This document shows positions 1-45,114 of a stretch of 45,114 bases of DNA, in pieces. How positions within the stretch are numbered: position 1 is the first letter of the stretch; each line of letters starts with the position of its first letter. This stretch comes from a virus. The notes beneath the pieces were generated by a model. It saw nothing but the letters and a program-made list of their open reading frames with translations, was not told the origin of the DNA and ran no database searches. The position numbers and the translations under genes are program-made. The stretch covers positions 1-45,114 of IMG/VR virus record IMGVR_UViG_3300005096_000108; one strand, written 5' to 3'.

Positions 1-91
1 AAACACAGGTATTTTTATTTAAGGAACCATCATGGCCACCAGTGGAAGTGTAAGTTACTCACCTAATCGTGATGCACTTATCAAAGATTCT
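1..91. repeat. Terminal direct repeat, left copy (circular assembly join)
   Basis: Bases 1-91 are identical to 45024-45114. The repeat runs across the end of the 145-aa head gene and the start of the gp4-like gene, so both copies fall inside one continuous gene order. This is what a circularly permuted or circular genome gives when assembled. A true short terminal repeat is possible, but its position inside coding sequence makes an assembly overlap more likely. Confidence 0.95.
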
Positions 92-733
92 TATACTCTT
101 CTGGGTGAAATTGATGAGGATTCCACCCCTGACTCTTCGCAGATTAACCTGGCGAGCCGTTTTCTGAATAGCATGATCAAGGCCTGGATTGCCTATGGTC
201 TGCATGTCTGGAAAATAAAGTATCAGGACATTACTCTGGTAGCCTCAAAAGCAACCTACACCCTGGGTCATTCTGCGGCTGATATTACGATGGATCGCCC
301 TATTTCGATTACCGATGCGGTGATCCTGTCTTCAGGTAGCTCTATTCCTCTGATCTCATTATCCAGGGATGAATACTGGACACTTCCCGATCTCACACAG
401 GAAGGACGGCCTACACAATATTACTTCGACCCACAGACAACCAATAGTGTCATTCACTTTTGGCCCACCCCTTCTGCTGATTCCGCTACTAACGATTCTG
501 TCAAAATTGTCACCCAACTTCCAATGGAAGATATGAATGCTGCTGCAGATGATTTTGATTTCCCGCAGGAATGGATTGAACCGATCACTTACGGCTTGGC
601 AGTGCGTCTCGCACCCGGTATTGGTTTGGCGGTAACTGAACGTCAGCTTCTTGAGCGTGATGCTGAGAAAGCCTTAAATTTGGTATTAGACTGGGATAAT
701 GAGGAGGGAAGCATTCGCTTCCAGGCTGGATGA
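32..733 (+). CDS. P22 gp4-like head completion / tail accessory factor
   Basis: A 233-aa protein that probably forms the ring under the portal and connects head to tail. The call rests on general resemblance to P22 gp4-type tail accessory factors (an N-terminal stretch around IDEDSTPDSSQ, then helical NSMIKAWIAYGLHVW, then a beta-rich middle and ERDAEKAL near the end) and on order: head genes before it, the gp10-like gene after it. The start has a good ribosome site (AAGGA, 8 bases upstream). The stop overlaps the next ATG as ATGA, suggesting translational coupling. No enzymatic motif is visible. Confidence 0.8.
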   Translation: MATSGSVSYSPNRDALIKDSYTLLGEIDEDSTPDSSQINLASRFLNSMIKAWIAYGLHVWKIKYQDITLVASKATYTLGHSAADITMDRPISITDAVILSSGSSIPLISLSRDEYWTLPDLTQEGRPTQYYFDPQTTNSVIHFWPTPSADSATNDSVKIVTQLPMEDMNAAADDFDFPQEWIEPITYGLAVRLAPGIGLAVTERQLLERDAEKALNLVLDWDNEEGSIRFQAG

Positions 734-2556
734 GCAATACGGTTAAAATTCCCGTTGAACCTTCTCTCAATATCGAGAAGTTTTCAGGTGCGACTATTGT
801 CACAGCCTCGAGTATGAGCACGAATATTGTTTATGATCGCTTTCCTGAAAATATCTTGTACGCGACACAGCGTCCGTCAACCAATATCCTTGAATCTGCA
901 TCAGATGTAGGTGTTGGAGTAAATGGGCGTGGCATTCATTACTGGTCAACACAAAAAACACTCTATATCGTCAATAATGACACCGTTTACATCAGTTCCT
1001 ACGCTTCAGGAAATACATTATCAATTTCTTCCGGGATTGAACGATGTTATTTTGTTGAGAATGGCCTTTATCTCTGCCTGATCGATCCAGAGAATAACCA
1101 GGGTTGGGTGATTTCATCTGCTGGTAATATTCTTGAGATGACAGGTGCCGGGAATTGGGCGGCAGAGGTCGGGACACCTGCTTATGATTTTTCAGGCTTT
1201 CCTAAAGATCTAGGCAATTCTTTAGCGGATGGAATAGCCACCCTTGATGGTACAACCTATGTTCTGTCCGCGAATGCAGAAATAAGCGGTTCGGATATTG
1301 AGAATCTCCTTATTTGGGGGACATTGAATGTCATTACAGCCGAAAAAGAACCGGATGCCGGTATTTTTATTGGGAAGATAAATGACAATATTATTGTCAT
1401 GGGCACGAAGACACAGGAATTCTTCTGGGATGCTGCGAACCCTACAGGAAGTCCACTCAGTCCGGTAGATAATGTTTCCTATAATATTGGATGCAATGAT
1501 GGGAAATCAGTCTGGATAGAGAGTGATGTTATTTATTTTGTAGGGGCCAGCAATTCGGGCGAAATTGCCGTTTATAGGATCGCAGGGTTTAAGATTGAAA
1601 AAGTCAGTACACCTCCAGAAGATTCCTATTTTACCACAGCAAAAATGATCGATAATGTCGATATTATTGGATCTGGATTTTCCAGTGGTGGGAGAACATA
1701 CTATATTGTAACGCTATACCAAAAAAGTACCGTAATTTCCCCAAAAGACACGCTGGTTTATAATGCCAACAGCAATACCTGGACATTATGGGAACATGCT
1801 TATGCCAGCATCGATCAGTTTCCTCTGGTGGGGTGGACGATTTCAACCTCAACAGATACCGGTGTAAGTGGGAAGGGAATCTTTAGTAATGGGGATTATT
1901 TTAATATTATTGACGATTTTAATCCCCAGGACTCCACGAATGCGACCGTTTATGTCGAAGGATTGCTTGCAGTAACGGGCACGAATGATATTTCGTTTGA
2001 TAATGCCGGGAGCAAAATAACCTCTATTACGACTGATCTAAGCGGGTTCAGTGACGGCGATCAATTTGATGTAACCGGGGCAACCGATGCCGGAAATAAC
2101 ATATCCTACATTGTCTCCGGCGTCCCTACGGCTACATCAATCACTACTACTATTCCTCCAGCAGTCACGTTATCGCCAGATCTAAATGCCGTTACATTGA
2201 CGCGAGACGATTACTGGGATTCGGGCTACGCGTCAAATACAGGGGCAGCAGGTACTTTTATTCCTGTTCAGATACGAATGGGGCATCTTGACTTTGGAGC
2301 CAGAACAAATAAACGCGGAAATACGATCCGATATATTGGGGACAGAACATCAACCAGCCAGATAATGACGGTAAAATGGTCAAAAGAGAATCATGACTCA
2401 TTCAATTCTGGTCGAACAATCGATCTATCGAATCCGAAAGCTAAGATTTCCCGAATTGGATCGTTTACCTCACTTACGATGGAATTAAGTGGTTCATTTT
2501 CAGAGCAAATTAGAATCCAGGGCCTTGAATTCAACTATTCGCAGAGATCAAAATGA
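730..2556 (+). CDS. P22 gp10-like packaged-DNA stabilisation protein (tail hub)
   Basis: A 608-aa, beta-rich protein of the size and position of podoviral gp10, which plugs the tail tube beneath the gp4 ring and keeps DNA inside the head. Repeated short beta strands with Gly/Asn/Asp turns run from about residue 60 to 420, compatible with the propeller-like fold of this family. A C-terminal region from about 430 contains an Ig-like stretch (TNDISFDNAGSKITSI). It overlaps the gp4-like gene and the following gene by ATGA junctions, so these tail genes are tightly coupled. The family call is by resemblance and synteny. Confidence 0.75.
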   Translation: MSNTVKIPVEPSLNIEKFSGATIVTASSMSTNIVYDRFPENILYATQRPSTNILESASDVGVGVNGRGIHYWSTQKTLYIVNNDTVYISSYASGNTLSISSGIERCYFVENGLYLCLIDPENNQGWVISSAGNILEMTGAGNWAAEVGTPAYDFSGFPKDLGNSLADGIATLDGTTYVLSANAEISGSDIENLLIWGTLNVITAEKEPDAGIFIGKINDNIIVMGTKTQEFFWDAANPTGSPLSPVDNVSYNIGCNDGKSVWIESDVIYFVGASNSGEIAVYRIAGFKIEKVSTPPEDSYFTTAKMIDNVDIIGSGFSSGGRTYYIVTLYQKSTVISPKDTLVYNANSNTWTLWEHAYASIDQFPLVGWTISTSTDTGVSGKGIFSNGDYFNIIDDFNPQDSTNATVYVEGLLAVTGTNDISFDNAGSKITSITTDLSGFSDGDQFDVTGATDAGNNISYIVSGVPTATSITTTIPPAVTLSPDLNAVTLTRDDYWDSGYASNTGAAGTFIPVQIRMGHLDFGARTNKRGNTIRYIGDRTSTSQIMTVKWSKENHDSFNSGRTIDLSNPKAKISRIGSFTSLTMELSGSFSEQIRIQGLEFNYSQRSK

Positions 2557-2801
2557 TTTCACCTCCTCCGTCAAAAGTTGATTTAATCAAAGACGATCCG
2601 AAGGCCAATTATATCTGGACAAAATGGTTTATACTATTATTCAATAAGATAAGGAAATTCTTCTCAAACAGCACCTTTACCGTTGAAAATATGACAACGG
2701 CTGAACGAGATGCCATGACAGCGCATAACGGAATGATTATATACAATACAACAACGTCTGTTTTTAATTTTTACGAAGCTGGAGCCTGGGTACTTAAATG
2801 A
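2553..2801 (+). CDS. Small tail protein, fibre-linker type
   Basis: An 82-aa protein coupled by ATGA overlaps to both neighbours. The C-terminal half carries a TTAERDAM...GMIIYNTTT...FY..GAW pattern commonly seen at the ends of phage tail fibre and needle-associated proteins. It sits where P22 has its tail needle gene. A role in attaching the next protein (281 aa) is inferred from order only. Confidence 0.6.
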   Translation: MISPPPSKVDLIKDDPKANYIWTKWFILLFNKIRKFFSNSTFTVENMTTAERDAMTAHNGMIIYNTTTSVFNFYEAGAWVLK

Positions 2802-3643
2802 GCAATATACGCCAAAGAGCTATAAAAGCAGCGCAACTAACGCAGGCTGAGGTAGACGCTAATGACAAGATTCAGGTCTCTGGTCACGTTGCAAGTTATA
2901 CGCTAACGAAAAGTGACAATCAGGATACGCAGGAATTTAACGGAGCATCATTGGTTGCAACTCTACCTTCTGTCGCAACCATAACGAACACTTCAACTGG
3001 TTCTGAGACCGGTGAATTCACTACCACAATTAAAAATATACACTCTACTGCTCTAACTATCACCCCGAACGGCTTAGATAAGATAGATGGTGTCAATTCC
3101 TCTACTACTTTATCACCAAATCAGAGTATCACTTTACAGACAAATAATGCTACTGATGGATGGAATATCTTATCTAAGACTAATTTATTGAATAGTACCA
3201 AGCTCACCGCCCCCGCATCCTCAATCTCAATCGGATCACTCTCTTTTGCGGCAGATAAAGCAATAGAGGTTACAGCGCTTATTACAACGGTAACCGCCTC
3301 ACCAAATGTATATCTAATGATTAACGGGGACACTATATCAACAAATTATTATTCCTCACACTTTACTGACAATGGCGCTCCTGTTGCCGGTAATAACCCT
3401 GGAATATATGCTGTTGTTTTAGGACAGAGGATGTCACTTAATATGACTATTGTGCCTGATGCAACAAATAACCAAACACATATAATCACACAGATAACTT
3501 ATTTTACAAGTACAAACACAAACTCAGTTATCCATAATGCAGTCTATACAGCAAGCGGAACGGTGGCCTCTATTGGATTACGTGAAGGAACAGGGGCAAA
3601 TTATCTTGGAATCGGAACTATGTTAAGTGTGAAAGCAAAATGA
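2798..3643 (+). CDS. Tail fibre or tail-needle-knob candidate
   Basis: A 281-aa protein rich in Thr, Ser and Asn with no catalytic motif. Residues 1-30 are helical; residues 35-130 form a short-strand region (SYTLTKSDNQDTQEFNG...); from about 135 onward there is a beta-rich domain like the jelly-roll knobs that end needles or fibres. It follows the gp10-like gene, the position of the needle gene in P22-like phages. ATGA overlaps on both sides place it in the same translational chain. The exact role, needle tip or fibre, cannot be read from sequence. Confidence 0.55.
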   Translation: MSNIRQRAIKAAQLTQAEVDANDKIQVSGHVASYTLTKSDNQDTQEFNGASLVATLPSVATITNTSTGSETGEFTTTIKNIHSTALTITPNGLDKIDGVNSSTTLSPNQSITLQTNNATDGWNILSKTNLLNSTKLTAPASSISIGSLSFAADKAIEVTALITTVTASPNVYLMINGDTISTNYYSSHFTDNGAPVAGNNPGIYAVVLGQRMSLNMTIVPDATNNQTHIITQITYFTSTNTNSVIHNAVYTASGTVASIGLREGTGANYLGIGTMLSVKAK

Positions 3644-3741
3644 TAACTTTAAATTGGTTAATTAAAAAAGATATTGCACTCAATGAGTTCTTTGGCGGAA
3701 ACAATCAGCTCCCGCCTAGGTCGGCATATTATGAGAGATAA
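3640..3741 (+). CDS. Tiny coupled ORF in tail operon
   Basis: A 33-aa reading frame that starts inside the stop of the fibre candidate (ATGA). It contains IALNEFFGGNNQLPPRSAYY, which recalls the N-terminus of a small protein family found between tail and ejection genes of podoviruses. Its end overlaps the next tiny frame by 11 bases. Together they may represent that family split in two. No function is known to me. Confidence 0.5.
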   Translation: MITLNWLIKKDIALNEFFGGNNQLPPRSAYYER

Positions 3742-3850
3742 CTGTTTTGTATGTCGTCTCTTTTGCAGGGTGATTCTATTACCGCTTGGGATTTTAATTA
3801 ATCACGATTACAAGCATTGTCGTGATTCGATTCAGAAAAGATATAAATGA
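3731..3850 (+). CDS. Tiny Cys-rich membrane-type ORF in tail operon
   Basis: A 39-aa frame with three cysteines in CFVCRLFC followed by a hydrophobic stretch (RVILLPLGILI) and a polar tail. It begins within the previous tiny frame and ends in an ATGA overlap with the acetyltransferase-like gene, so coupling supports it. It is the probable second half of the small protein started at 3640. A point change joining the two frames would test this. Confidence 0.5.
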   Translation: MRDNCFVCRLFCRVILLPLGILINHDYKHCRDSIQKRYK

Positions 3851-4305
3851 AATATTCAGTTGAAAAATATCCTGAAATAATGGAGGAGTTAATTATTCTT
3901 CTGCCAGAGCTCTATGTAGAGGTTGATACTTATCCTGAAAAGCCGAAACCGAATTTTAATCATGATCATTTTTTAATGCTGGATTCGACCGATGAGCTAT
4001 TTGTTATCACGGCAAGAGAAGAAGGTAAACTAGTAGGAATCCATTGTACCTATATTACAGCGGATATTTATTACAAACATATCAATACGGCCTTTGTACT
4101 TTTTTACTTCCTGAAAAAAGAGAATAGAGGTGGCGGGAACGGAACTAAAATGTTTAGTTACGCCGAAAAAGTAATGAGATTAACGGATGCAGAACGTCTT
4201 TTTATCAGCCGGAAGATTTACATTGATAATGAGAAGATGTTCGATAAATTAGGATATTCTCATATCGAAAATAATTACACTAAATTTATTGGTAACGGGC
4301 AATGA
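3847..4305 (+). CDS. GNAT-like acetyltransferase fold protein of tail/ejection cluster
   Basis: A 152-aa protein with the layout of a GNAT N-acetyltransferase: a central beta strand region (ELFVITAREEGKLVGIH), then KKENRGGGNGTKMFSYAEK, which fits the acetyl-CoA pyrophosphate loop (R/Q-x-x-G-x-G/A) followed by its helix. The C-terminal DNEKMFDKLGYS resembles the GNAT end motif. GNAT-like proteins at this position are seen in other podoviruses, before the ejection proteins, and their substrate is unknown. ATGA overlaps link it to both neighbours. Confidence 0.65.
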   Translation: MKYSVEKYPEIMEELIILLPELYVEVDTYPEKPKPNFNHDHFLMLDSTDELFVITAREEGKLVGIHCTYITADIYYKHINTAFVLFYFLKKENRGGGNGTKMFSYAEKVMRLTDAERLFISRKIYIDNEKMFDKLGYSHIENNYTKFIGNGQ

Positions 4306-5150
4306 AATTTCTATCATTTTTTAAGAATATTGTTGACGGATCAGCTTTCAGGTTTAATTGGACTGCTGCTGCAATTGTTGCTGGATCGGTAATATCTGGG
4401 AAAATGGGTGCGGACGCATCAAAATCAGCCGCCGATTCAAATAAAGCTGGTATTGATGCTGGCATTTCTGAAAGAAAACGTCAATTTGATATTACCCAGC
4501 AGCAACAGGAACCATTTAGGGCAGCGGGCCTTCGTGGTTTGAGTAAATATGAGCAGATGGCCAATCAGCAGGATACCGGAAATCTTCCTCCTGCGTTTTC
4601 GTTTAATTCAGCTGACTTCAATAAATATAAAGATCCAGGCTATGAATTTGCGCGTTCCGATCAGCTTCGCTCCCTTGATCGCGTTATGGCCAGAAAGGGT
4701 GAGCTTGGAGGTGGAACACGATACCGTGGCTTGATGGAGCTTGGACAGAACTTGGCATCAAGGGAGTTTGGCGCTGCGCGAGGTCGAGCAATACAAGATT
4801 ATCAATCAAACGTAAATCGTGAGGCAACCCAATATCAGAGAAGTTATGTCGACCCCATGAACCGATATGCTTCCCTTGCAAACGTTGGTCAAACTGCAAC
4901 GTCTAACCTGGCAACGGGTCGTAATTCAATGGCAGCCGATGTAAGTAACGCTTATGGTGATATTGGTAGGACTAATGCAGCATCAAAATTAGGCCAGTAT
5001 GGGGCTTATATGGGCGCTGTACAGACTGGATTGCAAGCTTATGGGATGTTTGGTGGCGGCTCATCTGGTGGAAGCCCTACTTCATACTACAATAACGCAT
5101 CAAATCCGAATGTTGCCGGTGATGCTTATGCTCCTGCCTACGGAGGTTAA
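4302..5150 (+). CDS. DNA ejection protein, P22 gp7-like by position
   Basis: A 282-aa protein. Residues 20-35 are a hydrophobic Ala/Gly stretch (WTAAAIVAGSVISG), then a long Gln/Arg/Ala-rich helical region, then a Gly/Ser/Asn/Tyr-rich C-terminal tail (MFGGGSSGGSP). Such Ala-rich, low-complexity proteins with an N-terminal membrane-active helix are typical of podoviral ejection proteins that leave the head with the DNA and cross the host envelope. Position immediately before two larger proteins fits the gp7-gp20-gp16 order. Sequence identity to gp7 cannot be asserted. Confidence 0.65.
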   Translation: MKFLSFFKNIVDGSAFRFNWTAAAIVAGSVISGKMGADASKSAADSNKAGIDAGISERKRQFDITQQQQEPFRAAGLRGLSKYEQMANQQDTGNLPPAFSFNSADFNKYKDPGYEFARSDQLRSLDRVMARKGELGGGTRYRGLMELGQNLASREFGAARGRAIQDYQSNVNREATQYQRSYVDPMNRYASLANVGQTATSNLATGRNSMAADVSNAYGDIGRTNAASKLGQYGAYMGAVQTGLQAYGMFGGGSSGGSPTSYYNNASNPNVAGDAYAPAYGG

Positions 5151-5153
5151 AAA

Positions 5154-6596
5154 ATGGCTTTAAATGACATGATTGCAAATTTTGGATATCAAGCTACTAC
5201 CGCACCATTAAAAGGGTATGTTGCTGGCGTTGATTTTTCAAACAAACAAAAAGCGAATGAGCAGGTGCTCTCACTTGGAGAGATGAGAAATCAATCATCT
5301 CAAATTAAGTTAAATGAACTTAAAAGGACGACTCAGCCAGACTATCTTGCGGCACAAGCAGAATCAAAAGCCAAGAAAGAAAAGGGTGTTCTCAATCTCC
5401 AGTCCGCACAGACTGAAAAAATAAATGCGGAACTTGGTAAGATTAAAACGCAAGTTGAGGCCGATCAGGCGAAACAATATACTGATGAAGCCTATAATGT
5501 CCTGAGTTCGGCAGCCGACCCAAATCAGGCTGCAAAAGCAGGCCTTACGCCGGGAGCCTTTATGCGTTCTCAACTTGAGGCACACAAACAGGATTTGCTC
5601 GATAAAGGAAATGATTCTCAGGATAAGGCGCTCAATACGATATTGTCCTTGCCTGATGGACAACTTTATAAGCATGGAACAGCAATGTTATCCGTTTTGC
5701 CAGAAATGCGGTCAAAACTGGATAAACTTGAATTACAAAAGACGCCCACAAAAATAGGGGGGAGCCTTACTATTCTTGATGAAAAAGGCAATCCTGTAGG
5801 TGGTGGTGTGCGCATAAATGGTGAGGCTATGGTCGATGATCCTTCTGTTCCTGGTGGATTGCGACCACTAAAGCCGGGAGAAAGCGCACAGGAAACAAAA
5901 CTAACGGGTGACATCTCTTTAATGCAAAAACCTTTTGTAAAAGCCAGCGCAAAGATAACAGAGGATATGGCAAAACAGGTTAATGCTGAATATATAAATT
6001 CAGAGAAATTTGCTCCAGTTATTGATCGGTTAGCAACCACTGTACTCTCTCCTGATTTTAAGTCAGGGAAGTTTCAGGCGCTTATTCAGAAACCTTTTCA
6101 GGAATGGGCAAGTTCTACGCTTGGATCACCTATTGAAGGTGTTGGGCGTAACCTAAATATGGTTGATGGTTTACTTAAGCTCCTGGCTTTGAGATATTCA
6201 ACATATCAACCAGGCAGTAGCAGCGACAAGGATGCAGCTATGTTGATCGCAACGATTGGTGGAATCAGCGATCCAACTGTTCGCCTGCAATCTACCGTTC
6301 AAGCTCTTCGTGAGGATAGTTTTAGGACGAAAGAGAAGAAATTCCAGATGGATAATTGGCTGAAGTCACATAAAGGCGATCTAAATGGCTTTGCTAAAGA
6401 ATGGGATAATTACAATAAGGAAAACCCTCGAATTCATGTCTTGAAAGTTAAACAACCTGATGGCGGAACAGAGACAAAGTTGAATTATTTTACTGATTAT
6501 GAAGAAAAAGCAGCGCAGCAGTATGGTCGTGGAACGCCCGATTATGATGCTGCAATGAAATTATGGAAGGATGAAAAGTTTTGGCGCAATCAATGA
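5154..6596 (+). CDS. DNA ejection / internal virion protein, gp20-like by position
   Basis: A 480-aa protein with strong ribosome site GGAGG six bases before the ATG. The first 150 residues are strongly helical and rich in Gln, Ala, Glu and Lys, likely coiled coil. The middle (about 200-270) is Gly/Pro-rich, and the C-terminal half is globular with aromatic residues. Size and order match the second of the three ejection proteins of P22-like phages. No catalytic motif is seen. Confidence 0.6.
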   Translation: MALNDMIANFGYQATTAPLKGYVAGVDFSNKQKANEQVLSLGEMRNQSSQIKLNELKRTTQPDYLAAQAESKAKKEKGVLNLQSAQTEKINAELGKIKTQVEADQAKQYTDEAYNVLSSAADPNQAAKAGLTPGAFMRSQLEAHKQDLLDKGNDSQDKALNTILSLPDGQLYKHGTAMLSVLPEMRSKLDKLELQKTPTKIGGSLTILDEKGNPVGGGVRINGEAMVDDPSVPGGLRPLKPGESAQETKLTGDISLMQKPFVKASAKITEDMAKQVNAEYINSEKFAPVIDRLATTVLSPDFKSGKFQALIQKPFQEWASSTLGSPIEGVGRNLNMVDGLLKLLALRYSTYQPGSSSDKDAAMLIATIGGISDPTVRLQSTVQALREDSFRTKEKKFQMDNWLKSHKGDLNGFAKEWDNYNKENPRIHVLKVKQPDGGTETKLNYFTDYEEKAAQQYGRGTPDYDAAMKLWKDEKFWRNQ

Positions 6597-9535
6597 CTTC
6601 TATTGAGGATTTTGCAAGAAACCAGGGATTAACAATCTCAGGTGACGCTACCGCTACGCCAAAAGAGTTTAAATCCCCAGAAGATTTCGCTAAAAGCCAA
6701 GGGATCATAGTTCAATCTAAAGATGCTCCCATGAAGGAAGGAGATATCTCATCTTCTGTCAAGTCCTTTGCTGGCGATACCGGTAAAGATGTTGCCGAAT
6801 TGCGCAGAACCATTGTAGAAGTTCCCGCGCAGATGGCTGTAGGCATCGCAACACAACTTGCCAAAGGTGCCACTGCCCTTGGTGGAGGGATTAAGTCATT
6901 CATTGCTAGCGGTATAAATGACGTTCTAGATCTAGCCGGACAAGGAAGACCAGTTCCAGAGCAGAACATTATCAGTATTGAAAATGATATGAATTACTTT
7001 AATTCCTGGCCAAAAAAGGCGCAGGAAGCAATCACTGCTTTCAATAGTTTCGAAGACAAGATAACCGGGGTTAAAACGACAGGTAAATTTACAAAAATAT
7101 TGAATGATGCCGTTCAATATGTCGCAGAACCTTATATGGCAGGTAAAGAAACGCTCGGCAGTAGTGGAATCGCCTTAGGTAAAGGTCTTGGTTTGTCTCC
7201 AGAAGGTTCCGCATTAATTGCTACTGCTGGGTATGTTGGTCCAGATGCACTGATGACACTATTTGGGTTTAAACCATCTGTTACGGCAGCAAAATACATA
7301 AAAAATACAGCAGGAACACTATCTGATGTGCCTGGTGCAATTATTGGCGTGAAAGGTAGCCTTAAGGATAGAGCTATCCGTGCAAGTGATCAGAAGCAAG
7401 GGGAAATATGGGCGAAGCAGATATCTGAAAACATGGATGCCATTGATACCATTAAAAAGGCCCAGGAAATGAGTCGAACTATTCCTGGGTTTAAGCAATC
7501 CCTTGGTGATGTTATTGGGGGAAAAGTTCATGGAGAGCAGATTGCTTTGGCTAGAAATAATCCTCAGTTTATAGAGCAATATAATAAACAGCAGATTGCA
7601 AATAAAGAAGCGTTAAAAGTTTATGGTGAGAAACTGTTTGGAAATAATATTGATAAGCCGTACCGTAATTTGGTTGAGAGATCTAACGGAACGATTGGAA
7701 GTATTGTAGAAAACATTAACAAACAGATTGATGCTGAAACAAAAAGATCACTCAAATTACAGCATGAGATAGATATAAATGGCACTAACACGCTGGTTCG
7801 TGGCCAGGCCATACAGGAGTATTCATTCTCTCTATACAAATTAAAGAAGGCCAGAGCTGAGACTCTGTTTGGTATGTTTGATAATGTTGACGTTAATATG
7901 AATCAGGCTATGTCAGTTGTAGGTGACATGATTAAAAATAAGACCATGTGGGAAAATAACGCTTTTCCTCTGGCTGTTGAGAAATTGGATTCTATTTTCT
8001 CAGGTCAACTTAAGGAAAGACAGGCTCAGCTTGATAGCCTTAATAATCAGTTAGCGCAGGTCAAAGACTCGCTTGAATTTAAGATGGGTGGTGGGCAAGA
8101 CAAGATCGCCAGCGTGGTGCAGGAAATTGATAAGGTACAAAACACACCTATTAATGTAACTATTCCGCTCCATGAAATAAAGAAAATGTATACCGAGATA
8201 AACAGTAATATTACGCGGGAAGGAATCTCAGCTAATGCCGCAAATGAGGCAGGAAGACAGAAAGCACGTCTTGGCTATCTTTCTGAACTGCGAAAATCTA
8301 TTGATAATGGACTAGATAATGCAGAAGGAACTATCGGCCAGAATGTCGATCTATACAGGGAAGCAAAGACGCGGTGGAAAACAGATGTAGCAGAACCATT
8401 CCAGGAAGGGATCGTTGGAGATGTTATATCGCGCGGTCCTGATAAGAAATTCATATCAGCAGGTGATTATGTTGTTAAGCGTGTTTTTGAAGGTGTAAAT
8501 ACTAAAAAGGCGGGAGTAAAGCGCTCACCTCTCGATGACTGGGCCGCTTTTCTTGATGTTGCAAAGATGACGCCTAATATTTACGGCCCTATGCGAGATT
8601 CAATTATTCAATTATGGGGTCAGAAAGTCATTAAAAACGGGCTTGTAGATGAGAAAGCTAACGTTATTTTTATGAGAGAGCATAAATCTAAACTTGATTT
8701 TGTTCCAGATATACAGAAAGCGTTAAATGATGTTGAGAATAGGTTTATGACGCACCAGGAAACGCTGGCAAGGCTTGATAGCCGAAGGAAATCAGTAGAA
8801 GACTCAGGCCTATATAAATTGATTGCAACAGGTAGCGTTGATACGCTTTTTAAGATGCTTAAAGATGGGAAAAAGGCTGAAAGCCTAATGAATCAGTCTG
8901 TTAGTATCGGTATTAGTAAAGATTCTTTTAAACGGATAGCAAAAAGTGTCGCCTATGCAAAATCATTAAATCCTGAGACGAAGTTTTTAGATGGATCGAA
9001 ATTGATCAAGAATTTAACAGACTCCCCAGGAATGAGGGCGATAGTAGGTAATGACATTAATGATATGCGCGACCTAGCTAGCGCGGCAAAATCAAGCGAT
9101 TATATTTTTACAAATACTGCAAAGCCGGAGGCTGAGGGATTATTTGCTAGATTTGCAGAATGGTCTGGCCGTGACGCCAATCAAATAACAACAAATTTAC
9201 GTCATTTAGGGCAGCGTGTTGTTGGTCCTGGGTTTGTTCTGCAAGATTTAGTTCTTAGCACTATTGCGACCTATAATAAAGCTCAGGTGAATGAGATTGT
9301 TGCTAGGTCAATGCTAGATCCAGATCTAGCAAAACTGACAAAACGGGTATTTGAACTTCAAAGGGCAAAAACAGTAAGCGCAAATGAAGTCCTCCGGAAT
9401 GCGCAGCTTAACCTGATGAAAGGTATAGAAAAAAGAGGTATGTTATATTCGTTATCCCAAGATGCTAGTAAATTAGCAGACACCAATCGTTTAGGCGGCG
9501 TAGTGATGTCGTCACAGCTACAGGAGAAACAGTAA
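6593..9535 (+). CDS. Large DNA ejection / internal virion protein, gp16-like by position
   Basis: A 980-aa protein, the largest encoded here. The N-terminus has two tandem copies of a short motif, SIEDFARNQGLTISG and SPEDFAKSQGIIVQS, about 24 residues apart. An amphipathic Ala/Gly region follows at about 70-110 and could insert in a membrane, then long helical segments up to the C-terminus. I chose the ATG at 6593, which overlaps the previous stop as ATGA; a TTG at 6581 would add four residues. The order points to the gp16 role in DNA passage through the periplasm and inner membrane. No lytic transglycosylase motif is evident. Confidence 0.6.
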   Translation: MTSIEDFARNQGLTISGDATATPKEFKSPEDFAKSQGIIVQSKDAPMKEGDISSSVKSFAGDTGKDVAELRRTIVEVPAQMAVGIATQLAKGATALGGGIKSFIASGINDVLDLAGQGRPVPEQNIISIENDMNYFNSWPKKAQEAITAFNSFEDKITGVKTTGKFTKILNDAVQYVAEPYMAGKETLGSSGIALGKGLGLSPEGSALIATAGYVGPDALMTLFGFKPSVTAAKYIKNTAGTLSDVPGAIIGVKGSLKDRAIRASDQKQGEIWAKQISENMDAIDTIKKAQEMSRTIPGFKQSLGDVIGGKVHGEQIALARNNPQFIEQYNKQQIANKEALKVYGEKLFGNNIDKPYRNLVERSNGTIGSIVENINKQIDAETKRSLKLQHEIDINGTNTLVRGQAIQEYSFSLYKLKKARAETLFGMFDNVDVNMNQAMSVVGDMIKNKTMWENNAFPLAVEKLDSIFSGQLKERQAQLDSLNNQLAQVKDSLEFKMGGGQDKIASVVQEIDKVQNTPINVTIPLHEIKKMYTEINSNITREGISANAANEAGRQKARLGYLSELRKSIDNGLDNAEGTIGQNVDLYREAKTRWKTDVAEPFQEGIVGDVISRGPDKKFISAGDYVVKRVFEGVNTKKAGVKRSPLDDWAAFLDVAKMTPNIYGPMRDSIIQLWGQKVIKNGLVDEKANVIFMREHKSKLDFVPDIQKALNDVENRFMTHQETLARLDSRRKSVEDSGLYKLIATGSVDTLFKMLKDGKKAESLMNQSVSIGISKDSFKRIAKSVAYAKSLNPETKFLDGSKLIKNLTDSPGMRAIVGNDINDMRDLASAAKSSDYIFTNTAKPEAEGLFARFAEWSGRDANQITTNLRHLGQRVVGPGFVLQDLVLSTIATYNKAQVNEIVARSMLDPDLAKLTKRVFELQRAKTVSANEVLRNAQLNLMKGIEKRGMLYSLSQDASKLADTNRLGGVVMSSQLQEKQ

Positions 9536-9981
9536 TGGGAAATGCAATCCTATGGTTACAATCGGCCATCAAAAAACATACAGACGGTCGCCCTCAGGAT
9601 GAGAGATGGCAGAGTATCAACGGTGCGGCGAGTGTTAGTAGGCCAATCGATATACCCGGTACGTGGGACACGCAAGTTTATGATGATGTAACGAACGTGC
9701 TGCAAAGCAAAGAGTTACCTGCCGGAGTCATCGCAGTGAAGGTGACATATTACAATATTGCTTCTGCTGTCGGTATAGCTATGGGGATCGCAATTGGCGC
9801 TGCTAATGCGTCAGCAGGTGAAGCTGCCATAGATGCCGGGACAACCCCTCAATTGCCACTCGGTAACTCAGACTCATGGGAGTTTGTAAGCTCAACGGCT
9901 ATTACTCGCGTTGATTTTAAAACGGTGATTGCTGAAACTGGGACAAGTAAATTTGTGCTCGAATGGAAGGTAGCGTCATGA
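9535..9981 (+). CDS. Structural protein upstream of receptor-binding block
   Basis: A 148-aa protein starting on the last base of the previous stop (TAATG). The N-terminus is helical (AILWLQSAIKKHTD), the rest is beta strands with small residues and a GAANASAGEAAID loop. It ends VLEWKVAS in an ATGA overlap with the LamG-like gene. The context suggests a virion adaptor or fibre subunit made together with the two following proteins. I do not recognise the family. Confidence 0.5.
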   Translation: MGNAILWLQSAIKKHTDGRPQDERWQSINGAASVSRPIDIPGTWDTQVYDDVTNVLQSKELPAGVIAVKVTYYNIASAVGIAMGIAIGAANASAGEAAIDAGTTPQLPLGNSDSWEFVSSTAITRVDFKTVIAETGTSKFVLEWKVAS

Positions 9982-10739
9982 GAGGCTTAACTACGCGCGT
10001 ACAAGATATTGCAATATCTACTGCATATAAGTTTTGGCTCCCAGGCGCACAAACAGCAGGCAGCGGGAATGTTGTTGATGGTTCTGGGAATGGCAATGAT
10101 GGGGTATTAGAGGCTGGACTATCTGATGCTAATTGTTGGGCCACCGCAGGGTATTTTTCTAGTATTGCCGGTACAGCCTCAGGCATAGCTGTACCTAATG
10201 CGGCTAGCGATTACGATTTATCTGCAAAAGAATCATTGATTTTTAGCACTGTAATTAACGGTGCAAATTTGGCAGTATCTGCCGGGATAATTGGGAACAC
10301 ATTAGGGCCAGGCCCAGGGTACAGGCTTGTTCGCGGAGGGGGAGTCACATTTTCCCTTTCAGATGGCACTAATTTTATTAATTCTGTATTTGGTACTTCA
10401 GCCGCTCTTTTAAATAGCACTGACCAAACGTTGACGGCAATGGTGGATGGTTTAACCAATGTATGTTATTTATTCCTTAATGGTGTTTTTGTTTTATCTA
10501 CTAGCACTGCTGCGGTGACAGGGTCTACAGCGTCTACTCATCCATTTGTATTTGGCTCAGATTCAAACCCAGGAACCGGAAATACTTATGCGTTTTCATA
10601 TAGAGATGCAAACACTCTTGTTTTTGGGAATGATAGCAATGGAGATCCGCTGGGATTGCCGACGAATATCATAGAGATAGCAAAGCTTATTCATTCCAGA
10701 AGGGGAATACCTCTTTCAGTTAAAGAGGTTGGTATATGA
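9978..10739 (+). CDS. LamG/concanavalin-like fold tail protein
   Basis: A 253-aa protein. It has the look of a laminin-G/concanavalin A-like lectin: DGSGNGNDGVLEAG near the start, then alternating strands and a VDGLTNVCYLFLNGVFV segment typical of the back sheet of this fold. Such domains bind sugars. The ATG at 9978 overlaps the previous stop and an AAGGTAG ribosome site precedes it; an ATG 15 bases upstream is less well placed. With the SGNH hydrolase after it, it probably forms the receptor-binding or capsule-modifying apparatus. Confidence 0.6.
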   Translation: MRGLTTRVQDIAISTAYKFWLPGAQTAGSGNVVDGSGNGNDGVLEAGLSDANCWATAGYFSSIAGTASGIAVPNAASDYDLSAKESLIFSTVINGANLAVSAGIIGNTLGPGPGYRLVRGGGVTFSLSDGTNFINSVFGTSAALLNSTDQTLTAMVDGLTNVCYLFLNGVFVLSTSTAAVTGSTASTHPFVFGSDSNPGTGNTYAFSYRDANTLVFGNDSNGDPLGLPTNIIEIAKLIHSRRGIPLSVKEVGI

Positions 10740-11473
10740 GTTTTTCTCCAAACATACGGCGTATACGGTTAGCTGTAGCTGGGCAATCGAATACGTTCGG
10801 GCATGGCCTTTTTGTTCATCAGAATTATTATGGCGCACCTTATGCTGACCCATCATCTGGGACTGATGGGTCTTGGTGGCCTACCGCACTAGATAAATTA
10901 TTTTTAAAGACAGATATCTGGTGTGATGTTGCAGATACGGCAGTAGGCGCTACCGGAATAGTCCAACATTGGTGTACTGAGGATTCTAATTCTTCTGCCG
11001 GTGTTGATGATGGAGTGGGAACTGGTGTGCCATACAATATGAATGATGGTGTTGACTGGGATAAAAAAGGATACCTGGCAAACTCTCTCGCTAAAGCAAA
11101 AGAATATTCGATGCATGAACCATGGGTTTATATCTCATTTGGTCAAAGTGATTCACTTACAACAACATTGGCGAATTTTCAATTAGGATTACAAAATGCG
11201 ATAGATTATTATCTCGCAAATGGCGTCAAAGTTATACTTGGGTTTACTTGCTATTATGCTGCGCAAGCTACCTGGTTTGCAAATTCAGGGACAGTGGCCG
11301 TAGCAAATATCCTTGCTAATTATACAGGTAGTAAAACGGTTTATGCTGGAGCAAATCTTTATGAAGAACTTGGTACAGATATTTTGTTCTTTGATGGCAT
11401 TCATATGACCGAAAGAAGCTATATTCTAGCCGGTGGTCTCGTTGGGACCTATATGATAAATGCATTTATATGA
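10736..11473 (+). CDS. SGNH/GDSL-family hydrolase, likely tail-borne carbohydrate esterase
   Basis: A 245-aa protein with SGNH signatures: block I AVAGQSNTFG (nucleophile Ser in GQSN), SFGQSDS in the middle near the block III position, and the C-terminal catalytic pair D-x-x-H in FFDGIHMTERSY. The GQSN version of block I is typical of sialate O-acetylesterase-like and bacteriophage O-deacetylating tailspikes. There is no signal peptide, consistent with a virion part. Likely role: deacetylation or de-esterification of host surface polysaccharide during adsorption. It overlaps the LamG-like gene by ATGA. Confidence 0.75.
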   Translation: MSFSPNIRRIRLAVAGQSNTFGHGLFVHQNYYGAPYADPSSGTDGSWWPTALDKLFLKTDIWCDVADTAVGATGIVQHWCTEDSNSSAGVDDGVGTGVPYNMNDGVDWDKKGYLANSLAKAKEYSMHEPWVYISFGQSDSLTTTLANFQLGLQNAIDYYLANGVKVILGFTCYYAAQATWFANSGTVAVANILANYTGSKTVYAGANLYEELGTDILFFDGIHMTERSYILAGGLVGTYMINAFI

Positions 11474-11491
11474 GTCTTTATACTTAAACTT

Positions 11492-11818
11492 ATGAACAGA
11501 GACCAAAGAAAAAACTACCTCTGGGGAATGACGCCGGTCGAACTGATCGGCATGATTGTTTTCGTCCTAGGTATGACGGCCACTACTGTCTTGTATGCCG
11601 CGTCTGTCCGCAATAACACTCAGGGTATAGCCGAGAATAAGAAAGCGATCAGTGAGGTTATCCCGAAACAGATGGCAGAGTTAAAAAATGAAGTCCTGGC
11701 CGAAATACAAAAGTCAGATGTTAAACAGTCAAAACGCATGGATAGGATGGAGAACCGGATAGGCGGTGCACTGAGAGACCTGCAAAACGCAGTGATGAAG
11801 GGCAATGCAAGACGATAA
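11492..11818 (+). CDS. Membrane-anchored coiled-coil protein of lysis block (possible i-spanin or holin-like)
   Basis: A 108-aa protein with one transmembrane helix at about residues 15-38 (ELIGMIVFVLGMTATTVLY) followed by a charged helical domain (ENKKAISEVIPKQMAELKN...) that should form a coiled coil. One N-terminal TM plus coiled coil is the layout of an Rz-type inner-membrane spanin, but a single-TM holin or regulator is also possible. The ATG lacks a clear ribosome site. It lies directly before the endolysin. No nested Rz1-like lipoprotein is seen. Confidence 0.5.
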   Translation: MNRDQRKNYLWGMTPVELIGMIVFVLGMTATTVLYAASVRNNTQGIAENKKAISEVIPKQMAELKNEVLAEIQKSDVKQSKRMDRMENRIGGALRDLQNAVMKGNARR

Positions 11819-11876
11819 TCATCCGCTCATGCGATGGGCGAGAAAGCAGCGTAAAAAACGTGGAGGTAAAAAGTTT

Positions 11877-12275
11877 ATGAGCTTATTAGAAGATTTAAAG
11901 CGAGATGAAGGTCTACGCCTTAAAATGTATAAGGATATTAAAGAAATCTGGTCAATTGGATATGGACTTAATCTTGAGGAAGGAATCACAAAAGAAGAAG
12001 CGGAGTACCTCCTTCAAAATAGGATAGATATTTCGATCCACGAGACAAATATAGCCTTTCCATGGATGATCAGACTTAACGAAACGCGCAAAAATGTCTT
12101 TTACAATATGGCTTATAATATGGGCGTTCCAAGATTAAAAGGGTTTATAAAGGCTCTGGCAGCAGCGAAGGCGGGAGATTATGATACGGCCGCCGAAGAA
12201 ATCCTTGATTCAAAAGCGGCCCGGGATCTGCCTGTACGGTATAACAGGCTAGCGAACAATATGAGGGGATCATGA
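11877..12275 (+). CDS. Endolysin, T4-lysozyme type (GH24 muramidase)
   Basis: A 132-aa enzyme that cleaves the glycan backbone of peptidoglycan. From the chosen ATG, Glu11 in KRDEGLRL and Asp20 in MYKD fall at the same numbers as T4 lysozyme Glu11 and Asp20, and Ser26 replaces Thr26 in WSIGYG. That numbering, plus GGAGG upstream, supports 11877. A longer frame from 11805 would add 24 mostly basic residues and is not a signal-anchor sequence. With no signal peptide, release should depend on the holin encoded downstream. It ends in ATGA overlap with the next gene. Confidence 0.92.
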   Translation: MSLLEDLKRDEGLRLKMYKDIKEIWSIGYGLNLEEGITKEEAEYLLQNRIDISIHETNIAFPWMIRLNETRKNVFYNMAYNMGVPRLKGFIKALAAAKAGDYDTAAEEILDSKAARDLPVRYNRLANNMRGS

Positions 12276-12793
12276 TATATCGTTATTTCTGCATATTATT
12301 GCTGGCACTACCTGGATTGCTCCACGTGGAACATGCCATGGGTGCTCAGGTCTCCCTCGACCAGAAAATGCCGAATCCTCTCCTTTTTGTGCTGTGGGAT
12401 AACGGAAAATCGAACTGTATCCGCTTCGACACCACTACTGGCGTGCTGTTCCGTACTCCTCCAGCGATTAAAGGTGAGACGCTGCAAAAATACGTTGATC
12501 GCTCATGGAAATACAGCCCTCCTACTCCAAGTGAGAAAATCCGGTGCTCAGCGATGAAGGCGAAATATACCGTAAATTGGAAAGTAGCCCCGCTAATCCG
12601 TAATGGCAGGTCATATCAGAGGCCCGTATATGCCCTGGCTCCATTCATTGACGCTAAAGTGAAGATTGGTACCGTTAAAGCTGGAACGCCGTGCGGCTCA
12701 CTTGTGCGGGCGTACAGCAAGCGAATTAAAGCTCTAACCTGGCGGCAAGTGGTAGTCCCCGCCGGTATTGGCGTGACGGTGTGCAAGAAATGA
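12272..12793 (+). CDS. Secreted protein of lysis block, unknown function
   Basis: A 173-aa protein with an N-terminal signal-like hydrophobic stretch (YFCILLLALPGLLHVEHAMG) and no lipobox cysteine. The mature part has several cysteines (NSNC-type pairs around residues 49, 90, 147 and 171) that could form disulfides in the periplasm. It lies between endolysin and holin with ATGA overlaps on both sides, so a part in lysis or envelope disruption is inferred. I do not recognise the family. Confidence 0.6.
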   Translation: MIYRYFCILLLALPGLLHVEHAMGAQVSLDQKMPNPLLFVLWDNGKSNCIRFDTTTGVLFRTPPAIKGETLQKYVDRSWKYSPPTPSEKIRCSAMKAKYTVNWKVAPLIRNGRSYQRPVYALAPFIDAKVKIGTVKAGTPCGSLVRAYSKRIKALTWRQVVVPAGIGVTVCKK

Positions 12794-13362
12794 ATCTCTG
12801 GGATATAGTTAAAACAGTTGGTTCAGCGGTCATATCGACCGCAGTGCCCGGCGGCGGCGCAATTATCGACCTGGTGAACGCTGCTCTCCCGGAAGATAAG
12901 AAGCTTCCTGTGACAGCGACAGGCGACCAGGTAAGGGGTGCGCTGGCCGGTCTTCCTCCTGAACAGCAGTCTGAGCTGATGAATAAACAGCTTGATGTTG
13001 ATATCACCCAGATTAAGGAAGCAAGCTCTTCGCTCCAGGCAATGCTGCTGGCCGAGTCAAATAGCACGCATTCAAGCCGCGCTTTTATTGCAAAAGGATC
13101 ATTTCTTGTTGTGGCCTTCGCATCAAGCTCTGTCATCCTATGCTGGTCGTATGCCGTGCTTTCAGCAAATGCAGTCCTGGTGACCGCTATCCAGGATGGC
13201 TGGCCGTGGATCGCAGCGATAAATGGAATATTTGTGACTCTTCTCCGGGCTTACTTTGGGATACTAAAGGGCGAGAGCAAGAATCGACTTGACGCAGCGT
13301 CAGGAGCAGGAAAGCCAACTCAGGGAATAGCTGGAGCCGTATCGGCATTACTTAACCGGTAA
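12790..13362 (+). CDS. Holin, three-TM type (GTA_holin_3TM-like)
   Basis: A 190-aa protein. The N-terminus has a Gly-rich hydrophobic segment (SAVISTAVPGGGAIIDLV), then a helical Pro/Gln region, then two membrane segments (FLVVAFASSSVILCWSYAVL and WIAAINGIFVTLL) followed by YFGILKGESKNR. This matches the 3-TM holin family known from gene transfer agents and phages. ATG at 12790 overlaps the preceding stop as ATGA; a GTG nine bases upstream is less likely. It makes the inner-membrane pores that release the endolysin. Confidence 0.78.
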   Translation: MNLWDIVKTVGSAVISTAVPGGGAIIDLVNAALPEDKKLPVTATGDQVRGALAGLPPEQQSELMNKQLDVDITQIKEASSSLQAMLLAESNSTHSSRAFIAKGSFLVVAFASSSVILCWSYAVLSANAVLVTAIQDGWPWIAAINGIFVTLLRAYFGILKGESKNRLDAASGAGKPTQGIAGAVSALLNR

Positions 13363-13415
13363 GCAGTGCTAAAATACACCTACAACTCTCCCTTCACGTA
13401 TTGTCTAGGGCTGGG

Positions 13416-13438
13416 AAACCGCTTAATTGCGGTTTTTC
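13416..13438 (+). terminator. Intrinsic terminator ending the late operon
   Basis: Perfect 7-bp stem AAACCGC/GCGGTTT with loop TTAATT, followed by a T run, 54 bases after the holin stop. The T-tail favours + strand transcripts. The opposing small genes converge on it from the right. Confidence 0.85.
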
Positions 13439-13440
13439 AA

Positions 13441-13662
13441 TTAGAGTTTGAATCCGTATTTGAATATTTTCGTAAATCCATTGCGCTCAATTAATACAGC
13501 AATTACCGTGATTAATGATGCCACGCCAAAAATAACCAAATGTGTGTGACAGCTTCTTTTCTCGGTCCGGTCTGGCCATTTCCTTGCGAAATACGCATAC
13601 ATCAACCCATACCCAATAAACCCACACAGAAACCAAATTGCTGCAAAGATGTAAATGTTCAT
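13441..13662 (-). CDS. Small two-TM membrane protein
   Basis: A 73-aa protein from the ATG preceded by GGAGAAAGG; an upstream frame extension lacks a ribosome site. Two membrane segments: residues 3-25 (IYIFAAIWFLCGFIGYGLMYAYF) and about 44-60 (LVIFGVASLITVIAVLI). It overlaps the preceding membrane gene as ATGA. It is the most promoter-distal gene of the leftward array. No known family. Confidence 0.6.
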   Translation of the reverse strand: MNIYIFAAIWFLCGFIGYGLMYAYFARKWPDRTEKRSCHTHLVIFGVASLITVIAVLIERNGFTKIFKYGFKL

Positions 13663-13856
13663 TTTACCTTTCTCCTGCCGATGAATATAATTCCAGCAAT
13701 AGCGCTCAGCGTCAAAGGAAATAAAATTGCTGCGATAAGACAAATAATAATAAGAGTCGGAAGTATGAGTATGTTATCGCCCTTCTTTGTGGATGGTGCC
13801 AGAGCCACAAAGTAACCAAAGAAAAACATAGTCAAGGTGTAATAATATGCATTCAT
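13659..13856 (-). CDS. Small two-TM membrane protein
   Basis: A 65-aa protein with TM segments near the N-terminus (TLTMFFFGYFVALA) and at about 30-57 (ILPTLIIICLIAAILFPLTL...). I chose the ATG with AAGGA six bases upstream. It is coupled to the following membrane gene, so the two probably act together. An attC-like element lies directly upstream, so the pair would form one cassette. Confidence 0.6.
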   Translation of the reverse strand: MNAYYYTLTMFFFGYFVALAPSTKKGDNILILPTLIIICLIAAILFPLTLSAIAGIIFIGRRKVK

Positions 13857-13883
13857 ACTCATTCCTTAGATTAATTCCACAAG

Positions 13884-13936
13884 GCCCATTATTTTTAGGA
13901 CCAAATAATTATCGGGACCAATAAGCGTAGTTATAT
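13884..13936 (-). repeat. attC-like element, AT-rich type
   Basis: On the - strand it starts ATATAACTACGCTTATTGG, right at the end of the upstream gene. Fifty bases (13884-13933) match 17239-17288 at 44 positions. The core ATATAAC and placement match the other attC-like sites, but internal pairing is weak and no clear second core is present. Confidence 0.45.
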
Positions 13937-13937
13937 T

Positions 13938-14123
13938 TCAAAAACGTTCCCAAACGCTATCATAAGAATTTTCTTCTTTATTGAATCGGCGCATCCATCG
14001 TTCAGTGTTTCCCTTCACGTCTTCTGTTTCCTTCATTTCATTAAAGCAATTCTGGCAGCGAATATGACTTCCAAACCACCAAAAAACATTTCCGCCGCAT
14101 TCGCATTTTAAACTTTCATCCAT
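13938..14123 (-). CDS. Zinc-ribbon-like small protein
   Basis: A 61-aa protein with CECGG near the N-terminus and CQNC about 14 residues later, a likely four-cysteine zinc ribbon. Start chosen at the ATG nine bases after GGAG; an upstream in-frame ATG covers the ribosome site itself. The C-terminus is charged and aromatic. It lies in the attC-like array. Function unknown. Confidence 0.65.
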   Translation of the reverse strand: MDESLKCECGGNVFWWFGSHIRCQNCFNEMKETEDVKGNTERWMRRFNKEENSYDSVWERF

Positions 14124-14180
14124 TTCATTATCTCCGTAAAAATATAACAATCATTTCGGTCGCTTGTCATTGCATTACAT

Positions 14181-14441
14181 TTAAAACAAATTAAGCTTTT
14201 CTTTTAAATGGTTTATCATCTCAGCCATTAATTTAGCTGTACGTGCATTAGGGTTTTTTAAATCTAATGTATCATTTCCGGCAGAAGTTGAGGCGCATAC
14301 CTCGCACAGCAATCTTTTGTCTGTTTCATGCGGCTCTGAATATGGTGGTCCCCAATCAAATGTATCCGTAGGAACTTCGCAGTGACAACTATTGCATGGG
14401 GCTGTATCGCCGTATTCATTTTCTCTTTTTTGGTATCCCAC
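14181..14441 (-). CDS. Zinc-binding small protein
   Basis: An 86-aa protein read from GTG at 14441, six bases after an ACGGAG ribosome site; a TTG at 14447 abuts the site and is less likely. It has CNSCHC and CEVC about 31 residues apart, a treble-clef or ribbon-type zinc site. The tail is helical (ARTAKLMAEMINHLKEKL). Its upstream neighbour is a well-formed attC-like site. Function unknown. Confidence 0.65.
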   Translation of the reverse strand: MGYQKRENEYGDTAPCNSCHCEVPTDTFDWGPPYSEPHETDKRLLCEVCASTSAGNDTLDLKNPNARTAKLMAEMINHLKEKLNLF

Positions 14442-14459
14442 AATCAACTCCGTAAATAA

Positions 14460-14541
14460 ATATAACTATAAATCCAGGTGACGCGCAGGTGTTTGCGTCT
14501 CATTCGAGTTCGGTGCCGCGCACCTGATTAAACTGTTATGT
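14460..14541 (-). repeat. attC-like recombination site b (82 bp)
   Basis: Plus-strand ends are ATATAAC and GTTATGT. Arm AATCCAGGTGACGCGC (14471-14486) pairs with CCGCGCACCTGATT (14516-14529); the unpaired C and A in the first arm look like attC extrahelical bases. The stop TAA of the gene at 14536 lies inside the core, and the other core precedes the ribosome site of the 14441 gene. Confidence 0.75.
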
Positions 14542-14868
14542 GTTGTTACCTCGGTAATTCTTTATTGCGGAAATAACTTCCTGCCTACTGAATCCGTGTT
14601 TTTCAGCATCGCTTAAAATCCTTTCCCTAACTTTTATTGCGTTTTTGTTTATCATGACAAATTCAAAATTATTTGCTGGTAGAATTCCGTCTACCCCCTG
14701 TCTTCCTGTGCATATGCTTTCATCATATTCCTCGCATTCATTATGATACTGCCTCGAAAACTCAAACAGTAATTCTTCGCGTTCATCACTTTCAAATATG
14801 CCACATAACAGGTCATTCGAGAGGGGCGCACTACCTTCTGCGGTTATTACAGGTTCATAGGCTTCCAT
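14536..14868 (-). CDS. Acidic small protein whose start lies in an attC-like site
   Basis: A 110-aa acidic protein, start chosen at the ATG five bases after AAGGAG; an upstream ATG at 14901 has no good site. The last third (KVRERILSDAEKHGFSRQEVISAIKNY) is helical. The first 22 codons overlap the arm of attC-like site c, so its N-terminus may have been made by cassette joining. Its stop codon is inside the core of site b. Family unknown. Confidence 0.55.
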   Translation of the reverse strand: MEAYEPVITAEGSAPLSNDLLCGIFESDEREELLFEFSRQYHNECEEYDESICTGRQGVDGILPANNFEFVMINKNAIKVRERILSDAEKHGFSRQEVISAIKNYRGNNT

Positions 14869-14931
14869 CCAATCTCCTTCTTTATCTATTTCTTCATTCA
14901 TAATCGTGCGCCCCTCAATTCGTCGTTAGGC
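14803..14931 (-). repeat. attC-like recombination site c (129 bp, long loop)
   Basis: Plus-strand cores ACATAAC (14803-14809) and GTTAGGC (14925-14931). Arms GAGGGGCGCAC (14821-14831) and GTGCGCCCCTC (14906-14916) are perfect inverted repeats; ATTCG/CGAAT pairing continues outward with extra bases. The length is close to that of long Vibrio-type attC sites. The right core holds the stop of the next gene. Confidence 0.7.
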
Positions 14932-15204
14932 GTTATCCCGTTGGTGTAATGCTTTCTCACATGACTTTCGCAACTCGGCCTGTTGATCCCTTGCGACAGT
15001 CATTAAACCTAGATTAAGCTCAAGCTCTTTGATTCTTTCGTGTGCCGCACCACAAAGTTCACGAATATCAACTTCGCATGATGTGTCAGCCCCGCTTTCT
15101 GTCTCACCATAAATATCAATAGTATTTCCTTCTATTTGGTCTGCGTCAGCACACGAAACATCACGTAAAAACCAACATAAATTATCACCATAATCTTGTG
15201 CCAT
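14926..15204 (-). CDS. Small acidic protein, cassette-borne
   Basis: A 92-aa protein from the ATG eight bases after AGGAG; the longer frame to 15285 runs through the neighbouring attC-like site. The N-terminal half is acidic with several cysteines (CWF, SCAD, SCEVDIRELCG), the C-terminal half is a long helix (AHERIKELELNLG...). The stop TAA lies within the GTTAGGC core of site c. This is a typical single-gene cassette layout. Function unknown. Confidence 0.65.
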   Translation of the reverse strand: MAQDYGDNLCWFLRDVSCADADQIEGNTIDIYGETESGADTSCEVDIRELCGAAHERIKELELNLGLMTVARDQQAELRKSCEKALHQRDNA

Positions 15205-15219
15205 CGCCTTATCTCCTGC

Positions 15220-15298
15220 GCCTAACAAGGCGGTCGAGTCATTCACGTTGTTCATTCGGACGCACAAAAAGCGTGCGCCGCTCACCTGGGCGTTATAT
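15220..15298 (-). repeat. attC-like recombination site d (79 bp)
   Basis: Plus-strand cores GCCTAAC (15220-15226, a perfect RYYYAAC) and GTTATAT (15292-15298). Text between includes AAGGCGGTCGAGTC and GTGCGCCGCTCACCTGGGCG, very like classical 59-base elements, with an inner CGCAC/GTGCG hairpin. An AGGAG ribosome site follows the GCCTAAC core on the - strand. Confidence 0.75.
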
Positions 15299-15348
15299 TA
15301 CTATTTCATCACAAGATATAATAAGGCATCCCTTATTTTACCTTTTAC

Positions 15349-15768
15349 CTACTCATACACCGTCTCAACATCAATCCCATGAATCGCCTTCATCAGCTTG
15401 CAGTTAAACCTGTACCTTATCCATGATGCGGTTCCTTGTAGGTATCTTCTCTGCGCCGCCGTCTTAGCTTTCGGCTTGAAGTCCTCAATGATCAAGTTAG
15501 AATTTTTGTCGAGATACCAGTAATCAGGCGTGTATTTTGCAATCAGGACTCCATTTACCTCTAGCCTGTATGTTTCCCTGTGGTATTCAAGATTAAATAT
15601 TTCCCCAGCCTTCTCAAGCAACTCCCTACGCTTGAATCCTGCGCACTCACCAATAGAGTCAAATATCACGCCATTGTATTCAACCTTTCTGCTTTGTATT
15701 TGCTTTCGACCTTTCCTGGCCACCTTCTTATGCAATTTATCCAAGTCTGCTTTTGTGGATGATTTCAT
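15349..15768 (-). CDS. DUF1064-family putative nuclease
   Basis: A 139-aa protein matching the DUF1064 pattern common in lambdoid and other phages: KVEYNGVIFDSIGECAGF near residue 30, GEIFNLEYHRE at about 56, then Y-T-P-D-Y-W-Y...IIEDFKPK. The acidic residues D-x(n)-E-D-x-K resemble a PD-(D/E)XK nuclease core, so a junction or DNA-end nuclease is a reasonable inference. It starts on the stop of the 57-aa gene (ATGA). Attached attC-like site d follows its stop by 51 bases. Confidence 0.75.
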   Translation of the reverse strand: MKSSTKADLDKLHKKVARKGRKQIQSRKVEYNGVIFDSIGECAGFKRRELLEKAGEIFNLEYHRETYRLEVNGVLIAKYTPDYWYLDKNSNLIIEDFKPKAKTAAQRRYLQGTASWIRYRFNCKLMKAIHGIDVETVYE

Positions 15769-15938
15769 GCCGGTTTCCTCCCAATCGAAACTGGACGGGC
15801 CTCATTCATTACCCTTCCGCACCTCGCGCAACACATCGACATTTTAAACCCCTGCTGGTGTCCAAACCTGCTATCTGTAGTCCAGGAAATGAGCTTCATC
15901 TTCGTTCTTTTGTGATCGCAGAGCATTAGGTGTTTCAT
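15765..15938 (-). CDS. Small zinc-finger-like protein
   Basis: A 57-aa protein encoded between the Ref-like and DUF1064 genes, with ATGA overlaps on both sides. CDHKRTK near the start and CCARCGRV in the middle suggest a two-knuckle zinc site. The coupling on both sides makes the frame convincing despite its size. Likely accessory to the recombination genes around it. Confidence 0.7.
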   Translation of the reverse strand: MKHLMLCDHKRTKMKLISWTTDSRFGHQQGFKMSMCCARCGRVMNEARPVSIGRKPA

Positions 15939-16210
15939 AGTCCAAGTCTCTCATTAACGATTCCAAGCCAATATTCCTCGGCTCCATTTATTTCTTCCCA
16001 CCGCTTTTTTCCATCGTGGAGCGAAATCCCATAGCCGTGTCCACGGTGGCAGCGCGGGCAAAGGGGAAGAACTTTCATATGGTCGCGTCCACCGCCTAAA
16101 TGCGTCCCACAATGGTGTACCTCTGCCGGGCTGTAGTGTATCAGGCAGCCGAGGGCTTGCACGGCATCCATATGTCGTTTTTCTGCTACTGTCGCTGCCT
16201 TCTTAGTCAT
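15935..16210 (-). CDS. Ref-like HNH nuclease (RecA-dependent nuclease family)
   Basis: A 91-aa protein. It opens KRHMDAVQALGCLIHYSPAE, then VHHCGTHLGGGRDHMKVLPLCPRCH and a closing YGISLHDGKKRWEE helix. This fits the compact HNH family that includes P1 Ref (recombination enhancement function, a RecA-dependent nuclease): H-H...H...C-x-x-C-H residues are all present. Expected role: DNA cleavage during recombination or at RecA filaments. It overlaps the DUF1367 gene at its start and the 57-aa gene at its end. Confidence 0.78.
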   Translation of the reverse strand: MTKKAATVAEKRHMDAVQALGCLIHYSPAEVHHCGTHLGGGRDHMKVLPLCPRCHRGHGYGISLHDGKKRWEEINGAEEYWLGIVNERLGL

Positions 16211-16619
16211 ATCCGATCACTTGCAAAAGTTCCTCGTCAGCCATTCCTTTACCAAGCTCGCGGAGAAACACGTCAATCGCCGTACTGAATAGTTTCTCAA
16301 ATTCATCTTCATCCATAGATTCAAAACTAATTGATTTAGGCTTGAACATCTGGCTTCCGTTTGGAGCGATTATTATATCGAAATATCCGCATTTCAAAAC
16401 AAGCCAGTACCTGTATGCTTTAAACTCAGTAAAAAAGTCTTGCATATCGAACGTCATATTTAAAAAAGAAAAGAACCGCTTATGCTGTTTATAGTTCCTG
16501 ACCTTTGTGATCTCTTGCTTCACAACTGTGCCAGGCTTCAACTTATAAAGGTAATTCCACGTATCCTCATCTGCTGCTATGAGGGAATTGTTATTATCCT
16601 TTATTAGGAATGCCTTCAT
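16203..16619 (-). CDS. DUF1367-family protein
   Basis: A 138-aa protein with the DUF1367 pattern: KAFLIKDNNNSLIAADEDT at the start, KPGTVVKQEITKVRNYKQHKRFFSFLNMTF in the first third, then an aromatic segment and an acidic C-terminal helix. The family is common beside recombination genes of lambdoid phages and its function is unknown. It starts in the stop of the previous gene and overlaps the Ref-like gene by eight bases, forming one co-translated unit. Confidence 0.78.
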   Translation of the reverse strand: MKAFLIKDNNNSLIAADEDTWNYLYKLKPGTVVKQEITKVRNYKQHKRFFSFLNMTFDMQDFFTEFKAYRYWLVLKCGYFDIIIAPNGSQMFKPKSISFESMDEDEFEKLFSTAIDVFLRELGKGMADEELLQVIGYD

Positions 16620-16861
16620 TGCTCAACAATGACTCTATATTTTGGTGCGCCATCAACTCTAGCGGCGATCGACTGCCATGTTGATTCATATTCAGGCCAG
16701 CCTGATTCAACAACCACGCATTCAATTTCTTGTTTGCCGTCGATCGCTCTGCCGTTATTTATTGATGAACAAATAGCTGCGAGATTGGCTTTTTCACAAC
16801 CATCCAGATATGTTTCGGCGTCCTTTATCTTGATCACGATGTATCGATTTTCTTTTTTCAT
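16616..16861 (-). CDS. Small conserved-looking protein, unknown
   Basis: An 81-aa protein. The ATG at 16861 has AAGGA seven bases upstream, favoured over the longer frame to 16927. It shows MKKENRYIVIKIKDAETYL at the start, then a GRAIDGKQEIECVVVESGWPEYE stretch, an alpha/beta pattern. ATGA overlap with DUF1367 suggests the same role or complex. No known family. Confidence 0.65.
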   Translation of the reverse strand: MKKENRYIVIKIKDAETYLDGCEKANLAAICSSINNGRAIDGKQEIECVVVESGWPEYESTWQSIAARVDGAPKYRVIVEQ

Positions 16862-17124
16862 TGCGAAATCCTTATAATCTGATATGGCACATGTAAGTAA
16901 TCTTGCGTAAAATCTTCTAAATACCAATTACCGAATTTCTTGAAATATAATCCCTTCGTATTCTCGTATAATTTAACCGAGTTTATATTACCAGTATTAT
17001 GATCCACCACATCAACATATTGATCTAACCCGCATTGTCCATTCGGGTGCTGTTTTTTGCTGTATATTTCCCTTAATATTGAGAATCGACCATTTGATTT
17101 AAGTGTTTGTTGCTTAATAATCAT
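16858..17124 (-). CDS. Small protein, unknown
   Basis: An 88-aa basic, aromatic-rich protein (YFKKFGNWYLEDF near the end). The start ATG has no clear ribosome site. It overlaps the next gene by ATGA, which supports the frame. It is the first standard-sized gene of the block running down to DUF1064. Family unknown. Confidence 0.55.
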   Translation of the reverse strand: MIIKQQTLKSNGRFSILREIYSKKQHPNGQCGLDQYVDVVDHNTGNINSVKLYENTKGLYFKKFGNWYLEDFTQDYLHVPYQIIRISQ

Positions 17125-17145
17125 TGAAATCTAATCAGCATTAAT

Positions 17146-17205
17146 CTAAAAATTATAGTAAAGACCGGCGCTGATGGTGCTCATGTCGCGGTTCGGTAGT
17201 TTCAT
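17146..17205 (-). CDS. Possible 19-codon leader peptide
   Basis: An ATG with a strong site (GAGGAAATTGAA) opens a 19-aa frame, MKLPNRDMSTISAGLYYNF, ending 21 bases before the next gene. It may be a leader that brings ribosomes to the poorly initiated 17124 gene. It starts shortly after an attC-like element. Small size makes it uncertain. Confidence 0.35.
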   Translation of the reverse strand: MKLPNRDMSTISAGLYYNF

Positions 17206-17231
17206 TTCAATTTCCTCATTTTAGATTTAGT

Positions 17232-17291
17232 CTACTGCGCCCATTAAAAATAGGACCAAATAATTATTGGGACTAATAAGCGTAGTTAGGC
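17232..17291 (-). repeat. attC-like element e, AT-rich type
   Basis: On the - strand it begins with a perfect RYYYAAC core GCCTAAC and ends near GTAGACT (one mismatch to GTTRRRY), with outer arms CTACGC/GCGCAGTAG. Bases 17239-17288 match the element at 13884-13933 at 44 of 50. The gene 17286 stop TAA lies in the core. Confidence 0.55.
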
Positions 17292-17519
17292 TTCATAGTC
17301 ACAATAAAACGTATCTGAATCATGCTTGTTTCCAGCCTCATCTGTGAAAAAATTTACATCACCAATATCGTTCACTTGCAATTTACCCACAACGTCTATT
17401 CTTATAAGGCCCGTTTCAACGTCAATATCATATATAGGCCATTCATCACCGCCGTAAAATGTGGCAATAAATGGCTGGGGCAAACTATTAATATAATCCA
17501 TTCTTAATAAATCAGACAT
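17286..17519 (-). CDS. Small protein, cassette-borne, unknown
   Basis: A 77-aa acidic protein; the ATG at 17519 lies eight bases after GGAG, preferred to the upstream frame. It has a beta-rich pattern (IATFYGGDEWPIYDIDVETGLIRI). The stop TAA falls inside the GCCTAAC core of element e, and attC-like site f lies just upstream. It is therefore one complete cassette. Family unknown. Confidence 0.65.
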   Translation of the reverse strand: MSDLLRMDYINSLPQPFIATFYGGDEWPIYDIDVETGLIRIDVVGKLQVNDIGDVNFFTDEAGNKHDSDTFYCDYEA

Positions 17520-17542
17520 TTTATTACTCCGTAGTAAAATCA

Positions 17543-17625
17543 ACATAACTCTTAAATCCAGCCGACGCGCCATACATCATCACTCTTATCATCCAGATGC
17601 GGCGCGACTGATTACTTTGTTATGC
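17543..17625 (-). repeat. attC-like recombination site f (83 bp)
   Basis: Plus-strand cores ACATAAC (17543-17549) and GTTATGC (17619-17625). Arm AATCCAGCCGACGCGCC pairs with GCGGCGCGACTGATT with unpaired bases, the same design as site b. The stop of the gene at 17620 is inside the right core; the left core leads into a TACGGAG ribosome site. Confidence 0.75.
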
Positions 17626-17901
17626 CTCGCAAACCATTGTAAACCCGAAGCCTTCCACTCCGTCTATAACAGCACTTTGGAAGTCGTTACTATCAGGCTC
17701 AAAAACAACTTTTAGTTTGCCTCCTCGAATATGGCCTACGGTATAATCAAAACCCTCTCCTTCTTCAATTTGCTTGAAACCGTCATTCACAATTTTTTCA
17801 AGATTTACTTCTTTGGAATAAAACAAATAAGGCATAACCAGCACATCCACCGGACTTACTGCCTCATTGCTTGACTCTATTTCTGTGGTTTCATCTACCA
17901 T
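17620..17901 (-). CDS. Small acidic protein, cassette-borne, unknown
   Basis: A 93-aa acidic protein with GGAG eight bases before the ATG. The N-terminal 18 residues are acidic and disordered-looking; the rest alternates strands and helices (KVVFEPDSNDFQSAVIDGVEGFGF). Its TAA stop lies in the GCATAAC core of site f. The upstream boundary is only a half site. Family unknown. Confidence 0.65.
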   Translation of the reverse strand: MVDETTEIESSNEAVSPVDVLVMPYLFYSKEVNLEKIVNDGFKQIEEGEGFDYTVGHIRGGKLKVVFEPDSNDFQSAVIDGVEGFGFTMVCEA

Positions 17902-17952
17902 TTTGTTTCTCCAGGTTCTATGGTTTCAATCCGCAAGCCCGTGATGAGTGTC

Positions 17953-17959
17953 GTTATAC
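17953..17959 (-). repeat. attC half-site (core only)
   Basis: GTTATAC on the plus strand holds the stop TAA of the upstream gene, as in the complete sites, but the opposite arm and core expected near 17905-17925 are absent. It may be a decayed or deletion-trimmed attC. Confidence 0.35.
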
Positions 17960-18295
17960 CTTCCGCCAATTATCGCGGTATTCTTCGGCCTCATATATGC
18001 CTAATTCAAATGATCCGCTTGCCACAATTACCTGGAGTGCCTTTGCGGTTTCCTTATGGAGAGCCAGCATTTTCTCTTCCTGTTCTTCCGTAAATTCTGG
18101 GTAATCTGGATCACCATTTTCAGGAACGATATCTAAAATCTCACCAATGTCATAGTACACACCGCTATTACCATACGGTCGTTTTGGATCAACCTCTGGT
18201 GCGCCAAATCCACAATATTCGTTATATCGAATATTCATCCTACGAATGAGATTCAAATGCTGTTCAGTTAATTTAAATCGAACTTTATCAAACAT
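17954..18295 (-). CDS. Acidic protein, cassette-borne, unknown
   Basis: A 113-aa acidic protein with GGAG nine bases before ATG. It opens FDKVRFKLTEQHLNLIRRM, a helical stretch that could be a small HTH-like or structural start, then GAPEVDPKRPYGN and an acidic EFTEEQEEKMLALHKETAKAL helix. Its stop lies in a GTATAAC core and a full attC-like site is upstream. Family unknown. Confidence 0.65.
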   Translation of the reverse strand: MFDKVRFKLTEQHLNLIRRMNIRYNEYCGFGAPEVDPKRPYGNSGVYYDIGEILDIVPENGDPDYPEFTEEQEEKMLALHKETAKALQVIVASGSFELGIYEAEEYRDNWRKV

Positions 18296-18323
18296 AATTA
18301 TTTCTCCAAGTTAATAATATCAG

Positions 18324-18383
18324 GTATAACAATCGCATCGAGAGCGACAACAAAAAGCGTTGCGCCTCATGCGAGCGTTATGT
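18324..18383 (-). repeat. attC-like recombination site h (60 bp)
   Basis: Plus-strand cores GTATAAC (18324-18330) and GTTATGT (18377-18383), the classic 60-base length. Arm CGCATCGAGAGCGACAAC pairs with GCGTTGCGCCTCATGCG around an AAAAA loop, leaving unpaired bases. The left core is followed on the - strand by TTGGAGAAA and the start of the 18295 gene. Confidence 0.75.
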
Positions 18384-18385
18384 GT

Positions 18386-18604
18386 TTAAGTAAATGAATA
18401 AGCCATATCAACCAGCTTGTTTAATTCCTGCCTATGGTACGTACCAACATATTGAGGCTGCCCACCATACTGTGGAATCTCAAAAAGCACATAAACATCG
18501 TGCACCCTTTGCACTTCTCCCCCACCTTCTTCATGCCAATTCACATAGCGCCATTGAGTAGGCATCATCTTCTGCAATAGCTCTAAATCTCTATCTTTTT
18601 GCAT
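18386..18604 (-). CDS. Small protein, cassette-borne, unknown
   Basis: A 72-aa protein; ATG at 18604 lies nine bases after GGAG, preferred to the longer frame. It is alpha then beta (KDRDLELLQKMMPTQW, then VHDVYVLFEIPQYGGQPQYVG). It ends three bases before the core of site h and site i lies directly upstream, making it a single-gene cassette. Family unknown. Confidence 0.65.
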   Translation of the reverse strand: MQKDRDLELLQKMMPTQWRYVNWHEEGGGEVQRVHDVYVLFEIPQYGGQPQYVGTYHRQELNKLVDMAYSFT

Positions 18605-18626
18605 TATCAGTATCTCCAAATAAACC

Positions 18627-18713
18627 ACATAACAATTAAATCCAGCGAACGTGAGATAGTTCAGCACTTTTCTCTAGCCTAATACCGCACGTTCGCTGAT
18701 TATTGCGTTATAT
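18627..18713 (-). repeat. attC-like recombination site i (87 bp)
   Basis: Plus-strand cores ACATAAC (18627-18633) and GTTATAT (18707-18713). Arm AATCCAGCGAACGTGAG pairs almost perfectly with CGCACGTTCGCTGATT, with one extra C, the hallmark of an extrahelical base. This is the clearest stem of the set. Confidence 0.8.
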
Positions 18714-18714
18714 T

Positions 18715-18906
18715 TCAAGCAGCAGTCATTTCAACATCACACATTCCATCTAAAGAAAGTTGGCGTTTAATGTCTTCGTCTTCTATGCAGTCAATATGGA
18801 CAACAAAAGCAAGCATTACCTTCGCCTCTTTTTGGAAATTAATCCATGTGTAAGTAGCTTCAATCATATCGCCATCTTTTTTATGTTTTGTTAATAAGTA
18901 TTTCAT
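18715..18906 (-). CDS. Small protein, paralogue of the 26643 gene
   Basis: A 63-aa protein with AGGAG six bases before the ATG. MKYLLTKHKKDGDMIEA at the start and FVVHIDCIEDED in the middle parallel the 71-aa protein at 26643 (MKLMFRQHKDDPEIVEI, GVVHIDMIADDP). One copy is in the attC-like array and the other in the early + strand operon. The stop lies two bases before the core of site i. Function unknown. Confidence 0.65.
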   Translation of the reverse strand: MKYLLTKHKKDGDMIEATYTWINFQKEAKVMLAFVVHIDCIEDEDIKRQLSLDGMCDVEMTAA

Positions 18907-18919
18907 ACGTTCTCCTAAA

Positions 18920-19005
18920 ATATAACAATAAAAATCAACTCTGACGGCCAACTCTCCGTCTGTTTTCTGTGCATTATTCCGCCGCAGGTTATTTTGGTGT
19001 TATAT
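18920..19005 (-). repeat. attC-like recombination site j (86 bp)
   Basis: Plus-strand cores ATATAAC (18920-18926) and GTTATAT (18999-19005). Arm AATCAACTCTGACGGC pairs with CCGCCGCAGGTTATT leaving several unpaired bases. The stop TAA of the 19005 gene shares the core; TAGGAG follows the other core. Confidence 0.7.
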
Positions 19006-19211
19006 TACTGCCTAAGACGTGGCGTGATAATTGGTGGCTTTTTATCATTGATAGCCGACGTCAAAAAATCTTTAACAAATTCATCGTCATTAATCCCACG
19101 CATAACCGAAATCATCGTTGCCGTCATTATGCTCGCAAAGTCTTGCATTTGGTCGGCATCTAAGCCCTGCATTAAATGCAGTACTTTATTTGCTAGTTCA
19201 TCTGCTTTCAT
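19005..19211 (-). CDS. Small helical protein, unknown
   Basis: A 68-aa, mostly helical protein (ADELANKVLHLMQGLDADQMQDF). The start has only a weak GGA site. The stop TAA touches the core of site j, making it the most upstream gene with a clear attC-like partner. Upstream is only a short GTTAACG remnant. Family unknown. Confidence 0.6.
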   Translation of the reverse strand: MKADELANKVLHLMQGLDADQMQDFASIMTATMISVMRGINDDEFVKDFLTSAINDKKPPIITPRLRQ

Positions 19212-19238
19212 TTTCGAAATTCCGTTAACTTCTTATGA

Positions 19239-19598
19239 TTACGCCCTATTTTTCAAATAAACCTGGCTGTATTCTCTAGCCAGCTCAATCATATTCTCGT
19301 CAGGTGCCACACAGCTAAAGCCAAGGTCATCAAACGAGAAATATAGATCTGCGCATTTCTCACATAGAATTTTGTCTGCCAGGTAAACCTCACCATCATC
19401 GCCGAATATCCTCTCTTCAACGAACGTCTTTACTGGACGATAAACCAAAAACCTTGCTATCGTTGACCCAATGTCGATCAAGTCATTGCAAGATGAGCAG
19501 CGTTTGCGCCGTTTCGATTCAAGTGTCGAATAGTCGCGCGGCGGCTCGTAATACCAAGCGAAATCGCCGTCTGTATCGCAACTGCATGATAGAGTCAT
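19239..19598 (-). CDS. Zinc-binding protein, unknown
   Basis: A 119-aa protein with CSCDTDG at the start, CSSC at about 34-37 and CEKC about 45 residues later, giving at least one four-cysteine zinc site, plus an aromatic middle. Ribosome site AAGGACGG precedes the ATG. It lies between the deoxyribosyltransferase-like gene and the array. No family recognised. Confidence 0.65.
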   Translation of the reverse strand: MTLSCSCDTDGDFAWYYEPPRDYSTLESKRRKRCSSCNDLIDIGSTIARFLVYRPVKTFVEERIFGDDGEVYLADKILCEKCADLYFSFDDLGFSCVAPDENMIELAREYSQVYLKNRA

Positions 19599-19622
19599 TT
19601 TTCCGTCCTTAATTTATAACTT

Positions 19623-20020
19623 TCAACCATAATGAATATTGATCGCATTTGCAGTGTCTCGAATATTCGGCTCTACCCATGCATGCCCACCATGTTTTTT
19701 ACCATATCGCAAACAGCCTGCAATGATCTTAACTGGCCCTTGCCGAATCCATATGGTATTACCTGCAGAATACAGGTCTTATCGCACGTCATGACTGATT
19801 CGATAGCTTCAGCGATACTGAAGACCCCAGTCATTTCTTTTGTTATCACATACAAATGGATGTTACATTTAAACTTCTTCTCAAACTCTTCATTTTTTTG
19901 ACAGCCTGGAGTCCAGTCTTCAACGACTGGATTGAAATACTCAACCTCAAGATACGGTATCAGCTCATCTCTCCAAGTTGATTCATTACACGTACCTCCC
20001 AAAAACACCTTATTTGACAT
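19623..20020 (-). CDS. Nucleoside 2-deoxyribosyltransferase-like protein with -1 frameshift
   Basis: The protein begins KVFLGGTCNESTWRDELIPY, with NPVVEDWTP and YVITKEMTGVFSIAEAIES, all matching the nucleoside 2-deoxyribosyltransferase-like family that moves deoxyribose between bases. In the start frame it stops at 19673 after 115 residues, ending MVKNMVGMHG. Reading -1 at the A AAA AAC run (19694-19700) gives VKN-HGGHAWVEPNIRDTA... to a stop at 19623, the expected C-terminal extension. Either programmed frameshifting (a classic slippery heptamer) or a lost or gained base in a six-A run explains this. Role: nucleotide salvage or base modification supply is inferred. Confidence 0.7.
19694..19700 (-). 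promoter_or_regulatory. Slippery heptamer A AAA AAC
   Basis: On the - strand the codons GTA AAA AAC contain the X-XXY-YYZ heptamer that supports -1 frameshifting in bacteria. Shifting here joins the two parts of the deoxyribosyltransferase-like gene exactly where family resemblance is lost in frame 0. A sequencing error in the A run would look the same. Confidence 0.45.
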
Positions 20021-20049
20021 AATAATCCCTCAGCTCATTAAACTAGCTC

Positions 20050-20250
20050 TCAATGTCCGAAGTATCCAAAGAACACCGCCGCCTTTAATTCATCAAACAA
20101 ATCATCAGGTATCTCCTGCGGACGCCCCGCAATATCCGCACCCCAGCGTCTCACCGTCTGCTCTGCGCGGTCAAGAAACTCGGATACCTCCCGATACTTA
20201 AGTTTATTCTGCTTCATGAACTTGCGGAATGCCTTTGTTCTTTTTGTCAT
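20050..20250 (-). CDS. Small HTH DNA-binding protein
   Basis: A 66-aa basic protein. FRKFMKQNKLKYREVSEFLDRAEQTVRRW fits a helix-turn-helix of the Cro/XRE kind, with a predicted recognition helix around EQTVRRW. An AGGGG-type site precedes the ATG. A strong promoter lies just upstream with repeats of TTGCG, which could be its operator. It is the first gene of the leftward run toward the attC-like array, so autoregulation of that run is likely. Confidence 0.65.
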   Translation of the reverse strand: MTKRTKAFRKFMKQNKLKYREVSEFLDRAEQTVRRWGADIAGRPQEIPDDLFDELKAAVFFGYFGH

Positions 20251-20280
20251 ATCCAGCCCCTAAATTTAATATCTGCAATA

Positions 20281-20309
20281 ACTATAGCGCAACAACTGGC
20301 GCAACGCAA
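20281..20309 (-). promoter_or_regulatory. Sigma70-type promoter with TTGCGC repeats
   Basis: On the - strand, TTGCGT, 17 bases, TATAGT. The -35 and spacer contain repeated GTTGCG(C) units at about 9-13 base spacing, suited to repressor binding. It reads leftward into the HTH gene and on to the cassette-like array. It overlaps the end of the 20310 gene. Confidence 0.7.
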
Positions 20310-20909
20310 CTAAGCATTTAACTTTTTTGCAATTTTCGGGTTAACTGACTTCAGGTATTCCCTGCATCGCATAGAATAATCGCGTATTGATTCGCCGCTG
20401 CGTTTTGTTAGGCCTTTCGATCTTAATTTGTTACGCAGGTCGTTTATGGTGGCACATCCAGGGTTTTCGATAATATCTAAGTGTTCGGCGCATTTTGTAT
20501 ACCTTGTGCCGTGTGAGGGGTTATTGCAGCCAGGTTCTGAACAAGCGCTCGCCACGGCCTTCTCCTTTAGCTCTGAGTGGGATTCTATCTGATCCTCCCA
20601 TCGCCCTGCGCGTATCCATGCAGAAAGCATTTTAGGTTGAGCGACATGCTGCATACTTTGTCTCGCATCTCTCCTGTACCTGGCTTGAGCATAAATTGCA
20701 GATTCGCATTTATTGTATAATTTCACTTCATCCTCCTTTGTCTCGGCTAAAACTGATTTCCATGCCTTCCCGGTTTCTATGGTTGAAGTTCTTACTACCG
20801 GGCAGTCTGATTGCTGCCACCCCTTACTTTTCGTTGTGGATAGATCTCTTAATTTTTGGATATAATCGAGCGTCACCTCTCCTGTTTCTTCGTTTACTCG
20901 CTCAGTCAT
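20310..20909 (-). CDS. Zinc-finger-containing phage protein, unknown
   Basis: A 199-aa basic protein. A C-x4-C-x(n)-C-x2-H cluster (CSEPGCNNPSHG...CAEH) sits at about residues 122-143, after a helical region with Trp-rich WIRAGRWEDQ. The C-terminal third is Arg/Lys-rich. Size, zinc site and position before an HTH gene would fit a replication or DNA-binding role, but I recognise no family. It starts in the stop of the previous gene. Confidence 0.55.
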   Translation of the reverse strand: MTERVNEETGEVTLDYIQKLRDLSTTKSKGWQQSDCPVVRTSTIETGKAWKSVLAETKEDEVKLYNKCESAIYAQARYRRDARQSMQHVAQPKMLSAWIRAGRWEDQIESHSELKEKAVASACSEPGCNNPSHGTRYTKCAEHLDIIENPGCATINDLRNKLRSKGLTKRSGESIRDYSMRCREYLKSVNPKIAKKLNA

Positions 20910-21226
20910 CTACTAACCCCTATTTTTGCGCCAGGGTTGTTTTGGCAGGCTGTAAGGTAATCTTCTACGAAGCTGGCAAGCTTTTCGTATGTTCCCCATT
21001 TATTATCTGGCTCAAATCCCCTATATTTTTCAGGGTCACTTTTTAGCCTTTCAAGACCTTTCTCTAGCGGCACGATTAACTCTTTAGCGTAATCAAAAAA
21101 TACTTCAGGCCTCCATAAGGGTACATATAGACTGGACTCCTCAGCCATGGCGGCGAGATTGTGAGTGATGCAGTTTTCGTAAACGTTAACAATTCGTTCC
21201 TCTTCAAGATGTATATGCAAGCCCAT
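20906..21226 (-). CDS. Conserved-looking phage protein, unknown
   Basis: A 106-aa acidic protein. The ATG at 21226 has AGGAG eight bases upstream; the longer frame to 21262 lacks one. NITHNL-like text (NCITHNLAAMAEESSLYVPLW) and PLEKGLERLKSDPEKY recall a widespread small phage/bacterial family of unknown function. It overlaps the zinc-finger gene by ATGA. No catalytic motif. Confidence 0.6.
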   Translation of the reverse strand: MGLHIHLEEERIVNVYENCITHNLAAMAEESSLYVPLWRPEVFFDYAKELIVPLEKGLERLKSDPEKYRGFEPDNKWGTYEKLASFVEDYLTACQNNPGAKIGVSR

Positions 21227-21525
21227 CTCTATTCTCCTGTGGTTTATTTTAAGATCACACAATCAAGACCGTTCGTGATGGGATTACAATCACACGCATG
21301 GTCTAAAGCATCGGGCCATTACTCTGTCGCATTGTCCTGCGCGGTTTTGAGTGTTCGAGTCTCAATAGAGGATGCCGCCAACCTCGGTCCCATCCTGGGA
21401 ATATCACATATCGCAGGTTTTATTGGCTACGCCGGTCTTCAGCGCAGGCAGAGTATTTGCTTTCATCTTCGGCAGGCACAAATAGGCCTCACTGTTATCG
21501 CAGAAGGTGCGAACTGCAATGAGGG

Positions 21526-21553
21526 TTGCTTTTTGCAATGAATGTAGTAATAT
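21526..21553 (+). promoter_or_regulatory. Sigma70-type promoter for a predicted small RNA
   Basis: TTGCTT, 16-base spacer, TAATAT on the + strand, opposite in direction to all neighbouring protein genes. The expected start is near 21560, and the terminator at 21637 lies about 80 bases downstream. Confidence 0.55.
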
Positions 21554-21559
21554 GAGGGT

Positions 21560-21676
21560 ATCTGTTGAAGCTTGGATACGTGCTCTCATCACTGTTCAAT
21601 GCAAGAGTTGGTCGCTCGTTGCAGATAGTTAATCCTAGCCCCGTCTGGCATCTCTGTCAAATGGGGCTTTTTATTT
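21560..21676 (+). ncRNA. Predicted small RNA of about 115 nt
   Basis: No protein gene on the + strand explains a promoter (21526-21553) and a good intrinsic terminator (21637-21676) this close together. The transcript would carry GC-paired segments and end in a hairpin with a T-run. It converges on the end of the rtcB gene, overlapping its last two bases. Its targets are unknown; antisense action on the transcript of the right-hand genes is possible. It is inferred from signals only. Confidence 0.45.
21637..21676 (+). terminator. Intrinsic terminator, + strand
   Basis: AGCCCC (21637-21642) pairs with GGGGCT (21663-21668), with further pairing inside the loop (TGGCA/TGTCA), followed by TTTTTATTT. 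The T run lies on the + strand only, so it ends a rightward transcript rather than rtcB. Confidence 0.7.
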
Positions 21677-22889
21677 ACCCTTTAATGTTAACCATTGGTT
21701 TTATGTGGGTGATAACTTCAACTAGATCAGATTGAAGATCCATTACCTCGAAAATATCCTTGTATGCTTCTGGCGATTCATCGACGGTTGATTCGTCAAC
21801 TTTTGCAGTGATGCCGCGCATTGACGCAATAAAGTTTTCTGGATCAATTTCGTCTCTAGCTTTTTTCCTGCTCATGACGCGCCCGGCACCATGCGAGCTT
21901 GACCATAAGGATTCTGGGTTCCCTTTCCCTTTTACGATAAAAGAACCATCGCGCATATTTCCGGGGATAACCCCCATCATTCCTTCTTCTGCATGGGTTG
22001 CGCCTTTTCTGTGTATCAAGAGTCCATTCCTTTTTGTTGCATGGTTGTGATTTCTGTTTATTAATTCAGAAAAATCTCCTGAATATGCAGATTTCCCCGA
22101 AATAGCGGCTAGCACAGCGATCACCCTAATCATCATTTCCTTTCTGTTTGCGAGAGCAAATTCAAGACACCAATTCATATCTTTAATATAATCTTTTCCC
22201 TCCTTCGACTTGACGTCAAATGCATAATGGCCTTCTTTTGGACGAAGCTTGCCCATTTTTTTAGCGATAAACTTTTCTTTATAACTGTCATATTGATCAG
22301 GATTATGAATTTTCACTTGTTTATTAGCAGAATCAAATTCAATTCCTATTTTTTCAGGATCGCTAGATGCTTTAGTCATGTAGTGGGTGGCTATCCCATG
22401 CCCAACACCTCGGCTACCTGAGTGTATAACCACCCAGATACAATTATCTTCATCGAATCCGATTTCTATAAAATGATTTCCCCCTCCAAGGGAACCGATG
22501 GCGCGGTGGTGATTTTTTCTTAATGCGATCACCTCACCTTCTTTTGATAGCCCTTTCAAAGAATATTTTTCGCCTGTATCATTAATTTTGAAGCCAACGG
22601 GAATTGACTCATACAATAGATCGAAAATATCACCGCTATGCACATCTACGTCTGATACTGAAACGTCAGGTAGGGCCAGGGCACACATGCCGCACCCAAT
22701 ATCGTATCCAATCCACGCCGGGACAATAACTCCATCAGTGGCGACGACAGCTCCGATAGGGAGGGAGTATCCTGTATGAGCATCTGGCATTAAAGCCCCA
22801 GACACAACGAAATCTTGATCCATTGCATCATTGAATTGATCAAGAGCGTCATTTTCTAATGTTTCTGCGTAAATCTTGTATGGTTTCAT
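21675..22889 (-). CDS. rtcB: RtcB-family RNA ligase
   Basis: A 404-aa GTP- and Mn-dependent ligase that joins RNA 2',3'-cyclic phosphate or 3'-phosphate ends to 5'-OH ends. Signatures in order: PDAHTGYSLPIGAV (about 35-48), GYDIGCGM with Asp63 and Cys66 as metal ligands, GSLGGGNHFIE, HSGSRGVG, RNHNHA, the GATHAEEGMMGVIPGNM loop, and SSHGAGR with the histidine that is guanylylated. Length is typical of the E. coli-type enzyme. AAGGA precedes the ATG. A tRNA gene lies 77 bases upstream on the other strand. Likely purpose: repair of tRNA or rRNA cut by host anticodon nucleases or toxins. Confidence 0.95.
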   Translation of the reverse strand: MKPYKIYAETLENDALDQFNDAMDQDFVVSGALMPDAHTGYSLPIGAVVATDGVIVPAWIGYDIGCGMCALALPDVSVSDVDVHSGDIFDLLYESIPVGFKINDTGEKYSLKGLSKEGEVIALRKNHHRAIGSLGGGNHFIEIGFDEDNCIWVVIHSGSRGVGHGIATHYMTKASSDPEKIGIEFDSANKQVKIHNPDQYDSYKEKFIAKKMGKLRPKEGHYAFDVKSKEGKDYIKDMNWCLEFALANRKEMMIRVIAVLAAISGKSAYSGDFSELINRNHNHATKRNGLLIHRKGATHAEEGMMGVIPGNMRDGSFIVKGKGNPESLWSSSHGAGRVMSRKKARDEIDPENFIASMRGITAKVDESTVDESPEAYKDIFEVMDLQSDLVEVITHIKPMVNIKG

Positions 22890-22966
22890 TTTAATTTCCT
22901 TGTTATAATCAGCTTATGAATTATGAAAAACGATCAATACGACCCCCATGCTCAGCATTCCATTTA

Positions 22967-23042
22967 CAGGGAATAGCTCAGCTTGGTAGAGTCCTCGCCT
23001 TGGAAGCGAGTTGCGCAGGTTCGAATCCTGCTTCCCTGACCA
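22967..23042 (+). tRNA. tRNA-Pro (anticodon TGG)
   Basis: A 76-nt cloverleaf: acceptor CAGGGAA/TTCCCTG, D arm GCTC/GAGT, anticodon arm CTCGC-CTTGGAA-GCGAG, T arm GCAGG-TTCGAAT-CCTGC, discriminator A and encoded CCA. The loop reads anticodon TGG, for proline codons CCN, especially CCA. The D stem has one G-U pair and the variable loop has four bases. It is transcribed opposite to the protein genes on both sides. Confidence 0.88.
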
Positions 23043-23057
23043 CCTTATAAAAATTAT

Positions 23058-23231
23058 TCACTTAGGCTTAATCTCAAGCCCATTAATAGCCCCCACCACT
23101 TCCCTAGGGTGCTTTGTAGACCTCACCCAGCCGTCCGCAGTTCTGATGAAGACCATGTCCCGGATGCCAATTTTATAGATTGAGCCATCGACTTCGACGG
23201 GGACGTTGATGAATTTTTGGTTTATTTTCAT
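23058..23231 (-). CDS. Small basic beta-rich protein
   Basis: A 57-aa protein (MKINQKFINVPVEVDGSIYK... ending GLEIKPK) starting in the stop of the 79-aa gene (ATGA). The VEVDGSIYKIGIRDMVFIRTADGW stretch suggests a small beta barrel, perhaps an RNA- or DNA-binding fold. Coupling supports it. Function unknown. Confidence 0.65.
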   Translation of the reverse strand: MKINQKFINVPVEVDGSIYKIGIRDMVFIRTADGWVRSTKHPREVVGAINGLEIKPK

Positions 23232-23467
23232 TCCGATTCAAGTTTTTTTGCACATTTATTGCAATAATCAATACCGTGTCCAGTTACATCATTTCCATCC
23301 CAATAGCACCGATATTTTTTCCCGCATCCTGGACAAGTAAATGCCGGTTCTTTATCCCAAAAAGTGGGGCACTTAAAAATCTTGTGCCTCCACCTTTTAA
23401 TGAAGGCCATTTTCCTGATTGATATTACGATAAACGCTGATCCGTCCTGCAATTTGCTGAAATTCAT
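23228..23467 (-). CDS. Zinc-ribbon small protein
   Basis: A 79-aa basic protein. CPGCGKKYRCYWDG at about 45 and CNKCAKK near the C-terminus give a four-cysteine zinc ribbon. GAGGG precedes the ATG. It is coupled to the 57-aa gene after it. Many zinc-ribbon proteins of this type fill phage early regions; the target is unknown. Confidence 0.65.
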   Translation of the reverse strand: MNFSKLQDGSAFIVISIRKMAFIKRWRHKIFKCPTFWDKEPAFTCPGCGKKYRCYWDGNDVTGHGIDYCNKCAKKLESE

Positions 23468-23477
23468 TTCAATACCC

Positions 23478-24044
23478 TCATTTGACTAAAATAATATCAT
23501 CCTGCTGCTCCAGGATTTCATCTACTGCTTTCATGGCTGATTCTGCGTCTTGGAAGGGAGTTTCATTAACTAAACCACTCCCGCAAATCACACCGACACC
23601 AATCCGATAACACCAGCTCCCGTCTTTATTTTCGTAAACAAAAACTCTAGTGCTAACCCGTCCAGGCTCATCCCTCTTATATCGGCCAATATCAGGCAGT
23701 TCATTCCATTTATCGAAAATAATGAAATTCGAAATCCTCCGGCTGAGTTCAGCGAATAGCTCAGGATTAAAGGTGATCTCTTTCATGATGTTTGTGGCTT
23801 TCTTGTCTGTGGTTGTCATTTTTTTCGTTCCTCGTGGTTGCCAGCAATCCATATCCATGCAGTCGTTTGGGTGAAACATAATTACCCCGTCTTTCTTGGT
23901 ATATGGATGTGGTTCTGTTGAGCCGCATGTGCCGAATAGAAACCGGGCCTTATTCTTTGGCCGGATTACTCGGGTCAATCTCCCACAAGCGTTGCAATTT
24001 CGATCGCATTCGTCGAGAGCCGCCCTTTCTTCTTTAGGTGTCAT
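23478..24044 (-). CDS. Cys-rich N-terminal zinc protein with alpha/beta C-terminus
   Basis: A 188-aa protein. The first 70 residues carry CDRNCNACGR, GTCGS and CMDMDC, a possible zinc or metal region. After a Thr/Lys linker near 75-85 the C-terminal half is an alpha/beta domain (WCYRIGVGVICGSGLV). The linker contains two in-frame ATGs, so two proteins or a fusion are possible. It overlaps the previous gene by 11 bases. Family unknown. Confidence 0.55.
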   Translation of the reverse strand: MTPKEERAALDECDRNCNACGRLTRVIRPKNKARFLFGTCGSTEPHPYTKKDGVIMFHPNDCMDMDCWQPRGTKKMTTTDKKATNIMKEITFNPELFAELSRRISNFIIFDKWNELPDIGRYKRDEPGRVSTRVFVYENKDGSWCYRIGVGVICGSGLVNETPFQDAESAMKAVDEILEQQDDIILVK

Positions 24045-24315
24045 AGGGTTCGGTCATTGTTTTCTCCAGCTCAACAATCCTGTCAGCCTGTTTATTGCAG
24101 AGCCTAACAAGCCGGTCGTTGTAAGAGGTTATGTCTTTGATTTCCTTGCCACCAGCAGCACGTTCAAGATACATAAGTAAGCCGCTTGGTCCATATCCGT
24201 CCTCTGTGTAATTATCCCAGCGTTCATCAAGAATCATGTGCGCACGCTTACAAAGCTGCTGCATATCGGCAATCCTGCGTTTTAGCTCTGTGATTTCGTC
24301 TTTATCTGAACTCAT
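24034..24315 (-). CDS. Coiled-coil small protein
   Basis: A 93-aa protein from ATG 24315, four codons inside a longer TTG frame, with GGAG seven bases before it. Two helical segments (ITELKRRIADMQQLCKRAHMIL and NDRLVRLCNKQADRIVELEKTM) look like coiled coils joined by a Gly/Tyr-rich turn. It overlaps the end of the radical SAM gene by 14 bases. Function unknown. Confidence 0.6.
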   Translation of the reverse strand: MSSDKDEITELKRRIADMQQLCKRAHMILDERWDNYTEDGYGPSGLLMYLERAAGGKEIKDITSYNDRLVRLCNKQADRIVELEKTMTEPYDT

Positions 24316-25318
24316 GCTTGTCTCCAATCGATCTGTTTGTTAGCGCGTGGCTAGCTTTTTTATTAAAGTCAACGCAAACATCAAGACAATTATGCTTGCA
24401 GATGTCATCAAAGTGAGGATTTGTACTCTCAAACCATTCAAAGCGCGCCGCCCTCATGTGTTCTCCGACCGTACCGATAGGCTGGCCCTGTTCCCTCATA
24501 TAAATTACGCAAGGGTAGTGATCCTGGCCTGCAATAATTGAATCATCCAAAACCAGAGGGCAGGATTTTGCAGAATCGTTTACAAGACCCCTGATTTTCT
24601 TTCCACCTATGAAATTTTCAACTCTATATTTCAGTATCGGATGCCTGCTTAATATTTGTTGATCTATATTTGCAAGCTCGATTAATGGCTTATCCCATTG
24701 AGCCGAAGGGATTACTCTGATATCAGAAACGCCTAATGCGCTAGCGTAGTTCACGATATCAATAAATCTTGAGATATTATCTAACTCCAAGACGACACCA
24801 ACAGTCACATAAGTTTTCTTTGATATCCATTTAATATTGTGAACGACTTTATCCCACGCACCATCAATATTTCCTGCCATAATATCCCCGACACCAGAGC
24901 TTGCAGCATCAAGGGAAATTGAAAAATCATTGCAACCAGCATCAAGAAGATGTTGATATATTTCTGGTTTATTAGATCCATTTGTTGAAATTGCGATCCT
25001 TTTGATGCCTTTTTCTTTTGAGTACTCTACCGCCTCAATTATATTTTTATGATAAGTTGGTTCTCCGCCAGAAAACCGTATATTTTCAAGCGGACCATTA
25101 TCGCACCACAGATCAATATTCCTTTTGATCTCTTTAATGGTGAGTTCTTTTCTTTTTCTGTCATCAAACACCTGCCCAGCTAATCCCCGGCAGTAAGGAC
25201 ATTTAAAATTACAGTACTCATTTATAATCATTTCGCATCGTTTCATTTGCGATTCATGGGCCACGTTGAATGCTCTCTCATCGCTTAGCGTGTAAAAACC
25301 TATATCTTCTAGCTTCAT
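24302..25318 (-). CDS. Radical SAM protein, SPASM-like C-terminus
   Basis: A 338-aa enzyme. The radical SAM cluster motif is C36-NFK-C40-PY-C43, followed by FSGGEP (SAM binding) at about 83 and a TNGS stretch. The C-terminal third has cysteines in SCPLVL, HYPCV and ICKHNCLDVCVDF, which could hold an extra iron-sulfur cluster as in SPASM or twitch domains. These enzymes act on peptides, nucleotides, tRNA or cofactors through a deoxyadenosyl radical. The 55-aa Cys-rich gene is coupled to its start by ATGA. Substrate unknown; proximity to rtcB and tRNA makes an RNA or nucleotide target attractive. Confidence 0.85.
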   Translation of the reverse strand: MKLEDIGFYTLSDERAFNVAHESQMKRCEMIINEYCNFKCPYCRGLAGQVFDDRKRKELTIKEIKRNIDLWCDNGPLENIRFSGGEPTYHKNIIEAVEYSKEKGIKRIAISTNGSNKPEIYQHLLDAGCNDFSISLDAASSGVGDIMAGNIDGAWDKVVHNIKWISKKTYVTVGVVLELDNISRFIDIVNYASALGVSDIRVIPSAQWDKPLIELANIDQQILSRHPILKYRVENFIGGKKIRGLVNDSAKSCPLVLDDSIIAGQDHYPCVIYMREQGQPIGTVGEHMRAARFEWFESTNPHFDDICKHNCLDVCVDFNKKASHALTNRSIGDKHEFR

Positions 25319-25482
25319 TTTTCCCTCACCTTAATCATCATTGGCCGCACCGGGTACAAGTGGCAATGGATATGCTGGCAGGCCTCTGTACGAGCGCGCC
25401 AGGTTTTCCCCTCCGCTTTATTGGTTGGGCAGGTACGGCAGTAATTATCGACTGCTGGCTGTCTTTTCTGTCTGTTTCGCAA
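25315..25482 (-). CDS. Small Cys/His-rich phage protein
   Basis: A 55-aa protein starting at TTG with AGGAG six bases before it. YCRTCPTNKAEG and ACQHIHCHLYPVRP form a two-part zinc motif like the C-x2-C...C-x4-C-x-L-x-P-x-R pattern found in many small phage proteins. It ends in ATGA with the radical SAM gene. An overlapping longer frame (to 25529) in another phase is less convincing. Confidence 0.65.
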   Translation of the reverse strand: MRNRQKRQPAVDNYCRTCPTNKAEGKTWRARTEACQHIHCHLYPVRPMMIKVREK

Positions 25483-25525
25483 TGCTTTCTCCTAGTTGTT
25501 AGCCGCCATCCGTGGCAGCACATCA

Positions 25526-25684
25526 TCATTCCTTATTTTTGATATGGTCTAGTGTTGCGGCAGTATTTGCCAAATTTAAAGCAGACTGGCTTAGCTGCAT
25601 AACCTCATTTGCCTTAAGATCTTTTTCGGCATTGTCAATGAGATCGTTTATCTTTTTTATCGTATTTTCTATTTCAATTTTCAT
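25526..25684 (-). CDS. Small helical protein, first gene of leftward operon
   Basis: A 52-aa helical protein (MKIEIENTIKKINDLIDNAEKDL...), with GAGGTAG upstream of the ATG. It is the first gene after the leftward early promoter. Helical pattern with regular hydrophobics suggests a dimerising coil. Function unknown. Confidence 0.6.
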   Translation of the reverse strand: MKIEIENTIKKINDLIDNAEKDLKANEVMQLSQSALNLANTAATLDHIKNKE

Positions 25685-25742
25685 CTGGTTCTACCTCAGA
25701 TAGATGTCGCGTTTTTACTTGTCGCGGCTAACAATATAATAG

Positions 25743-25771
25743 AGTATATTGATTAGGTCGCAAAATATCAA
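25743..25771 (-). promoter_or_regulatory. Leftward early promoter
   Basis: On the - strand TTGATA, 17 bases, TATACT: near-consensus sigma70. The start is about 50 bases before the 52-aa gene. Three GTCGC units (around 25708, 25724 and 25758 on the + strand) surround it and could be operator sites. Confidence 0.75.
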
Positions 25772-25791
25772 GTTACTAAGCAAAATAAAAC

Positions 25792-25820
25792 TTGCATAAA
25801 TCCAGTCCGGTTGCTACAGT
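25792..25820 (+). promoter_or_regulatory. Rightward early promoter
   Basis: TTGCAT, 17 bases, TACAGT on the + strand, about 50 bases before the Acb2-like gene and 20 bases from the leftward promoter. Back-to-back arrangement suggests a shared control region for both early operons. Confidence 0.65.
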
Positions 25821-25868
25821 TACATCGTGGGTAGAGAGATTAATTACAGTTAACAAAAGGAAAATATT

Positions 25869-26066
25869 ATGGATCAATATAAACAACGGGTGCTCGACGA
25901 AAAAGCACACCTTGACGAGAAGATCGGTAAACTAACTGAATTTATTGGAACATCAGTTGTGTTTGCCGGACTTGATTCTGGGGAGCAAAAACGTTTAGAA
26001 AGGCAGCGCGAGGTTATGCAAGAGTATTCAAATATTCTTGAAGAGCGTATTTCTGCTTTTAATTGA
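25869..26066 (+). CDS. Acb2/Tad1 hairpin-like protein (possible anti-CBASS sponge)
   Basis: A 65-aa helical hairpin: YKQRVLDEKAHLDEKIGKLTEF, a turn with F-x-x-L-x-x-x-E, then LERQREVMQEYSNILEERI. This pattern (YQ-R-V-x-x-E-K-x-x-L-x-x-K-x-x-K-L ... L-x-x-Q-x-x-x-M-x-x-Y-x-x-x-L-x-x-R) is that of small phage proteins of the Acb2/Tad1 hairpin family, some of which bind cyclic dinucleotides or trinucleotides and blunt CBASS defence. AAAGGA precedes the ATG. It is the first gene behind the rightward early promoter, where anti-defence genes often lie. Cyclic-nucleotide binding itself is inferred. Confidence 0.6.
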   Translation: MDQYKQRVLDEKAHLDEKIGKLTEFIGTSVVFAGLDSGEQKRLERQREVMQEYSNILEERISAFN

Positions 26067-26162
26067 GCTTACGCAGAAAAGTTCTGGAGGCTGGCTGACA
26101 TCCCTACTGTCGTAAAACTACCAACTCTATCCCGAGGGCCTACGGATAGACGTGAGATGGAC

Positions 26163-26198
26163 GCAGAGCCACGAGACGATTTGCAACTCTGCTTTATT
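26163..26198 (+). terminator. Possible attenuating hairpin before tRNA-like element
   Basis: GCAGAG (26163-26168) pairs with CTCTGC (26187-26192), then TTTATT. The loop is long (18 bases), so it may be a weak terminator or processing structure between the Acb2-like gene and the tRNA-like element. The rest of 26067-26211 shows no gene. Confidence 0.35.
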
Positions 26199-26211
26199 AA
26201 GTGCTTTTAGG

Positions 26212-26369
26212 GCGGTGGTGGCGGAATTGGTATACGCGTCGGACAGTTAATCCGATGCCTGTAACGAAGAAACGGCGTGGGCACACGTGGAGGGTTTATC
26301 TCTCGCGACAGTTACAGGCAAAGCACATGAGGCTAGTGTGTTGTAGGTTCGAGTCCTACCCTCCGCACC
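26212..26369 (+). tRNA. Class II (Leu-like) tRNA-like element with long variable-arm insert
   Basis: Acceptor GCGGTGG/CCTCCGC (one T-T mismatch), D arm GCGGAATTGGTATACGC as in bacterial leucine tRNAs, anticodon arm TCGGA-CAGTTAA-TCCGA, and T arm GTAGG-TTCGAGT-CCTAC are clear, but 87 bases separate the anticodon and T arms. The insert holds a perfect 10-bp repeat (26256-26265 with 26311-26320). The loop reads GTT at the anticodon position but has A, not U, at position 33. The 3' end is ACCT, not CCA. It could be an insert-bearing tRNA, a decoy or a decayed gene. Confidence 0.5.
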
Positions 26370-26463
26370 TAAGAGTATTTAACGATGATGGACTGGCAAA
26401 ACTTACATTCAAAGCTAAGCATGACCATGAGGTTGAGATGTATCTGATGCCGCTGAGGACAGA

Positions 26464-26646
26464 ATGAGCAACTACCCAGACAACATGCGCCAGTACGACA
26501 ACAACCCGCGCTCGCCATATTTTGACGACAGCGGCCGGGACTTATTTATAGATGCTCGCATGTGCGAACTAATAGAGGCCGGGGTGAGCCATGAAGATGC
26601 TGAATCTCAGGCTGAAAATGAAGCTGACAGACGAGGTGAGATATGA
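26464..26646 (+). CDS. Small acidic phage protein
   Basis: A 60-aa acidic protein with GAGGA nine bases before the ATG. RQYDNNPRSPYFDD and ARMCELIEAGVSHEDAESQAENEAD suggest a disordered start and an acidic helix. It overlaps the 71-aa gene as ATGA. Bases 26370-26463 between it and the tRNA-like element hold no supported gene. Function unknown. Confidence 0.6.
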   Translation: MSNYPDNMRQYDNNPRSPYFDDSGRDLFIDARMCELIEAGVSHEDAESQAENEADRRGEI

Positions 26647-26858
26647 AATTAATGTTTAGGCAGCATAAAGACGATCCGGAAATAGTTGAAATACTAACTG
26701 TTAAGGATCGGGTCACGAAAGATGCAAGAACACACCCTTATATTGTTTGGGGCGTTGTTCATATCGACATGATTGCTGACGATCCGATGCACGTTCTAGC
26801 CGAACACGGGGATGTAAACGTCATTGTCACTGTCAACGAAAAACATCCGGTCGGATAG
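26643..26858 (+). CDS. Small protein, paralogue of the 18715 cassette gene
   Basis: A 71-aa protein. The opening MKLMFRQHKDDPEIVEI and the VVHIDMIADDP core align with the 63-aa protein encoded at 18715-18906. An alpha/beta fold with a C-terminal strand (DVNVIVTVNE) is likely. It is coupled to the previous gene. Function unknown. Confidence 0.65.
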   Translation: MKLMFRQHKDDPEIVEILTVKDRVTKDARTHPYIVWGVVHIDMIADDPMHVLAEHGDVNVIVTVNEKHPVG

Positions 26859-26863
26859 CTGCA

Positions 26864-27256
26864 ATGAAAGATCCAAACGTAATTGCATTCTGCCGAAAAT
26901 CAGTTTTTGACAGGTTGGACAAGTGCACGGAAGATTTCTTCAAAAGCCCAACATTCAACCGACTGGAAACCTCAATGAGCACAATTGACGAATTAACGAA
27001 AAAGCGCGATGAGAAGTCCCTAGCGGTCACACAGGCCGAGAAGGACGAAGTGGCAAGGAAACGTGCTAGATATCTAATTGCGGCCCCTGGGGACGCGCTA
27101 GACAAAGCTATGGAGCAGGTCTACTGCAACATCAAGAAAGCCGGAAAGGAAGGGCTGCTGTCTGCTGCCCTCTTGGACGGCGACATCCTAACTATCGGCA
27201 GCCTGGTCGCAAAGGCCGTATTTATTAATTTATTGGAGCAAGTTGAAAATGAATGA
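26864..27256 (+). CDS. Protein upstream of recT, unknown
   Basis: A 130-aa, mainly helical protein with a basic centre (EKDEVARKRARYLIAAPGD) and a hydrophobic C-terminus (LTIGSLVAKAVFINLLEQ). It ends inside the start of the RecT gene. A role with recombination is inferred only from position. No known family. Confidence 0.55.
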   Translation: MKDPNVIAFCRKSVFDRLDKCTEDFFKSPTFNRLETSMSTIDELTKKRDEKSLAVTQAEKDEVARKRARYLIAAPGDALDKAMEQVYCNIKKAGKEGLLSAALLDGDILTIGSLVAKAVFINLLEQVENE

Positions 27257-28325
27257 GGCACAGAAAAAGCTGGAGTTAATCGGGAAGGTTGGCGATCTCG
27301 TTACAAGTGCATCGTCCCAATTCGTCTCGACATTGACTCAATACAAATGGGATTTAATCCCAGATTCCCAGCTTCAAGCCGCAAAGCAGGCTCTAACAAA
27401 AAGCGACTACATTATGAAAGTTGCCTGCGGAAATCCGGAAGCCGTCCATGATGCGCTGGTGAAATCCGCAATCTTGGGTCTCGATTTGACCGAGGGAAAA
27501 CGGCAAGGATGGCTTGTTCCAAGGAAAAATAGTGCTGGCGATTTGGTAGTCCAGCTTCAAACTGGATACAAAGGCGTCGAAGCAATCCATCAGCGAATGG
27601 GCGTAATCGACCGGTTATCTATCCGTGTTGTTAGGGAGACAGATCAATTTGAGTGGTCTGGAGACGACCAAGAAAAGCCAGAACATAAGGCAAACTGGTT
27701 TGGATCAGACGAAGACAGGGGGAAGATAACAGGGGCTTTCGCTGTGACCTACTTCCCTGATGGATCAATTAACGTAGTGGTCACGTCAATTTCTGAGATT
27801 TTTGAGAAACACAGAGATTTAGCTGATTCTTGGAAGTCGTACCAGAAAAAACTGAAAGAAGGAAAATACGCCTTCCCCCCGCCCTGGATTACGCATGAAA
27901 AGGCAATGGTTGAAAAGACGATGGCATACATCGCATCTAAACAGTGGCCAGCAAACATACGTGATACCGGAACATCTTCAAAAATCCTTGAGACACTACA
28001 CAAGGTTGACGTTGCAGATTACACATGGCCAGAAAAGGATATTACTCCAGAGGCAAAAAAACCAAATATTACGGAACCACTGCCAACTATTCCCGATAAT
28101 GAATTCAACGAAAAGGCCGATGTTATGCGAGCTGCCGTTAAATCTGGAAAGAAAACTCCAGCCGGAATTATCGCCACGCTGAAAACAAAATACACGCTAT
28201 CCGATGGCCAGGTTAAAACGATTAACGGGTTCGGCGTAATGACTGAGCAGGGCAAAGATACGGACGAATGGCTTGATGGTTACGAAGCCACCAGCAATGA
28301 AATGGATATGGGGACAGAAAAATGA
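27249..28325 (+). CDS. recT: RecT-family single-strand annealing protein
   Basis: A 358-aa protein with the RecT/Red-beta pattern: ALVKSAILGLDLTEGKRQGWLVPRKN, then QLQTGYKGVEAIHQRMGVI and a VRETDQFEW stretch, followed by a Trp/Pro-rich PPPWITHEKAMVEKT segment. It anneals complementary DNA strands during recombination and replication restart. ATG at 27249 is chosen with GGAG ten bases upstream; a TTG two codons earlier is possible. The C-terminal 70 residues are lower complexity and may bind its exonuclease partner. It overlaps that gene by ATGA. Confidence 0.9.
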   Translation: MNEAQKKLELIGKVGDLVTSASSQFVSTLTQYKWDLIPDSQLQAAKQALTKSDYIMKVACGNPEAVHDALVKSAILGLDLTEGKRQGWLVPRKNSAGDLVVQLQTGYKGVEAIHQRMGVIDRLSIRVVRETDQFEWSGDDQEKPEHKANWFGSDEDRGKITGAFAVTYFPDGSINVVVTSISEIFEKHRDLADSWKSYQKKLKEGKYAFPPPWITHEKAMVEKTMAYIASKQWPANIRDTGTSSKILETLHKVDVADYTWPEKDITPEAKKPNITEPLPTIPDNEFNEKADVMRAAVKSGKKTPAGIIATLKTKYTLSDGQVKTINGFGVMTEQGKDTDEWLDGYEATSNEMDMGTEK

Positions 28326-30055
28326 GAACAACACACTATGTACTGTCGAACACGCCTGAATGGCATGCGCTACGGATGACTTTTAACGGTACAGCCTCTG
28401 AAGTCCCGGTAATGATGGGGCTTAGTTCCAATATGAGCAGAGACGAGCTCATTAGAGAAAAGGCTGAAGGGATAAGGCCGGAACCTGACTCATTTACTCA
28501 GCGGTTATATGATAGTGGCCACGAAAACGAACGTCTTGCCCGGCCGCTCGCTGAAAAAATTGTAGGCGAGGAGCTTTTCCCCACTACAGTATCACGAGAA
28601 ATCAGCAATCTATTGCTCGGCGCGTCCCTAGATGGGGAAACACTGGCTGGATCAACAATCTGGGAACATAAATCGCTTAACCAAAAGCTGGCCGCATCAG
28701 TTCCAAACGGCGATTTGGATCTTGAATATAAAGTTCAGATGGAACAGCAATTCATGACCTCCGGTGCCGGTAGATGTCTGTTTATGGCATCAAAAGACGG
28801 CAACGAAGAAACAGCAGTTTCAATGTGGTATTACCCCGATGAAGGACTTCAGCAGCGCATTATCTTGGAATGGAAACAATTCTGGATTGATGTTGATAAT
28901 TATAATCCAGAGGTTGAAGTGATTGCGCCGGTTGCAAACGCAGTCACTGAGCTGCCAATGGTATCTGTATCCGTCACTGGGCAGATTGCCATTGTTGATA
29001 ATTTCGATCTGTTTGAAAAATCCCTGCATGACTTTATCGATAACCGACTGATCACCGATCCAGAAACAGACCAGGACTTTGCCGACCTGGGCTTGCAAAT
29101 TAAGGCCATGAAGAACGCTGAAACGGCTCTGGATGCATCCGAGAAGGCCATTATTGCCCAGATTCCGACTGTCGAAGAAAAGCAGCGGATCAAGAATATG
29201 CTGTTTGAGCTGACCCGGAGCAACCGGCTGGCGTCCGAGAAGCTGCTGAAACAGAAGAAGGATAGCATCAAGCTTGCTGTCCTGAACGATACAAATTCTG
29301 CATTTTCAGGGCATATGAAAGCCTTGAATGAGCGGCTGGGTGGCGACTATATGCCTCCTGTGAATATTAATGTCGCTGGCGCAATGAAAGGAAGATCAAC
29401 GCTGACATCAGTGAAGGGTGCTGCAAATAATGAGCTGGCCAGGGCGAAGATCGAAGCTAACGGTATTGCCGATAAAATCCAGCTTAATTTGAAAATGCTG
29501 AATGCAGAGAGCGAATATCAGTTTTTATTCCGCGATTTAACGTCAATCGTACAGAAAGACAGTGACGATTTCGCCTTGATCGTAAAATCTCGCATCGCTG
29601 AGCATAAGGCCACCGAAGAATGCAAACTGGAAGCTGAGCGCGAGCGTATCCGACTGGAAGAAGAACAGAAGCTTGAGGCCGACAGGGAGCGAATCCGGGC
29701 AGAAGAACAGGCCAAGGCAGAAGCTGAGCAGCGCAGAATATCTGATAAGGAGCGTGAAGAGCGGGAACAGAAGGAGGCTAAAGATAAGGCTGAGCGTGAT
29801 CGTGTCGCACTAGAGCGGTATGACGCCGAAACTAAGCAGGATAAGCCATCGGATGATGAGCGCGCCGATCGCGATGAAACTTTTACTAACGAGCATAAAA
29901 AGGCGGTAATGCAGGGGTTTGTTGCCAAGGAGCCTAAGACGACAGCCGAAACCATCTCGCAGAGCCTGATAGATAACGGCATCGGCAAAACAACGGCCAA
30001 GAAAGTGGCTGAACTTATTTTCGGCGGGAAGATTGATGGAGTTTCTGCGGTATGA
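28322..30055 (+). CDS. YqaJ/lambda-type 5'-3' exonuclease with long coiled-coil tail
   Basis: A 577-aa protein. The first 200 residues match YqaJ/lambda exonuclease-like recombinases: TPEWHALRMTFNGTASEVPVMMGLS, DSGHENERLARP, GASLDGETLAGSTIWEHK (the D...E-x-K nuclease core) and a QMEQQFM helix. It resects duplex ends so RecT can anneal. The family is usually near 200-330 residues; here residues 240-520 are an added helical and coiled-coil region with a strongly charged ERERIRLEEEQ-type repeat (about 430-520) and a C-terminal helical domain. It is one gene, not a frameshifted pair. Confidence 0.88.
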   Translation: MRTTHYVLSNTPEWHALRMTFNGTASEVPVMMGLSSNMSRDELIREKAEGIRPEPDSFTQRLYDSGHENERLARPLAEKIVGEELFPTTVSREISNLLLGASLDGETLAGSTIWEHKSLNQKLAASVPNGDLDLEYKVQMEQQFMTSGAGRCLFMASKDGNEETAVSMWYYPDEGLQQRIILEWKQFWIDVDNYNPEVEVIAPVANAVTELPMVSVSVTGQIAIVDNFDLFEKSLHDFIDNRLITDPETDQDFADLGLQIKAMKNAETALDASEKAIIAQIPTVEEKQRIKNMLFELTRSNRLASEKLLKQKKDSIKLAVLNDTNSAFSGHMKALNERLGGDYMPPVNINVAGAMKGRSTLTSVKGAANNELARAKIEANGIADKIQLNLKMLNAESEYQFLFRDLTSIVQKDSDDFALIVKSRIAEHKATEECKLEAERERIRLEEEQKLEADRERIRAEEQAKAEAEQRRISDKEREEREQKEAKDKAERDRVALERYDAETKQDKPSDDERADRDETFTNEHKKAVMQGFVAKEPKTTAETISQSLIDNGIGKTTAKKVAELIFGGKIDGVSAV

Positions 30056-30210
30056 ATTATAATATAGTATTTACCGCGATTTTGTTCGGGTTCATGGAAA
30101 ATCAATATTTTGGATGGAATTTTACCCCTCAGAGTCCCGCTGAACTTATTTGCGGTGGAATTGTAATGGTTATATTTTCGCTTTCATTTTTAGGTGCAAA
30201 GAATGGCTAA
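30052..30210 (+). CDS. Small two-TM membrane protein
   Basis: A 52-aa protein starting in the exonuclease stop (ATGA). Two hydrophobic segments, residues 3-14 (NIVFTAILFGFM) and 33-48 (CGGIVMVIFSLSFLG). Stop overlaps the next gene start by eight bases. Membrane location is likely; function unknown. Confidence 0.6.
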   Translation: MNYNIVFTAILFGFMENQYFGWNFTPQSPAELICGGIVMVIFSLSFLGAKNG

Positions 30211-30478
30211 AGAACTCACCCAGGAACGCCTGAAAGAACTTTACTATCTCAATGATGATGGGAAGTTCATCGGAAAGCGGCGCGGCACCAGAAACTACGG
30301 CCGTGTCGCCGGGAATAAAGACAAAGGTATTTACATTGACGGCAAGCAGTACATTTTCAGTCGCCTGAAAGCGCTCTATATCACCGGTAAATTGCCAGAG
30401 ATGACGCGGGGCGGCCATCGTCCGAACAGTAAGGATTACAGTTTGGAACGATCAATACTAACAACCAAATGGGTGTAA
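30203..30478 (+). CDS. HNH-associated-type small protein
   Basis: A 91-aa basic protein with AGGTG before the ATG. YYLNDDGKFIGKRRGTRNYGRVAGNKDKGIYIDGKQYIFSRL follows the N-terminal beta hairpin found in many phage HNH endonucleases and AP2-linked proteins, but the HNH residues that should follow are absent. It may be a DNA-binding part or a cut-down nuclease. Confidence 0.6.
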   Translation: MAKELTQERLKELYYLNDDGKFIGKRRGTRNYGRVAGNKDKGIYIDGKQYIFSRLKALYITGKLPEMTRGGHRPNSKDYSLERSILTTKWV

Positions 30479-30479
30479 A

Positions 30480-30671
30480 ATGGACTGCAACTTATTCAAG
30501 AAACTTTATCCACAGCTTGAGCCAGACGACAGGAACGAGTTTGTATCCGCGTTTTGTCGTGACGATCATAAAATGATGGATGACATACTGAATTCATCTG
30601 GGATTATGGTCGGCCATATTTATTCTATGAGCGATAAGGTTGGTAAAAACAGCGGTAACATTGACAAATAG
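30480..30671 (+). CDS. Small phage protein, unknown
   Basis: A 63-aa protein (MDCNLFKKLYPQLEPDDRNEF...). It lies one base after the previous stop. Acidic first half, then a GHIYSMSDKVGK segment. No motif recognised. Confidence 0.55.
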   Translation: MDCNLFKKLYPQLEPDDRNEFVSAFCRDDHKMMDDILNSSGIMVGHIYSMSDKVGKNSGNIDK

Positions 30672-30688
30672 TGCGGGACAGAAAAATT

Positions 30689-31126
30689 ATGGCAATACTG
30701 AATTATACAACATCAATTAGCACCGAGAAAACTGCGGCCGAAATACAGAGGAAACTGGCAATGGCAAAAGCGCAGGCAGTCTTATGCGAATATGACGCGG
30801 ATACTGTTATGTGCGCTATGTCGTTCCGCATTGCTACGCCGCACGGAATGATATTTTTTAGGCTTCCGGCAAATACGAAGGGAGTTCACAAGGCATTGTT
30901 AAGTGATGCAAAAGTGCCAAAAAAACTAAAATGCAAAGAACAGGCGGCGAAAGTTGCATGGCGAATATTGAAAGATTGGGTTGAAGCGCAACTGGCAATA
31001 GTTGATGCTGAAATGGCCGATATGACAGAAGTATTTTTGCCATATGCACAAGATCAGAGCGGGAAAACAGTTTACCAAAACCTTGAGCAGGGCGGTTTCA
31101 AGATGCTAGCGCATGATAGTAACTAA
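30689..31126 (+). CDS. Conserved phage protein, unknown function
   Basis: A 145-aa protein. ILNYTTSISTEKTAAEIQRKLAMAKAQAVL then AMSFRIATPHGMIFFRLPAN and AAKVAWRILKDWVEAQLAIVDAEM...TEVFLPYAQ follow a pattern I have seen in many Caudoviricetes early regions. The family has no assigned function. A GTG six codons upstream (30671) is an alternative start. It is in line with the recombination operon. Confidence 0.7.
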   Translation: MAILNYTTSISTEKTAAEIQRKLAMAKAQAVLCEYDADTVMCAMSFRIATPHGMIFFRLPANTKGVHKALLSDAKVPKKLKCKEQAAKVAWRILKDWVEAQLAIVDAEMADMTEVFLPYAQDQSGKTVYQNLEQGGFKMLAHDSN

Positions 31127-31145
31127 ATTTATATCGGAGTAAAAA

Positions 31146-31256
31146 ATGTTAAATGAACTAATCAGGTTATTTAAACAGGAATTCCAGACGCCAACTACTG
31201 CGCCCTGGGAACGAAGCGGCGGCACAGAAAGGGAACGAGAAACACTGGCCCGGTAA
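31146..31256 (+). CDS. Tiny early-region protein
   Basis: A 36-aa frame (MLNELIRLFKQEFQTPTTAPWE...) with GGAG eight bases before the ATG. A helix is followed by a charged tail. Clear initiation signals and colinearity support it. Bases 31257-31383 after it contain only an unsupported 19-codon GTG frame (31328-31387). Confidence 0.55.
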   Translation: MLNELIRLFKQEFQTPTTAPWERSGGTERERETLAR

Positions 31257-31383
31257 GGCCCGCTGGCGCAAAAATACGGAAACGGGTAGCGGCTGGCACC
31301 TTCGGTTTGCCTAACCCTGGCGGCCTGGTGAGTGAGACATTTCGGGAGGCTGCGAAGGAACGGAATTTTAAGTGGAATAAATT

Positions 31384-31581
31384 ATGAAGAAAGTATATTT
31401 AATCTGGTCGCAAGATAGGCTGACACCAACAAGAACGCACCAATCCTTATCTATTGCTCGCGCCGAAGCAGAAAGGCTTGCTCGGTTACCGGGCAATAAA
31501 GGTATTAAATTTATCATCTTTTCATCTGTCGAGGCTGTAAAATCCATAGAAACGCCTGTTGAGTGGGAGGATTGCAGATGA
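31384..31581 (+). CDS. Small protein, unknown
   Basis: A 65-aa basic protein (KKVYLIWSQDRLTPTRTHQS...). LSIARAEAERLARLPGNKGIKF looks like a helix and turn. No good ribosome site is present; coupling to a preceding minor frame is possible. It ends as ATGA with the next small frame. Confidence 0.5.
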   Translation: MKKVYLIWSQDRLTPTRTHQSLSIARAEAERLARLPGNKGIKFIIFSSVEAVKSIETPVEWEDCR

Positions 31582-31724
31582 AGCGAAAAATGTTCGCTCG
31601 TGATTGGATGCGGAAATTCAGTTTGCAGAAGCGCGGAGCTAAAGAGCAATCTATGTGGCCTGGCATGACATTCTATTCGCCTAAAAAGCCAGACTCAACT
31701 TTATGCCAAATACGTTCCGACTGA
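31578..31724 (+). CDS. Possible small basic protein
   Basis: A 48-aa frame starting in the previous stop. It is basic (KRKMFARDWMRKFSLQKRG). Its last 50 bases overlap an opposing frame (31673-31861), so at most one is fully credible there. Uncertain. Confidence 0.35.
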   Translation: MKRKMFARDWMRKFSLQKRGAKEQSMWPGMTFYSPKKPDSTLCQIRSD

Positions 31725-31861
31725 CCAAACCCGACAAAGGTACCGTTATAGTCAATCTCGGCATCAATCGCACGGGCAATAGCATAACGATCACCGCGCA
31801 GGGCGAGCATCACGATAGCCTCGATTGGTAGTTGTTCTCGCACTATTTCAGACGTCATCAT
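31673..31861 (-). CDS. Possible small antisense-oriented protein
   Basis: A 62-aa frame (MMTSEIVREQLPIEAIVMLAL...) with natural-looking composition but no clear ribosome site, facing the + strand genes. FVGFGQSERIWHKVESGF closes it. It might be a real gene or a decayed moron. Confidence 0.35.
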   Translation of the reverse strand: MMTSEIVREQLPIEAIVMLALRGDRYAIARAIDAEIDYNGTFVGFGQSERIWHKVESGFLGE

Positions 31862-32006
31862 AACTAGGATGTTAGTAGACGCTACGCATATAATCAAGGT
31901 ACAATGCTAATTGTGGCTAGGGGGATACCCTGAAAAGCGGACTTCAATCATCCGTCTGCCCATTATTATTTTCTGGTTGATGACTTTTTGATTGGAGAGT
32001 TTCAAT

Positions 32007-32834
32007 ATGCCAAAATTCATAGATTTAACTAATAATATATTTAACGCTCTTACTGTATTGTATCGCGGCGAAAATTCTAAGACTGGCCACGTAAGATGGG
32101 TTTGTAGGTGCTCTTGCGGGGAAGTTGTCCTCGTTTTTGGTGGAAGCTTAACCTTCGGATCTACTGGGTCATGCGGATGTCTGTCTGATAGAGGAAAAAG
32201 ATATTCAAGTAAAAATAATTATATATATAAAAAATTTAATAAAAAAAGAAAGAGGGGTAGCTTGATATACGGGGTTGGGATTAATGACGGAAATGAGAAT
32301 ATTGCCTCTAAACAATGTGAAAATACAGATGAATACCTAATATATCATATGTGGACTGGGATGCTAAGGCGCTGTTATTCTTTGCCGTTTAAAAATAGAA
32401 ACCCTACGTATAAGAATTGCGCTGTTGAGCGTAACTGGCATAAATTTTCACATTTTAAAGCATGGGTTGAGACGCAAGATTGGAAAGGTAAGGAGCTAGA
32501 TAAAGATATACTTATAAAAGGGAATAAATTATATTCATCTTCGACGTGTCTTTTTGTGTCGCATAGTATTAATAGTCTTTTTATTTGTAGCTATCCCTCT
32601 GAAAGGTGCCTTCCTCATGGAGTCACATTTGATAAGGTTAATAAAAAGTACCGGGCAAAGGTATCTTTTGGCGGGAAAACTATTCATATAGGGAGATATA
32701 GCTTTGTGGGTGACGCTGTTTCAGCCTATAAAAAAATAAAGGCGAAAATAATATATGACTCAGCCTTAGAGCAAATTGATATAAAAGTATATTCAGCATT
32801 AATTATGAGGTCTTATGAGTTCCTTGATCGATGA
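32007..32834 (+). CDS. AP2-domain protein, homing-endonuclease-like
   Basis: A 275-aa basic, AT-rich gene. Residues 1-60 (FNALTVLYRG...VRWVCRCSCGEVVLV...SCGCL) are the Cys-rich start typical of phage HNH/AP2 mobile proteins (C-x-C-x(n)-C-x-C). A middle aromatic region contains YHMWTGMLRRCY...NCAVERNWHKF, and the C-terminus (GVTFDKVNKKYRAKVSFGGKTIHIGRYSF..DAVSAYKK) is an AP2 DNA-binding domain. Heavy use of ATA/AGA/TTA codons differs from neighbours and suggests transfer. GGAG precedes ATG 32007. Likely a selfish DNA-binding or homing element; no complete HNH residues are seen. Confidence 0.72.
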   Translation: MPKFIDLTNNIFNALTVLYRGENSKTGHVRWVCRCSCGEVVLVFGGSLTFGSTGSCGCLSDRGKRYSSKNNYIYKKFNKKRKRGSLIYGVGINDGNENIASKQCENTDEYLIYHMWTGMLRRCYSLPFKNRNPTYKNCAVERNWHKFSHFKAWVETQDWKGKELDKDILIKGNKLYSSSTCLFVSHSINSLFICSYPSERCLPHGVTFDKVNKKYRAKVSFGGKTIHIGRYSFVGDAVSAYKKIKAKIIYDSALEQIDIKVYSALIMRSYEFLDR

Positions 32835-32994
32835 AAAGAGAGATCAATGGGAAAGAATTAAATCCGAATGGAGTCCCCTTGCAATGTTTTTAATAGAGTG
32901 GGCCTCAGCGACAACGAGAGATAAGCGAAACCGGCCAATAGAGCCAGAAAAAATGGGTAAAGTTGAGATAATTAAGTTCCCGGCAAGCAAATAG
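32815..32994 (+). CDS. Small protein after AP2 gene
   Basis: A 59-aa protein with GAGG four bases before the ATG, overlapping the AP2 gene by 20 bases. DEKRDQWERIKSEWSPLAMFLIEWASATTRDKR is helical with several Trp. It is the last + strand gene before the opposing block. Function unknown. Confidence 0.55.
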   Translation: MSSLIDEKRDQWERIKSEWSPLAMFLIEWASATTRDKRNRPIEPEKMGKVEIIKFPASK

Positions 32995-33005
32995 CCCGCC
33001 GGGAA
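32977..33005. terminator. Possible bidirectional hairpin between converging operons
   Basis: Perfect 8-bp inverted repeat TTCCCGGC/GCCGGGAA around a 13-base loop, at the point where + and - strand genes converge. It has no T run on either strand, so termination is unproven. Confidence 0.4.
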
Positions 33006-33016
33006 CGCTGTTATTC

Positions 33017-33223
33017 TCACTGAGGCAAGTAAGCCCATTCAGCCACTTTGTGGTGAGTAAATTTTAAGCTGTCTTCACTTTCAAAAAAATAAGGTTCAAA
33101 CCAATCTGGCTCATCATCACACCCATCAAGCATATACGTTATATTCTGCACGGTACTCCCTACACGGATTAGCACAGGTTTTCCATACGCAGGGAGGGCG
33201 TCTGTTACTTTTGTAAACTTCAC
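33017..33223 (-). CDS. DUF551-like small protein
   Basis: A 68-aa protein starting at GTG (AGGGGGT upstream). ALPAYGKPVLIRVGS near the start and HHKVAEWAYLPQ at the end follow the DUF551 layout (LP-x-x-G-x-x-V-L-V ... V-x-x-W-x-x-LP). Function of the family is unknown. It overlaps the RHH gene at its start, implying coupling. Confidence 0.6.
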   Translation of the reverse strand: MKFTKVTDALPAYGKPVLIRVGSTVQNITYMLDGCDDEPDWFEPYFFESEDSLKFTHHKVAEWAYLPQ

Positions 33224-33363
33224 TCTACCCCCTCTATTTCTTTAAGATATCGCTCAACCAGCACTTCAACTAGATTATTCACTGATCGCTTTTCTTTCTT
33301 CGCAGCCAGCTCGAATTTAGAACGAACCTCTTCTGGTAACCGGACTGTAATCTGTTTTCTCAT
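33220..33363 (-). CDS. Arc-like ribbon-helix-helix DNA-binding protein
   Basis: A 47-aa protein: KQITVRLPEEVRSKFELAAKKEKRSVNNLVEVLVERYL. A basic beta strand, then two helices split by KRSVN, is the Arc/Mnt type of ribbon-helix-helix fold, near the size of P22 Arc. It should bind DNA as a dimer using strand residues K-Q-T-R. It has ATGA overlaps at both ends. It may repress the divergent promoters near 35.0 kb or its own operon. Confidence 0.75.
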   Translation of the reverse strand: MRKQITVRLPEEVRSKFELAAKKEKRSVNNLVEVLVERYLKEIEGVE

Positions 33364-33491
33364 GACGCCCACTGCACGCAGGCCATAATGATCCAGCCAA
33401 GAAATGCGATGCCACCAAACAGGATTGCGATCGCCTTTGCTTCGCGGTCAAGCCTGTTTTTGACATAATCGTCATCGTTAAAATCGTTCAT
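33360..33491 (-). CDS. Tiny single-TM protein
   Basis: A 43-aa protein with strong GGAGG before the ATG. Charged start (NDFNDDDYVKNRLDREAK), then one TM (AIAILFGGIAFLGWIIMACV). It overlaps the RHH gene start as ATGA. Function unknown. Confidence 0.6.
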   Translation of the reverse strand: MNDFNDDDYVKNRLDREAKAIAILFGGIAFLGWIIMACVQWAS

Positions 33492-33551
33492 ATTTCCTCC
33501 AGTAATAGCGTAAGTACATTGATTATGCTACAATTAATCGCTCTTTAAAAA

Positions 33552-33731
33552 TTAGTTTAGTTCCGGATATTTCGAGACCAGGCCGTGTTTTGCCAGGGCT
33601 TCGCATTGTCTGGCCGCCCGGTAGGCTCCGACAGATACGCCATGATTATAGGCATATCGCCTGGCTGCACTTCGGCCCCAGGTTTCAATATTCCGTGCTG
33701 CGTGTATTGCTGCTTTTGTTTTGCTGTTCAT
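33552..33731 (-). CDS. Small basic helical protein
   Basis: A 59-aa protein with GGAG eight bases before the ATG; the longer frame to 33983 has no support. KAAIHAARNIETWGRSAARRYAYNHGVSVGAYRAARQ resembles a small family common in phage early regions and may be an HTH-like binder. Function unknown. Confidence 0.6.
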   Translation of the reverse strand: MNSKTKAAIHAARNIETWGRSAARRYAYNHGVSVGAYRAARQCEALAKHGLVSKYPELN

Positions 33732-33733
33732 TT

Positions 33734-33850
33734 TTAGCTCTCCATTATTGCGCCGATGACGAAAAATGCCATGGCTCCGACAATCGTTAGCCCTGTGAAT
33801 GGTGCAAGTATTAAGCATACCCACCCGCACATATACATAAATCCAGCCAT
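33734..33850 (-). CDS. Tiny membrane protein
   Basis: A 38-aa, almost wholly hydrophobic protein (YMCGWVCLILAPFTGLTIVG...FFVIGAIM) with AGGGGGC before the ATG. Stop lies three bases before the next gene start. It is likely a membrane peptide; function unknown. Confidence 0.55.
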   Translation of the reverse strand: MAGFMYMCGWVCLILAPFTGLTIVGAMAFFVIGAIMES

Positions 33851-33858
33851 AATGCCCC

Positions 33859-34230
33859 CTAACTGTAATTTCCACGGAATAACTGGCCTGTCTTGCAAGC
33901 AAGCAGATTCCACCAGTTTTCGAGGATTTTCTCTGCCTGTCTTTCTGTGTAATTAGAGGGCAGAGACCCCCATTTTTCCGCAAGTTCGAGAATATCCTGA
34001 TTCATGAAGGCAACCGTACAGGAGGAAGGCAGCCCCGCAAAGTATTCTGCCAGAGCCTTTGGCTCCCCGAGTTGCTCCACGCGCCAGCCGAATTCAGAAC
34101 AAAAGGTATCTTTCAGAAATTGAACCTTATCCTTATCGGCTTCGATAGCTTTATCCTGATATCCTGATGAGTCAATGTTGTTGATAATGTATCTCTTGAC
34201 GGTTTTACTTAAATCTGATGATTTACTCAT
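33859..34230 (-). CDS. Conserved-looking phage protein, unknown
   Basis: A 123-aa acidic protein. The ATG at 34230 is chosen with GGAG eight bases before it; an ATG three codons upstream lies too close. TVKRYIINNIDSSGY, then FGWRVEQLGEPKALAEYFAGLPS and a Trp-rich ILENWWNLLACKTGQ end. I recall this pattern from other phage early regions without a function. Confidence 0.6.
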   Translation of the reverse strand: MSKSSDLSKTVKRYIINNIDSSGYQDKAIEADKDKVQFLKDTFCSEFGWRVEQLGEPKALAEYFAGLPSSCTVAFMNQDILELAEKWGSLPSNYTERQAEKILENWWNLLACKTGQLFRGNYS

Positions 34231-34235
34231 GTCAT

Positions 34236-34490
34236 TCACTCCTTAGCAGAAAGAATGCGTTCAAATGTACTGGTGTCAAAATATGCCGGGGCATTAAGAC
34301 CGTGTTTAACTGGGCGAATACGGCGCAGCTCATAGCATTCAACGGTTCTTCCAGTTGCAGTTTTAACCGGGACTGTTCCAGCAGGAATATAATAGTTTTT
34401 CATTGTGTCGCCAAAGAACTTCATGCTTGAGCGTTCAAAAAAGTGTGATCCAGTCTCGGTTACATTATGCTTTAGGGCTGACTTGTTCAT
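34236..34490 (-). CDS. Conserved-looking phage protein, unknown
   Basis: An 84-aa protein. HNVTETGSHFFERSSMKFFGDTMKNYYI and ECYELRRIRPVKHGLNAPAYFDTSTFE match a small phage family of unknown function in which a conserved FF-x-R-x-x-M-K-F-F-G-D-T-M segment is typical. Ribosome site AAGGA precedes the ATG. Confidence 0.65.
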   Translation of the reverse strand: MNKSALKHNVTETGSHFFERSSMKFFGDTMKNYYIPAGTVPVKTATGRTVECYELRRIRPVKHGLNAPAYFDTSTFERILSAKE

Positions 34491-34552
34491 CTTCTTATCC
34501 TTTTAGAGTTAATCCACACATACACCCGTCACCAGGCGCATGAATTGATTAG

Positions 34553-34669
34553 CTATACAAATAAACGTATCACGATAATGGCGACCAAGAAAATAACAAC
34601 AACCACTTCAAAGCTTGTCAGTGCGATATCATATTCAATCCGATGCTTATCTTTGTTGTACCTAATCAT
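34553..34669 (-). CDS. Tiny single-TM protein
   Basis: A 38-aa protein starting in the stop of the 106-aa gene (ATGA). Basic start, then one membrane helix (FEVVVVIFLVAIIVIRLFV). Coupling supports it. Function unknown. Confidence 0.55.
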   Translation of the reverse strand: MIRYNKDKHRIEYDIALTSFEVVVVIFLVAIIVIRLFV

Positions 34670-34986
34670 TCTGCCGACCTGACATATGTATTACTAACAT
34701 CGTAATAATCCCATACAGACCAATCACATGCGTCTGATTCGTCGTCGCAATTAGGGTTGATTATGTCCCATGACAAATGACCACACTCCGCAGCATCAGG
34801 ATAGCCGTTATCGTCGCAATATCCCTCTGCTTGCATATTTTTGATATCATTAATTGTTACGGCATTGGCAATGTATGCATTAGATCCAGGAACATTACTG
34901 TAGTACGCATTTTGTAATAGAGCATAGTCGCCGAGTTCTCCGTGAGCAGCCTGTAAAGCCGTAAATATCTGAGTAGGTGTTTGCAT
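34666..34986 (-). CDS. Acidic phage protein, unknown
   Basis: A 106-aa acidic protein (many Asp, Tyr and Asn) with GGAG eight bases before the ATG. It is the first gene after the leftward promoter at 35.03 kb, so it is probably made early. Cysteines in YCDDNGY, ECGH, NCDDESDACDW could bind metal. Acidic DNA-mimic-like composition is notable, but no family is recognised. Confidence 0.6.
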   Translation of the reverse strand: MQTPTQIFTALQAAHGELGDYALLQNAYYSNVPGSNAYIANAVTINDIKNMQAEGYCDDNGYPDAAECGHLSWDIINPNCDDESDACDWSVWDYYDVSNTYVRSAE

Positions 34987-35021
34987 GGTGTATCTCCTGG
35001 TTATCTGTAATCGTTATATAC

Positions 35022-35049
35022 AGTATAGCAACAAGTGAGCATAGTGCAA
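35022..35049 (-). promoter_or_regulatory. Leftward promoter of the 33.0-35.0 kb block
   Basis: On the - strand TTGCAC, 16 bases, TATACT, 30-odd bases before the ribosome site of the 106-aa gene. Confidence 0.65.
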
Positions 35050-35093
35050 TCATAATGAGTTAGATAGACGACTCAACTGATAAACGGTATGGT

Positions 35094-35123
35094 TTGGACA
35101 ATATCAACCCAGTGCGCTATGCT
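35094..35123 (+). promoter_or_regulatory. Rightward promoter toward the terminase genes
   Basis: TTGGAC, 18 bases, TATGCT on the + strand, 30 bases before the small terminase gene. AATGAGTTAG occurs at 35054-35063 and again at 35140-35149, on either side, a possible operator pair. Confidence 0.5.
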
Positions 35124-35153
35124 AAGACTATATTAAATCAATGAGTTAGTAGC

Positions 35154-35708
35154 ATGACTGACATTATGCAAATAGATGATAGCGTGATAGATGTACCTGC
35201 AACTGGTAGTAGATATAGCATTGAGACCAAGCGAACAGCAGTAGCTCACTATTTTGTACACGGTAATGCATCATATGTAGCTAGACTGCAATCAATCCCG
35301 ACAAGAACAGTCAGGGACTGGGTTATGTCAGATTGGGGGCAGAAAGCACTTGCCGCTCTTCACCAGCAAAATTCCACAGAATTAGACTGTAGACTCACAT
35401 ACGCAATTCATAAAGCCGTCGATCAAACGATCGATCGAGTCGAGTTTGGCGAGCCAATGGTAGATAAATCAACGGGTGAGCCGTTAGTGATTACTAACGC
35501 TGCTGGCGAGGAGGTCCAGGCTCGAAAACCTGTTGCTTGTCAGACTTTGGCTACGACAGCGGGCATTTTGTACGATAAAAGACAGATAGGACGCAACTTG
35601 CCGACTCGGATCACATCAAGCTCGGATGACTCGGCATTGCGGGCGCTTAAGGCTCAGTTTGAGTCGTTGGCTGGCAGGACTATTGAGGGCGAGGTGGTTG
35701 GGGATTGA
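35154..35708 (+). CDS. terS: Small terminase subunit-like protein
   Basis: A 184-aa protein. YSIETKRTAVAHYFVHGNASYVARLQSIPTRTVRDWVMSDWG is a homeodomain-like HTH typical of small terminases that recognise the packaging site; a helical centre and an acidic C-terminus (RTIEGEVVGD) follow, the usual place for contact with the large subunit. It lies 1.8 kb before the large terminase with small genes between. Start ATG has no strong ribosome site. Confidence 0.65.
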   Translation: MTDIMQIDDSVIDVPATGSRYSIETKRTAVAHYFVHGNASYVARLQSIPTRTVRDWVMSDWGQKALAALHQQNSTELDCRLTYAIHKAVDQTIDRVEFGEPMVDKSTGEPLVITNAAGEEVQARKPVACQTLATTAGILYDKRQIGRNLPTRITSSSDDSALRALKAQFESLAGRTIEGEVVGD

Positions 35709-35790
35709 GTGTGTCATCGGGTGATTAAGTGGTACAATATGACCCTCACTTAAGACTTTACATTAAGTATGACCCTCTGGAGATTTGATT

Positions 35791-36204
35791 ATGACCCTTA
35801 CTGATTTGCTGGTTGATTCAGGTATGACGCGGCAAGACCTGGCTGACAGATTGGAGATATCGTTAAGCACAGCAAAACGACTCAAAGATATTGACGATGA
35901 GATACTGGCTGCAGTTGATGCGTTCGTTACTGAGGCATTGGCAAAATCTGCTGCAGATGAGCCGCCGCGCAAAGAGCCAGCATCCTACACAGATGATGAT
36001 ATCCAGGCGCTACTCAAACGCCGAGGTGTAGGTGAATCAGATCATAATATCGCTCACTCAGTCGGCCTCAAGGTCCACGAGTTAAACAAACTGATACACA
36101 ATCATGCAGTGGCTGGATGCAACGCAAGGTTAGGTAGATGTTGTCATTCCCCAATACCTGACTACAATCATCAGACAAAAGACCGGGCCCAGGCACAAGA
36201 CTAA
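35791..36204 (+). CDS. XRE-type HTH protein
   Basis: A 137-aa protein with GGAG eight bases before the ATG. LLVDSGMTRQDLADRLEISLSTAKRLKDI is a clear helix-turn-helix at the N-terminus, and a second helical domain (DIQALLKRRGVGESDHNIAHSVGLKVHELNKLI) follows a Pro-rich linker. Three ATGACCCT repeats lie at 35739, 35769 and at its own start. It may regulate the late region or assist packaging. Confidence 0.6.
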   Translation: MTLTDLLVDSGMTRQDLADRLEISLSTAKRLKDIDDEILAAVDAFVTEALAKSAADEPPRKEPASYTDDDIQALLKRRGVGESDHNIAHSVGLKVHELNKLIHNHAVAGCNARLGRCCHSPIPDYNHQTKDRAQAQD

Positions 36205-36237
36205 GATATAGTCCAGGTCTAAGACTAAAACTATATC
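36205..36237. repeat. Inverted repeat between HTH gene and next ORF
   Basis: GATATAGT (36205-36212) is a perfect inverted repeat of ACTATATC (36230-36237). No T run follows; the rest of 36238-36346 shows GGGG-rich text and no gene. It may be a regulator site. Confidence 0.35.
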
Positions 36238-36346
36238 TCAAAAATGAGAGGGCAAACCCAAGGTGGGGGAGGGGCAAATCGGGGTAGGTCGAAGCAGGTA
36301 TATACCCCCTTTCTAAAACCGCAACAAAACAAAGGTTTTTCCAGAT

Positions 36347-36574
36347 ATGAAAATTGAAGATTTTAAAAAAGCAAGGCCATTAATTTTAGAGTTATCTTCG
36401 GTAAGATATGAATTAGACTTTTTATTGAAAAGTGAAAATGATAATTTTAGTTGGGTTGAGGATATTTTGATTAGACCTGAATTCAGGAAATCATTCTCAA
36501 ATCTTAAGGAGGAATTAATTAAGATTTTAATTGAAAAGAAAGAATTATTGGAGTCAGAGGTAACCAAGATATGA
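36347..36574 (+). CDS. Small coiled-coil protein
   Basis: A 75-aa AT-rich gene; the product is acidic and helical (KEELIKILIEKKELLESEV). No obvious ribosome site. It overlaps the next tiny gene as ATGA, supporting the frame. Function unknown. Confidence 0.5.
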   Translation: MKIEDFKKARPLILELSSVRYELDFLLKSENDNFSWVEDILIRPEFRKSFSNLKEELIKILIEKKELLESEVTKI

Positions 36575-36747
36575 ATGCATGCACCAGAATTAAGACCATT
36601 ATCGGTTTTTCCATTATCAGAGGATTTCTTTTTCCCGTGGCGGTTTTATCGTCCCCTATTATTTTCTTCATTAGTCCTGGTGATTGTGCTGCTGGTAAAA
36701 AGGAAGTATTGGATTATTTGAAAGTGGTATGGGGAGGAATGAAATGA
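36571..36747 (+). CDS. Small single-TM protein
   Basis: A 58-aa protein with a membrane segment (FLFPVAVLSSPIIFFI), starting and ending in ATGA overlaps. A basic N-terminus suggests the N-in topology. Function unknown. Confidence 0.55.
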   Translation: MNACTRIKTIIGFSIIRGFLFPVAVLSSPIIFFISPGDCAAGKKEVLDYLKVVWGGMK

Positions 36748-37178
36748 TCAGATTTATAGATATCAGAGGGCAGCGAACAGGTTATAATTTTTCGTTTTTT
36801 GATACAGTTACGGATAATTATATTTCCAAAAATTCAGAATATGCATGGACTGATTGGGAAGACTTTATTGAATCTTCCCCTGACGGACTTGATCTTGAAA
36901 GATATAAAAAGATTTGTCCAGGCTGGGTTTTTGGTCTAGATTTATCTACAAATAGATACAACGCTGTAATTGAATACAATCCAGCCTATAAGTCAGACAA
37001 GGAGGCTGAGGCGGAAGTGGAGTCTATAGCCTTTAGTGGCGCTTCTTTAAACCTTAGAAATAGATCGATCGATATGTTTAGAATGGTGACAAATCATACC
37101 CGACTTTATGATCGTGGCGATATTTCTGCAGCAAGATGTACGATACATTTTAAATATGCTGATGATAAAGATGGATAA
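36744..37178 (+). CDS. Protein between terminase genes, unknown
   Basis: A 144-aa acidic, aromatic-rich protein (AWTDWEDFIESS, CPGWVFGLDLSTNRY). ATG with AGGA-type site overlaps the previous stop. The next 143 bases (37179-37321) contain no gene; a G-rich CCGGGGGTGGGGG stretch is present and could belong to a packaging site. No family recognised. Confidence 0.5.
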   Translation: MIRFIDIRGQRTGYNFSFFDTVTDNYISKNSEYAWTDWEDFIESSPDGLDLERYKKICPGWVFGLDLSTNRYNAVIEYNPAYKSDKEAEAEVESIAFSGASLNLRNRSIDMFRMVTNHTRLYDRGDISAARCTIHFKYADDKDG

Positions 37179-37321
37179 CAAAAGTTTTCCAGAAATCCCT
37201 CAAGCCGGGGGTGGGGGCAATAAACTCCGGCAGTTGAGCGGGTGAACTCCATGTAGTACGTTTCCTCCGCCCGTGATCAACCGCAGCCAGTGCGATAGTC
37301 TGGCGCTTAATTGAGGTAAAA

Positions 37322-37549
37322 ATGAAGGCAAAAATCGAGTATCTTCCTGGGATTCACTGCAGTGCAAAAGCGATACTATCGGATTTAATGGATAATGTTG
37401 AGGATGGCGATCAACTGATGATTATTGTCCTGGATAAGGATGGCGAACCAAAAATGACGCGGGCTTCTGGAATTACATGTGAGGAGGCCGTTTGGGCGTT
37501 ACAACGAGAAATAATGGTGACAATGGGTTATGGGGATTCTAACAGCTAA
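37322..37549 (+). CDS. Small protein upstream of large terminase
   Basis: A 75-aa protein (MKAKIEYLPGIHCSAKAIL...). GDQLMIIVLDKDGEPKMTRASG suggests a small alpha/beta fold. GAGG lies before the ATG. Its last 20 bases overlap the terminase gene. Function unknown. Confidence 0.6.
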   Translation: MKAKIEYLPGIHCSAKAILSDLMDNVEDGDQLMIIVLDKDGEPKMTRASGITCEEAVWALQREIMVTMGYGDSNS

Positions 37550-39083
37550 AGCCATCCAGGGGTTCTCTGAGTCCATTCTAGGGGCGCGGTATGACGAACC
37601 TAAGCCAACTCCAGCCCACCATATTGATATGTGGGAGTTATGCACTTCTGAACATGATCAGGTGGCGATTGCGGCACCACGAGGTTCTGCTAAATCTACA
37701 GCGGTAACATTTGCTTATGTTCTGGCGACAGTTTTTTTCAAGGAAGACCGGCATGTTTTAATTTTATCGGCCAATGAAGAGCTTGCCACTTTATTTCTAA
37801 ATGACATTAAAACTGAAATTATCGAAAATGAGACGCTCCGCTCTGTTTTTGGATTCAAAAAATTTATTAAGGAACGTGAAACAGAGATTGTTGTTGAGTT
37901 AAAGGATGGATATCGGTTTAGAATCATTGTAAAAGGTGCGCAACAGCGTCTTCGTGGGTTGAAGTGGGACAGGGCACGTATTTCATTGGTTATCCCGGAT
38001 GACCTGGAAGATGAAGAGCTGGTAGAGAGTGAAGATAGGAGAAGAAAGTTCAGGCGTTGGTTTTATGGTGCTGTTAAACCTATTCTTCGCAAAGGGGGAA
38101 GAATCAGGATGGTTGGGACGATCATCCATATGGATTCACTCCTAAATCGGTTTATGCCGCCTACCAAGTCGGCCTACACAGTGGAGACACCGTTAAAACG
38201 ATACACTGAACACGATTCTGAAAAATTAAAGTTGATCACGCCAAGAGACAGTAATGATACGCCGGATAGGGCATGGCATTCCGTTCTATTCCGGGCGCAC
38301 AATCCTGATTTTAGTCAATTACTTTGGCCTGAAATGTTTCCAGAGGAAAGGCTCAGGAAGATTCGAGCGGATTTCGCTGAACAGGATATGATGGATGTTT
38401 ATGGCCAAGAATACCTAAACAACCCAATTGATGATGCTACCTCGTATTTTAGGCTGGATGACTTTATCCCGATGCATGAGTGCCATTTTGAGACCCACAA
38501 GACCTATTATGCGGCAGGGGATCTGGCGATTACGGCAAATAAGAAATCGGCTTATACTGTTTTTGTCATTGCTGGGATTGACTCGGAAGGCGTGCTGAAT
38601 GTTGAAGACGTTCGTAGGGGTAGATGGGATTCGCTTGAAATCTCGGACGAGATGTTTAATGTCCAAACCAGGTGGAATCCAGACACTTTTCGGCTTGAAA
38701 GTGAGAATATTGCAAAATCTATCGGCCCTTTCATCTATAATCGTATGGGGAAGACGATTAATAAGACTTATCAACCCTTTATTAATATCGATGCACGCTC
38801 ACCAACCAAAGATAAGATAGCCCGTTCACAGTCTATTAGAGCAATGATGCGAGCCGGGAAAGTCCGGTTTAACAAAGAGGCGTCCTGGTACCCTGATTTT
38901 GAAGAGGAATTGATCCATTTTCCAAAATGGCCCTACAAGGACCAGGTTGACTCTTTTGCCTGGCTCGGTATGATGCTGGAAGAAATGGTGGAAGGCCCAA
39001 CGGATGAGGAATACGATGAAGATGAATGGGAAGGGTCGCATGATAGTCAAAATATTGGCGCTTGTAGCGTGACAGGATACTAA
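37530..39083 (+). CDS. terL: Large terminase subunit (ATPase and nuclease)
   Basis: A 517-aa packaging motor. Walker A-like AAPRGSAKST at 48-57 and Walker B-like ISLVIPDDLEDEE around 150 form the ATPase. A C-motif-type RIRMVGTIIHMDS follows. The C-terminal half holds the RNase H-like nuclease with AGDLAIT (first Asp), a RLESENIAKS-type central region and PYKDQVDSFAW with the final Asp. It moves DNA into the prohead through the portal and cuts concatemers. Its stop touches the portal start. Confidence 0.93.
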   Translation: MGILTAKAIQGFSESILGARYDEPKPTPAHHIDMWELCTSEHDQVAIAAPRGSAKSTAVTFAYVLATVFFKEDRHVLILSANEELATLFLNDIKTEIIENETLRSVFGFKKFIKERETEIVVELKDGYRFRIIVKGAQQRLRGLKWDRARISLVIPDDLEDEELVESEDRRRKFRRWFYGAVKPILRKGGRIRMVGTIIHMDSLLNRFMPPTKSAYTVETPLKRYTEHDSEKLKLITPRDSNDTPDRAWHSVLFRAHNPDFSQLLWPEMFPEERLRKIRADFAEQDMMDVYGQEYLNNPIDDATSYFRLDDFIPMHECHFETHKTYYAAGDLAITANKKSAYTVFVIAGIDSEGVLNVEDVRRGRWDSLEISDEMFNVQTRWNPDTFRLESENIAKSIGPFIYNRMGKTINKTYQPFINIDARSPTKDKIARSQSIRAMMRAGKVRFNKEASWYPDFEEELIHFPKWPYKDQVDSFAWLGMMLEEMVEGPTDEEYDEDEWEGSHDSQNIGACSVTGY

Positions 39084-41080
39084 TGAATATTCAGACTATT
39101 CTAAAAAATCGTAAAACATTGGTCGATCATATTTCTGATCTCGATGTTTTGGGATCGAAAGTCCTGGAAGGATTTAACAATGATGATCTTTCAAGGGAGG
39201 GCTGGAAGAAAAAAATCCAATCCAGTATGGAATTAGCCTTACAGATTTCAGAAAAGAAAAATACACCATGGACCGGAGCATCAAATATAAAACTCCCCAT
39301 CCTCTCTATCGCCAGCCTTCAGTTCTCTTCCCGTGTCTACCCCGCCCTTATCTCTGGAACTGATATTGTTCGTATGCGCACGACTGGTCAAGATGATGGG
39401 AAAAAGGCTGCCCGGGCAAAGAGGGTTTCGCAACACATGTCCTACCAGGTTCTTGAGGAGGATGAGGACTGGGAAGAGGAAATGGATCGACTCCTGATCA
39501 CCCTTCCGATTGTGGGGTGCTCTTTTAAAAAGTCCTATTTTGACAAGTCTAAAGGTTATCCTATATCAATTCATGTGATGGCCAGTGATCTTGTGGTTAA
39601 TTATTTTACAAAATCACTGGAGACCGCACCAAGAATTACGCATATCATTCCATTAACAAGAAATGAAGTTGAAGAGCGGTTCAGGAGTGGTGTTTTTAGG
39701 AAGATTGACCTTGGATCGCCGGTCGTTTATTCGGAAGAAGAGAAAAACAGAAATGATCTTACTCAGCCTTATGATGATACGACACCTTTTATTTTTCTTG
39801 AGCAGTGCTGTTATGAAGATCTGGATGGTGATGGTTATGCCGAACCTTATGTAATCACCATTCTACGGGATACATCAGAGGTGGTAAGGGTGGTTCCCCG
39901 ATTTAGAGAAAAAGATATTCAATGGAATGGTAAGAAGGTAGTCAAGATAACTGGGTTTAATTTCTATACGAAATATTCGTTTATCCCTTCACCTGATGGT
40001 GGATTTTATGATGTGGGATTTGGCCAGCTTCTCGGCCCGATGAATAAGTCTGCCGATTCAATCATTAATCAATTGGTGGATGCAGGTAGTCTTGCTAATA
40101 GAGGGGGTGGATTTATTGGTCGTGGGGCACGTCTTAAAAAGGGATCGCTTAAATTTGAAATTGGTGAGTGGAAGCAAGTTAATTCAAGTGGCACCGCTTT
40201 AAAAGAAAATATGGTCACATTACCCTTCAAGGAACCGTCAAGTGTCCTCTTTCAACTTCTTTCATTTACCGTGGGGTATGTTGAAAAGTTAAGTTCTGTC
40301 TCCGATATGATGGTAGGCAGGACGCCAGGACAGAATACACCTGCGACTACTTCAATGAGTGCGCTACAGGAAAGTCTGAAAGTCTTTTCGGCTATTTATA
40401 AGCGTATTTATCGTGGGATGAAGAATGAGTTTAAAAAACGATATTTATTGAATCAGGAATATCTTGATTTTGAATCATATTTCACCATTCTTGATTCTAA
40501 TGTTGATGAAAAGATTCTGTTAAAAGATTATTCGGGGACACCAACTGCGATTCGTCCATCAGCCGATCCCGCCATTATGTCTGACACGCAGCGGTTAATG
40601 AGGGCTGATGTTCTGTCCCAACGTGCCGCGCAAGTGCCAGGATATAATCGGGGGCAAGTTGAACTTCGTTATCTTGAGGCCATGAATATTGAAGGGGTGA
40701 AAGAAATATTTAACCCTGACTTCCAGCCACCCCCCGATCCCAATCTTGAGCTTGAAACACAGAAGTTGCTGCTTAAAAAACAGGAATTCGACTTTTCTCG
40801 GGAACGTGAAATGATGAAAATTCATATACTGGAAAGTGAGACTGAAGCAAAAATACTTAAACTTGAAGCGGGAGCGGTTGATCTGATGGCTTCTGCAGAA
40901 TCGAGAGAAGCTGGCCAGCAAATTGACCAATATAAACATGATCTGGAAACATTAAAGCTACGCCGGGAGGTGCTAAATGACATTGGAGGAATGGCAGGAA
41001 TGGGAGGACCAGGAGGGAACGCACCTCCTAAAGAAGTACCTCAAGGACTTCCGGGAACGGATGGTTCAGGAATGGGCTGA
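39083..41080 (+). CDS. Portal protein, podovirus type
   Basis: A 665-aa protein directly after the large terminase. N-terminal helical region, clip and stem region around 130-400, with FGQLLGPMNKSADSIINQLVDAG (typical portal helix), PGQNTPATTSM loop, then a long helical barrel-like C-terminus (SREREMMKIHILESETEAKILKLEAG). Size is close to P22 gp1 (about 725). The dodecameric portal is the DNA entry gate. The last 33 codons also encode the start of the next gene in another frame. Confidence 0.85.
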   Translation: MNIQTILKNRKTLVDHISDLDVLGSKVLEGFNNDDLSREGWKKKIQSSMELALQISEKKNTPWTGASNIKLPILSIASLQFSSRVYPALISGTDIVRMRTTGQDDGKKAARAKRVSQHMSYQVLEEDEDWEEEMDRLLITLPIVGCSFKKSYFDKSKGYPISIHVMASDLVVNYFTKSLETAPRITHIIPLTRNEVEERFRSGVFRKIDLGSPVVYSEEEKNRNDLTQPYDDTTPFIFLEQCCYEDLDGDGYAEPYVITILRDTSEVVRVVPRFREKDIQWNGKKVVKITGFNFYTKYSFIPSPDGGFYDVGFGQLLGPMNKSADSIINQLVDAGSLANRGGGFIGRGARLKKGSLKFEIGEWKQVNSSGTALKENMVTLPFKEPSSVLFQLLSFTVGYVEKLSSVSDMMVGRTPGQNTPATTSMSALQESLKVFSAIYKRIYRGMKNEFKKRYLLNQEYLDFESYFTILDSNVDEKILLKDYSGTPTAIRPSADPAIMSDTQRLMRADVLSQRAAQVPGYNRGQVELRYLEAMNIEGVKEIFNPDFQPPPDPNLELETQKLLLKKQEFDFSREREMMKIHILESETEAKILKLEAGAVDLMASAESREAGQQIDQYKHDLETLKLRREVLNDIGGMAGMGGPGGNAPPKEVPQGLPGTDGSGMG

Positions 41081-41255
41081 ACTTTTTCAGACAGAAAACT
41101 TTCTGTCTGAAAAAGATGACTTTATGGCCCGAGAAAGTGGAAAGTGTGAAATGTTGAGAGATATTTCAGAACTTGAGTTTAGTGATATCGAGTTATTTTA
41201 CGAGGAGAATGAAGATGTGGAAACCAGTATGGGGAAGAGTGTTAGTACTTCCTGA
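40977..41255 (+). CDS. Small protein nested over portal C-terminus
   Basis: A 92-aa acidic protein beginning 104 bases before the portal stop, in another phase. MTLEEWQEWEDQEGT and GKCEMLRDISELEFSDIELFYEEN match the small acidic proteins often found overlapping podoviral portal genes. Its role is unknown. Protein-like composition beyond the overlap supports it. Confidence 0.65.
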   Translation: MTLEEWQEWEDQEGTHLLKKYLKDFRERMVQEWAELFQTENFLSEKDDFMARESGKCEMLRDISELEFSDIELFYEENEDVETSMGKSVSTS

Positions 41256-41535
41256 GTCAGTAGAGGAAACCGATCCTGTTTTTAAGGCAGCAAAAGAAGC
41301 GGGGCTTGCTATGCCTGAGGATCACATGCGAAAAGAGCAGTCTGCCCAAATCAGAGCGAAACTGATTGATTTTGGCGGGAATGCCTTTGAAACATGGGAA
41401 GGACGGAAACCAGAGAGGGGCGATACTGTCCTATTTGATCGTCATATGGGCTTTATCCAGGAAGAAGGTGGTAAAAAATACCGTATTATCAGTGATACGG
41501 ACATAGTGAGTGTATGGGAGAGCAGTGATGAATGA
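41215..41535 (+). CDS. GroES-like co-chaperonin homologue
   Basis: A 106-aa protein from the ATG with AGGAG seven bases upstream. It has WGRVLVLPESVEE at the start, then AKLIDFGGNAFETWEGRKPERGDTVLFDRHMG and KKYRIISDTDIVSVWE, in the order of Cpn10 (GroES) sheets. The mobile loop region corresponds to about 20-40. A phage version could aid coat-protein folding with host GroEL; it lies among head genes, before scaffold and capsid. Confidence 0.8.
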   Translation: MWKPVWGRVLVLPESVEETDPVFKAAKEAGLAMPEDHMRKEQSAQIRAKLIDFGGNAFETWEGRKPERGDTVLFDRHMGFIQEEGGKKYRIISDTDIVSVWESSDE

Positions 41536-42250
41536 AAAAACAGAAGACACGCCGGAAGATATTGAATCGGCAAAAATCCAGGGTTGGAATGAAAATTATG
41601 ATGGAGACAACAAAAAAACGGCACGCGAGTTCCTTGAAACTGGACAAGCTATCAATGCTGTGCTAAAAGATAGGTTAGATAAGGTCTCAGAAGACAACAA
41701 GTCAATCAATGCCGAGTTATCAAAAACGCGGCAAGCCATGGAAAAGCTGATTGATTTTCAGGGAGAGCAGAAAAATAGAGCCGTAGAGAAAGCCGTTGCT
41801 GAACTTGAAGAACGTCGAAACAAGGCGATTGATGAAGGTGATCGCAAAGCGGTTCACGAGATAGATAAAGAAATACAAGATACCGTTAAAACTGATACCG
41901 AAAATCCTGAATTTGATTCTTGGGTAAAAGAAAATCAGTGGTATGAGTCAGATCCATTCCTCAGAATAGAAGCCGAAAAAGTCGCCGATGGATATTTTAA
42001 CACCGGCCTCACCGGCAAAAAGCTCTATGATGCTGTTAAAAATCATGTAAAAGAGCTTTACCCCAGTAAGTTTTCCAACCCAAATAGAGAAGAGCCGTCT
42101 GCGGCTGAATCGTCACATCCGTCAAATGGAAAGGCGAAAAAAACATTCGCCGATCTTCCTGCGGAGGCTAAACAGGCGTATGAAGAATTTAAGGATCACA
42201 TTCCAGGTCTAACGAAACAGAAATGGGTAGAAAATTATGAGTGGGATTGA
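41528..42250 (+). CDS. Scaffold-like protein
   Basis: A 240-aa acidic, helical protein (long Glu/Lys/Asp stretches, QKNRAVEKAVAELEERRNK coiled coil) between chaperone and coat genes, as expected for a capsid scaffold. The C-terminus (TFADLPAEAKQAYEEF) is helical and charged, fitting a coat-binding part. The ATG at 41528 overlaps the previous stop. Sequence proof of function is lacking. Confidence 0.6.
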   Translation: MNEKTEDTPEDIESAKIQGWNENYDGDNKKTAREFLETGQAINAVLKDRLDKVSEDNKSINAELSKTRQAMEKLIDFQGEQKNRAVEKAVAELEERRNKAIDEGDRKAVHEIDKEIQDTVKTDTENPEFDSWVKENQWYESDPFLRIEAEKVADGYFNTGLTGKKLYDAVKNHVKELYPSKFSNPNREEPSAAESSHPSNGKAKKTFADLPAEAKQAYEEFKDHIPGLTKQKWVENYEWD

Positions 42251-42770
42251 GCGTGATAATGAGGGAACGGTCTGGAATGAAAAGGATCACAATCCAAACA
42301 AGGAAAAAAAGGCCGATGGGACGTGGAAACTCAGGCCAGGGAGAAGTCGTGAAAGCGACTTGAGAAGTAAGGAGATACGTCAAACAGAAACCAGACGTCC
42401 TGCTGGAATGCCAAGAATGAATCAGACGGTTAGTTTTTTGCCGGATGGATACCGTTCTTACTGGGCATCACCGAAGATGTTCGAAGAACTGATTAATGCC
42501 GGGTATCACTTCGTCAATAAAGATCATGCCCTGGTTGGATCTGATGCGACAGAAGGAAATGGACTGGGATCGGTTATCTCAAAAATTGCTAATCCGTCTA
42601 GTGGTGAGCGGCATTATCTCCTGGCCATTAAAGAAGAATGGTACCTGGAAAACCAGAAGATCAAACACAAGCCGATAGAGGATTTCGAAAACTCTATCAA
42701 TGATGCAAAAGAAGGGTTTTATATCCCTGATAAAAATTCTATCTCAATGAAGGAGATGACAGATGCCTAA
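42237..42770 (+). CDS. Head-cluster protein, unknown
   Basis: A 177-aa charged protein overlapping the scaffold-like gene by 14 bases. The first third is polar and likely unfolded (KDHNPNKEKKADGTWKLRPGR), followed by PDGYRSYWASPKMFEELINAGYHFVNK, which is globular. It is placed before the coat-accessory gene. A head-assembly role is inferred. Confidence 0.5.
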   Translation: MSGIERDNEGTVWNEKDHNPNKEKKADGTWKLRPGRSRESDLRSKEIRQTETRRPAGMPRMNQTVSFLPDGYRSYWASPKMFEELINAGYHFVNKDHALVGSDATEGNGLGSVISKIANPSSGERHYLLAIKEEWYLENQKIKHKPIEDFENSINDAKEGFYIPDKNSISMKEMTDA

Positions 42771-43353
42771 TACAAATAACGCCTATGGACTGCGGCCTAT
42801 TTCACACCGAAATGGCGCACCCTATAATGGATCGGGAAATATTTATCATATTCCTGCCGCCTATGCGACGGCCATGTATGCGGGTATGCCGGTTGTAAAA
42901 ACAGGTACCGGTGACACAGAAGGCATCCCTGATATCAAGGTTGGCGTGACGGGCGGTCCAATTACAGGTGTTATTATTGGGTTTGTAGCCCGCGATGGAA
43001 AGGCTAATCAGGTTATCAATGATAACGTGAACTATAGTCCAGCCTCAACAGAATCCTATGCCCTGGTCTGTGATGATCCTGATGTCCTCTTTTCTATTCA
43101 GGAAGATTCAACGGGTGCTGCGCTGGCTGTCACGAATATCGGCCAGAACGCTAACATCAATATCGGAACCGGCTCTACCACTTCCGGTCTATCGAACGCA
43201 CAGCTTGACTCTTCAACGGCGGCTGCCACTTCCACGCTAGCGCTTAAAATCATGCGCCTGGTTCAGCGGGTCGATAATGCCATTGGCAATTATGCTGAAT
43301 GGGAAGTCATTATCAATAATCATACTGAAGCACACGCCACCACGGGCGTTTAA
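42763..43353 (+). CDS. Head decoration / coat-accessory candidate
   Basis: A 196-aa protein, beta-rich, with AYGLRPISHRNGAPYNGSGN at the start, as in structural proteins encoded just before podoviral coat genes. GVTGGPITGVIIGFVARDGK and a Thr/Ser-rich middle follow. Order (immediately before the major capsid gene) supports a head role. Stop lies 11 bases before the capsid gene. Confidence 0.55.
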   Translation: MPNTNNAYGLRPISHRNGAPYNGSGNIYHIPAAYATAMYAGMPVVKTGTGDTEGIPDIKVGVTGGPITGVIIGFVARDGKANQVINDNVNYSPASTESYALVCDDPDVLFSIQEDSTGAALAVTNIGQNANINIGTGSTTSGLSNAQLDSSTAAATSTLALKIMRLVQRVDNAIGNYAEWEVIINNHTEAHATTGV

Positions 43354-43364
43354 GGAGAACTCTT

Positions 43365-44273
43365 ATGCCACAGACAACAGGCTCGCATCCTAAGGCGGAA
43401 TGGGAAGGTATCATGCTCTGGTGGGGTGAAAACTACCCGAAGCGTAAAACGCAGTGGACTGATCTCGTTGATCGAAAAGTCTCCCGTAAAAACCGAGAAG
43501 AAATCGTCCAAAGCACCAGTTTTGGTCCGGCAGTAAAGAAAAATCAGCTTGGCAGTATTAAGTTTGATGAGAATCGACAGGGCTTTACGACTACTGCGAT
43601 TCATACCACCTATGGTCTTGGATATATCGTTTCCGAAGAAGAGCAGGAAGACAATCTCTATACCCAGGTATCGTTAGCCCGTGTTCCTTCTCTCATGTTT
43701 TCTATGGGATACACCAAGGAAATGAATGTTGCCAATTTGTACAATAATGGTGGCAATTCTGCTTATACTTTTGGTGATACTAAGGAATGGTTCAGCAATG
43801 CCCATCCTAATTCAGTGGGTGGCGGCACTTTCTCGAACATTATCACGGCAGCAGCACTATCTGAAAGTGCGGTTGAGGATATGATCACTCAGATCATGGG
43901 AGCCACCAATGATCGCGGTCTTGTTATCGGGTTGAGTCCTACAAAACTCATCGTTCCTCGCCAGCTTAACTGGGAAGCTGGGCGAATTTTGAAGTCATCC
44001 CTCCAGAATGATACGGCTAACAATGCGATTAATGTCCTGAATGCAACCGGCGCTCTACCAGGCGGAAGTTCTACGAATGTTTATCTGAATGATGCCAATA
44101 ATTGGTTTATTCGCACGAATGCCCCTGCAGGTCCTTGTCTGATTCAACGCCGTGAACTCCGGTTTGAGAAAGACAATGATTTCAATACCGGTAACTTGCT
44201 GGCGAAAGCGACTGAACGATATGTCGTTACGGTTCCCGATCCACGCAGCTGCTATGCGAGCCTTCCGGCCTAA
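43365..44273 (+). CDS. Major capsid protein
   Basis: A 302-aa protein with AAGGAG eight bases before the ATG and rare clean spacing, suited to high expression. WWGENYPKRKTQWTDLVDRKVSRKN..., a central helical spine region, and TNDRGLVIGLSPTKLIVPRQLNWEAGRIL then the final beta region (CLIQRRELRFEKDNDFNTGNLLAKATERY) match Mu F-like/HK97-fold coat proteins. It is the expected size and lies at the expected place. Confidence 0.85.
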   Translation: MPQTTGSHPKAEWEGIMLWWGENYPKRKTQWTDLVDRKVSRKNREEIVQSTSFGPAVKKNQLGSIKFDENRQGFTTTAIHTTYGLGYIVSEEEQEDNLYTQVSLARVPSLMFSMGYTKEMNVANLYNNGGNSAYTFGDTKEWFSNAHPNSVGGGTFSNIITAAALSESAVEDMITQIMGATNDRGLVIGLSPTKLIVPRQLNWEAGRILKSSLQNDTANNAINVLNATGALPGGSSTNVYLNDANNWFIRTNAPAGPCLIQRRELRFEKDNDFNTGNLLAKATERYVVTVPDPRSCYASLPA

Positions 44274-44284
44274 GGAGAAATATT

Positions 44285-44608
44285 ATGGGCGCAAAGGCTA
44301 TTTTCAATGTAAAAGGTCAGGGTGGCGTTGAAGGTATCAAGGTGATTGATACCGATGGCGCTCTCACAATGGAGCTAAACGGTGTTCAGGTGCTGGCGGA
44401 ACAGGCCGCCACCATTACCAGTATTGCAACCGTTACGGCCTATACGGCCACGACAGCCGGAGCGACAGCCGTTACTTCGGCCAATGCCACCGATCTCGAT
44501 ACCACTTCCGCTGCCCTTAAGGTCCTTCGTGATGAAGTAACCACGATGGCGACACAGTTGAATGACCTACTAGCGAAGCTGCGCACGCACGGTATTATTG
44601 CAACCTAA
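44285..44608 (+). CDS. Structural protein after capsid
   Basis: A 107-aa protein, Ala/Thr-rich. AAKAIFNVKGQG-like start, then a helical TAVTSANATDLDTTSAALKVLRDEV part. AAGGAG precedes the ATG. It could be a head-tail adaptor or decoration protein. Overlaps the next gene start by one base. Confidence 0.55.
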   Translation: MGAKAIFNVKGQGGVEGIKVIDTDGALTMELNGVQVLAEQAATITSIATVTAYTATTAGATAVTSANATDLDTTSAALKVLRDEVTTMATQLNDLLAKLRTHGIIAT

Positions 44609-45045
44609 TGTATATCAGGGGCGAATGGAACGTCCTTTGTCCTCGATGTGGTTTCAAGTATAAATCACATGATATGCGTAAGGAGTGGACGGGTGAGTGG
44701 GTTTGTAAATATGATTGGGATCCGCGTCACCCCCAGGATTTCGTTAGGGGAATAAAGGACGATCAGTCTGTTCCATTTTCATATCCTGATGTTGCCTGGG
44801 ATTTTAGCGTGGTAACGGGGGATGATATTTCATTCTCCGGGAATACGATCTCTTCCAGCATCAGAACAGATTTATCTATTTTTTCAGGAACTATAACGGT
44901 TCTAAATTCAATTAAGAATGATGGAGATTTGACCGTTACGGCTTCAACGGCTAATTCAATTACGGTTGCTGAGGCGCTCACAACAGAATTGGCAGGTGCA
45001 GTTATCACTATCACCGCTACCGGAAACACAGGTATTTTTATTTAA
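44608..45045 (+). CDS. Head-tail connector protein with zinc knuckle
   Basis: A 145-aa protein. The first 50 residues, with CPRCGFKYKSHDMRKEWTGEWVCK...DPRHPQDFVRG, follow a pattern common in head proteins of many tailed phages (two Cys pairs, then DPRHPQDF). The rest is beta-rich with Thr/Asn/Ser. It ends inside the repeated terminal sequence, joining directly to the gp4-like gene at 32 in the circle. Confidence 0.65.
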   Translation: MYIRGEWNVLCPRCGFKYKSHDMRKEWTGEWVCKYDWDPRHPQDFVRGIKDDQSVPFSYPDVAWDFSVVTGDDISFSGNTISSSIRTDLSIFSGTITVLNSIKNDGDLTVTASTANSITVAEALTTELAGAVITITATGNTGIFI

Positions 45046-45114
45046 GGAACCATCATGGCCACCAGTGGAAGTGTAAGTTACTCACCTAATCGTGATGCAC
45101 TTATCAAAGATTCT
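45024..45114. repeat. Terminal direct repeat, right copy (circular assembly join)
   Basis: Identical to bases 1-91. The gp4-like gene restarts at 45055. Removing one copy gives a circle of 45,023 bp. Confidence 0.95.

Follow-up and report, generated by a model that had tools for sequence, protein, structure and literature searches.

A two-block attC cluster without an integrase in a tailed phage genome, with cassette genes antiparallel to their attC sites

Introduction

Small genes set apart by inverted repeats on one strand of a phage genome raise the question of whether the array consists of integron cassettes and, if so, by which route a phage could gain and exchange them. The window analysed here is the whole IMG/VR record IMGVR_UViG_3300005096_000108 (45,114 bases), identified as a tailed phage by its terminase, portal-like protein, RecT, NinB and Holliday junction resolvase-like gene, with coding nearly all on the - strand from ~13.4 to 25.3 kb. 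The original prediction had described a series of inverted repeats in this region as attC sites in an integron-cassette layout and had suggested that accessory genes were traded with host integrons.

Clusters of attC sites without an integrase (CALINs) are not new in phages as such, having been published in 2023 for the virulent phages TJE1, PH101, P12002L and MW202573, and IntI1 recombined five of the six phage attC sites tested, a set including PH101 (Qi et al. 2023, PMC9892861). Phage CALINs were known before as odd cases resembling bacterial arrays. What is new here is a uniform inversion between gene and attC, its recurrence, a common cassette gene and attI-like repeats; no earlier report of gene-attC inversion was found among open-licence papers.

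Methods

Reference attC sites were drawn from class 1 integrons (on plasmids and a P1 phage), a Vibrio phage with a captured host integron, a Shewanella prophage and phage TJE1. Covariance model R1 comprised 24 trimmed reference sites; run with filters off it missed long-loop sites, probably an effect of model length, and model R2 was therefore built from real sites, namely 48 full reference attC matches collected with R1, none of them taken from the window. R2 was run with filters off on both strands of the 45,114 bases. An independent, hand-written scanner applied the canonical extrahelical-base rule of box, spacer, bulged base, L arm and bulged base.

Results

The inverted repeats are attC sites

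Exactly eight attC matches were obtained with R2 in the window, all on the + strand within 14,460-19,005 and scoring 22.9 to 49.9 bits, while the best leftover (15.2 bits) was a site from this set read on its reverse strand and the remaining background lay at ~12 bits or less. The + strand was preferred over the - strand at every site by at least ~8 bits. The sites are as follows.

14460-14541, + strand: attC 1; R2 28.5 bits; the scanner's top score in the genome; predicted cleavage after G14535
14803-14931, + strand: attC 2; R2 42.3 bits; predicted cleavage after G14925
15220-15298, + strand: attC 3, right end of array A; R2 29.0 bits
17543-17625, + strand: attC 4; R2 22.9 bits, rough E-value 0.011; scanner score 43.0
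17832-17959, + strand: attC 5; R2 32.4 bits
18324-18383, + strand: attC 6; R2 49.9 bits, rough E-value 3e-8; - strand with three extrahelical bases in its 3' arm
18627-18713, + strand: attC 7; R2 26.5 bits
18920-19005, + strand: attC 8, right end of array B; R2 38.1 bits
14142-14165, + strand: probable half attC (R'' and L'' only), ATATAACAATCATTTCGG, recognised by eye and missed by the model

All seven inverted repeats for which the original prediction gave positions are among these eight, and the single orientation it described holds for eight of eight. To its list the site at 17832-17959 is added as a full attC, and the weaker repeats it mentioned include the probable half-site. With default filters R1 recovered six of the eight sites and missed two, and the scanner ranked seven of the eight above everything else in the genome.

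The eight hairpins are unlike one another in sequence and yet co-vary, with the extrahelical bases of attC sites retained. When they were aligned to each other, 87.7% of cells were paired, against 74% in shuffles and 27-45% with the arms slid, and double-sided changes occurred at 12 of the 21 stem pairs. TAAC...GTTA ends are kept in all eight, and the R''/R' boxes bearing them enclose L''/L' arms, with extrahelical bases on one arm that give polarity, more weakly at 18627 (one bulge). Covariance score, box-and-arm layout, one-arm extrahelical bases, covariation and clustering thus all agree with the attC layout first proposed. Folding of the bottom strand as DNA, likewise suggested at the outset, gave a mixed outcome: bulged bases were seen on the 3' arm at several sites, in agreement with the published part of extrahelical bases in strand choice (PMC2727003), and attC 6 reached a fold z of -4.4, whereas the 15220 site folded only slightly better than shuffles and the 17832 site no better than them.

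No match to the tyrosine recombinase family PF00589 was found anywhere in the record, although 14 of 14 control genomes matched, and tblastn detected no IntI in the record. A complete integron would carry an intI gene, which is absent here, together with an attI site and a Pc promoter directed into the cassettes; a CALIN is defined by two or more neighbouring attC sites on a single strand with no integron integrase nearby, and the window has eight such sites with within-block spacing below 0.5 kb. The cluster of attC sites without a tyrosine recombinase therefore makes the region a CALIN, in two blocks (attC 1-3 and attC 4-8) between which lie core recombination genes. A common right flank at both array ends, GTTATATTACT, was also considered and was dropped as weak, being only 10-11 bases long.

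Every cassette gene runs against its own attC

The genes and repeats that accompany the sites are given below.

13866-13933, + strand: putative attI-like repeat, copy A, containing the direct repeats GGACCAAATAA / GGACCAATAA followed by AAGCGTAG|TTA; predicted cleavage after G13930
13938-14123, - strand: cassette gene, ORF for a zinc-ribbon-like small protein with no confident family; leader TTACGGAG
14181-14447, - strand: cassette gene, ORF for a small CxxC protein; leader GTTATATTTATTTACGGAG
14536-14868, - strand: cassette gene; phrog_27964, E 3e-14, Burkholderia phage homologs; stop codon is the first 3 bases past the cleavage point; start inside attC 2
14926-15204, - strand: cassette gene, ORF; RBS CAGGAG; stop codon at the cleavage point
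15349-17124, - strand: phage core genes between both arrays (Holliday junction resolvase-like, phrog_1588, NinB and others; matches to phrog_190, phrog_319 at 3.6e-34 and phrog_7810)
17223-17288, + strand: putative attI-like repeat, copy B, from alignment with copy A; predicted cleavage after G17285
17286-17519, - strand: cassette gene, ORF; RBS CGGAG; stop codon is the first 3 bases past the attI-like G
17620-17901, - strand: cassette gene, ORF; RBS GGAG; stop codon at the cleavage point and start within attC 5
17954-18295, - strand: cassette gene belonging to a phage family and found flipped relative to attC in contigs L048 and L060 too (65% and 50% identity)
18386-18604, - strand: cassette gene, ORF; RBS GGAG
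18715-18906, - strand: cassette gene, ORF; RBS AGGAG
19005-19211, - strand: ORF just beyond the last attC, with no attC on its far side; either the last cassette with its own attC lost, or a phage gene

The choice of recombining strand and the position of the cut are both set by the extrahelical bases (PMC2727003). The reference attC sites have two such bases on the 5' arm of their top strand, which is also the strand on which the gene reads. In the window attC polarity is + and all cassette genes lie on the - strand, so that every gene is antiparallel to its own attC. In a standard gene cassette the ORF runs parallel to an attC that follows it, an orientation found in none of the eight here, as against 51 parallel and 8 antiparallel cassettes in the bacterial controls (Fisher P 2e-6), which were scored by the longest ORF per cassette, some antiparallel calls resting on short ORFs. 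Because the relation between gene and attC lies within the cassette, inversion of an array could not have produced it. The integron-cassette layout originally proposed accordingly stands in that the attC sites are real, and departs from the ordinary one in that each gene faces the other way. This opposition of + attC and - gene polarity had gone unremarked in the original prediction.

The ribosome-binding site and start of the cassette genes lie just past an attC, or inside it in two cases, and the stop codon falls directly at the cut in four cassette genes and in the first gene after copy B. The position of the stop codon was not used as proof of polarity, as TAAC is found at both ends of an attC. 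The products are small proteins for which Pfam, PHROGs and PADLOC returned almost nothing. Homologs are known for two of the cassette genes, and both match phage proteins; no plasmid match was found for the better studied one. The 17954-18295 protein is predicted by AlphaFold to adopt a confident fold (pLDDT 95.6), for which no match was found in the PDB; among the libraries searched only phage proteins match it. The suggestion of trade with host integrons goes beyond these data: the attC family does occur in bacterial integrons, but the homolog-bearing cassette genes match phage proteins.

The flipped arrangement recurs in other phages

A homolog of the 17954-18295 protein, 65% identical, lies between two attC sites of opposite strand in the viral fragment L048 (IMGVR_UViG_3300022920_000334), with which the window has no other gene clearly in common. 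By blastn the similarity covers 17953-18241, ending on the predicted cleavage base 17953, and the identity within the L048 cassette falls short of its attC. A wider search yielded 80 viral loci with this protein family, and R2 found attC sites in only one more, L060 (IMGVR_UViG_3300025326_000989), in which the gene is likewise flipped relative to attC. Two attC sites of L060 have a 63-bp block in common that extends past the attC to the leader and ATG of the following gene in each case; since the block spans the attC and the start of the next gene, the attC goes with its downstream gene. Cassette neighbours differ between the window and the other viral contigs carrying this gene family.

When the published phage CALINs were re-read with the scanner, PH101 and MW202573 looked flipped and TJE1 standard, and P12002L gave no scanner match; no remark on the polarity of PH101 and MW202573 was found in the part of PMC9892861 available. 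A pattern search of viral contigs for attC returned five loci, of which only G004 (IMGVR_UViG_3300010413_000065) is a true array, a phage CALIN first found here with ~9 attC sites and genes mostly parallel. Overall, five of the seven phage arrays are flipped, a modest per-array contrast with bacteria (Fisher P 0.017) in which two bacterial arrays are unclear and three of the seven phage arrays, reached via one gene family, are not independent. The flipped arrangement recurs in other phages and is rare in bacteria.

No match by DNA, and thus no close relative that might show the gain or loss of single units, was found in INPHARED, and a search with NinB gave distant relatives only. In the related-terminase phages G001, MW202796 and OK172329 no attC was detected with default filters, a less sensitive setting; the terminase of the nearest phage found is 65% identical, and that phage likewise gave no attC.

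Discussion

Competing explanations for the array and its left-end repeats

That the hairpins are intergenic RNA elements (terminators, processing or translation signals) merely resembling attC is very improbable. They do separate the genes of a single operon, in whose transcript they would fold as hairpins, and terminator-like sites in 13-26 kb are about twice as frequent as in shuffles. Yet under a DNA attC model they stand well apart from background and show a clear strand polarity, TAAC...GTTA ends occur in eight of eight, no Rfam family except tRNA matches, and in 592 kb of other phage DNA R2 gave three matches only, all beside one gene in L060. A passive remnant, that is, a piece of a host integron array acquired by ordinary recombination whose attC sites are no longer used, is a more serious contender but still unlikely. 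It would accord with the missing integrase, the half attC at 14142-14165, the overlap of two attC sites with coding-region 5' ends and the nearest relatives without attC. Host arrays, however, are overwhelmingly parallel where this one is wholly antiparallel; the homolog-bearing cassette genes are phage genes, the same cassette gene is flanked by attC among different neighbours in other viral contigs, and the stems still co-vary.

The left-end repeats are not attC sites. The two copies are near-identical over ~70 bp, and their close match stops at G|TTA, the starting point of the first cassette in either block; no further copies were found in the window, and no match was found in the other viral contigs or bacterial genomes searched. 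Their direct repeats and core resemble in form the attI of Methylomonas, Shewanella and class 1 integrons, and they lie where an attI would be expected for + polarity. Judged on this sequence form, the chance that they are attI-like entry points is roughly even. The other reading, to which we give somewhat less than an even chance and which competes only with the attI part of our preferred explanation, is a duplicated phage promoter or leader, with cassettes entering by attC x attC recombination or at ordinary genomic sites. A leftward gene does begin downstream of each repeat, and the repeat is not found elsewhere; set against this, close identity ends at the exact start of the first cassette in both blocks, and attI sites typically have direct repeats adjoining the core, as in the attI region of Methylomonas in L037. 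Promoter-like sites occurred no more often than in shuffles. From any promoter on the attI side the cassette genes would be read antisense.

A probable route of cassette exchange

We consider it probable that phage accessory genes are carried here as attC cassettes in a phage-borne, two-block CALIN served by an integron integrase in trans, and we infer that the cassettes are mobile. The mobile unit would be an attC hairpin together with the small gene transcribed next after it. An integron integrase would fold the attC bottom strand, here the coding (-) strand, and cut it in the R' box at G|TTA, right at or a few bases from the stop codon of the neighbouring gene; the cut attC would then be joined to another attC or to an attI-like repeat, the left-end repeats possibly serving as entry points. 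Since the phage has no tyrosine recombinase, the integrase must come in trans, presumably from the host or another element, and by its action cassettes could be gained, lost and shuffled. As speculation, the flipped polarity might arise if, given an entry site that fixes polarity, only cassettes matching the leftward phage transcript were kept; heavy transcription might also, speculatively, expose the coding strand for folding.

A bolder version of this explanation is possible but doubtful: phages would maintain a cassette pool of their own in which attC polarity is inverted, whatever integrase the host provides would load it at the attI-like sites of the phage, and integrons would form a channel of gene exchange between phages. 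Through the inversion, phage genes captured by a host integron would lie antisense to its Pc and, on return, would read the same way as the phage operon. A flip in several unrelated phages, a reused phage gene and a possible phage attI would together mean that phages exchange accessory genes through integron recombination.

Relation to known systems

The published phage CALINs (PMC9892861) are like the window in having attC clusters without an integrase and in their content of small genes and methyltransferases; the window differs in its eight attC sites in two blocks, its uniform flip, the attI-like repeat that precedes each block and a cassette gene also present in other phages. G004 resembles it as a multi-attC CALIN in an unrelated phage and differs in gene orientation. 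The 'reverse integrons' of Treponema also show an unusual orientation within an integron, but there it is the integrase gene that is reversed (PMC7691350, PMC3607928), and in the window the relation of attC and gene.

The chromosomal integrons of Methylomonas WSC-6, Methylococcales symbionts, Methylophaga and others have the same attC family as the window, AAATCC-AGNNG-A-C ... CTGATT; unlike the window, some of these loci carry IntI (L037, L044, L042) and their cassettes are mostly parallel to attC. The pattern AAATCCAG...CTGATT matched 15 bacterial contigs against an estimated ~1 expected, and 13 of them score as attC. By this resemblance the attC family links the window sites to real integrons, and as many of the 13 contigs belong to methanotrophs or other Gammaproteobacteria, it hints at a host group.

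attC sites and attI repeats in other genomes

A 43.4-kb phage that is unrelated to the window phage (viral contig IMGVR_UViG_3300010413_000065) carries about nine attC sites at 29.8–33.1 kb and 36.4 kb, in the standard arrangement with genes mostly parallel to attC. This array is apparently a so far undescribed phage CALIN, that is, a cluster of attC sites without an integrase. In the Methylomonas integron locus, several TTATCGGGCA-type repeats precede the G|TTAGGC core in the attI region upstream of intI.

The shared cassette gene family

The product of the window cassette gene 17954–18295 (−) belongs to a phage protein family whose members are about 113 aa long and share a KRPYGN motif, and at least 88 viral relatives were found. 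Its fold was predicted with confidence, and a fold search of the PDB with the model returned zero matches. On the viral contig IMGVR_UViG_3300025326_000989, which carries a homolog in a flipped attC cassette, long G+C-rich and gene-free inverted repeats occupy 3640–3760, flanked by the shared cassette gene on one side and the next attC on the other.

Additional features of the window

21675–22889 and 22967–23042, RtcB RNA ligase gene and adjoining tRNA-Pro(tgg)
24102–24134 (+), short attC-like inverted pair
24302–25318, gene for a radical SAM protein, part of the early region on the − strand
26212–26367, tRNA-like gene

The RtcB RNA ligase and its adjoining tRNA are a possible tRNA repair pair. 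The tRNA-like gene scored 42.1 bits with the Rfam tRNA model, contains an insertion of about 80 bases 3′ of the anticodon arm and was absent from the ARAGORN output. The inverted pair (GCCTAACAAGCCGGTCG...GTTATGT) is perhaps a degenerate site, its 13.2 bits with the attC covariance model being at background level.
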